From: Acidimicrobiales bacterium
GTDB lineage: Bacteria; Actinomycetota; Acidimicrobiia; Acidimicrobiales; SHLQ01
Reading direction: 5' to 3'
Assembly (NCBI GenBank): GCA_020628865.1
Contig: JAHDEJ010000029.1
Coordinates: forward strand, 1-64,000
Length of the DNA: 64,000 bases
Shown: in pieces, positions 1-64,000 of the stretch
How positions within the stretch are numbered: the stretch's first letter is position 1
Layout of the letters: every line of letters begins with the position of its first letter
Translations under genes and position numbers: made by a program
The notes under the pieces: generated by a model
What the model saw: only the letters and a program-made list of their open reading frames with translations
What the model was told of the DNA's origin: nothing
Databases searched by the model: none

Positions 1-153
1 TTGGTGGGCGTTGTGGGCCCGATCCTCAGCCCTTTCGGTGAAAGCGAACGCCTCGGTCGAGGTTCCAGCTTTCAACCTGCGAGTTTTATGACCTAAACCG
101 ATCTGTACGCACAGAAAGTTGCATCGGCGGCGCACCTGAGCGACTGTTCCCGT
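1..153. other. Intergenic sequence upstream of the citA-like kinase
   Basis: No convincing gene is visible here. The stretch ends at the GTG start of the histidine kinase and probably holds its promoter. I could not pick a clear -35/-10 pair or a good Shine-Dalgarno sequence. The window begins inside this interval, so the upstream neighbour is unknown. Confidence 0.4.
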
Positions 154-1767
154 GTGAGACCGATCCCTTGGCACCGCCGGCTGGTCACGCAGGCCATGGC
201 CCTGCAGCTGGCAGTCATCGCCGTCGTGCTCCTGATCGTCTCCATTGCGGTTGCCCTCGCCGGACAGAACGCGCTCGAAGAACAGTACGGACTGCGAGCA
301 CAAGCAGTGGCGGAGTCCGTCGCCGAGATCCCCGACGTCCGGGAACTCGTGGCTTCGTCAGTCATCTCGCCCGAGTTGCAGTCAATCGCCGAGGACATTC
401 GCCTTCGGACCGGGGTTTCGTTTGTGGTCATCACCGATGTGGAGGGCATCCGGCACTCCCACCCCAACCCGGATCGCATCGGGAAGCCGGTGTCCACCTC
501 GCCGGCCCTCGCCCTTGCGGGCCTGTCCGACTGGTACGTGGAGACCGGAACGCTGGGCCCATCGGTTCGAGGCAAGGTTCCGATATGGGACGCGACCGGC
601 GAGAACGTGGTTGGGATCGTGTCGGTCGGGGTCCTGACCGGCGAGGTCTCCGAGACGTTACAGGACCGACTTCCCGGCCTGCTTCTTGCCGGTGGTGGCG
701 CCTTTGCTGCCGGATCTGCCGGGGCGTACCTGGGGGCGCGGCGGATCAGGCGACAGACGTTGGGGCACGAGCCGCCGGAGATCGCTGCGTTGTTCGAGCA
801 CCGCGACGGGCTGCTGATGGCCCTTCATGAGGGTGTTTTGGCGCTGGACCGGGACGGCTTCGTGACCTTGGTCAACAGCGAGGCGGAGACACTGCTCGGT
901 CTTCGCTCCGACGGCGTGGGTCAGCGCCTCGACGAACAGGCTGTTCTCCTTCCGCTCGTGGATCTTGCTCAGGCTGGGTCTCCGCAGGTCGATGTGCCCC
1001 TCCAGATCGGAACGCAGACGTTGTTGGTGACGTGTGCGCCGATTGCGATCAGGAACAAGCGTGAGGGCGCCGTCTTCACCTTCAGGGACCGCACGGAACT
1101 TCAGGGACTCGTGAGCGAACTTGAATCGGCTCAGGGATTGATCGACGCGCTGCGGGCCCAGGCCCATGAGCATTCGAACAATCTGCACACCGTGTCAGGG
1201 CTCATCGAGCTCGGCCGACATGACGAGATCCTGTCGCTCGTCAGTGACCACTCCGAGGCGCAGCGTGAACTCGCGGATTTGTACGACCACCGGGGCGGCG
1301 AAGACTCGCTGATGGTCGCCTCGCTGCTTGCGAAGGCCGCAGTTGCCGGCGAACGGGACGTCCGTCTACGAACGCACCTTGGCGAGCTTCCGCAGTTCGA
1401 GGTCAGGTTCTCGCGAGACCTCGTCACCGTCGTTGGCAATCTGGTCGACAACGCCGTGGATCATCTCATCGATGCCCGGGTCGCTGGCGGCGAGGTCGAG
1501 ATCGCGATCTGGCAGGACGAGGGCTCCATCCGTATCGACGTTTCCGACTCTGGCGAAGGCATCTCCGCAGACGTGCTCGATTCGATCTTCGATCCGGGCT
1601 ACACGACGAAGGATCAGCGCAGTCACGATGGCCTCGGCCTGGCGCTGGTCGCCGAGGTCGTCCAGGGATACGGCGGTTCGATCACGGTTGATTCGGAGCT
1701 CGGTTCAGGAACCCTGTTCTCCGTAAGCCTCCCGATACGCACCCACGAGGAGCTCGTACATGCTTGA
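154..1767 (+). CDS. CitA/DcuS-family sensor histidine kinase
   Basis: Membrane sensor kinase, 537 aa, of the family that senses citrate or C4-dicarboxylates and phosphorylates the regulator encoded next. TM helix ~14-36, extracytoplasmic Cache/PAS-like sensor ~40-165, TM2 ~173-196 and cytoplasmic PAS ~215-315 are seen. The H-box around His338 (AHEHSNNLH) has the CitA-type pattern. N-box NLVDNAVDH (~429-437) and G-box DSGEGI (~465-470) show an intact ATPase. The GTG start has a poor Shine-Dalgarno, so a later start is possible. The stop overlaps the regulator start by 8 bp. Convergence with a tricarboxylate transport operon suggests it senses that transporter's substrate; the ligand is not shown. 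Confidence 0.88.
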   Translation: MRPIPWHRRLVTQAMALQLAVIAVVLLIVSIAVALAGQNALEEQYGLRAQAVAESVAEIPDVRELVASSVISPELQSIAEDIRLRTGVSFVVITDVEGIRHSHPNPDRIGKPVSTSPALALAGLSDWYVETGTLGPSVRGKVPIWDATGENVVGIVSVGVLTGEVSETLQDRLPGLLLAGGGAFAAGSAGAYLGARRIRRQTLGHEPPEIAALFEHRDGLLMALHEGVLALDRDGFVTLVNSEAETLLGLRSDGVGQRLDEQAVLLPLVDLAQAGSPQVDVPLQIGTQTLLVTCAPIAIRNKREGAVFTFRDRTELQGLVSELESAQGLIDALRAQAHEHSNNLHTVSGLIELGRHDEILSLVSDHSEAQRELADLYDHRGGEDSLMVASLLAKAAVAGERDVRLRTHLGELPQFEVRFSRDLVTVVGNLVDNAVDHLIDARVAGGEVEIAIWQDEGSIRIDVSDSGEGISADVLDSIFDPGYTTKDQRSHDGLGLALVAEVVQGYGGSITVDSELGSGTLFSVSLPIRTHEELVHA

Positions 1768-2431
1768 TCCGATCACGGTGCTGGTTGTGGAGGACGACTT
1801 TCGGGTCGCTGACATCCACAAGGGCTTCGTCGAAGAAGCAGGTGGGTTCGAGGTCATCGGTACGGCCCAGTCAGGCGCGTCTGCCCTGGAACTGAACGAA
1901 CAGTTGAAGCCGCAACTGGTTCTGCTCGACATCTACCTTCCCGACGGGCTCGGTACCGACGTGTTGAAAGGACTTCGAGCCGGACGGACGGTCGACTGCT
2001 TTGTGCTCACCGCAGCGCGCGACGTCCGAACGGTGAAGCAGTGCCTCGACCTTGGTGCACTTCACTATCTGATCAAGCCGTTCACCCGCGACGAACTGAT
2101 CGAACGGCTTCTCGAATATCGTCGGTGGCGCTTGGCCCTGAACGCCGACGATGAGCTCAGCCAGCCGCAGGTTGACCACATCTTCCATGGCGTTGGTCGG
2201 CCCACCGCCTCGCTGCCGAAGGGGCTCTCCGTGGAAACGATGGAACTCGTGATCGGAGCGCTGATCGACTCGGACGATGCGTTGGCCGCTGAAGATGTGT
2301 CGCAGCTGACTGGCATCAGTCGGGTCAGCGTGCGCCGGTACCTTCGGCATCTGGCCGATACCGGTGATGCGGTGATCCTGCAGGACTACGGAACCCCGGG
2401 CAGACCTCGCCATCGCTTTCGTCTGGTCTGA
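1760..2431 (+). CDS. CitB/DcuR-family response regulator
   Basis: DNA-binding response regulator, 223 aa, partner of the kinase just upstream (8-bp overlap, surely co-transcribed). The receiver domain (~5-120) has the acidic pair EDD near residue 11, phospho-acceptor Asp57 (LLDIYLPDG) and Lys106 (LIKPF). The C-terminal helix-turn-helix (~165-215, GISRVSVRRYLRHL) is the CitB/DcuR type. It likely activates the tctCBA operon, whose last gene ends 3 bp away on the other strand. A direct target site is not proven; the inverted repeat at 6632-6651 is one candidate. Confidence 0.88.
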   Translation: MLDPITVLVVEDDFRVADIHKGFVEEAGGFEVIGTAQSGASALELNEQLKPQLVLLDIYLPDGLGTDVLKGLRAGRTVDCFVLTAARDVRTVKQCLDLGALHYLIKPFTRDELIERLLEYRRWRLALNADDELSQPQVDHIFHGVGRPTASLPKGLSVETMELVIGALIDSDDALAAEDVSQLTGISRVSVRRYLRHLADTGDAVILQDYGTPGRPRHRFRLV

Positions 2432-2434
2432 GGG

Positions 2435-3967
2435 TCAGACTTCGGCGCCGGCGTCGGCGAACTCTTCGTTGATGTTCGTTCCCCGGATCCGGCTGAGAAT
2501 CTGCGGAAGGAACAGCACAGCGACAGCCATCAACAGCAGGAGGATGTTCAACCAGCCGTCCACAAAGGTTGCGTACTCACCACGACTCGCAACGAGGGAT
2601 CGTCGAAAGTTCTGTTCGAGGTCATCGCCGAGAATGAGCCCCATGAGGATGGGTGCGAGTGGCACCTCGAGTTTGCGGAACAGGTAGCCGACGACACCGA
2701 AGATCGTCATGATCGTGATGTCGAGGCCACTGTTGTTGACCGAGTACACCCCGATGTAGGAGATCACAAGGATCATCGGCATCAAGAACCACGGGGGAAT
2801 CTCGAGAATCTTGACGAACAGCTTCACGAGCGGGAAGTTCAGCAGCAGCAGGACGAGGTTGCCGATGTACATCGACGCGATCAGCGTCCAGATCAGCTCG
2901 GGCGTCTCCGCGAAGACGTTGCCGGATCCGGGCCGGATACCCATCGAGATGAGGATGCCCAGCATGACCGCTGTTGTGCCTGAGCCCGGGATGCCGAGGG
3001 TGAGGAGCGGAACGAGTGAGCCGCCGGCCGCAGCATTGTTCGCCGACTCCGGTGCGGCGACGCCACGGATGTCTCCGTCGCCGAAGGTCCCGTCCGTGTC
3101 GGAGATCCGCTTCTCCAGTCCATAGGACATGAAGCCGGCGACGGAGGCTCCTGTTCCTGGAAGCAGTCCCACGAAGAAGCCGATCACGCTGCCCCGGATG
3201 ATTGCGCCGAGCGAAAACGTGAATTCTTTGAACGTCACCCAGATGCGCTCAGCCTTCTGGAAGACGACCGTCTCGCCGTGAACGGTGTCTTCCAGCAGCG
3301 TGAGCACCTCGCTCACGGCGAAGAGGCCGATCGCGATGATGACGAAGTCCATGCCTTCTTGGAGTTTCAATTCTCCGAAGGTGTACCGGACGACGCCCGT
3401 CTGCAGGTCGGTGCCGACGGTGGAGAGGATCACTCCGAAGGTGACGGCGAGCAGGCCCTTGAAGATGTTCTTTCCAGCCAGGCTCGAGACGGTGGCGAAG
3501 GCGAGGATCACCACCATGAACTTCTCGGGGGATTGGAATTTGGTGGTGACCTCGGAGAGCGGCGGTCCGAAGAGCATCAGCCCGAGTACCGACGCCGTGC
3601 CGGCGATGAACGATCCGATCGCGGAAATGGCGAGCGCTTGTCCGGCCCGCCCCTGTCTGGCCATCTGATAGCCGTCGAGGGTGGTCACGACCGACGACGC
3701 TTCACCGGGCACATTGAGCAGAATGCTCGTGGTGGATCCACCGTATTGGCTGCCGTAGTAGACGCTCGCCAGAAGGATGAGCGTTGCGGCGTCGTCGAGG
3801 CCGAGCGTGAGGGTGATTGGGAAGAGAATGGCGACGCCCGTGATTGGGCCGATGCCCGGCAGCACGCCGATCAGCGTCCCGAGCAGGCAGCCGGCGAGCG
3901 CCAGTGCCAGGTTCTCTGGCGTGAGCGCCGCCTGGAATCCGTCGAGAATGTTGAATGCGAGGAGCAA
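2435..3967 (-). CDS. tctA: Tripartite tricarboxylate transporter, large membrane subunit TctA
   Basis: Large permease of a TTT-family secondary transporter for di- or tricarboxylates driven by an ion gradient, working with TctB and the TctC receptor. The 510-aa protein is about the family length, with ~11-12 hydrophobic segments. Family hallmarks are the N-terminal GIGPITG and YGSQYGGSTTSILLNVPGE motifs (~40-90) and the internally repeated GIPGSGTTA near residue 325. It starts with TTG only 1 nt after the tctB stop, so translation is probably coupled. Third and last gene of the tctC-tctB-tctA operon. No terminator is evident between its stop and the convergent regulator stop (3-bp gap). Confidence 0.93.
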   Translation of the reverse strand: MLLAFNILDGFQAALTPENLALALAGCLLGTLIGVLPGIGPITGVAILFPITLTLGLDDAATLILLASVYYGSQYGGSTTSILLNVPGEASSVVTTLDGYQMARQGRAGQALAISAIGSFIAGTASVLGLMLFGPPLSEVTTKFQSPEKFMVVILAFATVSSLAGKNIFKGLLAVTFGVILSTVGTDLQTGVVRYTFGELKLQEGMDFVIIAIGLFAVSEVLTLLEDTVHGETVVFQKAERIWVTFKEFTFSLGAIIRGSVIGFFVGLLPGTGASVAGFMSYGLEKRISDTDGTFGDGDIRGVAAPESANNAAAGGSLVPLLTLGIPGSGTTAVMLGILISMGIRPGSGNVFAETPELIWTLIASMYIGNLVLLLLNFPLVKLFVKILEIPPWFLMPMILVISYIGVYSVNNSGLDITIMTIFGVVGYLFRKLEVPLAPILMGLILGDDLEQNFRRSLVASRGEYATFVDGWLNILLLLMAVAVLFLPQILSRIRGTNINEEFADAGAEV

Positions 3968-3968
3968 C

Positions 3969-4490
3969 TCAGAAACCTCCCCACCAGCCGGCGGGAAGCC
4001 GGAGTTCGAGCCAGTTGTTGAAGACGAACGCGAGCAACGTCGGGAACAGGACGCTCAGCGGCACGAGCTTCTTCGGCGGTGCTCGAAAGAGCAGGCCGAT
4101 CACCGCCATCATCACTGCGCTGGCAGCGATGAATCCGATTGGTTCCATCACCCGTCCGTAGATGTACGAGCTGATGACGACCAAACCGATCTGCCACGAC
4201 GCCTGTCTGGTCGGCCATCGTGGTGGCCCGTCTGGTTTGAGAATCAGGTAGAGGGCGAGGAGTCCGAAGAGCACGCCCACGCCGGTCGGCATGGTCTTCG
4301 GGCCCACCGGGCCGGTTGCGAAGGCTGTGCCGTCGAACGTGCGGGCCTCGGCCGTGTACCAGGCTGCGATTGCGAGACAAACGAGCCCGAGCACCCGGTC
4401 ACTCCATCCGGCGGCACCGGAGGGGGTGCCGTCGGAGGAGTGACCGTTGTCAGGAGTTGTCGATGGGGTTGTCGACGTTTCGTCAGACAT
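3969..4490 (-). CDS. tctB: Tripartite tricarboxylate transporter, small membrane subunit TctB
   Basis: Small permease subunit of the TTT transporter, 173 aa, with four predicted membrane helices (~32-50, 68-85, 102-135, 142-160) after a hydrophilic Thr/Pro-rich N-terminus. Sequence conservation in this family is low, so the call rests on size, helix pattern and its place between tctC and tctA. ATG at 4490 is preferred: the longer reading frame upstream is Arg/Pro-rich and overlaps the tctC coding end. The gap to tctC is 23 bp. Confidence 0.85.
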   Translation of the reverse strand: MSDETSTTPSTTPDNGHSSDGTPSGAAGWSDRVLGLVCLAIAAWYTAEARTFDGTAFATGPVGPKTMPTGVGVLFGLLALYLILKPDGPPRWPTRQASWQIGLVVISSYIYGRVMEPIGFIAASAVMMAVIGLLFRAPPKKLVPLSVLFPTLLAFVFNNWLELRLPAGWWGGF

Positions 4491-4513
4491 GGTGCTTGGT
4501 CTCGGGTTCTGTG

Positions 4514-6499
4514 TTACTCGGCGACGAGGCCGAATGGTTCGGAGAGGTTGCGGAAGTCGGTGACGGCTTGGAGTGCGAAGGCTTGGAAGTCGTCTCCGAG
4601 GAGGCGGAGTGGGCTGAGTCCGTTTTCTTCGCGGGCTGCGGCCCACTCGTCGGAGGCTTCGACTTGGCCGAGTGCGTCGACCCAGTAGTCGTAGGCTTCG
4701 TCGGACATTCCGCCGGGGGCGAGCAGGCCGCGCCAGATCGGGAAGATCGTTTCGTAGCCGAGTTCGACGGTGGTTGGGATGTCGTCCATTCCGGGGACTC
4801 GGTCGTCTGCCATGACGGTGAGGATTCGGAGGTTGTCGTTGCCGATGGTTTCGGAGACGTCGAGGGTTGCGACCTGGATCTCTCCGCCGAGGAGCGCGTT
4901 TTGGGCTTCTCCGCCGCCGTCGTAGGCGACCCAGGGGATTGATGATGGGTCGATGCCGAGTTCTTGGCTGAGGAGCAGGACTTTGAAGTGGTCTTGGCCG
5001 CCGACGGGGGAGCCTCCGCCGAACACGACGGAGGTCGGGTCGGCTTGGACGGCTGCGATGAGGTCGTCGAAGGTTTCGTATTCGCTGTCGTTGGTGACGG
5101 CGACGACTCCGAAGTCGGCGCCGATTGCTCCGATCCAGCGGAATTGGTCGGCTTCGAGACCGGTGTATTGGTTTTGTCCGAATCGGATTGCGGTTGCCGG
5201 CGATGCTGCGATGAGGAGGTCGCTGTTGTCGCTTCGGTTGGCGGCGATGTCGGAGAATGCGACGCCGCCGCCGCCTCCGGGTTGGTTGGTGATGACGATG
5301 TTCGAGGAGAGGCCGAGGTCTTCGATGAGTTGGCCGATCGAGCGGCAGGTGAAGTCCCAGCCGCCGCCGGCATCAGCTGGCGCCACACACTCGGGCGAAC
5401 CAGGCACGTACGCCGACGCAGTATCGGCTTCAGCGCCGTCCGATCCGGCGACGAGGCCGAATGGTTCGGAGAGGTTGCGGAAGTCGGTGACGGCTTGGAG
5501 TGCGAAGGCTTGGAAGTCGTCTCCGAGGAGGCGGAGTGGGCTGAGTCCGTTTTCTTCGCGGGCTGCGGCCCACTCGTCGGAGGCTTCGACTTGGCCGAGT
5601 GCGTCGACCCAGTAGTCGTAGGCTTCGTCGGACATTCCGCCGGGGGCGAGCAGGCCGCGCCAGATCGGGAAGATCGTTTCGTAGCCGAGTTCGACGGTGG
5701 TTGGGATGTCGTCCATTCCGGGGACTCGGTCGTCTGCCATGACGGTGAGGATTCGGAGGTTGTCGTTGCCGATGGTTTCGGAGACGTCGAGGGTTGCGAC
5801 CTGGATCTCTCCGCCGAGGAGCGCGTTTTGGGCTTCTCCGCCGCCGTCGTAGGCGACCCAGGGGATTGATGATGGGTCGATGCCGAGTTCTTGGCTGAGG
5901 AGCAGGACTTTGAAGTGGTCTTGGCCGCCGACGGGGGAGCCTCCGCCGAACACGACGGAGGTCGGGTCGGCTTGGACGGCTGCGATGAGGTCGTCGAAGG
6001 TTTCGTATTCGCTGTCGTTGGTGACGGCGACGACTCCGAAGTCGGCGCCGATTGCTCCGATCCAGCGGAATTGGTCGGCTTCGAGACCGGTGTATTGGTT
6101 TTGTCCGAATCGGATTGCGGTTGCCGGCGATGCTGCGATGAGGAGGTCGCTGTTGTCGCTTCGGTTGGCGGCGATGTCGGAGAATGCGACGCCGCCGCCG
6201 CCTCCGGGTTGGTTGGTGATGACGATGTTCGAGGAGAGGCCGAGGTCTTCGATGAGTTGGCCGATCGAGCGGCAGGTGAAGTCCCAACCGCCGCCGGCAT
6301 CAGCTGGCGCCACACACTCGGGCGAACCAGGCACGTACGGTCCCTCGACGTCGGCCGCATCGTTGTCATCTGCGGAGTCATCGGACGCTGCAACGTCGCC
6401 GCCATCGGCGACAGCGCTCTCGTCGTCGCTTCCGCACGCAGTGGCGACAAGGCCGAAGGCCAACAACACGGCGAGCAGTCGGAGCCAGATTCGTTTCAT
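4514..6499 (-). CDS. tctC: Tandem-duplicated TctC-type substrate-binding lipoprotein
   Basis: Secreted receptor of the TTT transporter (Bug/TctC family), which captures a carboxylate for TctAB. Residues 1-21 are a lipoprotein signal ending at the Cys of VATAC, followed by an acidic linker to ~54. Then come two copies of a ~298-residue receptor domain, each beginning YVPGSPECVAP and ending SEPFGLVA, joined by a 12-residue acidic linker (GSDGAEADTASA). A normal family member has one domain (~320 aa); this one has 661 aa. The two copies are identical in protein and differ at one synonymous base in 894 bp. First gene of tctCBA. Either the protein is a genuine two-headed receptor or the repeat is an assembly error. 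Confidence 0.9.
   Translation of the reverse strand: MKRIWLRLLAVLLAFGLVATACGSDDESAVADGGDVAASDDSADDNDAADVEGPYVPGSPECVAPADAGGGWDFTCRSIGQLIEDLGLSSNIVITNQPGGGGGVAFSDIAANRSDNSDLLIAASPATAIRFGQNQYTGLEADQFRWIGAIGADFGVVAVTNDSEYETFDDLIAAVQADPTSVVFGGGSPVGGQDHFKVLLLSQELGIDPSSIPWVAYDGGGEAQNALLGGEIQVATLDVSETIGNDNLRILTVMADDRVPGMDDIPTTVELGYETIFPIWRGLLAPGGMSDEAYDYWVDALGQVEASDEWAAAREENGLSPLRLLGDDFQAFALQAVTDFRNLSEPFGLVAGSDGAEADTASAYVPGSPECVAPADAGGGWDFTCRSIGQLIEDLGLSSNIVITNQPGGGGGVAFSDIAANRSDNSDLLIAASPATAIRFGQNQYTGLEADQFRWIGAIGADFGVVAVTNDSEYETFDDLIAAVQADPTSVVFGGGSPVGGQDHFKVLLLSQELGIDPSSIPWVAYDGGGEAQNALLGGEIQVATLDVSETIGNDNLRILTVMADDRVPGMDDIPTTVELGYETIFPIWRGLLAPGGMSDEAYDYWVDALGQVEASDEWAAAREENGLSPLRLLGDDFQAFALQAVTDFRNLSEPFGLVAE
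4519..5412 (-). repeat. Direct repeat copy encoding the second TctC domain
   Basis: An 894-bp stretch repeated at 5446-6339 with a period of 927 bp (309 codons, in frame). By eye the only difference is 5360 g versus 6287 a, which changes a Gly codon synonymously. This copy encodes the C-terminal receptor domain. Confidence 0.95.
5446..6339 (-). repeat. Direct repeat copy encoding the first TctC domain
   Basis: Partner of the repeat at 4519-5412. The 33-bp spacer between copies (5413-5445) encodes an acidic linker and has no evident counterpart upstream of this copy, so simple slippage of one unit does not fully explain the structure. Confidence 0.95.
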
Positions 6500-6820
6500 T
6501 TCCCCTCCCAGGGTTCACGGGAGCGGACAAGCTCCACGTGACCATGGACACAACCAAGAGACGGGGAAAGGCTCAACGATGCGGAACTAAGCCGCGAAAG
6601 AACCGTAAGGCGGAGTATTGGTCGTATTGCTCCATTGGCTTGGCCAAATGGAATGATCGTCGCCGTCGCGGGCCTCATCGGCCAACACTCGGAGTCATAC
6701 TCGACGGAAACTCGAAGAGTTCGCGTGGGCTTGGTGGAACAGCTTTCGAAATCGCAGAACGCTCCGCCCTACGATGTTTCGGCGCAGCCGAAACTCGGTG
6801 AGCGAGCGGAGCGAACGACG
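6500..6820. other. Intergenic region upstream of the tctCBA operon
   Basis: 320 bp with no convincing gene. It lies between the tctC start and the 3' end of tRNA-Val and should hold the tct promoter. It is less GC-rich than its surroundings. The one clear structure is the inverted repeat at 6632-6651. Confidence 0.6.
6632..6651. promoter_or_regulatory. Inverted repeat, possible operator of tctCBA
   Basis: CCATTGGC-ttg-GCCAAATGG is an imperfect 8/9-bp inverted repeat about 135 bp upstream of the tctC start. It is a plausible binding site for the CitB-like regulator, but nothing in the sequence links the two beyond position. Confidence 0.3.
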
Positions 6821-6894
6821 TGGGCGTTGAGGGACTCGAACCCCCGACCCTCTCGGTGTAAACGAGATGCTCTAGCCAACTGAGCTAAACGCCC
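6821..6894 (-). tRNA. tRNA-Val (anticodon UAC)
   Basis: A full cloverleaf is visible on the minus strand: acceptor GGGCGTT pairs with AACGCCC plus discriminator A; the D arm has GCTCAGTTGGCTAGAGC; the anticodon stem TCTCG/CGAGA encloses the loop TTTACAC with anticodon TAC; the T arm has GGTTCGAGTCC. It is 74 nt, without an encoded CCA directly after the discriminator. It reads GUA and probably other Val codons. Confidence 0.96.
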
Positions 6895-6925
6895 GGGACC
6901 ATGAGGCTATCGGGTTGGTCCAGGT

Positions 6926-7459
6926 TCAGTCGGTGACCGGACGCACATCGCCCGGCATAGCGCCCGTGACGATCACCGACGTGCCTTCGCGTGTGGCGTC
7001 GCTGCGCAGGAAGAGCTCGCCCGACATGTCCGGGATGGTCTCGGGAAGGTCGTCGGGATGGAACCATCCGAGCTCCAGGATCTCGGAGGCCTGCGCTTGC
7101 AGATCGTCCGGGTCGGCGTCGGGGGCCGGAGCAGCCTCGTAGATGAAATTGACCCGCTGCATCGTCGTCTCGACCAGGACGAGGGGCTCGCTGGTCAGCA
7201 CGATGCGTAGCCCGGTCTCCTCGAGCGCCTCGCGAACCACGCAGTCGGCCGGAGATTCGCCGGCGTCCATCAGGCCGCCCGGCATGCCCCACCGCCAGCG
7301 GTAGGCCGCTTTCACGAGCAGGAGTCGTCCGTCCTCGCGCTCGATGCGGGCCTGCGCCCCCATCGTGTAGCTCGGCGACACGGTCCGCACCGCACGCTGG
7401 CGCAGCGATTCCGGCATGGCGCGGAACAATCGCATGACAGGGCGGGGGAGTGCGGTCAC
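6926..7459 (-). CDS. NUDIX hydrolase
   Basis: Hydrolase for nucleoside diphosphates linked to another moiety; the substrate cannot be read from sequence. The 177-aa protein carries a complete Nudix box (~60-83) with GGLMDAGES, then REALEETG: the Gly, Glu, REVxEE-type helix and following Gly are all present, so Mg-dependent catalysis is expected. The approach GMPGGLMD is typical. It stands alone between tRNA-Val and a W-rich membrane protein, and its neighbours say nothing about its role. Confidence 0.87.
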   Translation of the reverse strand: MTALPRPVMRLFRAMPESLRQRAVRTVSPSYTMGAQARIEREDGRLLLVKAAYRWRWGMPGGLMDAGESPADCVVREALEETGLRIVLTSEPLVLVETTMQRVNFIYEAAPAPDADPDDLQAQASEILELGWFHPDDLPETIPDMSGELFLRSDATREGTSVIVTGAMPGDVRPVTD

Positions 7460-7501
7460 ACTCCCAATGGTACGGACGCCACAGCGCCGTGCCGTGGAGG
7501 G

Positions 7502-7963
7502 TCAGAAGAGTCCGAGCAGAACCGTCACACCGGCGCCGAACATGGCGGCGGTGATCGCAGCACCAAGGGCGGCGAACAGCGCCCGCTTGAGCGTCACCCC
7601 CGACGGAGGTTCTTCGATCGGTTCGAGCTTCGAATAGGCGGCGTAGCTGAGGCTCGACGCCGTGCGGTGGGTTCGCTGAGGAGATGCAGGAGCCGTCGGT
7701 TCCGGTGCGACAGCGGCCGCCGCGTCGGCAACCTCAGGCTCGGCTTCGTCCGCGGGTTCCGGGACGACGGTCAGCGCGGCTGGGGGAGCATCGTCCGGCG
7801 CATGCCAACGGCCTTCGGCATCGCGCACCCAGTCGGGCAGGGGAGGAGTGGATTCTGGCCAGATCTCTGGTGGATTCCAGTTGCCCTCCGGGTCCATCCA
7901 CCAACCGGGACCGCGGCGCAGAGCGTTTGCCATGTTGAGTTCCCGCTCTTCGACGTCGGTCAT
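7502..7963 (-). CDS. Tryptophan-rich-repeat protein with C-terminal membrane anchor
   Basis: Function unknown; 153 aa. The N-terminus has two short W-rich units, RGPGWWMDPEGNWNPPE (~17-33) and PDWVRDAEGRWHAP (~42-56), resembling the DUF2510-type PGWWxDPxG motif of actinobacterial membrane proteins. A Pro/Ala/Glu-rich spacer and a single C-terminal membrane helix (~128-151) follow, so the W-rich part should face the cytoplasm or be tail-anchored. ATG at 7963 is chosen because the motif block follows at once; ATG at 7933 is an alternative. Confidence 0.7.
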   Translation of the reverse strand: MTDVEERELNMANALRRGPGWWMDPEGNWNPPEIWPESTPPLPDWVRDAEGRWHAPDDAPPAALTVVPEPADEAEPEVADAAAAVAPEPTAPASPQRTHRTASSLSYAAYSKLEPIEEPPSGVTLKRALFAALGAAITAAMFGAGVTVLLGLF

Positions 7964-7994
7964 CCCCGGAACGCTATCGCACGTGATTGGGGGA

Positions 7995-8954
7995 TCACCG
8001 ATTTCTCGAGCTCTCCATGTAGTCGGCAATCGAGCCGTTGAAATCAAGCAGAAATGCGGTGTCGCCCCCGTTGTTCCAGACCGGTGGTTCCGGATCGCAC
8101 CAGAACAGCTCGATCTGGCCCGATCCGACCTCGTCGGTGCCACAACCGGTCCGGACGCGAACGAGCTGGCCAGGCGCCACGATCACGTCGGGAAACTCGT
8201 ACCTGTGGCGGGTGGATTCGTCTCGCAGCGACCAGCCGGAAAGGCTGGCGTCCGCATCGCCGACGTTCTCGAAGATGACCCACTCGCCGTTCGGGTTCTC
8301 CTGGTCGTTCCCAGGGGCATCGGCGACGATCTCCACGAACTCGAAACGGCTGCCGGTGTCTGCTCCACAGGCATCGCTCGCCCACAGCCCGAGACCGTTC
8401 GTCGATGCGTGCTCCTCGGCGATCTCGAACGCTTCGGCGAACTCGTGATCGCTCTGGTCCCGGGCAACGGCATGGCCGGTCACGATCAGCTCGTGGTTCA
8501 CGAAGACGCCGTCGGCCACGATGAATCCGAGGGTGCGCCCGAAGTCGTCGATCTCCGGCGGCCACGGGGACAACCGCAGCTCGTCTGCATCGAGAAGGCC
8601 TTCCAGTGTGGTCGCGGACCGGTCACCGAAGCACTCGTCGCCCTCGGGCGCGTTCAGCCCGAGCAGACGGATCTCGAGGTCGCCCTCGGAGCTGGTGGCC
8701 CGCAGGCTGTCGCCGTCGCTGACGCGGTCCACCGTGATCGTGAGGTGCGACCCGTCGGGTGCGGTGACCGTTGGCGCGTCGATTGACGCCGAGGCGATGT
8801 CGTCGTCCACGGTGTTGTCGGCTGTGGCTGGTTCTTGCTCGTCGGTGGGGGCGATGACGCCCCCATCACCGAGGGAACTCGCACAGCCGGTCAGCGATGC
8901 CACGAACAGCGCGATCAGGCATGCCCCACGGCACAGTCCGGTGTCTGACGTCAC
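7995..8954 (-). CDS. Lipoprotein with staphylococcal-nuclease-like and lamin-tail domains
   Basis: Predicted exported Ca-dependent nuclease attached to the membrane, 319 aa. The signal peptide ends in a lipobox SLTGC (Cys24). An SNase/thermonuclease-like fold follows at ~68-195: VDRVSDGDSLRA, EIRLLGLNAPE and an RTLGF segment match the DGDT, RLxGIxAPE and R-containing motifs of the family. A lamin-tail domain (LTD) fills ~208-312, with NPNGEWVIFENVG and SLSGWSLRDE typical of that fold. SNase plus LTD is known in secreted bacterial nucleases. A role in using or clearing extracellular DNA is inferred. Confidence 0.85.
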   Translation of the reverse strand: MTSDTGLCRGACLIALFVASLTGCASSLGDGGVIAPTDEQEPATADNTVDDDIASASIDAPTVTAPDGSHLTITVDRVSDGDSLRATSSEGDLEIRLLGLNAPEGDECFGDRSATTLEGLLDADELRLSPWPPEIDDFGRTLGFIVADGVFVNHELIVTGHAVARDQSDHEFAEAFEIAEEHASTNGLGLWASDACGADTGSRFEFVEIVADAPGNDQENPNGEWVIFENVGDADASLSGWSLRDESTRHRYEFPDVIVAPGQLVRVRTGCGTDEVGSGQIELFWCDPEPPVWNNGGDTAFLLDFNGSIADYMESSRNR

Positions 8955-8989
8955 AAGGTTTTGGCCTCCGAACCCACCAACGAGACTCC

Positions 8990-8995
8990 TACAAT
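8990..8995 (+). promoter_or_regulatory. Putative -10 element of the 6C RNA
   Basis: TACAAT lies 7-8 nt before the start proposed for the 6C RNA. No good -35 hexamer at 16-18 nt is visible; a TTGGCC sits 23 nt upstream, which is too far. The -10 alone supports the call. Confidence 0.5.
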
Positions 8996-9000
8996 AAGGG

Positions 9001-9111
9001 ACATAAGCCGGTGCTCAGCACCGCAGCTGCAGTCACCCTTCCCCCCTTGGGTCTGACAGCTTTCCGAAGAACCTCGCCGAATCCCCCCTCGGCGAGGTTC
9101 TTCCTATTTTT
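9001..9111 (+). ncRNA. 6C RNA (actinobacterial small RNA)
   Basis: Two hairpins whose loops each hold six consecutive C residues (9041-9046 and 9083-9088) define the 6C motif. The first has an ACCC/GGGT stem extended by CAGCT pairing; the second is a 14-bp stem, 9067-9080 with 9089-9102, followed by a T-rich tract, so it also serves as the terminator. A small 5-bp hairpin (9010-9022) precedes them. In mycobacteria the 6C RNA (B11) affects growth-related mRNAs through its C-rich loops; the target here is unknown. Start inferred from the TACAAT at 8990. Confidence 0.85.
9067..9111 (+). terminator. Intrinsic terminator ending the 6C RNA
   Basis: Perfect 14-bp stem (AAGAACCTCGCCGA with its complement) around an 8-nt C-rich loop, then CCTATTTTT. 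It is one of few T-tract terminators in the window. Confidence 0.85.
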
Positions 9112-9166
9112 CACTGGTGAATTCTGCTCGGCGTGACGCATCGCAGAACAGTGGTCGCACTATGTT

Positions 9167-11569
9167 GTGACCGTGCGCGTCATTCTCCGTTCGGTGTTCT
9201 CCATCGCTCAGTTGCTGGCCGCTCTCGTCCTCGGCGGGACGGCGTTGGCGTTCACTCTTGCTGCCCTCGGCCCCTCGCTGGCCGACATCTGGGGAGCGAA
9301 GTCCACGAGCTCGGCGCCCATCGACCTCTCCATTCTCGAGCAGACCACCGTCGTCTACGACGCAAACGGTGATCTCATCGCTGAACTGCGCGCCGAGATC
9401 GATCGCGAGAGTCTGCCGCTCGGCGAGATGTCTCCCGAGATCATCAACACCGTGCTGGCCGTCGAGGATGCGAAGTTTTACGAGCACACCGGCGTCAACG
9501 TCGCCGCCATCACCCGCGCTGCGGTCACCAACGTGTCGGCCGGTGGTATCGAACAGGGCGGTTCGACCATCACCCAGCAGCTCGTGAAGCTCGGCGTGGT
9601 CGGCGACGAGCAGGTGCTCGAACGCAAGATTCCCGAAGCCGCAATCGCCATGCGCCTCGAAGAGCAGATGACGAAGGAAGAGATCCTCGAGCGGTACATG
9701 AACGCCGTCTACTTCGGTGGCGGTGCCTACGGCGTGCAGGCCGCCGCCGAGCTCTACTTCAACAAGGATGCAAGCGCGCTCGACTACGGCGAATCGGCCC
9801 TACTCGCCGGTCTCATCTCCAACCCGAGCCTGTACGACCCCGTCTACCGTCCGACGAATGCGCTGACCCGACGCAACACGGCGCTCGGTCGGCTCGTGGC
9901 CGAAGGCTTCATCACGCAGGACGAGCGAGAGATCTGGAACAACTCGCCGCTGCCCCGGTACCGCCAGCTCGAAGGCGAGAAGTTCCTGGACACGTACTTC
10001 GTCGAGGAAGTGAAACGCACGCTGCTCGACGATCCCCGATTGGGCGAGACCCGGGCCGACCGGATCAACACCGTCTTCCAGGGAGGCCTCGAGGTCTACA
10101 CCACGTTCGACCCGGTTGCGCAGGCGCTGGCCGAGAACGCCATGGCGCAGGAGTTCCCGCAGAACGACCTGGGCATCATCAGCGCCCTCGTGTCGGTCGA
10201 GCCCGGCACCGGCGCCGTGCGCGCCATGATCGGCGGGCCGGGCTTCGAACAGTTCGAGTTCAACGTCACCACCCAGAAGGGTCGTCCGACCGGCTCGTCC
10301 TTCAAGCCGTTCGCGCTGGCGGCCGCAATCGAACACGGCGGCTTCCTGCCGAGCGACAGCATCAACGCCAGCTCGCCGTGCGAGTTCGACAATCCCGGTG
10401 GATTCCCGAACCCGTATGAGGCCGGCGACTACAACGGCAGCCGCCGCACCGGGGCGATGACCATAGAGGATCACACGCTGCGCTCGACCAACTGCGGCTA
10501 CCTGCGGATCTCGCAGCTTGTCGGGCTCAACAACGTGGTTGATACGGCCAAGGACCTGGGTGTCACCGAGTCCAACATCGAAGCCGTCATCTCGCTGCCG
10601 CTCGGACCGTACGACATCACGCCGCTCGAAATGGCCAACGCCTACGCCACCATTGCGAACGACGGAATCCGCGTCGAACCGCACCTGATCACCAGCGTCG
10701 TCCAGGGCTCCACCGTGCTCATCGAGCACGACCCCAAGCCGTTCCGTGCCGTCCGCCCGCAGACGGCCCGCCTTGTCACCGACGTCCTCGAAAAGAACGT
10801 GGCCTGCCCCAAGGCCTGCACCGGACGGCGGGCGCAGTTGGCCAACCATCCGGCCGCCGGCAAGACGGGAACCGGTCAGTCCAACTACGACGCCTGGTTC
10901 GTGGGCTACACGGCGCAGCTCGCCACCGCGGTCTGGATCGGCGGCCAGGAGGGCCAGATCTCGATGCGCTACGACTGGCGTGACCCCGAGCAGAACCGGG
11001 ACGACTACGTGCGTGCATTCGGCGAATTCGCCGACGCCGGCGTCACCGGAGGTTCGCTTCCCGCGATCATCTGGGGTCGGTTCATGAACGACTACATGGC
11101 CGGTCTGCCCATCGTCGAGTTCGTCGACCCCGAACCCGGCCGCCGCGGCGAACGACTCGCCCTCGACATCGAGAACGAAGAGCCCGAGATCGTGCGTATC
11201 AGCCCGTGCGGGAACGAACGGGCCGAGGTGGACCAGGACGGCGACGGCGACGTGGACTGGTGCCGCCCGCAGGCGCCCATCGCCGTCCCCGAACTCGGCT
11301 GCCCGGCGCTGCTGGTGCCCGTGGACCGACCACCCAAGGACGGCGTCCCCGACGAGTGCGTCATCGGCGATGCTCCCGAAGGCGCCTACGACCCGCTCAC
11401 GACCACGACGACCATCGCACCCGAAGGCGGCGAAGGTGAGGGCGGCGACGGCGATGGCGGAGAGGGTGATGGCGGCGATGGGGGCGAAGGCGGAGACACC
11501 ACAGTCGCTCCCGAAACCACGGCCGCGCCCGAAACGACAGCGGCTCCCACCACCACGGCCGCCCCATAG
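9167..11569 (+). CDS. Class A penicillin-binding protein (bifunctional transglycosylase/transpeptidase)
   Basis: Membrane-anchored enzyme that polymerises lipid II and cross-links peptidoglycan, PonA/PBP1 type, 800 aa. One N-terminal TM helix (~8-35); GT51 domain ~65-240 with catalytic Glu100 in EDAKFYEH and the QGGSTITQQLVK motif; transpeptidase ~330-620 with SxxK at Ser377-Lys380 (SSFK), SxN at Ser440-Asn442 (STN) and KTG at ~566. The tail beyond ~700 is Gly/Glu/Asp- and then Thr/Ala/Pro-rich and disordered, as in mycobacterial PonA. GTG at 9167 is used; GTG at 9173 is possible. No PASTA domain is seen. Confidence 0.95.
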   Translation: MTVRVILRSVFSIAQLLAALVLGGTALAFTLAALGPSLADIWGAKSTSSAPIDLSILEQTTVVYDANGDLIAELRAEIDRESLPLGEMSPEIINTVLAVEDAKFYEHTGVNVAAITRAAVTNVSAGGIEQGGSTITQQLVKLGVVGDEQVLERKIPEAAIAMRLEEQMTKEEILERYMNAVYFGGGAYGVQAAAELYFNKDASALDYGESALLAGLISNPSLYDPVYRPTNALTRRNTALGRLVAEGFITQDEREIWNNSPLPRYRQLEGEKFLDTYFVEEVKRTLLDDPRLGETRADRINTVFQGGLEVYTTFDPVAQALAENAMAQEFPQNDLGIISALVSVEPGTGAVRAMIGGPGFEQFEFNVTTQKGRPTGSSFKPFALAAAIEHGGFLPSDSINASSPCEFDNPGGFPNPYEAGDYNGSRRTGAMTIEDHTLRSTNCGYLRISQLVGLNNVVDTAKDLGVTESNIEAVISLPLGPYDITPLEMANAYATIANDGIRVEPHLITSVVQGSTVLIEHDPKPFRAVRPQTARLVTDVLEKNVACPKACTGRRAQLANHPAAGKTGTGQSNYDAWFVGYTAQLATAVWIGGQEGQISMRYDWRDPEQNRDDYVRAFGEFADAGVTGGSLPAIIWGRFMNDYMAGLPIVEFVDPEPGRRGERLALDIENEEPEIVRISPCGNERAEVDQDGDGDVDWCRPQAPIAVPELGCPALLVPVDRPPKDGVPDECVIGDAPEGAYDPLTTTTTIAPEGGEGEGGDGDGGEGDGGDGGEGGDTTVAPETTAAPETTAAPTTTAAP

Positions 11570-11621
11570 GACGTCGCCGCGGCATCGTGGCTACCGTGGT
11601 GCGAACACACCTGGGGGGTTC

Positions 11622-12341
11622 ATGGAAAAGCTGACCGTTCTGCTCGACGTCCAGAAGATCGACAACGAGCTGGATCAACTTCGGTACCGGCACGAGCACC
11701 TTCCGGAGCGTGCGCTGCTGGTCGAGCTTGCCGAACAGCGGGCCAAGTTGGACGGGGCGGCAGCAAAGACGGAAGCGCAACGAGACACGCTGCGCACCCA
11801 GCAACGCCAGATCGAGAACGACGCCGGAGACATCGAAGAGAAGGCCGCCACGCTCGACGCCAAGCTGTACGACGGCTCGGTCACGAGCCCCAAAGAGACC
11901 TCGGCCCTGGGCGAAGAGATCGCCAGCCTGAAGTCGCAGCAGTCGGAGAAGGAAGACGCCGCAATCGAGCTCCTGATGGAGATCGAACCGCTCGACGAGC
12001 AGCTCGTGCAGGCCGAAGCGGCCCGAGGCGAGATGGAGGCCAAGCGCGTCGAACTGCAATCGGCCCTGGATGCCGATGCGGCCGACCTGGACGACCAGAT
12101 CGCGGCGGCGGAGGCCAACCGCGCCGAAGCTGCCGCCAAGCTCGACGAGGCAACCCTCATCAACTACGGCAAGCTCCGGATCACGTACGGCCCCGATGCC
12201 GTCATCCAGTTCGACGCCGGCAAGGGCGGCGGATGCCCGGTGGCGATGTCGGCGGTCGAGCTCGACCGGTGGAAGCACCTGCCGGCCGGAACACTCGAGC
12301 CCTGCACCGACTGCGGGCGTCTGGTCGCCAAGCTCGACTGA
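11622..12341 (+). CDS. Coiled-coil protein with a degenerate C4 zinc ribbon
   Basis: Member of the family of ~240-aa proteins with a long coiled coil and a C-terminal zinc ribbon, common in actinobacteria and of unclear molecular role. Helical heptad-rich sequence runs from ~5 to 180. The C-terminal ribbon normally has two CxxC pairs. Here the second (CTDCGR, ~230-235) is intact, but the first reads GGGCPVAM and keeps only one Cys, so zinc binding is doubtful. It is followed after 1 nt by a membrane protein gene, probably one operon. Confidence 0.8.
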   Translation: MEKLTVLLDVQKIDNELDQLRYRHEHLPERALLVELAEQRAKLDGAAAKTEAQRDTLRTQQRQIENDAGDIEEKAATLDAKLYDGSVTSPKETSALGEEIASLKSQQSEKEDAAIELLMEIEPLDEQLVQAEAARGEMEAKRVELQSALDADAADLDDQIAAAEANRAEAAAKLDEATLINYGKLRITYGPDAVIQFDAGKGGGCPVAMSAVELDRWKHLPAGTLEPCTDCGRLVAKLD

Positions 12342-12342
12342 C

Positions 12343-12840
12343 GTGTTCTTCTGGTTCCTTGGCCTGTCGTTCCTGGCCGTTCTGATCGTCTTCTCCTCGC
12401 CGGCACTGGACTACCGGATGGTCATGTTGGGCGCAGTCCTTCCCAACGCGGAAGCCCTGATCGGCGGCCCCTGGGTGCTGCACACACTGCTGGCACCGGT
12501 GGTGGCAATGACGGTGGTGATGTTGGCGACGCAGGGCCGACGATTGGTCCGGCGACAGTGGCTCGGCCTCCCCATCGGGTTGTTCATGCACCTGGTCCTC
12601 GACGCGAGCTGGGCGGACGCCGAACTCTTCTGGTGGCCGTTCCTCGGAATCTCGGACGTGCTCGGCGAGGGCGGAATCCCGGAGGCAGGGCGCAGCTGGG
12701 CGCTTCTGGTCGTGATGGAAGTCATCGGGATTGCCGCATTGCTCTTCCTGACGCAACGCCTCGATCTGGCCGGCGAGGGTCGGGAGCTGTTCCGCACGAA
12801 GGGTCAGATTCTTCGGGACAAGATGAACGACGAGGGCTGA
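12343..12840 (+). CDS. Multi-pass membrane protein, YdjM-like
   Basis: 165-aa integral membrane protein with four or five hydrophobic helices. It begins with GTG 1 nt after the stop of the coiled-coil gene, so translation is probably coupled. Two His-bearing motifs in helices, VLHTLLAP and MHLVLDASW, recall the membrane-bound metal-dependent hydrolase (YdjM) family, and the spacing is compatible. The match is distant and no activity should be assumed. Confidence 0.6.
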   Translation: MFFWFLGLSFLAVLIVFSSPALDYRMVMLGAVLPNAEALIGGPWVLHTLLAPVVAMTVVMLATQGRRLVRRQWLGLPIGLFMHLVLDASWADAELFWWPFLGISDVLGEGGIPEAGRSWALLVVMEVIGIAALLFLTQRLDLAGEGRELFRTKGQILRDKMNDEG

Positions 12841-12893
12841 TCTCGAATCGCTGTGGCCGGTGTATGGCAACATCGAGGGCACCTGGAGGTGCC

Positions 12894-14426
12894 ATGACGA
12901 TTCCCGACCACACACTCGCCGGCTGGTTCGCCCGCCGGGTGAACCAAACCCCGAGCCGACCGATGCTCACGTTCGAGGGGGTCACGTGGACCTACCGGGA
13001 GTTCGATGCGCGGGCAGCGGCGCTGGCCGGCGTGCTTCGAGACGGCGGCGTCAGCGCCGGAGACCGGGTGGCCTACCTGGCCTTCAACCATCCGTCGTTC
13101 CTCGAGACGATGTTCGCCTGCGCTCGTCTCGGGGCGATCTTCGTGCCGTTAAACTTCCGGCTCACCGGCCCCGAGCTGGCCTTCATCATCGCCGACGCCG
13201 GCGTCCACACGATCCTCGCCGGCCCCGACCATCGCTCGGTCATCGACGGCGTACGAAACGATCTGCCCGTCGAACGCTGGATCGGGGTCGAAGGTGCGCC
13301 CGACGGATGGGAGGACCACGAGGGGCTGATCGCCGCAGCGGAGCCCGCCGATCGGGTGCTCGACCTGGACATCGAATCGACCGCCGTCATCATGTACACC
13401 TCCGGCACGACCGGTCGGCCCAAGGGAGCGATGCTCTCGCATCGCAACCTCTGGTGGAACAACCTCGGCACGCTCCACACGCAGGAGTACCTGGACAATG
13501 AGGTGACGCTCGTGGTCGCACCGCTGTTCCACATCGGCGGGCTGAACGTGACCACCCTCATCGTGTTGCAGCGCGGGGGAGAGGTGGTCCTGCACCGGCA
13601 CTTCGACCCGGCCGCTGCGCTCCACGCCATCCCCGATCACGGCATCACCTCGATGTTCGGCGTGCCGGCGATGTTCCTCTTCATGAGCCAGCAGTCCGAC
13701 TTCGATGAGGTCGACCTCACCTCGGTGCGTATCGCAATCTGCGGGGGTGCCCCGGTGCCCGAGCCGCTGATGAAGCGCTATGCCGGCGTCGGCGTGCCGT
13801 TCTTCCAGGGATACGGCCTGACCGAGACGGCCCCGAGCCTCACCGTGCTCACCAAGGAGTACACGGACGCGAAACTCGGATCGGCGGGGCGCCCCGTCTT
13901 CTTCGTCGACATGAAGCTCATCGACGACGATGGCAACACCGTGACCGAGCCCTTTGCGATGGGCGAGATCTGCGCACGCGGCCCCAACATCATGTCGGGC
14001 TACTGGAACCGTCCGGAGGCGACCGCCGAAGCGATCGATGACGACGGCTGGTTCCGCACGGGTGATGCCGGCTACGTGGATGAGGATGGCTTCTGGTTCG
14101 TTGCCGACCGCGTCAAGGACATGGTGATCTCCGGTGGGGAGAACGTGTACCCGGCCGAGGTCGAGGAGATCCTGCTGGCGCACCCGTCGGTCGCCGAGGT
14201 CGCCGTGATCGGCACGCCGTCCGAGCGATGGGGCGAAGCCGTGTGTGCGGTGGTCGACGCCACCGGCGAGCCGCCGACGCTGGAGGAGCTGCGGGACTTC
14301 GCCGGTGAGCAGCTGGCCCGCTACAAACTGCCGACCCGGCTCGAAGTGGTGGACGAGATCCCGCACAACGCCTCGGGCAAGATGCTGAAGCGGGAGCTGC
14401 GCGCCCGGTTCGACACCGAGGGCTGA
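12894..14426 (+). CDS. Acyl-CoA synthetase (ANL superfamily)
   Basis: Activates a carboxylic acid, probably a fatty acid, to its acyl-CoA through an acyl-AMP. The 510-aa protein has the P-loop TSGTTGRPKGAM (~169-180), GYGLTET (~305), DGWFRTGD (~383-390), the hinge and SGGENVYPAEVEEIL (~412-426), and the catalytic Lys in NASGKMLKRELR (~493-504). All ANL core motifs are present. A GGAGG lies 4 nt before the ATG. The chain-length preference cannot be read. It stands alone; a GC-rich hairpin follows. Confidence 0.9.
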   Translation: MTIPDHTLAGWFARRVNQTPSRPMLTFEGVTWTYREFDARAAALAGVLRDGGVSAGDRVAYLAFNHPSFLETMFACARLGAIFVPLNFRLTGPELAFIIADAGVHTILAGPDHRSVIDGVRNDLPVERWIGVEGAPDGWEDHEGLIAAAEPADRVLDLDIESTAVIMYTSGTTGRPKGAMLSHRNLWWNNLGTLHTQEYLDNEVTLVVAPLFHIGGLNVTTLIVLQRGGEVVLHRHFDPAAALHAIPDHGITSMFGVPAMFLFMSQQSDFDEVDLTSVRIAICGGAPVPEPLMKRYAGVGVPFFQGYGLTETAPSLTVLTKEYTDAKLGSAGRPVFFVDMKLIDDDGNTVTEPFAMGEICARGPNIMSGYWNRPEATAEAIDDDGWFRTGDAGYVDEDGFWFVADRVKDMVISGGENVYPAEVEEILLAHPSVAEVAVIGTPSERWGEAVCAVVDATGEPPTLEELRDFAGEQLARYKLPTRLEVVDEIPHNASGKMLKRELRARFDTEG

Positions 14427-14443
14427 CGCCGCAAAACGCGAAG

Positions 14444-14470
14444 CGGCCCCGAGGCAGTGCCCCGGGGCCG
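14444..14470. terminator. GC-rich hairpin between convergent acyl-CoA synthetase and hsp20 genes
   Basis: CGGCCCCG pairs with CGGGGCCG, with a further GGCA/TGCC inside. It has no T tract, but it sits exactly in the 65-bp gap between two converging stops and may act in both directions. Confidence 0.5.
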
Positions 14471-14491
14471 TCCCACGACAGCGGTTGACGG

Positions 14492-14893
14492 TCAGGCGGC
14501 GTCCGACTCCGGAAGTTCGGAGACGCCGGCGCCCACACCCACCTCGATCTTGCGAGGCTTGGCCGACTCAGCGGTCGGGATGGTGATCGTGAGAACGCCG
14601 TTGTGCACGTCCGCCGAGAGGCGATCGGCATCGAGCTGAGCGCCGAGATGGAACGAGTGCACGATTGCACCGCTGCGACGGCGGCGCGTCGTCACCGTTG
14701 CACCCTCGGGCAGGGTGGCGGAACGCTCGGCCCGAAGGGTCAGCGAACGGTTGTCGATCGTCAGGTCGACGGACGCTGGATCGACGCCGGGGACGTCGAC
14801 CAGAAGGGTGACGCCGTCCTCGGTGCGAACGACGTCGTAGTCGACAGTGTTCGCGGCGGCGAAGGTGGGAAAGGGATCAAAGCTACGAAGCAT
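14492..14893 (-). CDS. Small heat-shock protein, Hsp20/alpha-crystallin family
   Basis: ATP-independent chaperone that binds unfolding proteins and forms oligomers, 133 aa. The alpha-crystallin domain spans ~15-110, with LLVDVPGVDPASVDLTIDN at its start and the closing GVLTITIP that contains the conserved GxLxxxxP signature. Short N-terminal arm and acidic C-terminus. AAGGAG lies 9 nt before the ATG. A HAIR-type operator upstream indicates control by HspR. Confidence 0.93.
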   Translation of the reverse strand: MLRSFDPFPTFAAANTVDYDVVRTEDGVTLLVDVPGVDPASVDLTIDNRSLTLRAERSATLPEGATVTTRRRRSGAIVHSFHLGAQLDADRLSADVHNGVLTITIPTAESAKPRKIEVGVGAGVSELPESDAA

Positions 14894-14916
14894 CTGAGGG
14901 GACTCCTTGATATAAA

Positions 14917-14937
14917 CTTGAGTGGACTGGACTCAGG
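14917..14937. promoter_or_regulatory. HAIR operator (HspR-binding inverted repeat) upstream of hsp20
   Basis: CTTGAGT-N7-ACTCAGG, one mismatch from the actinobacterial HAIR consensus CTTGAGT-N7-ACTCAAG. It begins 24 bp upstream of the hsp20 start and overlaps the likely -35 region of a promoter with an AT-rich element (TTTATA) just downstream. HspR should repress hsp20 here. No hspR gene lies in the window. Confidence 0.82.
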
Positions 14938-14985
14938 TTCTACAACGCTGCGTCCCGCACCTCATTCCCGTTGCCGGAGAAAAAC

Positions 14986-16908
14986 TCAGGCGCTCTGCCG
15001 AAGCTCCGAGGTTCCGCCGTCCGCAGCGGCCGGACCATCCTCCCGCGTCTCGGCGGTTTCGAGTGGCGCCGGTCGGCCCAGGTAGAACCCCTGCAACTCG
15101 TCGCAGCCGAAACGGACGAGCGCATCCACCTGATCGATGTGCTCCACGCCCTCGGCCACGATCTCCATCCCGAGCCCGTGGCCCAGCCCGATCATGCCGC
15201 GAACGATCGCCGCATCCGTCTCCTCCGTCGTCATTCTGCTGACGAACTGTCGATCGATCTTCAGGCGATGGCCGGGGAAGGTCCGGAGGATCTCGATCGA
15301 TGAATAGCCCGTGCCGAAATCGTCGAACGCGAAGTTCACGCCGATGTCGGCGAGGTCTTGAATGCCCGCCATCACCCGTGCGACCGCATGCCGCGACCCC
15401 ACTTCCTCCGACAGCTCGAGTTCGATGTTCGCCGGTCGCACCCCGTACTTCGCTGCCAGGCGCTTGACCGCGCCGAAGAACGAGCGGTCGAGCAGCTGGA
15501 GCGTCGACGCATTGATTGCGATCCGACGCTCGGGATCCTCCTGCAACCACTCGGCCGACTGCGCAAGCGCGGTCTCCAGCACCCACTCGCCGATCGCGAT
15601 GATCTGCCCCGTCTGCTCCGCGAGACTGAGGAACTCGGCCGGGGAGAGCCGGCCGCGCTGGGGATGCTCCCACCGAATCAGCGCCTCCCGAGCAATGGGC
15701 TCCGCCGTTCCCACCTTGAAGATCGGTTGGTAGTGCAGCACGAACTCGCCGTTGCGAAGTGCCCGGTTGATCTCTCGCTCCAGGTTCTTGCGGGTCTCGT
15801 GTTCCGCCCGCAATGCCTCGTCGAACACGTGCACCGTTGCGCCGCCTTCGGCCTTCGCCCGGTACATCGCAAGGTCTGCGGCGCTGAGCAGCCCTTCCGC
15901 CGACGTCGCATCGGTCGGGTAGCGGGAGATGCCGATCGACACCCGCGGTTCCACCGAGCCGATCATCTTCTGCTTGAGCGAGTCCAGGATCGCCTCGGCG
16001 ACCTCGCGAATCTCGTCGACTTCGTTGCGAAGCGGCAGCAGCACGACGAACTCGTCGCCACCGATCCGTGCGACCGTCGCCGTGTCGGGAACCGCAGCTC
16101 GACACCGCTGAGCGATGTTCTGCAACACGCGGTCCCCGGCGTCGTGCCCGATCGTGTCGTTGATGGCCTTGAAGTCGTCCACGTCGATGTGGAGCAGTCC
16201 GAAGCCCGTTTGGTTCGCGTCGGTGTGACGCATCGCTTCCGACAGACGATTGCTCAGAAGCGAACGGTTGGCTGCTCCGGTGAGCGTGTCATGGCCCGCA
16301 AGATGCTCCAACTTGCGGATCATCTGGTTGCGCTCCGCCATGTCCTCGGCACGCTTCAGCGCCTGTGCGGCCAACGGCGCGAAGTACGTGAGCACATTCA
16401 CGTGACGCCGCGTGTACATGCCCGGGTCCTCGTGCAGGCACAGGAACATGCCGCGCACCGACGGCGTCTCCAATGGCACGCACAACGCGGAGAGGAACGG
16501 CTCGTCAACCTCGCGCGTCCACGGCTCGATCTGCTTCAGGTTGACGATCGCGGTGCCCTTGCCGGCCACCACCCGCTGAAACGCGCCTTCGAGCGGAAGA
16601 CCGTCCTCCAGGAGATCCGGGCTCGTTGAAGCCACTCGGGTGAGTCGTCCGTCAGAACTCTCGATGAGCATCGCGGCCTCGTCGAGCGGCACGGCCTCGT
16701 CGATCACCTCGAGGATGCCGATCAGCATCGCTTCGACGGAGGTCGCATCGGTCAACGCCGTGAGCCCAGTCAGGAGCGCTTGCGCTTCCTTCCGGGCGTT
16801 CGCTTCGTCGCGGCGAAGGTGTTCGACGACGACGAGCGCGTTGCGCAGGTGCTCGATGTCGTTCGAGTCGCTCAGCTCAGGGCGGTCGCCGGCGTCATTC
16901 GTCGTCAT
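14986..16908 (-). CDS. GAF-GGDEF-EAL cyclic-di-GMP signalling protein
   Basis: 640-aa cytoplasmic protein able in principle to make and break cyclic-di-GMP. GAF-like sensor ~45-185; GGDEF domain ~205-365 with intact active site GGDEF at ~283-287; EAL domain ~385-630 with EALIRWEH, DDFGTGYSS in loop 6 and VAEGVEH. Both catalytic sets look complete, so the direction in vivo is open. The start overlaps the stop of the upstream FIST gene by 14 bp, so the two are translated from one message and probably form one signalling unit. Confidence 0.92.
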   Translation of the reverse strand: MTTNDAGDRPELSDSNDIEHLRNALVVVEHLRRDEANARKEAQALLTGLTALTDATSVEAMLIGILEVIDEAVPLDEAAMLIESSDGRLTRVASTSPDLLEDGLPLEGAFQRVVAGKGTAIVNLKQIEPWTREVDEPFLSALCVPLETPSVRGMFLCLHEDPGMYTRRHVNVLTYFAPLAAQALKRAEDMAERNQMIRKLEHLAGHDTLTGAANRSLLSNRLSEAMRHTDANQTGFGLLHIDVDDFKAINDTIGHDAGDRVLQNIAQRCRAAVPDTATVARIGGDEFVVLLPLRNEVDEIREVAEAILDSLKQKMIGSVEPRVSIGISRYPTDATSAEGLLSAADLAMYRAKAEGGATVHVFDEALRAEHETRKNLEREINRALRNGEFVLHYQPIFKVGTAEPIAREALIRWEHPQRGRLSPAEFLSLAEQTGQIIAIGEWVLETALAQSAEWLQEDPERRIAINASTLQLLDRSFFGAVKRLAAKYGVRPANIELELSEEVGSRHAVARVMAGIQDLADIGVNFAFDDFGTGYSSIEILRTFPGHRLKIDRQFVSRMTTEETDAAIVRGMIGLGHGLGMEIVAEGVEHIDQVDALVRFGCDELQGFYLGRPAPLETAETREDGPAAADGGTSELRQSA

Positions 16909-18115
16909 GGAAAAGAACCACCGAAACCATGAGATTGCCGTGCTGGTTTTCCCCGCCAACCATGCAACCCTGCTCGCCGAATGTGAACGCACCACCGAAC
17001 GGTGCGCCATCGATGGAGGCGTCCAGCGTTGCCGCCACCTGCCCCATTTCGCTCTCGACCGCCAGCATGCAGCCGGCGCAGTAGATCACGAGGCCACCAG
17101 CGATCGGTGTGCGGTCGTCGCCGTCGTGGCGTTGTGCCAGCGTGCTGACGTTGGCTGCTCGATTCACCAGGCTGGTCGCGTCGCCTGTCATGAGAACCAG
17201 CTCCTGCCCGCTCTCCACCTCCGCGAAGAGCGCCAGGCCGCCGTCCTCGGTCACCCGTTCGGGGTGGAGGAGGCTGTGGTAGGGGATCTGTCGTTCCGCC
17301 GACAACCGCACCTCGCCGACCCGCACACCCAGCGGGTGCATGGTGGAGTCGGCCAGGACACTGCGGTCGTCCACATCGTCGCCGAGAGCGGCGGCAATCG
17401 AACCACCGGTCCATTCGTTGTAGACCTCGGCGGCCGGGCGTCCATCGATCTGGTGAACGACGCGGCCGTCCACGGCGGTGGCCGTGCCCGTGACGTTCGT
17501 CGGTGAGTATCCGCTGTGGAAGGAAAAAGTGATGTCGGTCGACGGGAACAGTACGGCGACGCTCACCTGATCGCCGCCGATGTCCTCGCTGGTGAAGTTG
17601 AACCAGTCGCCGGCGATCTCGTTGTCAGCCGCAGTGCCACCGGCTACCGGAGCGGCGCCGCCGGTCTCCGAGTCGATGCCGGCCAGGACCGCTTCCTCGC
17701 TGCCCGGAGTGCTGTGGACCCACACGAGGGCCGGAAGCTCGCCCGGTCGATCCGCCGCGGCGAGGGCGTCCTGAAACGCCGCACGACCCGCCTTCTCGGG
17801 ATCCTGACCCAACGGAGCCGACGCCGTGCCGTAGTCGCCGTCGGGGTCCGACAAGCCCCACACGACCAGGCCATCCGTGGAACCGCCATGGTGCCCGGCG
17901 TTCGAGAGGGCGCCGCGGCACGAGGACGCACCGACCAGCCGCTGCGGCGGAGCCAGGTGGCGGAGGCGATCGTGTACAAGCGGGCCAAGCGGCGCACTGT
18001 GCCACGCCATCACCAGATCGGGTTCTGCACCGAGTTCTTCTTGGACCTGGCGGAATGCCATGTCGACGTCCGCCACGTCCAGCCGGCCGTCACGGCCCGC
18101 AACTGCGATTCTCAT
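16895..18115 (-). CDS. FIST domain sensory protein
   Basis: 406-aa soluble protein with FIST N (~20-210) and FIST C (~215-390) domains, a ligand-sensing module found with signalling partners and proposed to bind small molecules such as amino acids. Glycine-rich stretches (LVGASSCRG, VAGGTAADNE, GGLVIYCAGCML, FGEQGCMVGG) are typical. It has no output domain of its own; the overlapping downstream GGDEF-EAL gene is the obvious effector. ATG at 18115 is preceded by GAGG; the long frame upstream of it is Arg/Ser-rich non-coding sequence. Confidence 0.85.
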   Translation of the reverse strand: MRIAVAGRDGRLDVADVDMAFRQVQEELGAEPDLVMAWHSAPLGPLVHDRLRHLAPPQRLVGASSCRGALSNAGHHGGSTDGLVVWGLSDPDGDYGTASAPLGQDPEKAGRAAFQDALAAADRPGELPALVWVHSTPGSEEAVLAGIDSETGGAAPVAGGTAADNEIAGDWFNFTSEDIGGDQVSVAVLFPSTDITFSFHSGYSPTNVTGTATAVDGRVVHQIDGRPAAEVYNEWTGGSIAAALGDDVDDRSVLADSTMHPLGVRVGEVRLSAERQIPYHSLLHPERVTEDGGLALFAEVESGQELVLMTGDATSLVNRAANVSTLAQRHDGDDRTPIAGGLVIYCAGCMLAVESEMGQVAATLDASIDGAPFGGAFTFGEQGCMVGGENQHGNLMVSVVLFHDDE

Positions 18116-18581
18116 CGAAACCACACCTCTTCCGTTCGGTGCTGGAATCGACGCCCATCCTGGCGATCTTGACGGAGTTCGTCTGATTGTCATCGAACTG
18201 GCAAGTGACGCAGCACCGAACAGAACCGGCGGTTCAGGACAGGCTGCGGCGGTGGCGTTCGCGTTCGAGGGCCGCGCCGACGGCGACCACGACGAGCCCG
18301 TTGAGCGTCCACGATTCCGTCCGCGAGCTGGGCTCCCGCGTGAGCTCGAGCATCTCGTGGCGGGGCGCCCGTGTGGCCCGGCGAACGAATCCCACGCCAC
18401 GCCGCGACGCAACCCGGGCAACCCGGCGTTTCGAGATGGGTGGGCCATGGCGTGCGAGCACGTGTCCTCCCGTCGTGACGTCGTGCGTGAACGTTGTTAC
18501 ACCGAAACCGGACGAGATGATCCTGCGAATTCGAAAAACTTCGCGTGGAATGCGATTCGTGGGAATCGGGGTTCTCCCATC
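18116..18581. other. 466-bp intergenic region between divergent FIST and small membrane genes
   Basis: I see no credible gene. Open frames here are Arg/Ser-rich on both strands and lack a good ribosome-binding site. The region separates two divergent genes and should hold both promoters. The last ~90 bp are less GC-rich than the rest. Confidence 0.5.
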
Positions 18582-18986
18582 ATGACGGATGAGCAAGCAC
18601 ACGCGTCAGCCCCATTGGCGATCGGTCGGGCCATCGCCTTTGTCGGCGTCGTCCTGGTGGTGTGGGTGCTGCTCGCCATCCGGAACCCACAGCTGACCTA
18701 CCACTTCGCCCCGCTCATCGCGGCGTTCGTCGGGCCGGCATCGCTCCGCACGATCGGCCCGGTCGATGCCGCTCGGGCCATTCCGGTCGCCGCTGCGACC
18801 AGCGTTGTGGTCGGTCTCGTGTCCGTGGTCCTCCACGTCACCGGCGGAATGGAAGGCCCGACCTTCTGGAACGACGGTCCGGCTCTGAGCGAAGCGATCC
18901 TCTTCGCCGTCCTCGGCGCTGCCGGCGGCACTCGGGTGGCCACCCGACCAAACCCGGGGCTCCTCGGCTCCGTCTTCGAAGGCTGA
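18582..18986 (+). CDS. Small membrane protein, unknown function
   Basis: 134-aa protein not recognised beyond its topology: four hydrophobic helices (~14-32, 40-58, 65-85, 105-122), the second with many small residues. ATG at 18582 follows a weak ribosome-binding region. It ends 10 bp before the 3' end of RNase P RNA, which is encoded on the other strand. Confidence 0.6.
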   Translation: MTDEQAHASAPLAIGRAIAFVGVVLVVWVLLAIRNPQLTYHFAPLIAAFVGPASLRTIGPVDAARAIPVAAATSVVVGLVSVVLHVTGGMEGPTFWNDGPALSEAILFAVLGAAGGTRVATRPNPGLLGSVFEG

Positions 18987-18996
18987 ACCCCGAAGG

Positions 18997-19360
<364 letters not shown>

Positions 19361-19428
19361 GACAAGTGTGCCCGACTTGCGGGTCGGTTGCACGTTGGCC
19401 CGGTTCGTTCGATCCGTAGGCTTCGCAG

Positions 19429-20331
19429 ATGCAGACGGGGCGCACGTTGAGGTCGGCGGAGGGCAGTAACCGCGGCGCCTTCGGGCCCATCGAGTGGGGC
19501 CTGCTGCTCGGTCTTTCGGTCATCTGGGGTTCGTCGTTCCTGTGGATCGCGATCGGACTCGACGACCTGCACCCCGGGGCCGTCGCGCTCGCCCGCACGG
19601 CTCTCGGCGCCCTGGCCATGTCGATGGTGCCCGCCTCCCGGGATCCGGTGGATGCCGATGCTCGGACCGGCATCGCGCTCGTCGGCATCTTCGGGACGGT
19701 TGGCCCCGCGCTGCTGTTCGCGTTTGCCGAGCAGCGGGTCGAGTCGTCGGTCGCCGGGATGGTGCAGTCGGCGGCGCCGCTCTTCGTGCTGATCCTGTCG
19801 ATCGTGATGCTTCGGCGTGTTCCGGCACCCACCGTACTGCTCGGCCTCGTGGTGGGATTGATCGGCGGCGTCCTGATCGCCTGGCCGAACGTGACCGGTG
19901 CCGATGCCGAGCCGCTCGGCGTCGGTCTCGTCCTCATCGCCGTCGCCTGCTACTCCGTTTCGAGCAACATCCTCCCGCCGCTGGTCCACGACTTCGGGGG
20001 AGCGGCCGTGATGGCCCGGGCGCTGCGGTACGGCACCGCGCTGCTGCTGCCGTATGGCATCTGGGGGTTCTTTCAGAGCTCGTTCTCGTGGTCGGCGGTG
20101 CTGGCGATGTTCGTGCTCGGGGTGTTCGGCACCGGGTTCGCTCGCACGATGATGGCCGAGCTGATCGCCCGTGCCGGTGCGCCTCGTGCGTCGATGGTCA
20201 GCTACTTCGTGCCGGTCGTCGCCGTCGTCCTCGGTGTCGTCGTTCGCGGCGACGGCATCGTTGCGCTGGAGTTGGTCGGACTCGCCGTCATCCTGGTGTC
20301 CGCCCGCCTCATCAGCCGCGCCGACCACTGA
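19429..20331 (+). CDS. EamA/DMT-family transporter
   Basis: 300-aa integral membrane protein of the drug/metabolite transporter superfamily, with ten predicted helices in two five-helix EamA repeats (~22-152 and ~165-297). VIWGSSFLWIAIGL near the start and the closing GLAVILVSARLIS are typical. Such proteins export metabolites, amino acids or drugs; the substrate cannot be read. A stand-alone gene, followed at once by the first copy of a palindromic repeat. Confidence 0.85.
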   Translation: MQTGRTLRSAEGSNRGAFGPIEWGLLLGLSVIWGSSFLWIAIGLDDLHPGAVALARTALGALAMSMVPASRDPVDADARTGIALVGIFGTVGPALLFAFAEQRVESSVAGMVQSAAPLFVLILSIVMLRRVPAPTVLLGLVVGLIGGVLIAWPNVTGADAEPLGVGLVLIAVACYSVSSNILPPLVHDFGGAAVMARALRYGTALLLPYGIWGFFQSSFSWSAVLAMFVLGVFGTGFARTMMAELIARAGAPRASMVSYFVPVVAVVLGVVVRGDGIVALELVGLAVILVSARLISRADH

Positions 20332-20352
20332 CCGCGCTCAGACCCTCACAAT

Positions 20353-20430
20353 GGGGTCAGACCCCCTTGTAGCGAATTCACCACGTCGCGTGGCCACGCC
20401 ACCACATCGGTACCAGGTACGGATGTGGTG
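20353..20430. repeat. REP-like palindromic element, copy 1
   Basis: Made of the palindrome GGGGTCAGACCCC (20353-20365) and, 34 nt on, a strong hairpin: CACCACATC (20400-20408) pairs perfectly with GATGTGGTG (20422-20430) around GTACC-A-GGTAC. A second copy lies at 20782-20849 in the same orientation. Confidence 0.75.
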
Positions 20431-20451
20431 CGGGTCTTGCGGAGGGTGGCT

Positions 20452-20676
20452 TCAGGGGCGATGGCGCTGTTGGAACCAGCGACGCATGGCGACGCCGAAC
20501 GTTGCCACGCCGGCGAGAACCAGAAGGGCGGAGCCGATGGCGAATCCGTCGTCCTGTAGGCGGCGGGCGCCATTGCCAACGGCGTATCCGGCGGCAACGG
20601 ATGCGGCGAGGACGAGCGCAATGACGGGAACGACACGGCGCAATCGAGGGCTCTGATCAGTTGAATTCGGTGTCAT
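20452..20676 (-). CDS. Small two-helix membrane protein, unknown function
   Basis: 74-aa protein with a basic start, two membrane helices (~15-35 and ~45-63) and a basic tail ending RRWFQQRHRP. ATG at 20676 is preferred because the longer frame is Arg-rich upstream. Not recognised. It lies exactly between the two palindromic repeat elements. Confidence 0.5.
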   Translation of the reverse strand: MTPNSTDQSPRLRRVVPVIALVLAASVAAGYAVGNGARRLQDDGFAIGSALLVLAGVATFGVAMRRWFQQRHRP

Positions 20677-20781
20677 GCCGTCATCGTCGCAAGCGCGCCC
20701 GTCGGTGCGCATCGGTCGCGGGTCTGAAGAGCGCCTCCTCCGTCCGGTGGAGATCACGCAACGTGATCAAACCGCCACAAC

Positions 20782-20849
20782 GGGGTCAGACCCCATCTGG
20801 CACCGAGGGTGGCGGGCTCACCACATCGGTACCAGGTACGGGGGTGGTG
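20782..20849. repeat. REP-like palindromic element, copy 2
   Basis: The same GGGGTCAGACCCC (20782-20794), then after 24 nt the same CACCACATC-g-GTACC-A-GGTAC core (20819-20839). The distal arm reads GGGGTGGTG instead of GATGTGGTG, so the outer CACCAC/GTGGTG pairing is kept while the inner three pairs have drifted. It ends 43 bp before the rubrerythrin start. Confidence 0.75.
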
Positions 20850-20892
20850 GGTTGGCCACGGTACGCTGTCGTCTCGCAACGAGGAGGGGCCC

Positions 20893-21312
20893 ATGGCGCT
20901 CGCAGGCAGTGAAACCCACAAAAACCTCCTTGACGTGTTCGCCCGCGAAAGCCAGGCAAACCGCCGGTACCGCTGGTTCGCCGACCAGGCCGATGTCGAA
21001 GGCCAGCCCGACGCCGCCGTCCTGTTCCGCAACATCGCCGATACCGAAGCCGGCCACGCCCACGACGCCCTCGAATTCCTGATCGACGTGGGCGACCCGG
21101 TCAGCGGAACGCCCATCGGCGACGCCGTCGACAACCTCCGCGCCGCGATCGCCAGCGAGACCGACGACGCCGAGACCCGCTACACCGGCTACGCCGAGAC
21201 GGCTCGAGCCGAAGGCCTCGACGACATCGCCGACTGGCTCGAAACACTCGCACGATCCGAGGGCAGCCAGGCCGACCGCTTCTCGGCCATGCTCGACCAA
21301 CTCGGCGGCTGA
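20893..21312 (+). CDS. Rubrerythrin-like diiron protein without rubredoxin domain
   Basis: 139-aa four-helix ferritin-like protein of the rubrerythrin family, normally a peroxide-reducing diiron enzyme. Ligand-like residues are Glu19 (FARESQ), Glu52/His55 (EAGH), Glu89 and Glu94, and Glu123. The last ExxH motif reads ExxQ (EGSQ), so the second His ligand is replaced by Gln126. There is no C-terminal rubredoxin domain, as in minimal rubrerythrins. GGAGG lies 7 nt before the ATG. It is followed by an acyltransferase after 8 bp. Confidence 0.82.
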   Translation: MALAGSETHKNLLDVFARESQANRRYRWFADQADVEGQPDAAVLFRNIADTEAGHAHDALEFLIDVGDPVSGTPIGDAVDNLRAAIASETDDAETRYTGYAETARAEGLDDIADWLETLARSEGSQADRFSAMLDQLGG

Positions 21313-21320
21313 CCGCGGCC

Positions 21321-21929
21321 ATGGGACGGCCAACACTCGGCGACCTCGCACTCGACGGGTGGGAACGCCTGAGCCGCCGCGCCGGCCTCGGCCCGAACTC
21401 CCGGCGCGCTCGGAAATTCGGCACGTTCGGCCAAGGGTCGCTCATCTGCTTCCCGCCACAAGTCATCTACAACGAACACGCCATGCACATCGGTGAGGGG
21501 ACGATCTTCGGCCCCTGGTGTGCGCTGAGCGTCGGCATGGCACCCGGGCAGGAGCTCCTCTCCGACCGCATGCTCGTCATCGGCGACAACTGCCTCATCG
21601 GCCGAGGCTGCTCCATCGCCGCCCACTTCGAAGTCGTGATCGAAGACGGCGTCTTCTTCGGGCCCAACGTCTTCGTCACGGACCAGAACCACGACAACAG
21701 CGACCCCGACCTGCCGATCGGCAAACAGTCGAGGCCCGAGAAGCCCGTTCGCATCGGCGCGAACTCCTGGCTCGGCACCGGTGTCGTCGTCACCCCCGGC
21801 GTCACCATCGGCAAGCGGGTCATGGTCGGCGCCAACTCTGTCGTCACCACCGACCTGCCAGACGACTGCGTCGCCGGCGGAGCCCCCGCCCGCGTGCTCA
21901 AATCCTCGCCGCCCCCAGCAGAGTCATAG
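21321..21929 (+). CDS. Hexapeptide-repeat acyltransferase
   Basis: 202-aa protein of the left-handed beta-helix acyltransferase family (CysE/LacA/WbbJ type), which O-acetylates sugars, amino acids or antibiotics from acetyl-CoA. Hexad repeats run ~55-190 (VIGDNCLIGRGC, IGANSWLGTGVVV, IGKRVMVGANSVV), with a loop holding VTDQNHDN where the catalytic His is expected. The GGAPARVL ending is typical. The acceptor is unknown. It begins 8 bp after the rubrerythrin gene, probably the same transcript. Confidence 0.85.
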   Translation: MGRPTLGDLALDGWERLSRRAGLGPNSRRARKFGTFGQGSLICFPPQVIYNEHAMHIGEGTIFGPWCALSVGMAPGQELLSDRMLVIGDNCLIGRGCSIAAHFEVVIEDGVFFGPNVFVTDQNHDNSDPDLPIGKQSRPEKPVRIGANSWLGTGVVVTPGVTIGKRVMVGANSVVTTDLPDDCVAGGAPARVLKSSPPPAES

Positions 21930-21939
21930 ACTCGCCGCC

Positions 21940-22986
21940 ATGACGACAGACTTCGAGACCGCCGGCGGCTGGCCGGCCATCCTCGGCGCCCTCCAAGCCG
22001 GCCACGACCTCACCGCAGCACAGACCAAGGCGGTCCTCGCCGAGGTCCTCGCGGGCCGGGCCGAGGACAGCCAGATCGCTGCCTTCATCGTGGCCATTCG
22101 GATGAAGGGCGAGACCGTCGAAGAGCTCACCGGCATGGTCGAAGCCATGCACGCCGAGGCGACACCGCTCTCGGTCGCCCCGGACGCCATCGACATTGTC
22201 GGCATGGGCGGTGCACCGAGCCGTCGTCGGGCTGCACTCAACGTCTCCACGATGGCGTGCTTCGTCGCTGCTGCAGCCGGAGCCACGGTCGTCAAACACG
22301 GAAACCGGAAGGCGTCGTCGACCTCCGGCAGCTTCGACTTCCTCGAAGCACTCGGCGCCCAGTTCGAATTCGGCGCCGAGCACCTGCAGAAGGTCGTGGC
22401 CGAGACCCGGGTCGGCTTCGCATTTGCGAAGCTCTACCACCCGTCGATGCGCCACGTCGGGCCCGTGCGTGTGCAGCTCGGGATCCCCACCGTGTTCAAC
22501 GCCCTCGGCCCGCTCGCAAACCCCGCCCGGGTGACCCGCCAGGTCGTCGGCGTTGCCGACGCAGACCTGGGCGAACGGATGCTGGGCGTGCTCGCCGCCA
22601 CGGGGTCGGAGTTCTCCTGGATCGTGACCGGTGACGGACAACTCGACGAACTGTCCACCACGGGGCCGACCGTCGTCCACCAGCTCGACCATGGCGAGAT
22701 CAGTCGCTTCACGATCGACCCGCGGGATCACGGCATCGAGCCGCCGGCCGACGGCGCACTCGACGGCGGGGACGCTGCGGCGAACACGGCGATCTTCGAT
22801 CGGATGCTCGCCGGCGAGACCGGCGCCGCCCGTGACATCGTCGTCCTCAATGCCGCAGCCGGCCTCGTCGTGGCGGGTGTTGCGACCGACATCGGTGACG
22901 GCATCACCCGAGCCGCCGCCGCGCTCGACTCCGGCGAGGCCCGTGCGACGGTGGACGCCCACGTGCAGGCGACCGCCGCCGGCTGA
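21940..22986 (+). CDS. trpD: Anthranilate phosphoribosyltransferase homologue with altered PRPP motif
   Basis: 348-aa homologue of TrpD, which joins anthranilate and PRPP in tryptophan synthesis. Class IV PRTase fold with KHGNRKASSTSGSFDFLEALG-like core (split motifs KHGNR ~119-123 and SGSFDFLEALG), VFNALGPLANPA and GGDAAANTAIF. The usual GTGGDG motif reads GMGGAP (88-93), followed by SRRRAALNVST instead of the common FNIST region. The T and D normally contacting PRPP/Mg are gone. Full length otherwise. It may be a true TrpD of its lineage or a paralogue with another substrate; no other trp gene is near. Confidence 0.75.
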   Translation: MTTDFETAGGWPAILGALQAGHDLTAAQTKAVLAEVLAGRAEDSQIAAFIVAIRMKGETVEELTGMVEAMHAEATPLSVAPDAIDIVGMGGAPSRRRAALNVSTMACFVAAAAGATVVKHGNRKASSTSGSFDFLEALGAQFEFGAEHLQKVVAETRVGFAFAKLYHPSMRHVGPVRVQLGIPTVFNALGPLANPARVTRQVVGVADADLGERMLGVLAATGSEFSWIVTGDGQLDELSTTGPTVVHQLDHGEISRFTIDPRDHGIEPPADGALDGGDAAANTAIFDRMLAGETGAARDIVVLNAAAGLVVAGVATDIGDGITRAAAALDSGEARATVDAHVQATAAG

Positions 22987-22988
22987 CA

Positions 22989-24203
22989 ATGCCATCGGAG
23001 CTCTTCGACCCCGTTCTCGAGCTCGCCTTCACGGTCGCGCAGAAGGGCAACAAGAAAAAGCCCCGAGTTGCCCCGCCGCAGCGTCTCGTTCCGATGCTGC
23101 GATTCACACGGATGCCCGCTCGGGCGCGGCAGACCATCCATGACGTGCTCGACACGGAACCTGAGTTCCGAGCCCGAGTGCTGGAGGCGGCCGATGAACG
23201 GTCCGTCGGTCGAGTCGGCATGGCGTTCCTCGAGCGGAACGACGGCTGGGAAGAACTGATCGCCCGGTTCGTCGAAGTGGCCGACGAGCCGATCCTCGAT
23301 CGCACCGGCGACACTCGGAAACTCGAACACCGTCTCGGCGTGGCCGAACGGTCCGTCGCCCGCCTGGAGGCCGAACTCGAAGCGGCACAAGCGGAAGCCG
23401 CTGAGTGGAAGGAACGGGCGATCCGCGCGGAATCGTCGGCGGGCGCCGACGCCGACGAGTTCGAGCGGCTCCGCAACGAGGCCGAGCAGCGCTCGGAGGA
23501 GCGGCAGCGTGCGGTTGCAGAGCTGAAGCAGACCGAGCTCGTGATGGCCCGCCATGTGATGGAACGCAAACTCGTCGAACGTCAACTCGCCGACATGACC
23601 GCGGCGCAGTTGAGCACCGTGGCCGACGGGGGAGCGATCTCGGACCGGGAGGTGCGTGAACGCTCGGATCGGCTCCGTGGAATGGTCACCGCCCTCAGCG
23701 CGGAAGTGGCCGAGCTCCGGGAACGGGCCACGCCGACTCGGACCACCGTGGACCGGCGAACGCCGATGCCGCTTCCACCGGGGATGCATGATGACTCGGA
23801 CGAAGCCCTCGACTACCTCCTGCGAATCCCGGGGATGCTGGTGATGGTTGACGGCTACAACGTCACCCGCACGAACCATGACGACTGGCCGCTCGAAGAG
23901 CAGCGGGAGTGGCTGGCCCAGGGACTGCGTTCGTTGGCGGCGCGAACAGCCGCCGATTTCGATGTCGTCTTCGATGGCGCGGACGTGGGCGTCGCCGCGT
24001 CAGGCGGTCGCGACCGGGGCGTGACGATACGGTTCTCGCCCGAAGGCGTTGAAGCCGACGACGTGATCATCGACGGCGTCGGGCGGATCGCGTCAGACCG
24101 CCCGGTCCTCGTGGTGAGCAGCGATCGCCGAGTGCGCGACGGCGCCCGACTCGGAGGCGCGAACACGGCATCCTCCGAACAGCTCCTGCACGCTCTGGGG
24201 TAG
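22989..24203 (+). CDS. Coiled-coil protein with C-terminal NYN (YacP/Rae1-like) nuclease domain
   Basis: 404 aa. The N-terminal ~100 residues are unrecognised, ~105-250 is a Glu/Ala/Arg-rich coiled coil, and ~270-404 is a PIN-like NYN domain of the YacP family. Acidic residues expected at the active site are present in MVDGYNV, VVFDGAD, EADDVIIDG and VVSSDRRVRDGA. YacP/Rae1 is a ribosome-associated mRNA endonuclease in Firmicutes; the long coiled coil here suggests docking to another partner. It starts 2 bp after the trpD-like stop. Confidence 0.8.
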   Translation: MPSELFDPVLELAFTVAQKGNKKKPRVAPPQRLVPMLRFTRMPARARQTIHDVLDTEPEFRARVLEAADERSVGRVGMAFLERNDGWEELIARFVEVADEPILDRTGDTRKLEHRLGVAERSVARLEAELEAAQAEAAEWKERAIRAESSAGADADEFERLRNEAEQRSEERQRAVAELKQTELVMARHVMERKLVERQLADMTAAQLSTVADGGAISDREVRERSDRLRGMVTALSAEVAELRERATPTRTTVDRRTPMPLPPGMHDDSDEALDYLLRIPGMLVMVDGYNVTRTNHDDWPLEEQREWLAQGLRSLAARTAADFDVVFDGADVGVAASGGRDRGVTIRFSPEGVEADDVIIDGVGRIASDRPVLVVSSDRRVRDGARLGGANTASSEQLLHALG

Positions 24204-24240
24204 GCCCGGGAACCACGTGTCACACCCCATCCGTACGGTG

Positions 24241-24444
24241 ATGGGCGTGACTAGAGAAGCGCTCACCATCGACTGCGACAGCTGCGTCATGCAGGCCACC
24301 TCGGCGTGCGACGACTGCATCGTCACCTTCATCTGCGAACGCGAACCGGAACAGGCCGTCGTCATCGACCTGGCCGACGTTCGGGCGATGAAGCTGCTGG
24401 CGGATGCCGGTCTCGTGCCCGACCTCAAACACCGCGCCCAATGA
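24241..24444 (+). CDS. Small Cys-rich protein, probably metal-binding
   Basis: 67 aa, function unknown. CDSCVMQATSACDDC followed by ICERE gives five Cys in the first ~35 residues, arranged as CxxC-x8-CxxC, the spacing of a zinc-binding knuckle. The C-terminal half ends in LLADAGLVPDLKHR. I recall similar small proteins as a conserved, uncharacterised family in actinobacteria. ATG at 24241 is chosen; GTG starts at 24217 or 24247 are possible. It lies between the NYN gene and queG. Confidence 0.65.
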   Translation: MGVTREALTIDCDSCVMQATSACDDCIVTFICEREPEQAVVIDLADVRAMKLLADAGLVPDLKHRAQ

Positions 24445-24502
24445 GCTGACCCGCTGGCTCGGCTCGGGTCCGACGGCTCCCGCCAGCCAATAGATTGTTC
24501 GC

Positions 24503-25612
24503 ATGGCTTCGGCACCGATCATCGACGAGCTCCAAGCGCTCGCCGAAGCCAACGGACTCGACCGGATCGGCGTGTGCAACGCCGACGTCTTCGAAGCGAC
24601 ACGAAGCGTGCTCCACGAACGTCGTGCGGCCGGGCTGCACGCAGACATGCAGTTCACCTACCGGAACCCCGACCGCGCCACCGACCCCGAGCGGGCGCTT
24701 CCCGGAGCGCGGAGCATCGTGGTCGGCGCTCGGTCCTACCGGCGTTCGGAACCACCGCAGCCCGCCTCCGCCACCGGCTCGGCCCGAGTGGGGGAGTACG
24801 TGTGGGAAGCGCACTACGTCGCACTCCGGCGCGGCCTCGACGCCATCTCGCATCGGCTCAGAGCGGCCGGCCACCGAACCCGCGTGCTCGTGGACGACAA
24901 CGCACTCGTCGACCGGGCAGCCGCCCACCGGGCCGGCATCGGCTGGTGGGGCAAGAACAGCAACCTGTTGATTCCCGAACGCGGAAGCCGCTTCGTGCTC
25001 GGATCCGTCGTGACCGACGCCGACCTCACCCCGTCCCCGGGCCCGATTCCCGATGCCTGCGGGCCGTGCACCCGCTGCATCGACAATTGCCCGACCGGCG
25101 CCATCGTCGAGGACGGGGTCATCGACGCACGACGTTGCCTGGCCTGGCTCGTGCAGGCCAAGGGAAGCTTCCCCCGGGAGTACCGCACGGCGCTCGGCAA
25201 CCGCATCTACGGCTGCGACGACTGTCAGAGCACCTGCCCGCCCAACCTGCTCCATGACCGGAAGGAGCCGGCGCCATCCACGGACGGAGCCGCCTGGGCG
25301 TCGGTGCAGGAGCTGCTCGAGCTCGACGATGACACACTGCTCGAACGATTCGGCGCCTGGTACATCCCGGGTCGAGAACCCCGGTACCTGCGTCGCAACG
25401 CACTCGTGGTCCTCGGCAATGTTGCCCACGCCGACGCGCCGGAGACCCGAGCGCTCCTGGAACGCTGGACCGCGTCCGCCGACCCCATCGAGCGTTCCCA
25501 CGCACTCTGGGCTGCAGAGCAGCTCGGTCACACCGATCTCGTCGATGGCGCCGACACGACCGACCCCGAAGTGCAGGCCGAGGTCGACGCCCTGATCGGA
25601 GCGCGCCAGTGA
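24503..25612 (+). CDS. queG: Epoxyqueuosine reductase QueG
   Basis: Cobalamin- and Fe-S-dependent enzyme that reduces epoxyqueuosine to queuosine in tRNA, 369 aa. Signs are the N-terminal cobalamin-binding region, GWWGKNSNLL (~152-161), two ferredoxin-like 4Fe-4S motifs (CGPCTRCIDNCP ~188-199 and CDDCQSTCP ~239-247) and HEAT-like helices at the C-terminus (~280-360). It overlaps the next gene by 4 bp (GTGA). No other queuosine gene is in the window; salvage of queuine or genes elsewhere would be needed. Confidence 0.92.
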   Translation: MASAPIIDELQALAEANGLDRIGVCNADVFEATRSVLHERRAAGLHADMQFTYRNPDRATDPERALPGARSIVVGARSYRRSEPPQPASATGSARVGEYVWEAHYVALRRGLDAISHRLRAAGHRTRVLVDDNALVDRAAAHRAGIGWWGKNSNLLIPERGSRFVLGSVVTDADLTPSPGPIPDACGPCTRCIDNCPTGAIVEDGVIDARRCLAWLVQAKGSFPREYRTALGNRIYGCDDCQSTCPPNLLHDRKEPAPSTDGAAWASVQELLELDDDTLLERFGAWYIPGREPRYLRRNALVVLGNVAHADAPETRALLERWTASADPIERSHALWAAEQLGHTDLVDGADTTDPEVQAEVDALIGARQ

Positions 25613-26733
25613 GCCGGCACCTCCTCGTCACCAACGACTTCCCACCGAAGATCGGCGGAATCCAGCAGTACCTCTGGGAACTGTGGCGCCGGCTCGACCC
25701 GTCCACGTTCGAGGTGCACACGACGCCCTATGGCGGCGCCTCGGCGTTCGACGCCGAGCAGCCCTACGTGACCCACCGCTCGAAGGAACCGGTGCTGTTG
25801 CCGTACCCGTGGCTGACCCGTCGACTCGACGAGGCGGCCGAGCGGTTCGACGCTTCGCTCCACGTCATCGACCCGGCCGTCCCGTTGGGGCTCGTGGGGC
25901 CGACGCTGGCGAAGCCGTACGCCGTGGTTCTGCACGGGGCCGAGGTGACCGTGCCCGGCCGCCTCCCCGGTTCGAAACAGGCACTCGCCCGCGTGCTCAA
26001 CAACGCCGTCGGGGTCATCTCGGCGGGGGAGTACGCACTCGCCGAGGCCGAACGAGCAGCCGGCCGTTCACTCGACGCCGCCGTCATCCCTCCGGGGGTC
26101 GACACGAGCCGATTCGTTCCGAGCGACGTCGACGAACGCCGCCGCATTCGCGCCCGGTATGGCATCGACCCCGGCGCGCCCTTCATCCTCAGCGTGAGCC
26201 GACTCGTGCCCCGCAAGGGCATGGACACGCTCATCGAGGCCGCCGCCCGCCTCCGACGGCACCATCCGTCGCTGTTGGTCGGCATCGCCGGAGACGGCCG
26301 CGACCGCCGACGCCTCCAGAACCTGATCGACTCCCGCAACGCTCCCGTCCGGCTGTTCGGCCGGATCAGCGAAGACGACAAGGCACGCCTGTACGGGGCC
26401 AGCGACCTCTTCGTGATGCTCTGCCGCTCCCGCTGGGGTGGGCTCGAGCAGGAGGGCTTCGGCATCGTCTTCGTCGAAGCGGCAGCCGCCGGCGTCGCCC
26501 AGGTGGCCGGGCGCAGCGGTGGCGCCCACGAGGCGGTGGCCGACGGCGAAACCGGCATCGTCGTGGACGAGAACGCCAGCATCGATTCGGTGGCGGCAGC
26601 CATCGACCATCTGCTCAGCGACGACGACACCCGACGACGGCTCGGGGCCGCTGCCCGGGAACGAGCCGAACGAGAATTCTCCTACGATGTGCTGGCGGCC
26701 CGATTGGCCGAGACCTTGCAGCGATGGACCTGA
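25609..26733 (+). CDS. GT4 glycosyltransferase, PimB-like
   Basis: 374-aa GT-B glycosyltransferase resembling PimB, which adds a mannose from GDP-mannose to phosphatidylinositol monomannoside in actinobacteria. LLVTNDFPPKIGGIQQYL at the N-terminus is nearly diagnostic for that clade; VSRLVPRKGMDTLI, GDGRDR and EGFGIVFVEAAAAG (with the E-x7-E motif) form the donor site. Cytoplasmic face of the membrane. Overlaps queG by 4 bp and the next membrane-protein gene by 10 bp. Related GT4 enzymes with other lipid acceptors cannot be excluded. Confidence 0.82.
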   Translation: MSRHLLVTNDFPPKIGGIQQYLWELWRRLDPSTFEVHTTPYGGASAFDAEQPYVTHRSKEPVLLPYPWLTRRLDEAAERFDASLHVIDPAVPLGLVGPTLAKPYAVVLHGAEVTVPGRLPGSKQALARVLNNAVGVISAGEYALAEAERAAGRSLDAAVIPPGVDTSRFVPSDVDERRRIRARYGIDPGAPFILSVSRLVPRKGMDTLIEAAARLRRHHPSLLVGIAGDGRDRRRLQNLIDSRNAPVRLFGRISEDDKARLYGASDLFVMLCRSRWGGLEQEGFGIVFVEAAAAGVAQVAGRSGGAHEAVADGETGIVVDENASIDSVAAAIDHLLSDDDTRRRLGAAARERAEREFSYDVLAARLAETLQRWT

Positions 26734-27203
26734 CCACCAGCCCTCCCAGTGCGGACCTCCGCATTCCCCGTCTCAGCATGCGGACGGCGGGCGTCTTCAC
26801 CGTCGTCTCCGTGGTCGCCTGGTTCGCCGCCGACACGCTCGACATCGTCTTCGCCGTGTTCAACTCGCTCGTGTTCGTCGTCGGCATCGGCCTCTTCCTG
26901 CTGGGCTTCTGGAACGGCGTGCAGCGCAGCCGGGTCGACGAGGTGACCCTCACTGGGCTGCTGGCCCTCGGTAGCTCGTTCGTTCCGAAGGAGCCGCGAA
27001 ACCTGCTCTGGGGCGCGGTGGCGGTGGAGACCGTGGTCTCGATCCTCTTCGCATCGTTGCGCCCGTTCACCCAGCAGGCGTTCGGTCTCCTGTTCCCCAT
27101 GCTGGGCGTCGGATTCGCCACGCTCTGGGGCTCCCGGGCGGCCTCGTTTCATCCTCGTGACGATCCGAGGAATCCGACGCCGAAGCCATCGGGCCAACAT
27201 TGA
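26724..27203 (+). CDS. Four-helix membrane protein, unknown function
   Basis: 159-aa protein with four membrane helices (~24-40, 46-66, 97-113, 118-136) and short hydrophilic ends. Its ATG lies inside the last codons of the pimB-like gene (10-bp overlap), so it is co-translated with it. Not recognised; a role at the membrane beside a lipid glycosyltransferase is only suggested by position. Confidence 0.65.
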   Translation: MDLTTSPPSADLRIPRLSMRTAGVFTVVSVVAWFAADTLDIVFAVFNSLVFVVGIGLFLLGFWNGVQRSRVDEVTLTGLLALGSSFVPKEPRNLLWGAVAVETVVSILFASLRPFTQQAFGLLFPMLGVGFATLWGSRAASFHPRDDPRNPTPKPSGQH

Positions 27204-27252
27204 GAATCGGAGCCGGTGGAGTACTCTCGGGGTCGCACACTGGAGGAGTCGC

Positions 27253-27702
27253 ATGACGGATCAAGCTGCAGAACGAATCGAGATCCAGGCCACGCCCGAG
27301 GCGTGTTTCGCGGTGGCGACCGACTTCGAGCGATATCCGGATTGGGCCACCGACCTCAAGGAAGCCGAGATCGTCGCCGTCGACGACAACGGCCGCGGCG
27401 GCGACGTTGCGTTCCGGGTCGCTGCCATGGGCCGCTCCACGTCCTACACCCTTCGCTACAGCTACGGCTCCAACCCGCTTCGCATGTCATGGCGTCTCAT
27501 CGAAGGCGATGTCATGGAACGGATCGATGGTGAGTACGAGTTCGTGCCGGTCGGTGACGGGTCCACGTGCGAGGTCAACTACTACGTGTCGGTGGACATG
27601 CTGGTGCCCCTGCCGGGCTTCGTGAAGCGCCGCGCCGAGGCGAAGCTGCTTCACACGGCCCTCGAAGACCTGAAGCAGAGGGTCGAATCCAGCGGCGCGT
27701 GA
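27253..27702 (+). CDS. SRPBCC/START-like (COQ10-type) lipid-binding protein
   Basis: 149-aa single-domain protein of the polyketide cyclase/COQ10 group. EIQATPEACFAVATDFERYPDWATDLKEAE is the characteristic first helix-grip block (in pieces: TPEACFAVATDFERYP, then WATDLKEAEI), and the C-terminal long helix lines a hydrophobic pocket. Such proteins bind lipids or aromatic ligands; the ligand is unknown. GGAGG lies 7 nt before the ATG. The stop overlaps the next gene (GTGA). Confidence 0.85.
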   Translation: MTDQAAERIEIQATPEACFAVATDFERYPDWATDLKEAEIVAVDDNGRGGDVAFRVAAMGRSTSYTLRYSYGSNPLRMSWRLIEGDVMERIDGEYEFVPVGDGSTCEVNYYVSVDMLVPLPGFVKRRAEAKLLHTALEDLKQRVESSGA

Positions 27703-28889
27703 GCGTGGCTGTCGACGACCGGGTCCGAGAGGCGCGTCAGCGACTTCGCCAGGCGTCTGACGAACGCACGCGCACCGACCCGGCGCTGCGCATCCTCACG
27801 CTGGGCTCACCCCGGCCGGCAGACGCTCCGCTTCGCCTGCATGCGGGCCTCACCGTGGTCCACGGGCTGGCCGAGGATGCTCGGGCGGCGCTGTCGGTCA
27901 CCGTTGCCGGTCTCTACGAGAACGCTCCGCACCTCGGCCTTGAAGGCACGGTGCTGGTCGACGGCCGCAACCAGTCGATACGGGCGCCACGGCCCCCGGC
28001 CGCTTCGCAGCTGGCAGGTGCCGAGGCGATGTTCGCACCACTCGACGACATTCCGTTCTCGCTTCCGACCATCGGTTGGGCCGAGGTCAGCGACCTCACC
28101 GATCTGGTCGGCTCGATCGAAACGGCCGTCCGGCTGACCGAGGCGGAGCTTCGAGGCGCCGACGATGCGGCTCGCCAGCTTCGAATCGAACAGACCGACG
28201 TTCCCGATGTCATCGACCTCCGAGTGCACGAGAACGATGACGCCGAGACCCGTGAAACGTTGACGGCTGTCGAGGCCGTCACCCCCGATCCCGAGGTCAT
28301 CGGCCGCCTGAAGCAGGCGCTCGCCAGCGATCTCGACGTGCGGCCGATCCTTGCCGAGCTCGGACTCGACGGGGGAGCGGAGCCGACCGTCATCGCCACG
28401 CAGGCGCTGCAGGAAAGCGAAGAGCTGGCGTCGATCCGGCGTCGCCTCGAAGCCCGGCTGGCCGGTGTGATCGAGCCGGTACGGACCGCCCCGGGCACCT
28501 CCACCGAACTGCAGCAGCTCGAACGCCGCCGCACCCGGCTTCGCCGCCGGCTGCGAAGCCAACGTGCCTTCCTGGCCGCCGCCCAGGACCACCTTTCGTT
28601 CGCTGTCGACGGGGGCGCCAGTCCGGGGATGCCGACGCGCCTCGAGTCCGCAGCGATCCCGGCAAATTCCGACGGTCGCCCGTTGCCACTTCTCGTCGAA
28701 GATCCGCTCCACGACATCCCGGGCCGGCAGGGCGTCTCGGCGCTCGCTGTCCTGCTCCGCGTCAGCGAAATGTGCCAGGTGATTTGCGTGTCCGACGAGC
28801 CCGAGCTGCAGGATTGGACGGTCGCCGTGGGCGACCGGGCGCAGTGGGTGCGCGCCGCAGGTTGGTTTGCAGGAGAACAGACATGCTGA
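27699..28889 (+). CDS. Degenerate SMC/Rad50-like protein lacking Walker A
   Basis: 396 aa, function unknown. The layout is that of a small SMC/YhaN-type ATPase: N-terminal strand region ending LRLHAGLTVVHGLAEDAR at the place of the P-loop, a Glu/Arg-rich helical middle with a predicted coiled coil (~225-320), and a C-terminal PLLVEDPLHDIPG that resembles a Walker B with its following loop, then VSEMCQVICVSDEPEL. The GxxGxGKS/T P-loop itself is absent, so ATP binding is unlikely. Overlaps its neighbours on both sides (4 and 7 bp), so it belongs to the START-like and ROK genes' operon. Confidence 0.6.
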   Translation: MSVAVDDRVREARQRLRQASDERTRTDPALRILTLGSPRPADAPLRLHAGLTVVHGLAEDARAALSVTVAGLYENAPHLGLEGTVLVDGRNQSIRAPRPPAASQLAGAEAMFAPLDDIPFSLPTIGWAEVSDLTDLVGSIETAVRLTEAELRGADDAARQLRIEQTDVPDVIDLRVHENDDAETRETLTAVEAVTPDPEVIGRLKQALASDLDVRPILAELGLDGGAEPTVIATQALQESEELASIRRRLEARLAGVIEPVRTAPGTSTELQQLERRRTRLRRRLRSQRAFLAAAQDHLSFAVDGGASPGMPTRLESAAIPANSDGRPLPLLVEDPLHDIPGRQGVSALAVLLRVSEMCQVICVSDEPELQDWTVAVGDRAQWVRAAGWFAGEQTC

Positions 28890-29836
28890 TCATCGGATTC
28901 GACGTGGGCGGAACCAACGTCCGCGGCGTGGCGCTCCGACCGGGCTCGACCGAACCGCTGGCCATTCGCCGCAGCCGCACCAGGCCCGATGGCGACGTCC
29001 TCGTCCGGACCATCGTCGAGGTCGCCACGGCGTTGTCGGAGGACATCGACGAACCGATCGCGGCGATCGGGCTGGGCATGGCCGCACTCATGGACTCGGA
29101 CGGGATCTTCCGGTACGCCCCGAACATCCCCGGCGTCGTGAACTATCCGCTCGTTGCCGAAGTCCAGAAGCGGATCGATGTTCCCGTCGTCGCCGAGAAC
29201 GATGCCACGGCCGCCACGTGGGCAGAAGCCCAGTTCGGGGCCGGCAAGGGCCACGACGACATGGCGTTCGTTGCGCTGGGAACCGGCATCGGCACCGGAT
29301 TCGTGCTCAACGGAAAGCTCTTCCGCGGGGCCCACGGCTATGCCGGTGAGTCCGGCCACATCACGATCCAGCGCGACGGCCCGCAGCACATCACCGGCGC
29401 TCCCGGGCCGTGGGAGTACTACGCATCCGGCAACGGTCTCGGACGGCTCGCCCGCAAGTGGGCGGCCGAAGGGCGCCTCGACGCGCTCGTCGACAAGGCC
29501 GGGTCGGTGGCCGACATTCGGGGCGAGCACGTGAACGAGCTGCTCCTCTCCGGCGAGCCCGGCATCGAGGCCCTCATCCAACGGTTCTCCCGGGATGTGG
29601 CCGTCGGCATGGCCGATCTGGTCTACGTTCTCGACCCGGAAGTCTTCGTGCTCGGGGGCGGCCTGGTCGACCTCGGCGAGGTGCTCCGCGCCGGCATCGA
29701 GGAGAACCTCAACGCCCGCATTCTCGGCGCCGACTATCGGCCATCGGTGCCGGTGAAGCTCGCTGAGCTCGGTTCCTACGCCGGAGCGATCGGTTCGGCC
29801 GCGCTGGCTGCCGAATTGGTCACAGTCGACCAGTAG
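28883..29836 (+). CDS. ROK-family sugar kinase (glucokinase-like), zinc motif missing
   Basis: 317-aa ATP-dependent sugar kinase of the ROK family. ATP-binding FDVGGTNVRG (~6-15), catalytic Asp107 in ENDATA, GTGIGTG (~133-139) and GESGH (~155-159) match. The zinc site that normally reads CxCGxxGCxE is replaced by QHITGAPGPWE (~168-178), with no Cys at all; His159 and the Glu before YYASG remain. Glucose is the most likely substrate but is not proven. Overlaps the upstream gene by 7 bp and precedes an aminotransferase. Confidence 0.85.
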   Translation: MLIIGFDVGGTNVRGVALRPGSTEPLAIRRSRTRPDGDVLVRTIVEVATALSEDIDEPIAAIGLGMAALMDSDGIFRYAPNIPGVVNYPLVAEVQKRIDVPVVAENDATAATWAEAQFGAGKGHDDMAFVALGTGIGTGFVLNGKLFRGAHGYAGESGHITIQRDGPQHITGAPGPWEYYASGNGLGRLARKWAAEGRLDALVDKAGSVADIRGEHVNELLLSGEPGIEALIQRFSRDVAVGMADLVYVLDPEVFVLGGGLVDLGEVLRAGIEENLNARILGADYRPSVPVKLAELGSYAGAIGSAALAAELVTVDQ

Positions 29837-29864
29837 GCCAGACCGTCCCGGCTAGCGTTCGGGG

Positions 29865-31040
29865 ATGGAGTTTCGCCGTATCAACGGGCTTCCGCCCTAC
29901 GTTTTCACGATCATCAACCAGCTGAAGATCGAGGCGAGACAAGCGGGCGCAGACGTGATCGACCTCGGCTTCGGCAATCCCGACCTGCCCAGCCCGGACA
30001 TCGCCGTCGAGAAGCTGCAGGAAGCCGCCGGCAACCCCCGGAACCACCGCTACTCGATGAGCCGCGGCCTTCCGAAGCTCCGCGAGGCCTTCTGCGACAT
30101 GTACAAACGTCGCTTCGACGTGGACCTCGACCCGGAGACCGAGGTCATCAACACGATCGGGGCAAAGGAGGGGTTCAGCCATCTGATGTGGGTGCTCCTC
30201 CAGTCCGGCGATGCAGCGCTCGTGCCGTCGCCGTCGTACCCGATCCATCTCTTTGCACCGCTGTTCGCCGGCGCACAGATTCGCGAGGTCCCGCTCGGAA
30301 CGGGCGAGGACTTCTTCGAGTCGCTGCAGGAGCGGTTCGAATACTCGTGGCCGCGGCCACGGGTCATCGTCCTGTCGTTCCCGCACAACCCCACGACCAC
30401 CTGCGTCGACCTCGAGTACATGCAGCGCATCGTCGACTTCGCTCGCGAGAAGGAGGTCCTGCTGGTGCACGACCTCGCCTACGCCGACCTCGGCTTCGAT
30501 GGCTACATGCCGCCGTCGATCCTGCAGGCGGAAGGAGCGAAGGACGTTGCCGTCGAGCTCTATTCGATGACCAAGAGCTACTCGATGGCCGGCTGGCGGG
30601 TCGCCTTCATGGCAGGCAACCGTGAGGTCGTCGGAGCGCTTGCGAAGATGAAGAGCTACCTCGACTACGGCACGTTCCAGCCCATCCAGATCGCCGCCAC
30701 CGTCACCATGAACGAGGCCGTCGACTACCCGCAGGAAGCGTGTGCGATCTACGAGAGCCGGCGCAACACGCTGGTGGACGGCCTGGCCCGCATCGGCTGG
30801 GAGATCGAGCCGCCGAAGGGCACGATGTTCGCCTGGGCGCCGATTCCCGAGCCGTATCGCGAGATGGGTTCGGTGGAGTTCTGCTCGATGCTCGTGAAGG
30901 AGGCCGACGTGGCCCTCTCACCTGGTGTCGGGTTCGGCCCCGGTGGCGAAGGCAACGTGCGGTTTGCGCTCATCGAGAACGAACAGCGCATCAATCAGGC
31001 CGTCCGCAGCCTCAACAAGGCCCTCCCCAAGCTCGCCTGA
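29865..31040 (+). CDS. Class I/II aminotransferase, AlaC-like
   Basis: 391-aa PLP enzyme of fold type I. GFGNPDLPSP near the N-terminus, FPHNPTTT (~171-178), HDLAYADLGFDG (~205-216) and the Schiff-base Lys in SMTKSYSMAGWR (~239-250) are clear. Closest in style to AlaC/YfdZ alanine transaminases, which convert pyruvate and glutamate to alanine and 2-oxoglutarate. Amino donor specificity is inferred. Ends 22 bp before the convergent glpK stop. Confidence 0.87.
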   Translation: MEFRRINGLPPYVFTIINQLKIEARQAGADVIDLGFGNPDLPSPDIAVEKLQEAAGNPRNHRYSMSRGLPKLREAFCDMYKRRFDVDLDPETEVINTIGAKEGFSHLMWVLLQSGDAALVPSPSYPIHLFAPLFAGAQIREVPLGTGEDFFESLQERFEYSWPRPRVIVLSFPHNPTTTCVDLEYMQRIVDFAREKEVLLVHDLAYADLGFDGYMPPSILQAEGAKDVAVELYSMTKSYSMAGWRVAFMAGNREVVGALAKMKSYLDYGTFQPIQIAATVTMNEAVDYPQEACAIYESRRNTLVDGLARIGWEIEPPKGTMFAWAPIPEPYREMGSVEFCSMLVKEADVALSPGVGFGPGGEGNVRFALIENEQRINQAVRSLNKALPKLA

Positions 31041-31062
31041 GCGGTTCTGTCGCAACGTGGGG

Positions 31063-32532
31063 TCAGGCCCAGTTGCGGGAACGTTCGAGCGCCTGGAGCC
31101 ATCGGGCGTGCAGTGCGTCGGCGGCCTCGCGGTCGGCGGCCGGTTCGGCCGTGTGGTCCGAGCGCCAGGCGTCGGAGACCTCGTCGGTACTGCTCCACAC
31201 GCCCTCGGCGATTCCCGCCAGGTACGCGGCGCCCAGCGCAGTCGTCTCGGTGATCGACGAGCGATGCACCGGGACCCCGATCTGGTCGGCCTGAATCTGC
31301 AGGAGCAGATCCATCACCGAGGCGCCGCCGTCCACGCGCAGGCTGTCTGCCGTGACACCACCGGCGTTGGACATGGCGTCGATCACGTCTCGGGTTTGGA
31401 GCGCCATCGACTCGACCGTCGCCCGGGCGATGTGGGCCCGGGTGGTGCCGCGAGTGAGGCCGATGATCGTGCCGCGGGCGTGGGCGTCCCACCACGGGCT
31501 GCCCAAGCCGGCGAAGGCGGGAACCATGAACACATCGTCGGACGAGTCGACCGAGGCGGCGAGCGGGCCGACCTCGGCCGCGTCATCGATGATGTTGAGG
31601 CCGTCGCGCAGCCATTGGATGGCGGCACCGGTGACGAAGATCGCGCCTTCCATGGCGTAGGTCGTCGTGCCGTCGGCGAGCGTCCAACCGACGGTGGTGA
31701 GCAGGCCGTCGACCGGGTCGGGCATGGTCTGACCGACGTTCATCAGGATGAACGAGCCCGTGCCGTACGTGTTCTTGGCTGCGCCGGGGGAGAAGCACGC
31801 CTGCCCGAACAGGGCTGCCTGCTGGTCGCCGGCGATCCCCGAGATCGGTGTGCCTTCGGGGACCGCGTGGCCGGCGGCCACGGTGCCGTACCGGCCCGAC
31901 GATGGCATGACCTCGGGCATGATCGACTTCGGAACGCCGAAGAGATCCAACATCTCGTCGCTCCACTGCATCGCTCCGATGTCGTAGAGGAGCGTGCGGC
32001 TGGCGTTCGTGGTGTCGGTGATGTGAGCGGCACCGTTCGTGAGCTTCCACACGAGCCACGAGTCGACCGTGCCAAAGGCGGTCGAGCCGGTGACCTCGAT
32101 GTGGCCACCGGCGATCAGCCACTCGAGCTTGCTTCCGGAGAAGTACGGGTCGAGGACGAGTCCCGTGGTGCGGCGGACCATGTCGAGGTGGCCGGCCTCG
32201 GCCAGGGCGTCGCATCGATCGGCAGTCCGGCGGTCCTGCCAGACGATCGCCCGGTGCAACGGCTTGCCGGTGGCCGTGTCCCACACGACGACCGTTTCCC
32301 GCTGATCCGTGATGCCGATGGCGGCGATCGGTTCATCGATCTGCCCCATCAGCTCCGCGAGCGTGGTCTCCACGGCCGACCAGATTTCCTCGGCGTCGTG
32401 CTCGACCCAGCCGGGTTGGGGGAAGTACTGCGGGAACTCCCGGTACGACGAGGCGAGGGGCAATCCGGTATCGCTGAAAGCGATGGATCGGACGCCGGTT
32501 GTTCCAGAATCAATTGCGACGACTACAGCCAT
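31063..32532 (-). CDS. glpK: Glycerol kinase
   Basis: FGGY-family kinase that phosphorylates glycerol to sn-glycerol 3-phosphate, 489 aa, near the usual ~500. AIDSGTTGVRSIAF (~6-19) binds phosphate, GITDQRET (~81-88) and IVWQDRRT (~102-109) are glycerol-kinase signatures, and GLGSPWWDAHARG plus the C-terminal DGGASV and ETTALGAAYLA motifs are present. Divergent from pfkA with a 33-bp gap, so the two promoters overlap and may be co-regulated. No glpF or glpD is adjacent. Confidence 0.93.
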   Translation of the reverse strand: MAVVVAIDSGTTGVRSIAFSDTGLPLASSYREFPQYFPQPGWVEHDAEEIWSAVETTLAELMGQIDEPIAAIGITDQRETVVVWDTATGKPLHRAIVWQDRRTADRCDALAEAGHLDMVRRTTGLVLDPYFSGSKLEWLIAGGHIEVTGSTAFGTVDSWLVWKLTNGAAHITDTTNASRTLLYDIGAMQWSDEMLDLFGVPKSIMPEVMPSSGRYGTVAAGHAVPEGTPISGIAGDQQAALFGQACFSPGAAKNTYGTGSFILMNVGQTMPDPVDGLLTTVGWTLADGTTTYAMEGAIFVTGAAIQWLRDGLNIIDDAAEVGPLAASVDSSDDVFMVPAFAGLGSPWWDAHARGTIIGLTRGTTRAHIARATVESMALQTRDVIDAMSNAGGVTADSLRVDGGASVMDLLLQIQADQIGVPVHRSSITETTALGAAYLAGIAEGVWSSTDEVSDAWRSDHTAEPAADREAADALHARWLQALERSRNWA

Positions 32533-32565
32533 TGCCGCAGCGTAGAGCGACCGTAGGCTCGTGTC

Positions 32566-33588
32566 ATGAAACTTGCGGTTCTGACCGGTGGAGGTGACGC
32601 TCCAGGGCTCAACGCCGTCATCCGGGGTGTCGTGCGAAAGGCGACCGAGAACGGTGACGAGGTCATCGGATTTCTCGACGGATGGCGTGGCGTCATGGAG
32701 AACGAGTTCATGGAACTCGACGTCGAGGGCTGTCGCGGTCTGCTCACACGCGGCGGCACCGTGCTGGGAACGACCCGCATCAACCCGTTCATGCGGGACG
32801 ACGGCCGCGACGCCTGCCGGCGCACGCTCGAAGCCAACGGTGTCGATGCGCTCATCGCCATCGGCGGCGAGGGCACGCTGTCCTGCGCCCACGAGATGTA
32901 CAAGCTCGGCTTCCCCGTGCTCGGCGTCCCCAAGACGATCGACAACGACATCGGCTCGACCGAGATGACCTTCGGGTTCGCGACCGCAGTCGACATCGCC
33001 ACCGAGGCGATCGGTCGCCTCCACACGACGGCGGAGTCACACGACCGGGTGATGGTGGTCGAGGTGATGGGCCGCCACGTGGGCCACATCGCCACCTGGG
33101 CCGGCCTCGCCGGCGGCGCAAGCCTCACCCTGATTCCCGAACATCCCTTCGACATCGCCGAGGTCGCCGACGCACTCCAGCGCCGCCACAAGCGCAAGTT
33201 CGCGTCCATCGTCGTCGTTGCCGAGGGCGCCAAGCCCGTTCCCGGCACGCTCGACATCCCGGAGGACTCCTTCGACGAGTTCGGCCACATCAAGCTCGGC
33301 GGCATCGGCGAGCTGGTCGCCCGGGAGATCACGGACCGCACCGGTTTCGAGACCCGCACGACCGTGCTCGGATACGTGCAGCGCGGCGGTGAGCCGTCGG
33401 CCTTCGACCGGGTCCTGGCGACCTGGTACGGGGTGGAAGCGGCATCGATGGCCGCCGACAAGGCCTTCGGTCAGATGGTCGCGTACCAGTGCGGCTCGAT
33501 GACCCGCGTCGACCTCGGCGAAGCGGTTGCCGGGCTCAAGTACGTCAACCCGGATCTCTACAAGGTGGCCTCGACCTTCATGGCCTGA
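32566..33588 (+). CDS. pfkA: 6-phosphofructokinase, actinobacterial group III type
   Basis: Phosphorylates fructose 6-phosphate in glycolysis, 340 aa. Phosphate loop LTGGGDAPGLN (~6-16), the donor motif GGEGT (100-104) and the catalytic PKTIDNDIG (122-130) with Asp of TIDND. A Gly in GGEGT favours ATP over pyrophosphate (PPi enzymes have Asp there), while Lys123 resembles PPi types; the same combination is known for ATP-dependent streptomycete PfkA. MGRHVGHIA and QRGG follow. Divergent from glpK. Confidence 0.92.
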   Translation: MKLAVLTGGGDAPGLNAVIRGVVRKATENGDEVIGFLDGWRGVMENEFMELDVEGCRGLLTRGGTVLGTTRINPFMRDDGRDACRRTLEANGVDALIAIGGEGTLSCAHEMYKLGFPVLGVPKTIDNDIGSTEMTFGFATAVDIATEAIGRLHTTAESHDRVMVVEVMGRHVGHIATWAGLAGGASLTLIPEHPFDIAEVADALQRRHKRKFASIVVVAEGAKPVPGTLDIPEDSFDEFGHIKLGGIGELVAREITDRTGFETRTTVLGYVQRGGEPSAFDRVLATWYGVEAASMAADKAFGQMVAYQCGSMTRVDLGEAVAGLKYVNPDLYKVASTFMA

Positions 33589-33622
33589 CCTTGGTTCCGG
33601 CCAGGGCGGGAACCGATCCCGG

Positions 33623-34252
33623 TCAGCTGGGCGGGATCGTCGGGGCGAGGCTTCGATAGTCGTCCGGTCCGACAAACGCGTTCACGTCGCCGTCGTCGGT
33701 GTTCACGGTGATGAACTCGGGCTCGCCGGCCTCATTCGTGACCTGGAAGCGGACCTCCTGGACGCTGTCGAACGCCGTGACCGTGAAGACCATCTGCGCG
33801 AAGGCCGTGACGCGTTCACCGCCCTCGATCGAGGGAAGCTCGGACAACACCACGACCAGGCGGCCGTCTGCGGGGCGGCGGGTCTCGACCACCTGGATCG
33901 GTTCGTCGGTGGAGCCGACCGTGAGGGTGATGAGCTCTTCCCGCTCCTCGGCGGTCGGACCGGCAAAGACCTGCCGCAGCGCCGCCGCGGCGAAGTCGGT
34001 GCTCTCCACCGCGGCGATCTGACGAACCACCGGCTCGAGCAGGTTCGAGCCGTCTTCGGTGGGTCGGACGAGGTAGATCGTGATCTCCTCGGCGATCGAC
34101 TCCAGCACCGTGGTGCTCGTGGTCGACGTGGTCGGCCGAAGGCCTGCCGGCAGGTCTTCAGCCGCGATGATCTCGGGCTCGCTGTCGAGCGGGATGCCAC
34201 ACGCTCCGACCGTGAGGAGCAGCGAAGCGACCACGGGGGCGCAGCGGCGCAT
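33623..34252 (-). CDS. GerMN-domain lipoprotein, short LpqB-like
   Basis: 209-aa lipoprotein with lipobox VGAC (Cys18) and one GerMN domain (~55-190). It follows an MtrA/MtrB pair, where actinobacteria encode LpqB, a lipoprotein that modulates MtrB. Classic LpqB is ~580 aa, with a GerMN domain and a beta-propeller; here the propeller is missing, and the Ser after DYRSLAPTIPP is the end. TGATG links it to the kinase gene (1-bp overlap), so it is translated with it. The functional link to MtrB is inferred from gene order. Confidence 0.8.
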   Translation of the reverse strand: MRRCAPVVASLLLTVGACGIPLDSEPEIIAAEDLPAGLRPTTSTTSTTVLESIAEEITIYLVRPTEDGSNLLEPVVRQIAAVESTDFAAAALRQVFAGPTAEEREELITLTVGSTDEPIQVVETRRPADGRLVVVLSELPSIEGGERVTAFAQMVFTVTAFDSVQEVRFQVTNEAGEPEFITVNTDDGDVNAFVGPDDYRSLAPTIPPS

Positions 34253-35664
34253 CAGGCGAACTCCTCGTCGGGGAAGTCGGCGATCGGCAGTTCGACGACG
34301 AACCGTGCGCCCTGGTTGCCGTCCGGACGATCTTCCACCCACACCCTGCCGCCATGCAGATTGACGTGCTCGGCCACGAGCGACAGGCCGAGCCCGACCC
34401 CCGTGTCGTAACCGCGGCGGCCACCGGCGCCGCCACGGGAGAACCGATCGAAGATCACGAACCGCTCGTCGAGCGGGACGCCGGGTCCGTCGTCCTCGAC
34501 CGCCATCAACACCGAGTTGTGCGGTGTGGCGGACAGATGGATGCGCGTCGCACCGCCGCCGTACTTGCGGGCGTTGTCGATCAGGTTGGCGACCACGCGG
34601 GCCAGGCGCCGCTTGTCCGCTTCGACGACGACCTCCTCGACATCCTCATCCACCTCGACCGGACAGTCCGGCGTCGAGCTCACTCCGACGGCCGCCCGCA
34701 CGAACTCGGCGTAGAGGAGGGGATCGGCCTGCAGCGCCGCCGTTCCCACGTCGAACCGGGAGATCTCGAGGAGATCCTCGACGAGCGTCTGGAACCGGGC
34801 GATGTCGCTCGACAGCAGGTCGAGAGCGGTCTGCGAACGGGGTGTCATCTCGTGCTTTGCGTTCTCGAGCACCTCGACCGAGGCGGTCAGCGTCATGAGC
34901 GGGCTGCGAAGCTCGTGGCTCACCTCGCTCGCGAACCGTGCGTCTCGCTGAATGCGTTCCTCGAGACCGCCGGCCATCTCGTTGAAGGACGCCGCAAGGC
35001 TGACCAGGTCTTCGTCGCCCTGCGGGTCGAGGCGTGTGTCCAGACGGCCGCCGGCAATGGCTTCTGCGGCCTCGGAGACCTCGCGCAGGGGTCGGAGCGC
35101 TCCACTCGCCGCGAACCGCCCAGCGAGCGCCGCAAAGGCAGCCACGATGAGCGCCCCACCCAACAAGACGTACTGCAGGGTCCCGAGCGTGTCCTCGACC
35201 TCGCCCAGCGGCACCGCCTCGTAGTAGTAGACGTCCTGCTCGAACCCGTCGATCGGGATCGCGTAGACGATGGCGGGCACGTCCTGCACCGTGGTACGGA
35301 TGCGGGCGACCTCGCCTTGTCGAACCAGCGCCTGAAGGCTGGCCGGAAGGTCGTCTCGGGTGAACGACTCATCGAGCGAGCGCGTCGTGTCGCCGATCTC
35401 CAGCAGCGGTCGTGAACCGGCGGAGGTGTTCAACGTGTCCAACACCGCCTGAGCGACGCCGGAATCGAGGTCGGACGTCAGCCGGGTGACGACGCGAGCT
35501 GCGTTGCCGAACACGACGTCCTGCGCCGTGTCGGCTCGGTTCGACAGGAGCGCCTGTCGAGTGATCGCCAGTGTGATGACGGCGAGGAGCGCGGCAACCA
35601 CGAGACCGCCGAGTGCAAAGAGCACGGTCACCCGCGAGCGCAGGCCGAGGCGGAAACGGCGCAT
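34252..35664 (-). CDS. mtrB: MtrB-like sensor histidine kinase
   Basis: 470-aa membrane kinase: TM1 ~13-36, extracytoplasmic domain ~37-160, TM2 ~163-185, HAMP ~186-238, HisKA with His250 in SEVSHELRSPL, and HATPase with NLIDNARKYG, EDDGPGVP, FDRFSRGG and GVGLGLSLV. Orthology to MtrB rests on its place between an MtrA-like regulator and a GerMN lipoprotein; MtrB is usually ~100 aa longer. In mycobacteria the MtrAB system couples cell division and wall remodelling to replication. Starts 9 bp after the regulator stop. Confidence 0.88.
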   Translation of the reverse strand: MRRFRLGLRSRVTVLFALGGLVVAALLAVITLAITRQALLSNRADTAQDVVFGNAARVVTRLTSDLDSGVAQAVLDTLNTSAGSRPLLEIGDTTRSLDESFTRDDLPASLQALVRQGEVARIRTTVQDVPAIVYAIPIDGFEQDVYYYEAVPLGEVEDTLGTLQYVLLGGALIVAAFAALAGRFAASGALRPLREVSEAAEAIAGGRLDTRLDPQGDEDLVSLAASFNEMAGGLEERIQRDARFASEVSHELRSPLMTLTASVEVLENAKHEMTPRSQTALDLLSSDIARFQTLVEDLLEISRFDVGTAALQADPLLYAEFVRAAVGVSSTPDCPVEVDEDVEEVVVEADKRRLARVVANLIDNARKYGGGATRIHLSATPHNSVLMAVEDDGPGVPLDERFVIFDRFSRGGAGGRRGYDTGVGLGLSLVAEHVNLHGGRVWVEDRPDGNQGARFVVELPIADFPDEEFA

Positions 35665-35673
35665 CGAGAAGGA

Positions 35674-36363
35674 TCAGGTTTGGAGCTTGTAACCCAGGCC
35701 GCGCACCGTCACGACATGTTGTGGATCCGCCGGATCGTTCTCGATCTTCGTGCGGAGTCGACGAATGTGGACGTCGACGAGGCGGCCGTCACCGAAGTAG
35801 CCGTAGCCCCAGACCTTCTCGAGCAGCGCTTCACGGGAGAAGACCTTGCCGGGGGCTGAGGCGAGCTCGACGAGCAGACGGAACTCGGTCTTGGTGAGGT
35901 GGACCTCTTCGCCGGCCTTGCGGACGACACCCTGGTCGGGGATGACCTCGAGGTCACCGAAAGCCATGTCGGCGGCCGGGGCGTCCGAGGTGCGGGAGCG
36001 GCGCAGGAGCGCACGGATCCGTGCGGACAGCTCCTTGGGAGCGAACGGCTTGGTGAGGTAGTCGTCGGCCCCGGCTTCGAGCCCGGCCACGACATCGTGG
36101 GTGTCGGCACGGGCCGTGACCATGACGATCGGTACATCGGAGGCGCGTCGGATCGACCGGCACACGTCGAAGCCATCGATGCCGGGAAGCATGATGTCGA
36201 TCAGCACGACGTCTGCGGGTTGCTGGCCGAACTTGAGGAGCGCGTCCTCACCGTTGTCGGACTCGATGACTTCCCAACCCTCGTCTTCGAGGGCGAGCTT
36301 GACCGCAGTGCGGATTCGCTCGTCATCTTCAACCGTAAGTATTCGGGTACCCAATGTTGTCAC
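35674..36363 (-). CDS. mtrA: MtrA-like OmpR-family response regulator
   Basis: 229-aa regulator with receiver (~5-120; Asp pair EDD, phospho-acceptor Asp56 in LIDIMLPG, Lys105 in TKPF) and winged-helix DNA-binding domain (~135-227, LTKTEFRLL, REALLEKVWGY, DVHIRRLRTKIE, TVRGLGYKL). Strongly MtrA-like. GTG at 36363 has AAGGTGG ~9 nt upstream; TTG at 36354 with AAGGA ~10 nt upstream is an equally good start. First gene of mtrA-mtrB-lpqB, probably essential as in other actinobacteria. Confidence 0.9.
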   Translation of the reverse strand: MTTLGTRILTVEDDERIRTAVKLALEDEGWEVIESDNGEDALLKFGQQPADVVLIDIMLPGIDGFDVCRSIRRASDVPIVMVTARADTHDVVAGLEAGADDYLTKPFAPKELSARIRALLRRSRTSDAPAADMAFGDLEVIPDQGVVRKAGEEVHLTKTEFRLLVELASAPGKVFSREALLEKVWGYGYFGDGRLVDVHIRRLRTKIENDPADPQHVVTVRGLGYKLQT

Positions 36364-36429
36364 TTCCTTGTCCCACCTTGAATTCCCGCCGCCCGACCCT
36401 TCCGACGCTGCCGAATTCCGAAGAATCCG

Positions 36430-37200
36430 TCAGGCGCCAGCCCGTTCGAGCAATGCGATGAACGAGGATGCGATTCCCGGAGCAACCGCAACGGAGAGCC
36501 CGTCGTCCAGCACACTAGCCCCCGCTTCGCTTGCAATGAGTGAACCAGCCGCAGAATCCCATGGCGCCAGATTCCGCTCGAAGTAGGCGTCGAGCCGGCC
36601 GGAGGCGACCGCGCAGAAGTCGAGGGCGGCCCCACCATTGCGTCGGATGTCCCGAATCTCGGGCAGGATCGTCCGCAGCGCTTCGGCCTGTGGCCCTCGA
36701 TCCACGGACTGGTAGCTGAACCCGGTGCCCACCAATGCGCTGGAGAGTTCAGTCTTCGGCGATGTGCTGATCGTGTCCCCGTTGCGGGTGGCGCCCTCGC
36801 CCATCGAGGCCGAGAACAGTTCGCTGCGGACGGGGTCGTAGACGGCGCCGGCGTGGGACTGACCGTCGATCGAGGCGGCGATGGAAACGCTCCAGCCCGG
36901 CAGGTCGTACAGCAGGTTGGTCGTTCCGTCGATCGGATCGATCACCCAGGTGATTCCGGTTTCGGATGGGCGATTGGTGCCTTCCTCACCGAGGAACCCA
37001 TCGTTCGGCCGAAGCGCTTCGATGCGGGCGACCACCTGCTCCTCGGCCCACGTGTCGATCTCGGTGACGACGTCGGTGTGGGAGGACTTGGTGGTCCACG
37101 TGAAGCTCGTGCTCCTGCGGCGTTCGCCTGCTTCGCGGCCGACGTCGGCGGCGATGGTCTCGGCAATCCGTCGCAGTTCGGCAACGGTGATGTCGGTCAT
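36430..37200 (-). CDS. Inositol-monophosphatase-family phosphatase
   Basis: 256-aa Mg-dependent, Li-sensitive phosphatase family. Metal ligands are visible in GEEG (~70-73), DPIDGTTN (~86-93) and WDSAAGSLIASEAGA (~213-227). Substrates in this family include inositol-1-phosphate, fructose-1,6-bisphosphate, PAP and histidinol phosphate, and sequence alone does not decide. With a PimB-like enzyme in the window, inositol phosphate is plausible. Start overlaps the upstream small membrane gene (ATGA). Confidence 0.85.
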   Translation of the reverse strand: MTDITVAELRRIAETIAADVGREAGERRRSTSFTWTTKSSHTDVVTEIDTWAEEQVVARIEALRPNDGFLGEEGTNRPSETGITWVIDPIDGTTNLLYDLPGWSVSIAASIDGQSHAGAVYDPVRSELFSASMGEGATRNGDTISTSPKTELSSALVGTGFSYQSVDRGPQAEALRTILPEIRDIRRNGGAALDFCAVASGRLDAYFERNLAPWDSAAGSLIASEAGASVLDDGLSVAVAPGIASSFIALLERAGA

Positions 37201-37493
37201 GAAAGTCCTCTGGCTCGGCGGGCGCGGTCCCGGTTCTCGATGGCCTTCCATTCGGCCATCGCACGAAGGGTGAGCACGGCCACGACGGCCACGCCGATGG
37301 CACCGGCGATTGCACCGACGACACCGGAGAGCGCTGCGGTGGTCCCGCAGTCGCCGGTGCATTGCAGGTCGACGACCGACCAGCCGATCAGCCCGCCACA
37401 GGCCCCGCCGATGAGGATCGAGAGGGCGGCGACGATGCGGGCCCAGACGGGTGGCGCCGCATCCGGGAGCGCGGAATTTCTGGGCTCGGTCAC
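37197..37493 (-). CDS. Small two-helix membrane protein
   Basis: 98 aa with two glycine-rich membrane helices (~18-40 and ~53-76) and a short loop holding two Cys (LQCTGDCG), possibly a disulphide on the outside. The basic C-terminus should be cytoplasmic. It overlaps the phosphatase gene by 4 bp and is probably the first gene of that transcript. Not recognised. Confidence 0.6.
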   Translation of the reverse strand: MTEPRNSALPDAAPPVWARIVAALSILIGGACGGLIGWSVVDLQCTGDCGTTAALSGVVGAIAGAIGVAVVAVLTLRAMAEWKAIENRDRARRARGLS

Positions 37494-37561
37494 GGCTCAA
37501 AGACTACTTCGTGGGTGACGCGTTCATGGCAGTCCAACGCCGGGGAACCCACCGTGCGGGT

Positions 37562-37575
37562 ACGATCCGGATCGT
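37562..37575. promoter_or_regulatory. 14-bp palindrome upstream of dinB
   Basis: ACGATCCGGATCGT is a perfect palindrome centred 31 bp before the dinB start, flanked by GGT and GGGTACC so that the symmetry continues loosely. TACGAT at 37561-37566 could be a -10. It is not a LexA site; no GAAC-N4-GTTC is present in this gap. Confidence 0.35.
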
Positions 37576-37599
37576 GGGTACCACCGTGGGCGTGCAGCG

Positions 37600-38889
37600 A
37601 TGAACGGCGCTGAGGAGCGCACGATTCTCCACGTCGACATGGATGCGTTCTTCGCATCGGTCGAGCTGGTCCGACGGCCAGAGCTTCGGGGGAAGCCGGT
37701 CGTGGTCGGCGGTACCGGCAGACGGGGTGTCGTCGCTGCGGCGTCCTACGAGGCGCGGTCGTACGGCATCTTCTCCGCAATGCCGTCGGCGCAGGCACAG
37801 CGCCTGTGCCCGGACGCCATCTTCCTCGCGGGCGACCACGGGCTGTACGCCGAAATCTCGGAGCGGGTCATGGCCGTGTTCCGCGATGTCACGCCGCTCG
37901 TCGAGCCGCTCAGTCTCGACGAGGCATTCCTCGACGTCACGGGAGCCAGGCGATTGCACGGCGACGGCCCCCGCATCGCCCGCCACATCCGTTCGGCGAT
38001 CTGGGACAACGAAGGCCTCACCTGCAGCGTCGGCATCGCCCCCAACAAGTTCCTGGCGAAGCTGGCTTCCGAGCAGGCCAAACCGAAGGCCTCACGATCC
38101 GGCCCCGTCTTCGGCCGCGGCATCTTCCAGGTTCACCCGGGGGAGGAGACAGCGTTTCTGCATCCGCTACCGGTCCGGGCGCTGTGGGGCGTCGGCAAGG
38201 CGACCGGCAGCCGCCTCAGCGGTATGGGCGTCGAGACCGTCGGCGACCTCGCCGCGCTCCCGGTGTCCACGCTGACCGCGAACCTGGGAGCGAGCATCGG
38301 GGCCCACCTCCACGCACTCGCCAACGCCGTCGACGACCGGCCGGTCGAGGCTGGGCGCGAAGCGAAGTCGATCAGCCATGAGGAGACCTTCGCCCACGAC
38401 CTCAGCGACCCGAACACGATCGACGTCGAACTCGTTCGACAGTGCGACGCCGTCGCACAACGCCTTCGCGATTCCGACCTCGCCGCCCGAACCGCCACCC
38501 TCAAGGTGCGATTCGGCGACTTCACGACGATCACCCGACGCGTCACGGCCGACGGGCCGTTCACCTCGTCGACCGAGCTGCTCCGCCATGCCCGTGCGCT
38601 GATGGCCACCATCGACCCGGGACAGGGCGTCCGACTTCTCGGCGTTGGGGTCTCCGGGCTGGGCGTCGATCCGGGGGAGCAGCTCAGCCTCGACCTGGAC
38701 GCCTCGGGCGAGGATCCCGCTACAGCCCGAACCGACGACCTGCTCGATGAAGTGCGGGCACGGTTCGGCAACGACGCCATCGGCCCGGCCTCGGCCGCCG
38801 TCGATGGGAAGCTCCGGGTCAAGCGTCGGGGCGAGCAGCAGTGGGGACCGAACGCCGTCGAGGACGCCTCCACCACCCCGGACGGGTGA
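37600..38889 (+). CDS. dinB: DNA polymerase IV (Y-family)
   Basis: 429-aa error-prone translesion polymerase. Catalytic acids in HVDMDAFFASVE (Asp13, Asp15-region) and SLDEAFLD (Asp107, Glu108); SVGIAPNKFLAKLAS and GVGKATGSRL (helix-hairpin-helix) follow, then a little-finger domain (~245-355). About 70 C-terminal residues after the little finger are less conserved; I see no clear QxxL-type clamp motif at the very end, though QLSLDL (~365) could serve. No LexA box precedes it. Confidence 0.93.
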   Translation: MNGAEERTILHVDMDAFFASVELVRRPELRGKPVVVGGTGRRGVVAAASYEARSYGIFSAMPSAQAQRLCPDAIFLAGDHGLYAEISERVMAVFRDVTPLVEPLSLDEAFLDVTGARRLHGDGPRIARHIRSAIWDNEGLTCSVGIAPNKFLAKLASEQAKPKASRSGPVFGRGIFQVHPGEETAFLHPLPVRALWGVGKATGSRLSGMGVETVGDLAALPVSTLTANLGASIGAHLHALANAVDDRPVEAGREAKSISHEETFAHDLSDPNTIDVELVRQCDAVAQRLRDSDLAARTATLKVRFGDFTTITRRVTADGPFTSSTELLRHARALMATIDPGQGVRLLGVGVSGLGVDPGEQLSLDLDASGEDPATARTDDLLDEVRARFGNDAIGPASAAVDGKLRVKRRGEQQWGPNAVEDASTTPDG

Positions 38890-38954
38890 ATTCACCCCAA
38901 TCTCAAATTTCAGGCCATTGGGTGCATTGTTTTCACCCCCAACGTGTGGGAAGA

Positions 38955-38982
38955 TTCGATTGGAAGTCGCCCCGGATACACT
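38955..38982 (+). promoter_or_regulatory. Putative promoter of the DUF3040 gene
   Basis: TTCGAT, 16 nt, TACACT. Transcription would start near 38989, about 26 nt before the ATG. The spacing and -10 are good, the -35 only fair. Confidence 0.45.
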
Positions 38983-39014
38983 GGGGCCCAGGCCGGTACA
39001 GAGGGACGTGTGGA

Positions 39015-39410
39015 ATGCCGCTCTCCGAGGACGAACGTCGAATCCTTAGCGAGATCGAACAACAGCTCTACGAGACCGATCCCGGTCTCGCGCACGAGGT
39101 GTCCTCGACCACCGTGTTCTCGCACGGTTTCCGCCACATTCGCCTGGCAGCCGCCGGCTTCGTGGTCGGGCTCGTCGTTCTCGTCATGAGCCTGTCGGTC
39201 AGCTACCTGCTGTCCTTCGTCGGCTTCCTGATCATGCTCACGTCCGCCTGGTACGGCGAGCGGAACCTTCGCCGTGTCGGCAAGGCCTCGCTGCAGAAGG
39301 TCACCCAGAACGTCGGCCGTGACGGCGGCGTGCGTGGCTACTTCGGCGACGCCGGTCAGCGCATGCGCGACCGTCTCAACCAGGAAGACAACAACACCGA
39401 CGAGTCCTGA
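39015..39410 (+). CDS. DUF3040 membrane protein
   Basis: 131-aa member of the actinobacterial DUF3040 family, unknown function. The N-terminal PLSEDERRILSEIEQQLYETDP is the family hallmark (shown here as PLSEDERRILSEIE and QQLYETDP), followed by a pair of membrane helices (~44-62 and 66-82) and a basic, hydrophilic tail. In many actinobacteria it sits by mraZ and the division cluster, often near dinB; here dinB is upstream but no mraZ follows. Confidence 0.85.
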   Translation: MPLSEDERRILSEIEQQLYETDPGLAHEVSSTTVFSHGFRHIRLAAAGFVVGLVVLVMSLSVSYLLSFVGFLIMLTSAWYGERNLRRVGKASLQKVTQNVGRDGGVRGYFGDAGQRMRDRLNQEDNNTDES

Positions 39411-39488
39411 GTTCGTCGAACGCAGGCGGCACGAAGTCGTTCCCGCATTCGAATCAGTCCAGCGTGTCGGCCTTCGGCCTGACGCCGT

Positions 39489-41858
39489 TCAGCGACTGGC
39501 TCGAAGGTTGCCCCACACCCCGGCTCGACCGCGCCACACGTTCAGCGGGTTCGCATGGTGGAGCCACCAGTCTCGCGTGGATGTGCGAGACCTGGCGTCG
39601 GCGGCGAGTCGGGTCGACAGCGCTTCCGCGTTGACGGCACGCTCGGACGCGACCGTTCCGGGCGAGTAGGTGGCATCGGTGACCTCGTTCGCCAGCGCAC
39701 CGAGGGTCTCCGCCGACTCCGGATGCATGTTGCTGAGGCGTTCGACGAGCTCGTTGGGCGTGTCGGACTCGCGTACCCGCAGGCCGAGCAGACTGAGCGC
39801 AGCCGTGGATTCCTTCCACGCGAGGCCGATCCGACGACGCGGATCGTGGGCGACCTCGCGGCGGGCGGTCCGGGCGCGGAACACGCCGTAGAGGAGCGGG
39901 AGCAGCAGCAGCGACAGGAGCACGAGCGCCACCGCACCCCAGCGCAGCACGGTCACGAAGGCCGGTCCTTGTGGTCCACCGATCACGCCGGTGCCCTCGA
40001 GGTCCTCCCGGGGGATGGTGGTCGTGGTGGTCTGGCTGTCCTGGGGGATGGTGGGCTGGGCGGTGTTGTTCGGGTTCGGAGCCGGCACCGGCTGCGCCTC
40101 CGGAGCCAGCGTCGTGGGTGCGTTGCCGGGTGCGTTGCTGGCCTGCGCCTCAGGAATCCCGGTGTAGGGCTCGTCGTTCGGGCCGCCGCGGCCGGGTGTT
40201 GGTTCGAAACGAAGCCAGCCGATGTCGTCGATCCAGACCTCGGGCCATGCGTGGGCGTGACGGCCGGAGACGACATATGCGTCGATGGCCGGGTCGTATT
40301 CGCCGGGGGTGAAGCCGACGGCGACACGTGAGGGAATCCCGAGTGCCCGGGCCATCGCGGCGAACGACCCCGAGAACTGCTCGCAGTAGCCGACCCGAAC
40401 CTCGAACAGGAAGTCCTCGATGCGTTCGGCGGAGTGGCCGTTGGCCACCTCGAGGTCGTACGAGAAGAGGGACGGATCCCGGAAGTAGTTCTGCAGGGCG
40501 AGTGCCTTCTCGTACGTGCTCGTGGCACCGGCGGCGGCCACGATGGCCTCCGCCTCGTCGATCACCCGCTGGCTGAAGTCGGCCGGCAGTTCGAGGTATC
40601 GGTCGGCGATGCCGTCGGGGATGTCCGTTCCGGCGGCGGCGATCACGCCGGGATCGCGTTGGGGAACCTGCGAAAGCAGCGTGTAGTTGAGGCCGTCGGA
40701 TGTGGACCTGGTTCGGTCGACGATGAGCGTTCCCGATTCGGGCTCGTATTCGAAGCCCACGCCCTCGGGTGCCGCCAGGATCTCGGCGGGTTCATAGGCG
40801 GCCGGAACCCAGATTCCACCGAGACCGGTGATGTCGAACTGCTGGGAGACCCGCTCGAACTGCGTGCCGTCGGGCAGGTCCGTGTCGAGGGCGCCAGATG
40901 CATTCTCGAACGAACCGCGCGACCGCCAGATCCGGCCGTCGAACACGTCGAGCGAGGTGATGCGCCAATAGTCGCGGGTGGGGCTCGTGACGGTGAAGAC
41001 CTCGAGGTCGGGTTGGTTGACCAGACGGGCGCGAATGTCGACCAGGGGCGACAGCACGACCCGGGGATCTTCGGGCTCGTCGAGGTCGCTGATGTCGAAG
41101 ATGGGCTCCTCTTCGTACCCGGGCAGCGCCTGGGCGGCGGCAGCCCCGCCGATGAGGGTGACGGCAAGCAGCGCAACGCCGGTCTTCAACAGGCTGCTCT
41201 GGCTGCGGGCCACACCGTCGACGCCGAGGAATGCTCCGGCGATGGAGGTTTCCCCGAGACGATGGAAGAGCACGACGACCAGAGCGGTCCCGATGAACAG
41301 CACCGCCGACAGCAGGCGGTTCTGATCGGCCGCGAACAATGCGCTGAAGACGAACACCGCAGTACCTGGAACGAGCGCCTCGACCGGTGCTCGGAGCCGG
41401 AAGGCGGCCCAGTCCGACAGGAAGGCGACGAACCACATGACGATGGCGATCAGCAGCAGGAACGGTGCGGTGACCTCGGTCGGGGCAAGCACCACCTGGA
41501 ACTGCTCCCACGCAAGCTCGAGATCCGTGCGAAACCCTTCGAGCACGGTCCGGTTGAGGAAGCCGGCGTCGACGATCGTGGTCGGCGGGAAGAGGAGCGC
41601 GGCCGACACGATGAGTCCGCCGATGGAGACGAGCGCCGAGATGAGTAGTCCGCCGCGGGCCCAGCGGACGGCGGCGGCGAGGACGTGGGAGGAGACGGTT
41701 GCGGCAACGACCGGAACGAAGAAGGAGCTGTCGACGAACAGCCGGCTGAATCCGACGATGACCGCGATGGAGAAGAGCACGAGCGCGACTTCGGCGAGTG
41801 CATCGTAGAAACTTGTCGGCATGCGGCGGACGCCGCTGGTACGTCGGGCAGAGCTCAT
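39489..41858 (-). CDS. TgpA-like membrane transglutaminase-domain protein
   Basis: 789-aa protein with about six N-terminal TM helices (~20-240), an extracytoplasmic transglutaminase-like domain (~440-560) with catalytic triad Cys492 (VGYCEQF), His536 (HAWPEVW) and Asp544 (WIDD), a Pro/Asn/Thr linker, a TM helix (~645-665) and a DUF4129 tail. Family members are proposed cysteine peptidases or transglutaminases acting on cell-envelope substrates. Third gene of a MoxR-DUF58-transglutaminase operon, a widespread arrangement; start 101 bp after the DUF58 gene. Confidence 0.88.
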   Translation of the reverse strand: MSSARRTSGVRRMPTSFYDALAEVALVLFSIAVIVGFSRLFVDSSFFVPVVAATVSSHVLAAAVRWARGGLLISALVSIGGLIVSAALLFPPTTIVDAGFLNRTVLEGFRTDLELAWEQFQVVLAPTEVTAPFLLLIAIVMWFVAFLSDWAAFRLRAPVEALVPGTAVFVFSALFAADQNRLLSAVLFIGTALVVVLFHRLGETSIAGAFLGVDGVARSQSSLLKTGVALLAVTLIGGAAAAQALPGYEEEPIFDISDLDEPEDPRVVLSPLVDIRARLVNQPDLEVFTVTSPTRDYWRITSLDVFDGRIWRSRGSFENASGALDTDLPDGTQFERVSQQFDITGLGGIWVPAAYEPAEILAAPEGVGFEYEPESGTLIVDRTRSTSDGLNYTLLSQVPQRDPGVIAAAGTDIPDGIADRYLELPADFSQRVIDEAEAIVAAAGATSTYEKALALQNYFRDPSLFSYDLEVANGHSAERIEDFLFEVRVGYCEQFSGSFAAMARALGIPSRVAVGFTPGEYDPAIDAYVVSGRHAHAWPEVWIDDIGWLRFEPTPGRGGPNDEPYTGIPEAQASNAPGNAPTTLAPEAQPVPAPNPNNTAQPTIPQDSQTTTTTIPREDLEGTGVIGGPQGPAFVTVLRWGAVALVLLSLLLLPLLYGVFRARTARREVAHDPRRRIGLAWKESTAALSLLGLRVRESDTPNELVERLSNMHPESAETLGALANEVTDATYSPGTVASERAVNAEALSTRLAADARSRTSTRDWWLHHANPLNVWRGRAGVWGNLRASR

Positions 41859-41959
41859 GCGCGAACCTCCGGCTCCACCATCGCAAAGGCGGCGGGCGCA
41901 ATGGGGTCGCCCGGGCCGATCTTTCGCAGATCCTTACCGGGAGATGAACACGTTCCCAT

Positions 41960-43138
41960 TCAGCCGCCAGAACCGCTGGACAGCAGCGTCGCGATCGCCC
42001 GGCTCCAGATCGGGGCGAGGTCTTCCATCGAGCCGAGGGTGAGCCGGACCTCGCGGGCCACGGCCTCTGCGGCGCTTGGCACTCGAGGCACCGCCGGATC
42101 CCAAACGGATGGGGCGAGCGAGATGGTCATGATCCGGCCGTATCGGCCCATGCCTTCGTGCTCGATCGACGGTTGCTGCGAGGTGACGAAGACGAGCGCG
42201 CCCTGGGCACCGAGAACGGCGGCATCGTTGAGCCGCTCCACGACGGGTGCCGGTTCGGCCATTGCCAGGATGCTGAGCGCCTGATCCAGACCGGCGGGAC
42301 CGAGGACGTAGCCGGTGTCGGAGCCGTCGAGCGTGAGGAGCCGGAAGGGATCAGAACCGTTGCGCATCGAGGTCAGAATGCTGGCCGCCACGGAGGCGCC
42401 GCGGTCCAGCGCGTCGTCGTTGACGAGCGCTGCGTTGTCGAGGAGCACGGTCAGGTGATTCTGGGTCGGGGCCTCGTCCTCGCGGACGATGAGATCATCG
42501 TGGCGGGCCGAAGCCGCCCAGTTCACGCGTCGGATGTCGTCGCCCGGTACGTACGGACGGAGCGCATGGAACTCGTCGCTGCGGCCGCCGATGAACTGCG
42601 GCTGGTCCGAGGTCGAGCGCCGCTCCGACGCCGGTGACGGAGGTGCCGGCGGAAGCGGAACCACATCGGGGTAGACCACCATCTGTCCGACGCTCGGGGC
42701 ATTGAAGCGGCGGACGGCCAGGCCGAACGCGTCGGTCGATTCGAAGTCGACCGGACCCACCTTCACGAGCCCTCTCCGTTCCGTCGGCAACCGGTAGGCC
42801 GCCTTGGTCGTCTCATCGGGCTGCAGCGGGCTGATGAACAGCTGGGCACCGTTCGTTCCCTGCACCCGATCCGTCATCCGGATGACCGGGGAACGGTTCG
42901 AGCCGTTGCGCACCGCCACCTCGACCCGCCCGGTGGTTCCCACGTGCATGCGGGAGGGCGTGATCGTGCGGCCGACGCCGAGGCGAAGGGGCCGGAACAC
43001 GGCGACGAGAACGGCGAGTATGGCGAGCGCGAGCAGGACGGCGCCGATGACGTACATCTCGGCCAGGCCGAGGAATCGGCCGAGCGCAATGGAGATGGCG
43101 CCGAATGCGATGCAGATCCACCCGCGGAGGGTCGGCAT
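41960..43138 (-). CDS. DUF58 membrane-anchored protein with vWA-like fold
   Basis: 392-aa protein with two N-terminal TM helices (~6-52) and a DUF58 domain. The signature GGRSDEFHALRPYVPGDDIRRVNWAASAR is present (as SDEFHALRPYVPGDDIRRVN and WAASARHDDL), followed by a vWA-like region with VLLDN. Partner of the MoxR ATPase, whose gene ends 2 bp upstream. The pair is thought to act in folding, metal insertion or assembly of envelope proteins. Confidence 0.88.
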   Translation of the reverse strand: MPTLRGWICIAFGAISIALGRFLGLAEMYVIGAVLLALAILAVLVAVFRPLRLGVGRTITPSRMHVGTTGRVEVAVRNGSNRSPVIRMTDRVQGTNGAQLFISPLQPDETTKAAYRLPTERRGLVKVGPVDFESTDAFGLAVRRFNAPSVGQMVVYPDVVPLPPAPPSPASERRSTSDQPQFIGGRSDEFHALRPYVPGDDIRRVNWAASARHDDLIVREDEAPTQNHLTVLLDNAALVNDDALDRGASVAASILTSMRNGSDPFRLLTLDGSDTGYVLGPAGLDQALSILAMAEPAPVVERLNDAAVLGAQGALVFVTSQQPSIEHEGMGRYGRIMTISLAPSVWDPAVPRVPSAAEAVAREVRLTLGSMEDLAPIWSRAIATLLSSGSGG

Positions 43139-43139
43139 G

Positions 43140-44108
43140 TCAGCTGACGGTGGGGACCGGGATCGAGGCCATCACGTCGTCGACGACGTTCACGGCAGAG
43201 ATTCCACCGAGTTGGGCTTCGGGGGTGAGCATCAGCCGGTGTGCCATGACCGGTCGGGCGAGCGCCTTCACATCGTCGGGCGTGACGAAGGAACGTCCCG
43301 AAGCGGCGGCGAGCGCTCGGGATACCCGCTGCAGACTGAGGATGGCTCGGGGCGAGAGGCCGAGCCGAAGGCTCGGATGCTGGCGGGTGGCTGCCGCAAT
43401 GTCGAGCAGGTAGCCCTTGAGCTCGGGCGAAACGTGCACCGATTGCAGGGCGTTGGTCATCATCGCCACGTCGGCGGGGGACACCACGCTCGTCAGCGAC
43501 GCGAACGCATTGCCTTCGCCGTGCTGGTCGAGGATCTCCATTTCGGCGTCACGGCCGGGGTACCCCAGCGAGATCTTCATCAGGAACCGGTCGAGCTGGC
43601 TTTCGGGCAGCGGGTAGGTGCCTTCGTGGTCGAGCGGGTTCTGGGTGGCGATCACCATGAATGGACGCGCGAGCTGATGGGTGGCCCGATCCACCGTGAC
43701 CTGTCGCTCCGCCATCGCCTCGAGCAGCGCCGACTGTGTCTTCGGCGACGCCCGGTTGATCTCGTCCGCCAGGACGATGTTGGCGAAGACCGCTCCCGGG
43801 CGGAAATCGAACTCGCCGGTGCCGCGGTTCCAGATCGACATGCCGACCACGTCGGCGGGCAGCAGATCCGGGGTGAACTGGATTCGGCCGTTGGAGCCGC
43901 CGACGGACGAGGCCACGGCCTTGGCGAGCGACGTCTTCCCGAGGCCGGGCGAGTCCTCGAGCAGCACATGGCCTTCGGCGATCATGGCCAGCACCACGAG
44001 TTGCACGACGTCGTGTTTGCCACGGATGACGCTCTCGACGTTCTCGGCGATCGAACGGAACAGCGACGAGAACGTCTCTGAACGTGCGGCTTGGGGGGTC
44101 GTGGTCAC
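43140..44108 (-). CDS. MoxR-family AAA ATPase
   Basis: 322-aa AAA+ chaperone-like ATPase. Walker A in EDSPGLGKTSLAKA (~50-63), Walker B LADEINRASPKTQSALLEAM (~113-132), sensor-1 region ATQNP and the C-terminal lid with SPRA. GTG at 44108 is chosen because GAGGGAG lies 6 nt upstream; the longer frame upstream is not family-like. First gene of the moxR-DUF58-tgpA-like operon. Confidence 0.92.
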   Translation of the reverse strand: MTTTPQAARSETFSSLFRSIAENVESVIRGKHDVVQLVVLAMIAEGHVLLEDSPGLGKTSLAKAVASSVGGSNGRIQFTPDLLPADVVGMSIWNRGTGEFDFRPGAVFANIVLADEINRASPKTQSALLEAMAERQVTVDRATHQLARPFMVIATQNPLDHEGTYPLPESQLDRFLMKISLGYPGRDAEMEILDQHGEGNAFASLTSVVSPADVAMMTNALQSVHVSPELKGYLLDIAAATRQHPSLRLGLSPRAILSLQRVSRALAAASGRSFVTPDDVKALARPVMAHRLMLTPEAQLGGISAVNVVDDVMASIPVPTVS

Positions 44109-44319
44109 TCGGTACTCCCTCGGAGAGTCGATCGGGCTCTGCACACAGTAGTTGCACCAGGTGCGAAGGTGGGACGCAGCAGCCGGGGAGCGCACCCCAC
44201 ATGATCCGCGCCTCTCGTTTCATCGGTTGCCGGTGGCGGCGCCCTGAGCAACCCGATTCGGCGCGCCCACCATTCCCCCGGCCACGCCGCCGTTAGGCTT
44301 GCGGGAGAAGGAGGACGGG

Positions 44320-44577
44320 ATGGCCGACAGGAAATGGTTGATTTCAGGGGCGGTGGCGCTCGCCGGGCGCCCGGATCTCTGGCGGACGACCCTGCGGGTC
44401 GCCCGAACGCACCTGCCGGACGGCTGGTGGAAACGTCGACCATTCCTTCCGGTTCCCGATCGGGGCTGGATGGGCTTCCGCTACGAGACCGCCTTCGCGG
44501 ATCCGGGTGGTCGACCGTCTGCCGAGCAGCTCATCGACTACCTGGAATGGTCGAAGAGCTGGCGCTATCTGGGCTGA
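44320..44577 (+). CDS. Small Trp-rich protein, unknown function
   Basis: 85-aa soluble or peripheral protein, rich in Trp and Arg (LPDGWWKRRPFLPVPD, WMGFRYETAF, YLEWSKSWRYLG). GGAGG precedes the ATG by 5 nt. The strong ribosome-binding site and conserved-looking aromatic blocks argue for a real gene. I recall similar short proteins as uncharacterised in actinobacteria. Converges with the DUF1330 gene with a 2-bp gap. Confidence 0.65.
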   Translation: MADRKWLISGAVALAGRPDLWRTTLRVARTHLPDGWWKRRPFLPVPDRGWMGFRYETAFADPGGRPSAEQLIDYLEWSKSWRYLG

Positions 44578-44579
44578 AG

Positions 44580-44876
44580 TCAGCCGAGCCCGTCAACCAG
44601 CACGGCAAAGTGGGAGCTCGTCGCCGCGTGCCGTTCGCCGATGATCGCCTGGTAATCGCCTGACTCGTAGATCTCTCGCGCCTTCTCCTTCGACTCGAAG
44701 CGGAGGACGACCGTGTGCGTGGACGCACCTTCGCCCTCGACCTGTTCGGTTTCGCCGTCGAGCACGAGCGGCTGGCACTCTGCGGGAATGCGCAGCGCTG
44801 CCGGAGCCTGGCGCTGGTAGCCGCGGTAGGCATCGGCGTCGTCCACGTCGTAGTTCAAGATGAGATATGCAGTCAT
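44580..44876 (-). CDS. DUF1330 protein
   Basis: 98-aa protein of the dimeric ferredoxin-like DUF1330 family. YLILNYDVDDADAYRGYQRQ at the start and the block FESKEKAREIYESGDYQ with the final RHAATSSHFAVLVDG match. Function of the family is not established; many members are small cytoplasmic proteins of the dimeric alpha-beta barrel fold. Confidence 0.8.
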   Translation of the reverse strand: MTAYLILNYDVDDADAYRGYQRQAPAALRIPAECQPLVLDGETEQVEGEGASTHTVVLRFESKEKAREIYESGDYQAIIGERHAATSSHFAVLVDGLG

Positions 44877-44926
44877 GACCCCAGAAGGTAGCAGTGGGTG
44901 TCTCGACGTTTGCTAGCTTCGCCTTC

Positions 44927-45742
44927 ATGAAGACGTGGGTTCGGTACGGTGTGGCGGCGATGGTGGCGGGAGCCCTGGTCGGTTGTGGAGGATCGGAGGC
45001 GGACGACGTTGCGGCGACGACGACAGCCGCTCCGACAACGGCTGCGCCGACCACGACCACGACGACAACAACGACCACCACGACGACAACAACGACCACC
45101 ACCACGACGACGACCACGACCGTGGCGCCGCCTACCGACGAGGAGCTCGCCGAGCAGATCGTGCTCGAGTCCGGCTTCTTCGGTACGGACTGGGAGGAGG
45201 TCGAGGAGGCGGACGACGACAGCTTCGACTACTCGACGATCGTCGACTGCGAGTTCATGAACGTGCTGCGAGACGACGACGGCAGCACCGTCGAGGCCGA
45301 GTCGCTCGAATTCAGCCAGTTCGACACGACGGTCCAGCACGACGTCCGGATCTATCCGGACCCGGAAACCGCAACCGACGTGATCGCCGCGTGGACACAG
45401 CAGATGGTTCTCGAGTGCCTCGTCGCCGGGGCCGAGACCGAAGGCCAGGCAGCCTTCGACGCAGGCGTGATGGAACCGTTCACCTCGGCGGACTTCAACA
45501 TCACGCGCTACGACGACATCGTCGGTGAGCCGCGGCTCACGAACTTCGAGATCGCCACGACCCTCACGGGTCCGGATCTCGAACAGCTGCTGCTCATCGA
45601 CGTCTGGTTCATCCAGGTGGGTCGGGCGGTGTCTCGCGTCGAGTTCGGCAATCCGGATGCACTCTGGGAGCAGAGTGGCGAGGTGCTCGACGTGATCTTC
45701 GAACGAATGGTCGCTGCAGACGCCGCTGACTCCGCCGCCTGA
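44927..45742 (+). CDS. Lipoprotein with long polythreonine linker
   Basis: 271-aa exported lipoprotein: signal with lipobox LVGC (Cys20), then AATTTAAPTTAAP and an uninterrupted run of about 24 Thr (~50-73) coded by mixed ACN codons, then a ~195-residue acidic globular domain (~75-270) with two Cys (DCEF, LECL). The Thr run is probably a rigid, perhaps O-glycosylated spacer holding the domain away from the membrane. The domain is not recognised. Confidence 0.7.
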   Translation: MKTWVRYGVAAMVAGALVGCGGSEADDVAATTTAAPTTAAPTTTTTTTTTTTTTTTTTTTTTTTTVAPPTDEELAEQIVLESGFFGTDWEEVEEADDDSFDYSTIVDCEFMNVLRDDDGSTVEAESLEFSQFDTTVQHDVRIYPDPETATDVIAAWTQQMVLECLVAGAETEGQAAFDAGVMEPFTSADFNITRYDDIVGEPRLTNFEIATTLTGPDLEQLLLIDVWFIQVGRAVSRVEFGNPDALWEQSGEVLDVIFERMVAADAADSAA

Positions 45743-45751
45743 GCGTCGGGC

Positions 45752-46354
45752 TCAGCGAAGCCCGTCTTCTCCGACCGCCTCGTCGATCGAGAAACCGCCG
45801 ATGCGGTGGTGCGGGCGCTCGCCCGTCGTCATGACGAGCGCATAGACGAGCTCATCGGGTCGGGGTCCGTCGGCGACGACCACCGGGAGCACGTCGTAGT
45901 GGCTGCGGGCGTAACTGGCGTGCAGGTACACCATCGGGATGTCCAGCTGGGTGCCGAGCAGCCCCACCTTCTTCGACGACGGCACCTGTGCCTTGGGGCT
46001 GCCCAGCGCCGCTCGCAGCCCGGCCCCGGCCGGGACGTGCCAAGCGGCCGCCAGCTCGAGCTCGCCGAGCGTGCCGACGATGGCACCCTTGCCGTACCCC
46101 TCGACCGTTGCTCCCTCGGAGGTGACGGCGTCCCGAAGCTCTTCGGCGAGCTCGGCGGCGAGCGGGCCGAGCGCGTCTGTCCACGGGCCGAGGTCCTCCT
46201 GGTGCGACCCCGAGTACGGGTTCGCAACCACTGCGGCGATCGATCCCCGCCGGACCGGGGAGGGGAGTGGCGGGCCACCCGCATGGTGGACCCGGTCGAC
46301 CGTCAATTGCACCTTGCGCACGGCGAGTGTCGTCATCGTCCGCACCGTAGCCAT
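45752..46354 (-). CDS. Amino acid synthesis family protein (DUF1185-like)
   Basis: ~200-aa protein resembling the amino acid synthesis family: IAAVVANPYSG near residue 40, GKGAIVGTLGELE (~88-100), HVPAGAGLRAALG (~105-117) and LDIPMVYLHASYARSHYD (~138-155) are family blocks. The biochemical role is poorly defined; some members are placed in amide or lactam metabolism. ATG at 46354 or 46336 are both possible starts, without a clear Shine-Dalgarno. Divergent from the cNMP-binding gene. Confidence 0.75.
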   Translation of the reverse strand: MATVRTMTTLAVRKVQLTVDRVHHAGGPPLPSPVRRGSIAAVVANPYSGSHQEDLGPWTDALGPLAAELAEELRDAVTSEGATVEGYGKGAIVGTLGELELAAAWHVPAGAGLRAALGSPKAQVPSSKKVGLLGTQLDIPMVYLHASYARSHYDVLPVVVADGPRPDELVYALVMTTGERPHHRIGGFSIDEAVGEDGLR

Positions 46355-46434
46355 CGGCTTCGCGGCGAGCCACTTGGCATTGGTGATGCCGAGCCGGATA
46401 CGGTTTCGGTTCACGCGTACGAAGAGGTGGGCAC

Positions 46435-46818
46435 ATGGACCCGGAAGCACTCAAGATCAGCAGCCTTGTCGATGGCATGAGCGAGGATGAGCTGGCGGAA
46501 ACCGCGAGCCTGTTTGAGGAGACCCGCTACCTGATGGGTGATCGGGTGACCCAGGAGGACGACTTCGGCTACTCGTTCTTCATCGTCCTCGAAGGACGGG
46601 TGCAGGTCGAGGCGGGCGACGAGGTCGTCAATTCTCTCGGCGCTGGCGACCACTTCGGCGAGGTCGCACTCGTCACCGGCGAGCGCCGCAATGCGACGGT
46701 CAAAGCACTGGAGACCTGCCGGCTCGCCAAGATCATGACCTGGGACTTCCCGAAGCTGATGGACGAGCATCCGGCGATCGCCGGGCGCATCAAGGCGTCG
46801 GCGGACGAGCGGAGCTGA
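46435..46818 (+). CDS. Cyclic-nucleotide-binding-domain protein
   Basis: 127-aa stand-alone CRP-type cNMP-binding domain with no DNA-binding or catalytic partner. The phosphate-binding cassette FGEVALVTGERRNATV (~79-94) has the Glu and Arg expected for a cyclic nucleotide, although the segment between them is a residue or two different from CRP. Probably a small regulatory subunit or sensor. Overlaps the convergent MFS gene by 29 bp. Confidence 0.85.
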   Translation: MDPEALKISSLVDGMSEDELAETASLFEETRYLMGDRVTQEDDFGYSFFIVLEGRVQVEAGDEVVNSLGAGDHFGEVALVTGERRNATVKALETCRLAKIMTWDFPKLMDEHPAIAGRIKASADERS

Positions 46819-48004
46819 GCTCCCGCTCGTCGTTCGAGCGAAGCAACGGCGCGAGCACGATTGCTCCGCCGGTCGAGAGCGCCAAAGCGAACACGATGGC
46901 AGTGGTCGATCCGAACGTGTCGAACAAGACGCCGGCGACCGGAGGTCCGGCCAGGCTGCCGATCGCGGCCGCCGTGTACAGCGTGCCGATGACCCCACCG
47001 AGGCCGTCGAGCCCGAAGATCTCGGCGACCACGGCCGGTGAGAGGGCGATGAAGCCGCCGTACCCGAGCCCCAACACCGCTGCGTAGACCGCAAGCACCG
47101 GGAACGATGCCGATGCGCCCAGCCACAGCAGATGGCTGGCTGCCATCGTGATGAACGACGCCAGATAGAGGCGAAGCGTGCCCAGGCGTCCGGCGAGTGC
47201 GCCGAGCCCGAGCCGGCCGATCACGCTGGCTCCGCCGATGATTCCCACCAACGAAGCTGCGGCGACATCGCTGATGCCCTGCTCCTCCGCGTACCGAGCG
47301 ATGAACACGAACGGGACGAACAAGCCGAAGGTCGTCAGTGCGGTCGCAAGGTACAGCGTGCGGAACGCGTCGATCCGCAAGAGCTCGCCGAGCGCACGCG
47401 GCTTCGGGGAGGTGACGGCTGCCGGGCCGGGGGTGGCGACGAGTGCCGCGAGCACCATGAGCGACCCGCCGCCGACCGCCATCAGTACGTACGTCGTGCG
47501 CCACCCGTGTCGGTCGATGAGCGCAGCAGCGAGCGGTGAGCCGACGAGCGTGCCAGCACCGATGCCGGCGACGGCGACGCCGAGCGCCGTGGTGCGAAGC
47601 CGGTCGAACCAGCCGCCCACCATCGCCACCATCGGGACGTATCCGCAGGCGACCGCTGCACCGACGAACGGCGCATACGTGAGATAGCCGACGGTGAGCG
47701 ACCCGACCCGGGAGGTGGCCACCAAGCCGATGACGAGCGACGCAGCGCCGAAGAGCAACACCGGTCGGGGGCCGTGGCGATCGGCCAGCCGGCCCGTGTG
47801 CAGGCCGAGCACGAAGCTCAGGCTCACCGTGAACGAGAACACCAGGGCCGTTGCCCCGCTCGATGCGTCGAAGGTCTCCGCCATCGAGGAGAAGAACGCC
47901 CCGAAGCTGTACGCGACCCCGAACACCGAGAACATCGATGCCGCTGCGGCGAGCACGACCAGCCAGCCCCGTCGGCTGTCCAGTTGCGGTGCGGCAGCGG
48001 TCAT
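46790..48004 (-). CDS. MFS transporter, monocarboxylate-porter-like
   Basis: 404-aa, 12-helix major facilitator protein. The A-motif-like GRLADRHGPRPVLL (~70-84), a long central loop (~190-215) and a GRLGLGALAGRLG (~262-274) second-half motif are typical. The helix-1 region and general style suit the monocarboxylate or oxalate/formate-type branch; substrate unknown. Divergent from two oxygenase genes (41-bp gap), so it may carry their substrate or product. Confidence 0.82.
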   Translation of the reverse strand: MTAAAPQLDSRRGWLVVLAAAASMFSVFGVAYSFGAFFSSMAETFDASSGATALVFSFTVSLSFVLGLHTGRLADRHGPRPVLLFGAASLVIGLVATSRVGSLTVGYLTYAPFVGAAVACGYVPMVAMVGGWFDRLRTTALGVAVAGIGAGTLVGSPLAAALIDRHGWRTTYVLMAVGGGSLMVLAALVATPGPAAVTSPKPRALGELLRIDAFRTLYLATALTTFGLFVPFVFIARYAEEQGISDVAAASLVGIIGGASVIGRLGLGALAGRLGTLRLYLASFITMAASHLLWLGASASFPVLAVYAAVLGLGYGGFIALSPAVVAEIFGLDGLGGVIGTLYTAAAIGSLAGPPVAGVLFDTFGSTTAIVFALALSTGGAIVLAPLLRSNDERELSSARPPTP

Positions 48005-48045
48005 CGGGCGAGCCTAATGGCGGTCGATTGTGGTAGTCATCGTGC

Positions 48046-48834
48046 ATGCAGCCAACGGTGACGCCTTTGAGCCCGGGGCTCGGCGTCGTCGTGACCGGGC
48101 TCGATCTCGCCTCCGGTTCCGACGACGGGCTCCGTGCGACGGTCTGCGAACTCGTGACCCGGCATCACGTGGTTGCCCTGGAGGCCCAGCATCTGCCCCC
48201 GGATCGCCATGTGGAGATCGGTCGTTGGTTCGGCGACCCGCTCGTGCATCCACACCTTCCGGCGATCGACGGCCACCCCGAGATCCTCCGGGTGCACAAG
48301 GAACCCGATGACGAGGCGACGTTCGGCGGCGAGTACTGGCACGCCGACATCACCTTCCTGTCGCCGCCCGCTTCGGTGTCGTTGTTGCAGTCCCTCGTGC
48401 TTCCCCCGGTCGGTGGCGACACGCTGTTCGCCAACCAGCACAAGGCATTCGAGCAACTCAGCCCGGCCTTCCGATCGATGCTCGAAGGCCTCAACGCCGT
48501 GCACGTGTATCCGGGTCGGAGCGAGGACGAGGCGAACGTGTCGGCGGTGCATCCAGTCGTGCGGCCACATCCGGAGACCGGCCGACCCGCCCTCTACGTC
48601 AACCCGGCGTTCGTCACGAGGTTCGTCGGAATGACCGAGGCGGAGAGCCGCCCGCTGCTGGAGCAGCTGTTCGCCCATCAGGTGCAACCGGAGTTCACCT
48701 GCCGGGTGCGCTGGACCGCCGGAATGCTCCTGCTCTGGGACAACCGATCCGTTCTCCACTACGCGATGAACGACTACTTCGGCCACCAGAGGACCCTGCA
48801 ACGAGTCACCTCCATGGAGGTCGGGCCCCGATGA
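48046..48834 (+). CDS. TauD/TfdA-family 2-oxoglutarate dioxygenase
   Basis: 262-aa Fe(II)/2-oxoglutarate-dependent oxygenase. Iron-binding HxD is in YWHADITF (~96-103), the distal His in SVLHYAMNDY (~237-246), and the 2-oxoglutarate-binding Arg in HQRTLQRVT (~249-257). Family members hydroxylate taurine, alkyl sulfates, phenoxyacetates or other small acids; substrate unknown. The stop overlaps the next oxygenase gene by 4 bp (ATGA). Confidence 0.9.
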   Translation: MQPTVTPLSPGLGVVVTGLDLASGSDDGLRATVCELVTRHHVVALEAQHLPPDRHVEIGRWFGDPLVHPHLPAIDGHPEILRVHKEPDDEATFGGEYWHADITFLSPPASVSLLQSLVLPPVGGDTLFANQHKAFEQLSPAFRSMLEGLNAVHVYPGRSEDEANVSAVHPVVRPHPETGRPALYVNPAFVTRFVGMTEAESRPLLEQLFAHQVQPEFTCRVRWTAGMLLLWDNRSVLHYAMNDYFGHQRTLQRVTSMEVGPR

Positions 48835-49823
48835 CTGCGGCCATTCCGATGATCGACCTCGGGGCGAACGATGTGGGAGCGACCCTCGACGAGGGGCTGC
48901 GTTCCACCGGCTTCGTGCAACTCGTCGGCCACGGTCTGCGACCCGAGGCGGCCGCTGCACTGCGGGACGCCTGCGACCGCTTCTTTGCGCTGGACGACGA
49001 TGCGAAGGCCCGGTACGTGCACCCATCGCCCCTGGCGAACCGCGGTCACCGGCGCAAGGGAGCCGAAGCCCTGAGCTACAGCCTCGGCGCGGCCTCGCCG
49101 CCCGATCTGTTCGAGTCGTTCAACTGCGGTGCCGACGACCGGGCCGACGGCTCGCCGCTGTTTCAACCGACGCCGTGGCCCGACCCCGCCGTGCCCGGCT
49201 TCTCCGCAGCCGCGCACACCTACCTGCGGGAGATGGAACGAATCTGTGTGGTGCTCGACCGCCTGCTCGGCGAACGGATCGGACTCGACCTCGCCTCCAT
49301 GTCCACCCGTGGTCCCGACACGTTGGCGTGCATCGACTACCGGCCGGGCGCCGACGGGAGCGAGCCGGTGCAACCCGGCCAGCAGCGGATGGGCGCACAC
49401 AGCGACTACACGAGCTTCACGCTGTTGCTCGCCGACCCGGTGCCCGGCTTGCAGATCGTCGGACCGGCGGGCGAGTGGATCGACGTGGTCCCCGAGCCGG
49501 GCGCCCTCCTGATGAACGTCGGCGACGTGTTGGCGATGGCCACCAACGACCTCTGGCCGTCCACGCTCCACCGGGTCGTGCCGATGGCCAGTGGTGCGGC
49601 GGCGACCCGACGGTCGGTCGCCTACTTCCACTATCCGAACAGCGATGTGGTGGTCGCGCCGCAGCCGTGGTCCATTGCGGAGCGAAATGGCACAGCCCGC
49701 TATTCGGAGGTTTCGGTCGAAGCGCACCTCGTCGGCAAGCTGGCCGCGCCGAAGACGGCCACGCCGGCAACCGGGGCGTCCACCGCCGCCGGTCGCATCG
49801 GCGGCGCAGACAAATCCGACTAG
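48831..49823 (+). CDS. Isopenicillin-N-synthase-like 2-oxoglutarate/Fe(II) oxygenase
   Basis: 330-aa member of the plant-ACC-oxidase/IPNS-like group (DIOX_N plus 2OG-FeII_Oxy). N-terminal IPMIDLG and FVQLVGHGL; iron ligands in MGAHSDYTSFTLL (~187-199) and STLHRVV (~244-250); RRSVAYF (~260-266) supplies the cosubstrate Arg. The last ~25 residues are Ala/Thr-rich. Co-translated with the TauD-type gene, an unusual pairing of two oxygenase families. Overlaps the convergent membrane gene by 4 bp. Confidence 0.88.
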   Translation: MTAAIPMIDLGANDVGATLDEGLRSTGFVQLVGHGLRPEAAAALRDACDRFFALDDDAKARYVHPSPLANRGHRRKGAEALSYSLGAASPPDLFESFNCGADDRADGSPLFQPTPWPDPAVPGFSAAAHTYLREMERICVVLDRLLGERIGLDLASMSTRGPDTLACIDYRPGADGSEPVQPGQQRMGAHSDYTSFTLLLADPVPGLQIVGPAGEWIDVVPEPGALLMNVGDVLAMATNDLWPSTLHRVVPMASGAAATRRSVAYFHYPNSDVVVAPQPWSIAERNGTARYSEVSVEAHLVGKLAAPKTATPATGASTAAGRIGGADKSD

Positions 49824-51139
49824 CCGGAGAAGAGCAGCCAGAGGCCGGCGACCGAGTAGATCACCATCACGACGAGCATCGTCTGCTGGCTTCGGGCGGC
49901 CTTGGCGTGATCGAACCGGCTCACCGCCAGGTCGTGGGCGTAGAGCACGCCGGCAACGTGGCCGACAACGATCGCCAGCGCCTGCATCCAGGCAACGACG
50001 TCGGCATCGATCACGAAGAAGTCCACCTGCCCGTCGGCCGCACCGAAGAAGTCCCGAACGTTGCTGCCGTCGGCGTTCTTGTTGCCGTAGGGGTTCGAAA
50101 GCCGGAACCAGAACGACTGGATCTGGTCCACGAACAGCTGCACGTAGTGGGCCACGGCGTAGCCGAAGACGATCGGGATGAGCGACGGGGCGAAGAGCTC
50201 CGCCGCCTCTTCGTGGTCGGTCCCCGTGACGTTCGCCGTGGTTCTGGCGCCGACCCAGTAGAGGATCGAGGCGATGAGGATCACGATGACGAGCCCGATG
50301 AAGAGCGCGGGTGCGGCCTCCCATCCCGAGGCGCGGCCGGCGATGTCCCAGAAGATCGGGCTCTCGGAGAAGCCGTCGAAGCTCGTGCCTCCGAGCACCA
50401 CGAGGATCAACGCGCTCGAACCTCGACGTGCGTCCACGGTGGCCAGTCCGGACAGCGGAACCCGAACTCGGAGCTGACCGGTGTCGTCGACGCTGAAGAT
50501 TCCCAGCGCACCGAGCATCGAGAACAGGACGCCGAAGCCGTCGGCGCTGTCGAGCCATTGCCGGCCGTGGCGGGCCATGCCGCCGATCATCAGTGCCGAG
50601 TAGACGACCATGGCCCAGCCGAGCACCCGTGGGCTTGCGCCGTTCGGATGCACCAGCTCGACGAACAGGAAACCGAACAGCGTGGCCGAAGCCCACCAGT
50701 GGTGCTTCGGTGCGGTTCCATCGCCTTCGGGGAACAACAGGCCGATGGTGCGGAACGGGTTCACGACCCGCCACACGTCGCCGAAGAACGCGGCGACGAA
50801 GGGAACGCCGACCCAGACGGTCACGTAGATGGTGACCGGCGCCAGGTTGGTGGACTCGCCCGGCACGTCGGCGCCGAACAACGCGGCGCCGAGGGTGAGG
50901 CCGAACAGGAGCAGGCCGATTGCACGACCCGCCCAAGAGAGGATGCGCACCGGCGCCCGTGTGCCCGGGACCGGCCGGCCCTGGGCGACCGGGCCGAGCC
51001 GCGGCGTCTTCCACAGCACGGCGAGCGCCACGAAGGAGAGGACGAGCGCTGCCGTTGCCGCCCAGGCGAACTGCCAGAGCGGCAACGGGAGCGTGCCTCG
51101 CGAGCCCACGCCATGGGCGAGGACATGCAGTGATGTCAT
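49820..51139 (-). CDS. Polytopic membrane protein, unknown function
   Basis: 439 aa with about 11-12 membrane helices and His-bearing loops (MTSLHVLAHGVGSR at the start, PKHHWW, ELVHPNG, YAVAHYVQLFVD). I recall similar actinobacterial proteins labelled 'fenitrothion hydrolase', but no hydrolase motif can be pointed to, and transport or metal handling is as likely. It follows a His-rich cupredoxin-like lipoprotein by 10 bp and probably shares its transcript. Confidence 0.65.
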   Translation of the reverse strand: MTSLHVLAHGVGSRGTLPLPLWQFAWAATAALVLSFVALAVLWKTPRLGPVAQGRPVPGTRAPVRILSWAGRAIGLLLFGLTLGAALFGADVPGESTNLAPVTIYVTVWVGVPFVAAFFGDVWRVVNPFRTIGLLFPEGDGTAPKHHWWASATLFGFLFVELVHPNGASPRVLGWAMVVYSALMIGGMARHGRQWLDSADGFGVLFSMLGALGIFSVDDTGQLRVRVPLSGLATVDARRGSSALILVVLGGTSFDGFSESPIFWDIAGRASGWEAAPALFIGLVIVILIASILYWVGARTTANVTGTDHEEAAELFAPSLIPIVFGYAVAHYVQLFVDQIQSFWFRLSNPYGNKNADGSNVRDFFGAADGQVDFFVIDADVVAWMQALAIVVGHVAGVLYAHDLAVSRFDHAKAARSQQTMLVVMVIYSVAGLWLLFSG

Positions 51140-51149
51140 GAGCGTGAGA

Positions 51150-52103
51150 CTACGAGATCTCGAGCTCGGTGATGAAGGTGCCTGCCTGCTCGAGTTCGAG
51201 CTCGAAGCGACCCGGCGTGTCGGCGGTGAAGATGATCAGACCGATGTCGCTCGCGGGCACGTCATCGAGGATGTCGTAGCCGTGCAGGTGGACCTCGTCG
51301 TCGGTGTCGGAGATCACCGTGATTGCCACGATCGAGCCGAGCGCCACCGAGGTGCGGCTCTCCACACCAGACACCTCGCCGTCGACGATCATCGCGGTGA
51401 TCGCCACGTCGGCATCGTCGATGGTCAGGTCGCCTTCGATCGCTCCGACGGCGCTGCCGTGGTCATGATCGTGATCGTCGCCGCCGTGCCCGTCGTCCGA
51501 CGCCAGCACCATCGTGTCGCCGATGGCGGATGCTTCGCCGGCGCCGCTGACCGTCAGGCCCGCTCGGATGGGCGTGCCATCGACGGCGTAGGCGCTGTGG
51601 TCGTTCGCGTTGAGCTCGACCTCGACGAGATGCTCACCGTCCGGAACCTGCACCGTCGTTTCGAGGTCGGTGAACCGGCCGATCTTCACACCGTCGATCA
51701 GCAGGTGCATGTGTCCCTCGTTGTCGACGGGATCGCCGTCGATGTTCTCGGGCGTGATCGTGAAGTTCGTGAGGGTCACCGACAGGTTGTAGAGCCCGTC
51801 GGTGTCGGTCGGGTCGAGCGCGATCTCGACGGCGGGAACAGGCGCACCGTCGGCGACGTCGAGCGTGCTGGCATGATCGCCGTGGGCGTCATGGTCGCCC
51901 CCATGTTCCTCGTCATGGTCGCCGTGGTCGTCGTCGTGTTCCTCGTCCATCTCCATGGCGTCCGACGTTTCGGACGCGGTGGTGTCCTCGGCCTCGGTGG
52001 CATTGGCGGTCGTGGTCGTTTCTGCGGTGTCGCTTCCGCAGGCTGCAGCCAGCAGCGCAACGGCAAAGAGAGCGCCAAGGAGGCGCAGGGTGGTCCACTT
52101 CAT
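51150..52103 (-). CDS. His/Asp-rich lipoprotein with cupredoxin-like domain
   Basis: 317-aa exported lipoprotein with lipobox LAAAC (Cys22). An acidic Thr-rich spacer is followed by a metal-binding-looking stretch (~53-85) of DDDHGDHDEEH and DHDAHGDH type, a middle beta-rich domain (~90-205), a second His cluster (DDGHGGDDHDHDHG, ~200-214) and a C-terminal cupredoxin-like domain (~230-317) with DEVHLHGYD and a final LELEQAGTF. Copper or zinc capture at the cell surface is inferred. It lies between two membrane-protein genes on the same strand. Confidence 0.75.
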   Translation of the reverse strand: MKWTTLRLLGALFAVALLAAACGSDTAETTTTANATEAEDTTASETSDAMEMDEEHDDDHGDHDEEHGGDHDAHGDHASTLDVADGAPVPAVEIALDPTDTDGLYNLSVTLTNFTITPENIDGDPVDNEGHMHLLIDGVKIGRFTDLETTVQVPDGEHLVEVELNANDHSAYAVDGTPIRAGLTVSGAGEASAIGDTMVLASDDGHGGDDHDHDHGSAVGAIEGDLTIDDADVAITAMIVDGEVSGVESRTSVALGSIVAITVISDTDDEVHLHGYDILDDVPASDIGLIIFTADTPGRFELELEQAGTFITELEIS

Positions 52104-52148
52104 GGTGGTTCCTTTCGTTCGTTCGGTTGTTTCGTCAGTCGGTTGGAT

Positions 52149-52691
52149 TCACCGGACGGACGGGGGCCCTCGCCGTGAAACAGGCCGGGAACGAACAGGA
52201 AGGAGAATCGGGGTGCGGCGTGTCCGACCGAAGTGAGCCGGGTCCACGGAGCCGAACGACGGGAGTTGGCCGCCGGTCGTCGCTGCGAGCTGGAGAACGA
52301 GTTCGGTGACGGTGCGAACCGCAGCGCGCAGCAGCATCGCAACGGGGACGACGGCCGCAAGACCGAACCAGAAGACGGCCTCGCCGAAGAGCGCGGTGGC
52401 GGCGATCCCGTCGAGCGAGCGCTCGGCCATCTCGAGGCCGACATACCCGATGCCGAGCACGGCGGACAGAAGCGGAACCGAAAGGGGGTCGTGCTGACGG
52501 CGCCGGAGACTGTTCGTGATGGCCGATCCGAGTCCGAGAATCGCGAAGAGGCTGCCGAACGTCCAAGCCAGTTCGAGGTGGCCGTGGCCCACGCTCGTGT
52601 TCGCTCCGGTCAGACCCGCGACCGTGTAGGCGACCTGGTGGATCGCCATGATGCCGACGCCGGCAAGGAGCAGCGAGTCGAGCTTCCGCAC
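52149..52691 (-). CDS. Four-helix membrane protein, unknown function
   Basis: 180-aa protein with four to five helices (~8-28, 42-60, 72-88, 100-125) and a hydrophilic Arg-rich C-terminus. Helix-associated His residues occur in MAIHQVAYT and VGHGHLELAW. It starts with GTG and precedes the His-rich lipoprotein by 45 bp, so it is probably the first gene of a three-gene envelope cluster. Not recognised. Confidence 0.55.
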   Translation of the reverse strand: MRKLDSLLLAGVGIMAIHQVAYTVAGLTGANTSVGHGHLELAWTFGSLFAILGLGSAITNSLRRRQHDPLSVPLLSAVLGIGYVGLEMAERSLDGIAATALFGEAVFWFGLAAVVPVAMLLRAAVRTVTELVLQLAATTGGQLPSFGSVDPAHFGRTRRTPILLPVRSRPVSRRGPPSVR

Positions 52692-52757
52692 ACTGTCGAG
52701 GGTACCCGCCGGCGTGGTTCAGTGGCGGTCGCAGCGTGTGGGATCCGTCATGCCGAA

Positions 52758-54785
52758 TCAGGCGGCGTCGAGCTGCGCGGCACCCATCGTGCTCACGAGC
52801 TCGGGCTTGTGCAGCAGATACCCCTGGATGCGTTCGCACCCCATGCGGCGCAGATGCTCGAGCTGTTCCGCAGTCTCGACGCACTCGGCGACAACGACGA
52901 GATCGAGGCGCCGGGCCAGCGACACCACCGATTCGGTGATGGCGTGGGCGTAGTCGTCCTCGAGCATCCGGTGGATGAAGCTGCCGTCCATCTTGACCAT
53001 GCCGATCGGGAAGTCCCGCAGGTAACCGAGCGAGGAGGCGCCCTTGCCGAAGTCATCGATCGCCAGCGTGAACCCGGCATCTCGAAGGCTCTCCAGCGTT
53101 CCCGCAGCCGCAGCGAGCGCACCGGTGAGACCGACCTCGGTGATTTCGATGACGAGACAGCTCGGCTCCAACCCGAAGCGGTGGAGGCCCTGCTTCATCC
53201 GATCGGCGAAGTCCGGGGAGAGCAGCTGCGACGGAGCGACGTTGACCGACAGCGTGTGGCCCGGTTCCTTCAGCCAGTCGACGAGATGGCGCAGGCTCTT
53301 CTCCAACACGATGTCGGTGAGCGCGTCGAGCAGGCCCTCGGCTTCGGCGATCTCGACGAACGAATCCGGGGGGACGAAGCCGCGTGTCGGATGGATCCAG
53401 CGCACCAGCGCCTCATACCCGACCAGCGATCCCTCCTCGGCACAGAAGATCCCCTGGAGCGCCACATCGATCTCCTCGTTCGTCAACGCGATGCGGAGGT
53501 CGTCGGTGATGCGGACGCGTTCATCGAGTTCCTCGACGAGGACCGAGTCGAACACGACCAGACGGTTTCGGCCCTCGTGCTTCGCCCGGTACATCGCGAG
53601 GTCGGCGTCCCGGATCAACTCGGCGGACGTCGAGGAACGGTCGCTGCTGAAGGCGATGCCGATCGATGCGGCACTGTGGATGGAGCGTTCGGCCAGCCGG
53701 AACGGCGGGGCCATGGCTTCGAGAATCGCATCGGCGATTGCGATCGCTCCGACGACGCTGTCCGGATGGCGGAGCAGGATGACGAACTCGTCGCCGCCGA
53801 ACCGTGCGATCAGATCGTCGGGGTGGACACACGGGCGGAGGCGGTCAGCGGTCTGTTGCAGCAGCTCATCGCCGTATTGGTGACCGAGCGAGTCGTTGAC
53901 GACCTTGAAATCGTCGATGTCGATGAGGAGCACGGCGACGTCCTGGCCGTCGGCACCGGCCGCATCCAGGTCGGCGTTGAGACGGACACGGTTCGCCAAC
54001 CCCGTGAGCATGTCGGTGTTGGCGAGTTCGGCCAGGCCCTCGTTGAGCTTCTTCAGGCGGTTCTCTGCCGCGACCGTGTCGGTGATGTCGCGCTCGACGG
54101 TGTACCAGAGCTGCTTGTCCGGGTCGTAGACCGTGCTGACCCAGAGCTCGACCCGCGAACCATCGGCGCGCCGAGTGGACAACCGGGTGGACGCCCGATG
54201 GTCGGGAGAATCGATCGCTGACGCCATGGACATCAATGCGTCGAGGTCCTCCGGCCCCCAGAGGTAGTCCGTCACGCGGGCCCCCGGCGCGTGGACCGAC
54301 GGCCCGTGCAGTCGAACCGCGGCGCTGTTGGCGTACAGGACGTAGTTCCGGATGTCGCTGACGATGAAGAGGTCGTCGGTGAGATCGACGAGGGTCAGGA
54401 GCTCTTCATTGCGGGCCCGGGATTCGGCGAGGAGGGTCGCGTCTCGTCCGCACACGAGCAGTCGGTTGTCGGCCACCAGGCGGGTGTAGACCTCGTAGGT
54501 GCCCCAGGTGTCGTCCCCACGCCGCCAACGCTGCTCATACGTGTCGATCCGGCCCTCGAGCACGTTCTGCTTGATGATCGCGAAGCTCGCTCGGTCATCC
54601 TCGTGGACGAAGTCGTGGAAGACGAGGCCGAGGATCTCGTCCGGGCGTCGAAGCAGGCCCGCTGCTCCAGCGTCGTTGATGTCGATGACCACTCCGGTCG
54701 CCATGTCGATGACGACCACAAGATCCTGCATTTCGTCGAGGTAGCGCCGCGCCCACGCATCGCTCGACATCTCTGGTTGACCCAC
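52758..54785 (-). CDS. PAS-PAS-GGDEF-EAL cyclic-di-GMP signalling protein
   Basis: 675-aa cytoplasmic protein: PAS ~12-125, PAS ~126-250, GGDEF ~260-420 with intact GGDEF in RFGGDEFVILL (~334), EAL ~435-670 with EALVRW. In the EAL domain loop 6 reads DDFGKGASS instead of DDFGTGYSS and VAECVET replaces VAEGVET, so phosphodiesterase activity may be changed while cyclase activity looks intact. GTG at 54785 has no clear ribosome-binding site; ATG at 54770 is an alternative. Confidence 0.9.
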   Translation of the reverse strand: MGQPEMSSDAWARRYLDEMQDLVVVIDMATGVVIDINDAGAAGLLRRPDEILGLVFHDFVHEDDRASFAIIKQNVLEGRIDTYEQRWRRGDDTWGTYEVYTRLVADNRLLVCGRDATLLAESRARNEELLTLVDLTDDLFIVSDIRNYVLYANSAAVRLHGPSVHAPGARVTDYLWGPEDLDALMSMASAIDSPDHRASTRLSTRRADGSRVELWVSTVYDPDKQLWYTVERDITDTVAAENRLKKLNEGLAELANTDMLTGLANRVRLNADLDAAGADGQDVAVLLIDIDDFKVVNDSLGHQYGDELLQQTADRLRPCVHPDDLIARFGGDEFVILLRHPDSVVGAIAIADAILEAMAPPFRLAERSIHSAASIGIAFSSDRSSTSAELIRDADLAMYRAKHEGRNRLVVFDSVLVEELDERVRITDDLRIALTNEEIDVALQGIFCAEEGSLVGYEALVRWIHPTRGFVPPDSFVEIAEAEGLLDALTDIVLEKSLRHLVDWLKEPGHTLSVNVAPSQLLSPDFADRMKQGLHRFGLEPSCLVIEITEVGLTGALAAAAGTLESLRDAGFTLAIDDFGKGASSLGYLRDFPIGMVKMDGSFIHRMLEDDYAHAITESVVSLARRLDLVVVAECVETAEQLEHLRRMGCERIQGYLLHKPELVSTMGAAQLDAA

Positions 54786-54861
54786 GTTGGGTCAATCGGC
54801 CCATTCGCCGATCGGCTGATGGCTTGTCATCGAATCGACATGATCCGGATAGGGTCCCCCG

Positions 54862-56298
54862 ATGACGCCAGACCGCCTCTTCGCTCCCGGGTTGCGCGGC
54901 TTCTCGGCGTCGACGATGACGGTTGTCGCAGTGGCCGCGTACAACAACCTCTCCGTGGGCGCGGCGCTCCCGGCGATCGGGGACGACCTGGGCAGCCTCG
55001 AGCTGCTCCCATGGGTGGTCACGGTCGAGTTGATCACCTCGGCGATCGCCACGCTCGCGATCGGGCCCGTGATCGACGGCATCGGCACCCGGCGGATCTA
55101 TCGGGTCAGCCTCGTGGCGTTCGCCATCACCTGTGTGGCGTGCGCCGCGGCGCCGACCATGGGTGCGTTGGTCGCTGCGCGGGCGGCGCAGGGGTTGGCC
55201 GGGGGAGCCATCATCGCCAACGTGATGGCCGCCATCGGCCTCGGCGTTCCCGAACCGCTGCGAGCCCGGGCCTACGCCATCAACTCGTCCGTCTGGGGAG
55301 TGATGGGGCTGGCCGGACCGGCGCTGGCGGCCGTCGTGCTCACCGTGGCGGGCTGGCCTGCGATCTTCCTCATCAACCTTCCGGTCGCATTCGGGGCCGC
55401 GGTCATCGGGTGGAATCACTTTCCCGGCCCGGTGGAGGAGGGGCGGGTGCGCGCCGATTGGCGAGGGCTCCTGCTGCTCACGGTCTTCACGGTGCTGACG
55501 CTCGTGGGCTTCTCGATCCCCGGTGTGTGGACGGCCGTGGCTGCCGCCGGGTCACTGGCGCTCATCGGCGTCTACGTCATGCACGAGCGCCGCACCGAAC
55601 CACCCGTGCTGCGGGTTCGCCATCTCGCCTCGTCACAGTTCCGTCGCCTCCATCTGATCGCCGTCCTCGCCGTGGTTTCGGGAATCGGGTCGAACTCCTT
55701 TCTCACCCTCTATGTCAAGGGCACCCGAGGGTTCACGACCGGCGCTGCGGCCTTCACCGTCCTCTTCCTGACCGTCGGGTGGACGACCGGTGCGATCGTG
55801 AGCAGCAAGCTCGTCGAATGGCGGTCGAGCGAGTTCGCCGTGCGGGTCGGCGCGATCGTCCTGACCGTTGGGGTGACGGGCGCTGTCGTGGTGGTGGCCG
55901 CCGACCTGCCGGTCTGGTTGATCTTCATCGCCTACACGCTGGTGGGCTACGGCCTCGGAGCGGTGTCGAGCTCAATCCTCATCGTGCTGCAGGCCAAGGC
56001 GAAGCCGGCCGAGATGGGTCGCCTCATCTCCGCCCACCAGTTCGTCCGCACCCTCGGGTTCAGCTACGGAGCCGCCATCGCCGGTGCCGCGCTCTTCGGC
56101 GTGATCGTCAACCGGTTGGGCGATGCCGACGAGGTTCGCGACCTCCTGAGTGATGAGGTGGTCGTGACGAGTGCGGCCGCGGTCGAGGCGCTCCGTGATG
56201 GCTTCCTTCTCGCCGTGGTCGTGTCCGCCGTGTTCGGATGGGTGGCCCTCGCGTTCGCGCTGCAGCTGCAGGAAGAACCCGCCCCGGTCGCCGCCTGA
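54862..56298 (+). CDS. MFS efflux transporter, DHA2-like
   Basis: 478-aa major facilitator with 14 predicted helices, as in the DHA2 drug:H+ antiporters. ELITSAIATLAIGPVIDGIGTRRIY holds motif A (GPVIDGIGTRR, ~72-82) and AARAAQGLAGGAIIANV (~107-123) resembles motif B; GPALAAVVLTVAGWPAIFLIN contains the motif-C-like G/P pattern. Substrate unknown. Divergent from the PAS-GGDEF-EAL gene with a 76-bp gap. Confidence 0.85.
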   Translation: MTPDRLFAPGLRGFSASTMTVVAVAAYNNLSVGAALPAIGDDLGSLELLPWVVTVELITSAIATLAIGPVIDGIGTRRIYRVSLVAFAITCVACAAAPTMGALVAARAAQGLAGGAIIANVMAAIGLGVPEPLRARAYAINSSVWGVMGLAGPALAAVVLTVAGWPAIFLINLPVAFGAAVIGWNHFPGPVEEGRVRADWRGLLLLTVFTVLTLVGFSIPGVWTAVAAAGSLALIGVYVMHERRTEPPVLRVRHLASSQFRRLHLIAVLAVVSGIGSNSFLTLYVKGTRGFTTGAAAFTVLFLTVGWTTGAIVSSKLVEWRSSEFAVRVGAIVLTVGVTGAVVVVAADLPVWLIFIAYTLVGYGLGAVSSSILIVLQAKAKPAEMGRLISAHQFVRTLGFSYGAAIAGAALFGVIVNRLGDADEVRDLLSDEVVVTSAAAVEALRDGFLLAVVVSAVFGWVALAFALQLQEEPAPVAA

Positions 56299-56306
56299 TC
56301 CGGGAG

Positions 56307-57098
56307 TCAGTCGCCTTCGGGAGGGTCGAAGAAGCGGGTGTCGGTGGACCGGATGCGCTGGGTGCAGTCCCGGAAGAAGCGCACCGGGCCCGAGTTGCAG
56401 GCGCGCAGGAGCTTGCGGTGGTCCCAGGCGACCACCGCAGCAGCGCCGATCGCCGTCGCATTCCAGACCGTCCGGGCGAACCGGCGTGGGGCCGGCGACC
56501 ACTGCTGGAGGTGGGCGGGGAGGGTGGCGGCGTGGAAGTCGAGGTGCCGGACTTCATCGGCGTGAATGCGCGCGAACAGCCGGGCGAGCGTCGGATCGCC
56601 CACGCCGGTGGCGAGGATCTCGTAGAAGCGACTCGACACGACCTCGGCCACGAGCAGGATGAGGACCTCCGCCCGGAGTCCGCAGATCCGTCGAGCCCGC
56701 TGGAACACGGCATCGGTCCAATGCTCCTGGATCATGTCGATGTCCAGGGCATCGCAGACGAGGGCGAGAAGCCGGGCGTGTTCCTGTTCCTCGGCAACGA
56801 AGTACCGGATCGCCTCGAGGTAGTGGAGGTCGCCGGTGCGGGCAGCCATCTTCGTGAGGTGCCAGCCGGTGCCCATCTCGCCGAGCTGGAACGTGGGGAG
56901 CGACCGCCGGAGCCCGTCGTGCACGACGGGTGCCAGGATCCACATCCCGCTGGTGGTCACGTCGGTGTGCGCCCCGGCCCGGATGGCGAAGTCGGCATGC
57001 CAGTCCTCCGTCGATGCCGGGGGTTGCTGGCGGAACAGCGGCACGACGTTCGTGCGTTCGGAGCGGTGAATCGGGTGTGGGGATCGGGTCGTCGTCAT
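56307..57098 (-). CDS. Ferritin-like putative diiron protein
   Basis: 263-aa protein with a four-helix ferritin-like core (~70-205). Two ExxH motifs, EEQEHARL (~105-112) and ADEVRHLDFH (~184-193), with Glu residues in the intervening helices (QLGEMG ~71-76, VAEVVSSRFYE ~150-160), form a plausible dinuclear metal site. Substrate unknown. It is divergent from recA, and the LexA box at 57171-57184 lies only 73 bp upstream, so SOS control is possible. Confidence 0.72.
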   Translation of the reverse strand: MTTTRSPHPIHRSERTNVVPLFRQQPPASTEDWHADFAIRAGAHTDVTTSGMWILAPVVHDGLRRSLPTFQLGEMGTGWHLTKMAARTGDLHYLEAIRYFVAEEQEHARLLALVCDALDIDMIQEHWTDAVFQRARRICGLRAEVLILLVAEVVSSRFYEILATGVGDPTLARLFARIHADEVRHLDFHAATLPAHLQQWSPAPRRFARTVWNATAIGAAAVVAWDHRKLLRACNSGPVRFFRDCTQRIRSTDTRFFDPPEGD

Positions 57099-57170
57099 GA
57101 GGGCACCGTGACGGGGGAGGGGTGAAACCGAGGTAAATGCCTACGGCTCCGTGCCGGTCCCGCATGGCTG

Positions 57171-57184
57171 CGAACGTCCGTTCG
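57171..57184. promoter_or_regulatory. LexA (SOS) box 1
   Basis: CGAAC-GTCC-GTTCG, a perfect match to the actinobacterial/Bacillus-type SOS box GAAC-N4-GTTC. It is nearer the ferritin-like gene start (73 bp) than recA and could control both. Confidence 0.82.
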
Positions 57185-57209
57185 AAAATTCGTGCCCGAA
57201 ATGCTTGCC

Positions 57210-57223
57210 CGAACAGTTGTTCG
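57210..57223. promoter_or_regulatory. LexA (SOS) box 2
   Basis: CGAAC-AGTT-GTTCG, again a perfect GAAC-N4-GTTC, 39 bp from box 1. It lies 30 bp upstream of the PafBC-type promoter core of recA. Confidence 0.85.
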
Positions 57224-57252
57224 CAATTACATTCGTGTCGTTACCAAGAGCG

Positions 57253-57274
57253 TGTCACACCCCCTCTCTAGGGT
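57253..57274 (+). promoter_or_regulatory. Putative PafBC-type (RecA-NDp) promoter of recA
   Basis: TGTCA-CAC-N8-TAGGGT compared with the mycobacterial RecA-NDp consensus TTGTCRGTG-N8-TAnnnT: TGTCR, the 8-nt gap and TAnnnT agree, the GTG part does not. Transcription would begin near 57281, giving an ~87-nt leader. Together with the LexA boxes it indicates dual SOS and PafBC control. Confidence 0.6.
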
Positions 57275-57328
57275 CAGCACCACTTCCCAAATCAACAGAG
57301 CATCGCATTCGGGTCACCGAGTGCAGCA

Positions 57329-57347
57329 CCGCAGGCAGGTCCTGCGG
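57329..57347 (+). promoter_or_regulatory. Hairpin in the recA leader
   Basis: CCGCAGG-caggt-CCTGCGG, a 7-bp perfect stem with the loop CAGGT, ending 5 nt before the AAGGAG ribosome-binding site at 57353-57358. It may stabilise the message or tune initiation. No terminator-like T tract follows. Confidence 0.4.
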
Positions 57348-57367
57348 CAACCAAGGAGACAGAAACA

Positions 57368-58432
57368 GTGGAGCGAGACAAAGCACTCGACATGGCACTC
57401 GGCCAGATCGAAAAGCAGTTCGGCAAGGGTTCCGTGATGCGCATGGGCGAGAAGGGCTCGATGGCCATCGAGTCCGTCCCAACCGGCGCACTGGCGTTGG
57501 ACCTCGCCCTGGGTATCGGCGGCCTTCCCCGCGGCCGTGTCACCGAGATCTACGGCCCGGAGTCCTCGGGCAAGTCCACGCTCGCCACCCATGTGGTGGC
57601 CGAGGCACAGCGCAACGGTGGCACCTGCGCCTACATCGATGCCGAGCATGCGATGGACCCGGTGTACGCCAAGGCGATCGGCGTCGACATCGACAGCCTG
57701 CTCATCTCCCAGCCGGACACCGGCGAGCAGGCGCTCGAAATCTGCGACATGCTCGTGCGCTCCGGTGCGCTCGACGTGATCGTGGTCGACTCGGTGGCGG
57801 CGCTCACGCCGAAGGCCGAAATCGAAGGCGACATGGGCGACCACCACGTGGGTGCCCAGGCTCGTCTCATGTCGCAGGCGTTGCGCAAGCTCACCGCCAA
57901 CCTGAACAAGACCGACACCATCTGCATCTTCATCAACCAGCTGCGCGAAAAGATCGGCGTCATGTTCGGTTCGCCCGAGACCACGCCCGGCGGCCGTGCG
58001 CTCAAGTTCTACTCGTCGGTCCGCCTCGACATCCGTCGTATCGAGTCCATCAAGCAGGGGGCCGAGGTCGTCGGCAACCGGACTCGCGTCAAGGTCGTCA
58101 AGAACAAGGTGGCTCCGCCGTTCCGGCAGGCCGAGTTCGACATCATGTACGGCCACGGCATCAGCCGTGAGGGTTCCGTGCTCGATCTTGCGGCCGAACA
58201 CGACGTCGTGAAGAAATCGGGTGCCTGGTACACGTACGAGGGTGAACAGCTCGGCCAGGGTCGGGAGAAGGCCAAGGACTTCCTGACCGAGAACCCGGAG
58301 GTCATGGTCGAGATCACCGATCGGGTGACCCGTCTGGTCATGCCGACGCCGGAAGGGGAGAGCGAAGAAGTCGTCGACCTCACCGACGAGTTCTCCGACG
58401 CCGACGACGAGCCGATCCTGCTCGACGACTGA
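57368..58432 (+). CDS. recA: RecA recombinase
   Basis: 354-aa DNA-dependent ATPase for strand exchange and LexA self-cleavage. Walker A GPESSGKS at 63-70, Walker [11 protein letters not shown] (~138-147), loop L2 region [17 protein letters not shown] (~199-215) and an acidic tail ending [10 protein letters not shown]. No intein interrupts it. GTG start with AAGGAG 9 nt upstream. No recX follows; the gene is alone between its SOS control region and a strong hairpin. Confidence 0.98.
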
Positions 58433-58474
58433 TCGGCAGATCCGGCGGTTCGATCCGCTGATGATCCTGAACAA

Positions 58475-58509
58475 CCGAGCGCCCCGCCACAATGTGGCGG
58501 GGCGCTCGG
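58475..58509. terminator. Strong hairpin downstream of recA
   Basis: 16-bp perfect stem (CCGAGCGCCCCGCCAC with its complement) with a 3-nt loop AAT, lying 42 bp after the recA stop and 20 bp before the convergent PH-domain gene stop. No T tract; probably a bidirectional GC-type terminator. Confidence 0.7.
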
Positions 58510-58528
58510 CGTTGGAGGGGATCGTGAA

Positions 58529-59281
58529 TCAGGAGCGGTGTTCGATCTGGCGAACCGGGCGCAGCTCGATGAAGTCCTTGGGGTTGATTTCGCTCGGCTT
58601 CGTGGCCAGGCGGACGGCGAGTCGATGGAAGGCCCGTGGTTCGACCAGCCAGGGGATGCTGGCCAACGACTGGTCCTGGCCGGCGGATTCGATGCGGAGG
58701 TCGCCGTAGCCGAGGAGCTCTCCGCCCGTGGTGCGGGTGAGGACGAGGTCGGTGACGTGGCTCACGGGCATCGATGCCACCCGCAGCCCGAGGAATCCGG
58801 TGGCCTCGATGATGCGGCGATTCGTCAGGTAGCGAATCTCGTATTTCCACCAGCGAAGGATCTTCACGCCCAGTCGGGCAATGAACAACAGTCCGACCAT
58901 GGGCACGAGGACCAGGGGGTCGAAGTCGTTGGTGAGCACGACGTAGCCGAGGACGACGCCGCCGACGAGGGCACCCCAACCCCAGGTGCGTTGTTTGACC
59001 CAACGCCACATGGCAATGGCGGCCAACACGACGATGAGCGCACCGAGGTTCAGTCCCTCCCACTGTGGCCGGAGGAGGGCCACGGTGACGAGGATGATGA
59101 CGGCTGCGGTCTCGAGGATCGGTTCGGCGAGGCTGGCCACGTGCTTGGGCGCCTTGTAATAGACCATCTCATCCGCGATCAGCACGTCGATGTCGCGCGG
59201 GGGCGCGACGAGCAGGCGAAGCCAGTCGTTCTGCGTCTTCTGGGGATGCTCCCAGCCCGCCGCAGGGGGATGGTCGGTCAT
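58529..59281 (-). CDS. Bacterial PH-domain membrane protein
   Basis: 250 aa. An N-terminal hydrophilic part with FLGL-type lead, three to four membrane helices (~58-78, 82-95, 101-118, 122-140) and a C-terminal bacterial PH domain (bPH2/DUF304, ~145-235) with YLTNRRIIEATGFLGL and the VSHVTDLVLTRT block. Function of these domains in bacteria is mostly unknown; a membrane-stress or envelope role is guessed. Next to a 62-aa membrane gene 5 bp upstream. Confidence 0.78.
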   Translation of the reverse strand: MTDHPPAAGWEHPQKTQNDWLRLLVAPPRDIDVLIADEMVYYKAPKHVASLAEPILETAAVIILVTVALLRPQWEGLNLGALIVVLAAIAMWRWVKQRTWGWGALVGGVVLGYVVLTNDFDPLVLVPMVGLLFIARLGVKILRWWKYEIRYLTNRRIIEATGFLGLRVASMPVSHVTDLVLTRTTGGELLGYGDLRIESAGQDQSLASIPWLVEPRAFHRLAVRLATKPSEINPKDFIELRPVRQIEHRS

Positions 59282-59286
59282 CGCGG

Positions 59287-59475
59287 TCAGAGACCGAGAG
59301 CCTGGGAGACTCCGGAACCGCCGGCCACGCCGCGGAAGAACTCGAGCATGGCGTTTGCAAGGCCGGCCACGATGCCGAGGAAGTCGTTTCCTCGCTCACC
59401 GGTTTCCGCCGCGTTGAGTGAAATGAGATAGATCACAAACAACCCCAGCATGGGGTAGCCGAATCGTCGTGTCAT
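59287..59475 (-). CDS. Small membrane protein upstream of the PH-domain gene
   Basis: 62 aa with one clear membrane helix (~7-22) and an amphipathic second half (FLGIVAGLANAMLEFFRGV). GGAGG lies 4-5 nt before the ATG at 59475, which supports translation. It ends 5 bp before the PH-domain gene, so both are probably co-transcribed. Not recognised. Confidence 0.55.
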   Translation of the reverse strand: MTRRFGYPMLGLFVIYLISLNAAETGERGNDFLGIVAGLANAMLEFFRGVAGGSGVSQALGL

Positions 59476-59600
59476 GGGTCCTCCAAGTACGTCCTGGTGG
59501 CCCTTCGGTCGTTGCAAAAGCAACTCGCGACTCCGTCCGCGGATCTTCACACTAGCAACACAGATTCGCGCAATGGGTGCATTCTTTCGCGCGCAGCGTG

Positions 59601-59614
59601 TTACATCGATGTAA
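59601..59614. promoter_or_regulatory. Perfect palindrome upstream of miaB
   Basis: TTACATCGATGTAA, 14 bp and perfect, in an AT-richer patch 83 bp before the miaB start and 126 bp from the divergent small membrane gene. Typical in size for a dimeric repressor operator; the regulator is unknown. Confidence 0.4.
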
Positions 59615-59696
59615 TTTCATGGGTGTGTTGCTGCCCGGTTCCGGCCCATGGCGCCCGCCGGAGCCACCGTGTCGATGGGGCAGTAGCCTTGGGATC

Positions 59697-61154
59697 GTGA
59701 AGGGCAAGTACCTGCTGCGCACCTACGGGTGTCAGATGAACGAGCACGATTCTGAACGCATCGCCGGCCTCCTCGAGGCTGACGGATACGAGCCGACGAC
59801 CGACCTCGAAGAGGCGGACGTCGTGATGCTCAACACCTGCTGCATCCGCGAGAACGCCGACAACAAGCTCTACGGCGCCCTCGGCCATCTGAAGGCCGAG
59901 AAGGAACGACGCCCCGACATGCAGATTGCGGTCGGTGGCTGTCTTGCCCAGAAGGACAAGGACCTGGTGGCCACCAAGGCGGGCCATGTCGACGTCGTCT
60001 TCGGTACCCACAACGTGCATCGTGCTGCCGAACTCCTTTCCGAATCCCGCGAGCACGGCCAGATCGTCGAGATCCTCGAGGCGGCCGTCGACGCCGAACA
60101 CGCAGCGTTCCCGTCCGCCCTTCCCGAGAAGCGAGAGGTGGACTACGCCGCGTGGGTGACGATCCAGATCGGTTGCGACAACAGCTGCGCGTTCTGCATC
60201 GTTCCGTCCGTGCGGGGCCCGGAGATCTCCCGCCCGTTCGGTGATCTCGTCCGAGAGATCGAGCACCTTGCATCCGACGGCGTGGCCGAGATCACGCTGC
60301 TCGGTCAGAACGTTAACTCCTACGGCCGGGACATCACGCTGAAGCTCGGCGGCCGGGACGAAGACGAATTCGATGTCCACGAGGCGGGCGAACGGTGGAA
60401 TGCCAATGGGCGTCGCCGCGGTCGTCCGCTCTTCTCGGACCTGCTCCGTGCCGCCGGCGACGTGCCCGGTATCGAGCGGGTTCGCTACACGAGCCCACAT
60501 CCGAAGGACCTTCGGGACGACACGATCGCCGCGATGGCCGAGGTCGATGCCGTCTGCAACCATTTGCATCTGCCCCTGCAGTCGGGGAGCGATCGCATTC
60601 TCAAGGCGATGCACCGCGGTTACACGGCCGAGCGCTACCTCGAACGGCTGAAGGCCGCCCAGAATGGCATCGAGGACCTGGCGGTCAGCACCGACATCAT
60701 CGTCGGCTTCCCCGGCGAGACCGAGGACGACTTCGAGCGCACCCTCGAGGTCGCAGCCGAAGCCGGCTACGACTCGGCCTACACCTTCGTTTTCTCTCCC
60801 CGTGAGGGCACCGAAGCCGCCGAGATGGGCGAGGACTTCATCCCGCAGCCGGTCACCAAAGAACGCATGGCACGGCTTCGGCACGTGATCGAACGGTCGG
60901 CGGCAGCGAAGAACGCGGCCCGCGTCGGGCGCATCGAGGAAGTGGTGATCGAAGGCCCGTCGAAGCGGAACCCCGGCGTCATCAGTGGACGCACCCGTCA
61001 GAACAAGCTGGTGCACTTCGAGGCCGACCTGCGTGCGGGCGCACTCGCCACCGTGGAGATCACCGAGGCGGCCACCCACTACCTGATGGGTGAGCTTCGC
61101 GAGACCCTGCGGGGTCCCAAGGTCAGGACGCGCATCCCCGTTGTTGCCGGCTGA
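59697..61154 (+). CDS. miaB: tRNA-2-methylthio-N6-isopentenyladenosine synthase MiaB
   Basis: Radical-SAM methylthiotransferase that adds 2-methylthio to i6A37 of tRNAs reading UNN codons, 485 aa. N-terminal UPF0004 domain with cluster ligands in TYGCQMNEHDSE (Cys12), LNTCCIRENA and VGGCLAQKD; radical-SAM Cys160, Cys164, Cys167 in GCDNSCAFC; TRAM domain from ~425. A short insertion rich in acidic residues follows the radical-SAM core start (RDEDEFDVHEAGERW, ~220-235). GTG at 59697. The partner miaA lies one gene downstream. Confidence 0.96.
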   Translation: MKGKYLLRTYGCQMNEHDSERIAGLLEADGYEPTTDLEEADVVMLNTCCIRENADNKLYGALGHLKAEKERRPDMQIAVGGCLAQKDKDLVATKAGHVDVVFGTHNVHRAAELLSESREHGQIVEILEAAVDAEHAAFPSALPEKREVDYAAWVTIQIGCDNSCAFCIVPSVRGPEISRPFGDLVREIEHLASDGVAEITLLGQNVNSYGRDITLKLGGRDEDEFDVHEAGERWNANGRRRGRPLFSDLLRAAGDVPGIERVRYTSPHPKDLRDDTIAAMAEVDAVCNHLHLPLQSGSDRILKAMHRGYTAERYLERLKAAQNGIEDLAVSTDIIVGFPGETEDDFERTLEVAAEAGYDSAYTFVFSPREGTEAAEMGEDFIPQPVTKERMARLRHVIERSAAAKNAARVGRIEEVVIEGPSKRNPGVISGRTRQNKLVHFEADLRAGALATVEITEAATHYLMGELRETLRGPKVRTRIPVVAG

Positions 61155-61668
61155 GCTCGTCCGTCTTCGGCTCACGGGAACGGCGACCGACAGCCAGTTC
61201 GCTCAGAACCCGATTCCCGTCATTCAGTCGATGGGGCACGCCATGGCGGACCTGCATGCCGCGGATGGGTCGGACTTGGTGCCGGCCACCCCAAGCGAAG
61301 TTTCGGCCGCACTCGCTGCGTTGGACAGCGATGCGCCGGCACCGGCGCCGTTCACTCGGGTGTCGCCGGCAACGCTGCGCTCGATGCTGGAGAACGTCCC
61401 GGAGTCCATGGGGGAGCCGGTCCGGACCCATGGCTCGCCGATCGCTTCGCTCGCCCGGCTCCAGAACAGTGAGACGACCTTCGACGACGTCGGAACATGG
61501 GGATGGGACCCGCCGGAACGGGACCTGGCAATCGTGCTCCGATCGCTCGCCGAGACCTTTGCGGCCGAAGCAACGCTTGCGTTCCTCGATGCCTACGTCG
61601 AGAGCGGCGGGCGTCTGCCCGATGGGCCAACGCTCGACTGGTACGGCCTGATCGCCGCGTTCCGATGA
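61144..61668 (+). CDS. Truncated, degenerate APH-type kinase-fold protein
   Basis: 174 aa if started at TTG 61144 (11-bp overlap with miaB). The order of motifs matches the C-lobe of aminoglycoside/choline-type phosphotransferases: MGHAMADLHAAD (~30-41), THGSPIASL (~95-103), a FDDVG (~113-117) at the DFG-like position, RDLAIVLRSLAETF (~126-139), FLDAYVESGG and a final LDWYGLIAAFR. The catalytic HGD reads HGS and the following Asn is missing, and the N-lobe with the nucleotide-binding loop is absent. Probably non-catalytic. It overlaps miaA by 4 bp (ATGA), so it is embedded in the mia operon. Confidence 0.6.
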   Translation: MPAELVRLRLTGTATDSQFAQNPIPVIQSMGHAMADLHAADGSDLVPATPSEVSAALAALDSDAPAPAPFTRVSPATLRSMLENVPESMGEPVRTHGSPIASLARLQNSETTFDDVGTWGWDPPERDLAIVLRSLAETFAAEATLAFLDAYVESGGRLPDGPTLDWYGLIAAFR

Positions 61669-62588
61669 AGCCGCTGTGCATCCTCGGCCCGACGGCCTCC
61701 GGAAAGTCTGCAGTCGCCATGGCGGTCGCTGCGGCGATTCCCGACGTCGAGCTCGTGTCCATCGACTCGATGCAGGTGTACCGGGGCATGGACATCGGCA
61801 CGGCCAAGCCCACGGAAGAGGAACGAGCGCGGGTTCGGCATCACCTGCTCGACCTCGCAGACCCGTGGGAAGAGTTCACCGTCTCGCTGTTCCAGACCGC
61901 CTGGCATGAGGCCCGTGAAGACATCACCGCACGGGGAAAGATCCCGGTGCTGGTCGGCGGAACCGGCCTGCACCTGCGTTCCGTGATCGACTCGCTCGAG
62001 ATCCCCGGACGCTTTCCCGATGTGCGAGCCGAGTTGGAGGCGGCCGCGGTCGGCGGCCTTCCCGGCCTCTACGACCGGCTCGTGGAGCTCGACCCGGTTG
62101 CGGCCGGGCGCATGGATCCCGCCAACGACCGACGCATCGTCCGGGCGTTGGAGGTCACGATCGGGTCCGGCCGGCCCTTCTCGTCGTTCGGCCCGGGGCT
62201 GGAGGAGTATCCGGAGATTCCGTTTCGTCTCCTCGGCCTTCGGCTGGGGCGCGATCTCATGGATGAGCGGATCAATCGCCGCTACGACGTGCAGATGGCC
62301 GATGGTTTCCTCGACGAGGTCACCCGCCTGGTCGAACACCCGAGCGGTATCGGCCGAACCGCCCGCCAGGCGCTCGGCTATCGAGAGCTGCTGCGCCATC
62401 TCGAACAGGACGAACCCCTGGAGGAGATGTTGGACGAGGCCCGGGTGCGAACCCGCCGCTTCGCCCGTCGCCAACTCAAGTGGTTCGGCCGGGACCCCCG
62501 AATCGAATGGGTGGATCTCGACGCCCACGGTGCGGTCGACCACGACGCTGCGGTGGCCCGGGCCGTGGAGCTCGCCGCTGCTGCCTGA
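61665..62588 (+). CDS. miaA: tRNA dimethylallyltransferase MiaA
   Basis: Transfers the dimethylallyl group to A37 of tRNAs, making i6A, the substrate of MiaB; 307 aa. P-loop LGPTASGKSAVA (~7-18), SIDSMQVYRGMDIGTAKP (~32-49), GGTGLHLRS (~97-105), and the C-terminal RRYDVQM and RQLKWFGRD blocks (~215 and ~275). Complete. Preceded by and overlapping the APH-like gene; dapF starts 32 bp after. Confidence 0.96.
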   Translation: MKPLCILGPTASGKSAVAMAVAAAIPDVELVSIDSMQVYRGMDIGTAKPTEEERARVRHHLLDLADPWEEFTVSLFQTAWHEAREDITARGKIPVLVGGTGLHLRSVIDSLEIPGRFPDVRAELEAAAVGGLPGLYDRLVELDPVAAGRMDPANDRRIVRALEVTIGSGRPFSSFGPGLEEYPEIPFRLLGLRLGRDLMDERINRRYDVQMADGFLDEVTRLVEHPSGIGRTARQALGYRELLRHLEQDEPLEEMLDEARVRTRRFARRQLKWFGRDPRIEWVDLDAHGAVDHDAAVARAVELAAAA

Positions 62589-62620
62589 TCGTCCCGCCCC
62601 GCCCGCCATACTGGAGAACC

Positions 62621-63430
62621 ATGCAGCTCACGAAACACCATGCGCTCGGGAACGACTTCCTCGTCACGTTCGTCGACGAGGTTCCTGCTGACGCGCCCGA
62701 GCAGGCGGTCGAGCTGTGCGACCGGCGTACGGGCATCGGTGCGGATGGGCTGCTCTTCGGCATCGATGCGGGTTCCACCGTCACGATGCGGCTGTTCAAC
62801 TCGGACGGCAGCCCGGCAGAAATCTCGGGCAACGGTCTGCGCTGCTTCGTGCAGGCCGTGGCCATGCGTCGAAACGTGACGAGCTTGGAGATCGACGTGG
62901 ACACGCTTGCCGGAGTGCGGGCCTGTTCTGTGGAGATGACGGATCGGCCGAACGTGGCGTTCGCTTCGGTCGACATGGGGCCGGTCTCCGCAGGTGATGC
63001 TCCGGACGCCGACGACTTTCTCTCCGGTCTCACCGGCCTGTCGGTCGAACGTTGGGCAACGGGCGCCGTGGGGAACCCGCATGTCGTCATCCAGGTCGAC
63101 GATCCGGCCGACGTCGACCTCGCTTCGGTCGGCCCCCAGATCGAGGCCCACTTCCCACACGGTGTGAACGCGCATTTCGTGCGCGTCGCCGGCCCCTCCG
63201 AAGTGGAACTTCGGGTGTGGGAACGCGGTGCCGGTATCACCCAGGCGTGCGGAAGCGGGGCCACGGTGTCGGCCCAGCGCCTCGTCGAATGGGGCGCCGT
63301 GCAGAGCCCGGTCACGGTCGGCATGCCGGGAGGATCCGCAACGGTCGATGTGGCGACGGACGATCGCCCCACCGCGGTCCTGGCCGGAACGGCGACCTTC
63401 GTGGGCGTCGTGGATGTGCCCCGTGGGTGA
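62621..63430 (+). CDS. dapF: Diaminopimelate epimerase with Ser in place of the first catalytic Cys
   Basis: Interconverts LL- and meso-diaminopimelate for lysine and peptidoglycan synthesis, 269 aa. KHHALGNDFLV, RRTGIGADGLL, NSDGSPAEISGNGLRCF (60-76) and GITQACGSGA (205-214) are family motifs. The catalytic Cys of the usual MCGNG is Ser69; the other catalytic Cys is present as Cys210. Gene context (miaA-dapF-hflX) is that of true dapF genes. I recall the same substitution in other actinobacterial DapF-like proteins, so a lineage variant is likelier than an inactive enzyme. Confidence 0.88.
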   Translation: MQLTKHHALGNDFLVTFVDEVPADAPEQAVELCDRRTGIGADGLLFGIDAGSTVTMRLFNSDGSPAEISGNGLRCFVQAVAMRRNVTSLEIDVDTLAGVRACSVEMTDRPNVAFASVDMGPVSAGDAPDADDFLSGLTGLSVERWATGAVGNPHVVIQVDDPADVDLASVGPQIEAHFPHGVNAHFVRVAGPSEVELRVWERGAGITQACGSGATVSAQRLVEWGAVQSPVTVGMPGGSATVDVATDDRPTAVLAGTATFVGVVDVPRG

Positions 63431-64000
63431 TTCGAACGACGAGCCGGTCTACGACGCCGGCCACCGTGGCGCCTTTGGCGAATACGGCGGCGAATCCAGC
63501 GGCCTGATCGACCGGACGTTCCGTGAGCGCATCGTGCTCGTGGGCGTCACGATGCCGCCCGGAAACAGCGACGAGACCGACGCATCGCTCGACGAGCTCG
63601 CCCTGCTCGTCGACACCGCCGGTGCAGACGAGGTCGGCCGGGTCCACCAGAAGCGGCAGTCGCCCGACGCCGCCACGTTCATCGGAAAGGGCAAGGCGGA
63701 CGAGGTCCGCGAGCTCTCGGTCACGGTGGACTCGGACACGGTCGTGTTCGACGACGAACTCAGCCCGGCCCAGCAGGCGAACCTCGAGAAGATCCTCGGA
63801 CGGTCGGCGCTGGACCGCACCGCAGTGATTCTCGACATCTTTGCCCAGAATGCCTCGAGCACCGAAGGCAAGGCCCAGGTCGAGCTCGCGCAGTTGAAGT
63901 ACCGGCTGCCGCGACTGAAGGGCATGGGGCGCAAGCTCTCGCAGCAGGGCGGCGGCATCGGCACCCGAGGCCCGGGTGAGACCCAGCTCGAGGTGGATCG
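63423..64000 (+). CDS. hflX: GTPase HflX, N-terminal part (runs off the window)
   Basis: Ribosome-associated GTPase that splits stalled or heat-damaged ribosomes; only the first ~192 residues lie in the window. GTG at 63423 overlaps dapF by 8 bp. Seen are LIDRTFRERIVLVGVT (~27-42), the HflX N-terminal domain with TADEVGRVHQKR-like and FIGKGKADEV (~80-89) segments, VVFDDELSPAQQANLEK, DIFAQNASSTEGKAQVELAQL and GGGIGTRGPGETQLEVD at the edge, all HflX signatures. The G domain proper is beyond 64000. Confidence 0.93.
   Translation, partial: MGDSNDEPVYDAGHRGAFGEYGGESSGLIDRTFRERIVLVGVTMPPGNSDETDASLDELALLVDTAGADEVGRVHQKRQSPDAATFIGKGKADEVRELSVTVDSDTVVFDDELSPAQQANLEKILGRSALDRTAVILDIFAQNASSTEGKAQVELAQLKYRLPRLKGMGRKLSQQGGGIGTRGPGETQLEVD

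Follow-up and report, generated by a model that had tools for sequence, protein, structure and literature searches.

Two Acidimicrobiales genomes encode a predicted tripartite tricarboxylate transporter receptor with two identical TctC domains in one chain

The TctC receptors of described TctCBA systems, such as Salmonella TctC, Bordetella Bug27, BugD, and BugE, TphC, MatC, and AdpC, have a single binding domain. The accessible part of a 2018 review of TRAP and tripartite tricarboxylate transporter (TTT) systems reports the TctC receptor beside TctA and TctB, rare fused TctAB proteins, and dimers of some TRAP receptors (PMC5812351); a double TctC is not described in that part. A literature search for tandem or double TctC, with most subscription papers outside its scope, found none, which is weak evidence. 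Massive expansion of TTT receptors has been reported in Rhodoplanes, where they form tandem arrays of separate genes (PMC5994714). Tandem binding domains are already known for ABC importers; GlnPQ has tandem substrate-binding domains that are joined by a 14-residue linker and bind independently (PMC8025302). Long-lasting concerted evolution, in which the copies of one genome resemble each other more than their orthologues in other genomes, is known for tuf-type bacterial paralogues (PMC6053082).

The locus considered here lies in an Acidimicrobiales draft genome, on a stretch of 64,000 nucleotides (JAHDEJ010000029.1, positions 1 to 64,000) that was analysed whole and is called the window below. 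It shares the Pfam domain, the fold, the TctB/TctA operon, and a neighbouring two-component system with the single-domain TctCBA systems, but has two identical TctC domains in one chain, and it is the presence of tandem domains in a TTT receptor that appears to be new. As in GlnPQ, two extracellular binding domains stand in tandem, here with a linker of about 11-12 residues; however, GlnPQ is an ABC transporter with domains of different specificities fused to the permease, whereas the heads here are identical and sit on a separate lipoprotein that serves a secondary transporter. The Rhodoplanes arrays are likewise tandem receptor duplications, but of separate, diverged genes rather than one fused ORF with identical domains. 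The within-genome likeness of the copies is of the tuf type, although the homogenised units here would be two domains of one protein.

Anatomy of the receptor gene and its operon

The features of the locus, in window coordinates, are as follows.

154 to 1767, plus strand: sensor histidine kinase of the CitA/DcuS kind (Pfam sCache_3_2, PAS, SPOB_a, HATPase)
1760 to 2431, plus strand: response regulator of the CitB/DcuR/DpiA kind (PF00072; nearest NCBIfam models DcuR and DpiA, both below cut-off)
2435 to 3967, minus strand: TctA, large membrane subunit (PF01970, E 2.1e-154)
3969 to 4490, minus strand: TctB, small membrane subunit (PF07331, E 3.6e-19)
4514 to 6499, minus strand: two-domain TctC receptor gene, 661-aa lipoprotein (open ORF; two PF03401 matches)
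4519 to 5412, minus strand: copy 2 of the 894-bp repeat, C-terminal TctC domain (self-comparison; PF03401; AlphaFold2 model)
5413 to 5445, minus strand: 33-nt linker, GSDGAEADTAS, between the domains (self-comparison; resembles the linker of the second double gene, L023)
5446 to 6339, minus strand: copy 1 of the 894-bp repeat, N-terminal TctC domain (self-comparison; PF03401)
6340 to 6499, minus strand: lipoprotein signal peptide (lipobox Cys22) and acidic stalk (translation; stalk comparison with relatives)
6580 to 6604, minus strand: conserved stretch upstream of tctC, GGTTCTTTCGCGGCTTAGTTCCGCA (upstream comparison with L023)

The receptor ORF begins with ATG and encodes, in order, a lipoprotein signal, an acidic stalk (35 residues up to the domain, net charge -12), a TctC domain, the acidic linker, and a second TctC domain, and so departs from the usual form with one binding domain, a form that the family does not strictly require. 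PF03401 (TctC) is found twice in the ORF (151.1 bits against a cut-off of 27). Self-comparison of the gene, offset by 927, defines the repeat: gene nucleotides 161-1054 (copy 1) and 1088-1981 (copy 2) differ only at gene nucleotide 213, where copy 1 has GGT and copy 2 has GGC, both glycine (window 6287 and 5360). Chance was ruled out as the source of this repeat, and the window has no other direct repeat that reaches 60 bp. The sequence-only reading, in which two 894-bp copies spaced by 927 bp and separated by one synonymous difference form a single lipoprotein, is thus borne out by the self-comparison and Pfam. Besides the double gene, the window genome has no further TctC match. A TAXI assignment was rejected, the NCBIfam match being sub-threshold (22.2 bits against a cut-off of 84.35).

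The tctB and tctA genes are adjacent to tctC on its downstream side, so that all three components of a tripartite tricarboxylate transporter are encoded together, and the kinase and regulator genes face them. For the kinase the nearest NCBIfam models are DcuS/MalK and DpiB, with scores below their cut-offs; this CitA/DcuS-type two-component system probably controls the tctCBA operon. The stretch GGTTCTTTCGCGGCTTAGTTCCGCA, of about 25 nt, is common to both double-domain operons (L023 about 1421-1445), and a part of it, CTTAGTTCC, also occurs upstream of some single-domain tctC operons. The stretch is a candidate promoter or regulator site, possibly bound by the response regulator. A tRNA-Val gene (window 6820-6894) lies beside the transporter operon, the window begins at a contig end, and the operon is present in one of the 19 genomes of the family; it may be an acquired island. 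Leucine codon use differs between receptor and membrane subunit, with 25 CTC against two CTG in tctC and 42 against 27 in tctA, and this much narrower codon set in tctC suggests high expression of the receptor.

A second double gene and the rarity of the form

The search of related genomes for two-domain TctC proteins of about 660 residues, as proposed from the sequence alone, yielded one. It is encoded on JAHDCV010000100.1 (L023), from Acidimicrobiales MAG-142, of another family of the same order and evidently the same genome as the one labelled G116; its ORF has two TctC domains and its operon the same gene order as that in the window. The L023 copies are 100% identical over 927 nt at a spacing of 924, with about 3 bp of microhomology at the junction. 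The linker had earlier been described as having no counterpart upstream of copy 1; this holds in the window, where self-comparison gave no match there for 5413-5445, but not in L023, whose linker exactly repeats the sequence that precedes copy 1. The two genes share the codon at which the junction lies (FGLVA, then G or D, then SDG). Over the approximately 12 low-complexity residues that the comparison covers, the two linkers align with a score of 25, a score matched by 3 of 1128 stalk windows (shuffle P 0.0016). The stalks of the doubles have 35 and 37 residues, compared with 53-64 in near single-domain receptors. Among the latter, L024, L025, L028, L029, and L030 have long acidic stalks from lipobox to receptor, of 53-64 residues and with net charges of -22 to -30; in the doubles the stalk is about two thirds as long and half as charged.

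Scanning 84,980 species genomes gave 55 related loci, on which the rarity of the form outside Actinomycetota is judged; only L023 has two TctC domains in one ORF and the other 54 are single-domain. Among 396 sampled Actinomycetota genomes, 79 TctC ORFs occur in 49 genomes and the window's is the only double. These two surveys agree with the expectation that single-domain receptors are the rule. The double form is present in 1 of 19 genomes of the window's family and 1 of 39 of the family of L023. No other genome of the former 19 has a close relative, nor does the only genus-mate of L023 in the collection, and a scan of viral contigs gave no relatives.

Several single-domain relatives have features of their own. 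L024 and L030, on different contigs of one genome (L1_Bin_MAXBIN__023), are two separate single-domain TctC operons of this clade. L032 and L031, titled Granulosicoccus sp. and Acidobacteria, are close relatives of the operon with 73-81% domain identity, which either transfer or misbinning might explain. The receptor-gene relative at 4001-4817 of L077 is split into frames, with a fragment of a related histidine kinase directly adjoining; this is either a degraded copy of the system or the result of sequence errors.

Origin of the two heads

In a tree built from a codon alignment of the TctC domain, the four copies from the two double genes form one clade (support 99/98) and pair by genome rather than by position. 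The dS between copies is 0.005 in the window and 0 in L023, compared with 0.47 between the two genomes, and dS from either double to the nearest single-domain genes is at least 0.93. The two copies in each genome therefore resemble each other more closely than they resemble their orthologues in the other genome. For a duplication that predates the split, the probability of at most one difference having arisen since then without homogenisation is about 1e-33, so that recombination would have kept the copies alike. For the accompanying tctA, a tree of TctA does not support the two genomes as sisters, and dS between them is 0.84, higher than in tctC (P 0.0006 at four-fold sites). Separate transfer of tctC was considered as a reason for its lower dS, but the stronger codon bias of tctC explains the difference at least equally well and no such claim is made.

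The reading preferred here, with somewhat better than even confidence, is a single old in-frame duplication of tctC with heads homogenised by recombination, giving a tethered two-headed receptor for TctAB. An internal duplication in the TTT solute receptor gene would have occurred once, before the gene lineages of the window and L023 separated, and the heads would since have been kept identical in each lineage by homologous recombination of the direct repeats, whether as gene conversion or as unequal crossing-over. In the window, the linker and stalk would have drifted apart while the heads stayed alike: identity ends at the domain edge, beyond which linker and stalk differ, as expected if conversion acts only on homologous sequence. 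With a fresh tandem copy the linker would instead contain upstream sequence, and the different sequence of the window linker points to an old duplication. The shared clade, the common junction codon, the likeness of the linkers, and the short stalks also favour an old event.

That only two double-domain genes are known is a counterweight, as are the low complexity of the few linker residues compared and the lack of supported sister placement of the two genomes in TctA, and with two cases parsimony is weak in choosing between one gain with conversion and two gains. Two separate, recent in-frame tandem duplications, one in each lineage and without long-term gene conversion, would suit L023 well, which appears fresh in its 924-bp unit without differences, its linker taken from upstream of copy 1, and its short microhomology. 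The tctC gene may even be prone to such events, a short match between stalk and C-terminus being sufficient, and independent tandem duplication is the named alternative for tandem pairs in a study of prokaryotic concerted evolution (PMC6053082). Such a history is nevertheless rather unlikely, given that the doubles are sisters, share their junction codon, and have linkers alike beyond chance, and that the window linker differs from the sequence preceding its copy 1, with which it should be identical after a fresh duplication; when the two histories are weighed directly, single origin with homogenisation is given about twice the weight.

A misjoined second domain or a wrong copy number in the assemblies is very improbable. 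Both genomes are fragmented drafts, of 113 contigs for the window and about 120 for L023, the latter titled a MAG, and short reads do not span a repeat of about 900 bp, so an assembler may walk the repeat loop the wrong number of times. However, a unique in-frame linker joins the copies, one base separates those in the window, and an artefact would need to have struck the same gene twice, L023 having the same form in diverged sequence. The exact copy number is a separate matter, since near-perfect repeats of 0.9 kb can collapse or be miscounted, and three or more heads may be present in the cell. The sequence-only reading had offered a very recent event, active gene conversion, or an assembly artefact; of these, the single clade of homogenised copies favours conversion, an artefact is unlikely, and a very recent event, taken by itself, is not the reading that fits best.

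Compatible with either origin is the view that the duplication is neutral or transient and the second head useless and due to be lost. The rare distribution, in one genome of each family, agrees with this. On the other hand, without selection bacteria would be expected to lose near-perfect direct repeats of such length quickly by recombination, and if the origin was single, both heads have remained intact in two lineages over a dS of about 0.47, which makes a useless second head doubtful.

Fold, ligand, and meaning of two identical heads

An AlphaFold2 model of the single domain (copy 2) has a pLDDT of 93.1; a full-length model of the 661 residues, made with 11 relatives, reached only 41.9, which is too low, and the single-domain model was used. 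The domain model matches Bug27 (Z 35.6, rmsd 2.1 over 291 residues), TphC (Z 32.9), and MatC with malate (Z 29.3), and thus has the Venus-flytrap fold of solved TctC receptors along its full length. The nearest solved chains by sequence are also TTT receptors. The ligand is probably a di- or tricarboxylate, on the basis of the family and of the adjacent CitA/DcuS-type sensor. The amino acids are identical over the domain, so both heads have the same specificity and different specificities were rejected. Binding of two ligands at once, as had been suggested, can accordingly mean two molecules of the same ligand at most and not two different ligands.

The product of the preferred history, a single duplication followed by homogenisation, would be a lipoprotein anchored in the membrane, with a short acidic stalk that bears two identical Venus-flytrap domains connected by the short linker; each head would capture one molecule of the same ligand and pass it to the TctA-TctB pair. 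By analogy with GlnPQ, each anchor would carry twice as many binding sites with two heads as with one. Selection may favour a larger number of binding sites per transporter, which fits the strong codon bias and presumed high expression of tctC. With identical heads, the usual explanation of tandem domains by two specificities falls away, and capacity, local concentration, or reach are what is left.

Should the homogenisation be real, it would be a compact natural example of concerted evolution within a single bacterial gene, and it would warn that such genes may be reduced to a single head in short-read assemblies. It is a tentative possibility, somewhat short of an even chance, that the receptor has been two-headed since before the gene lineages of the two families separated, with recombination continuing within one gene, paired equal sites favoured, and the number of heads free to vary.
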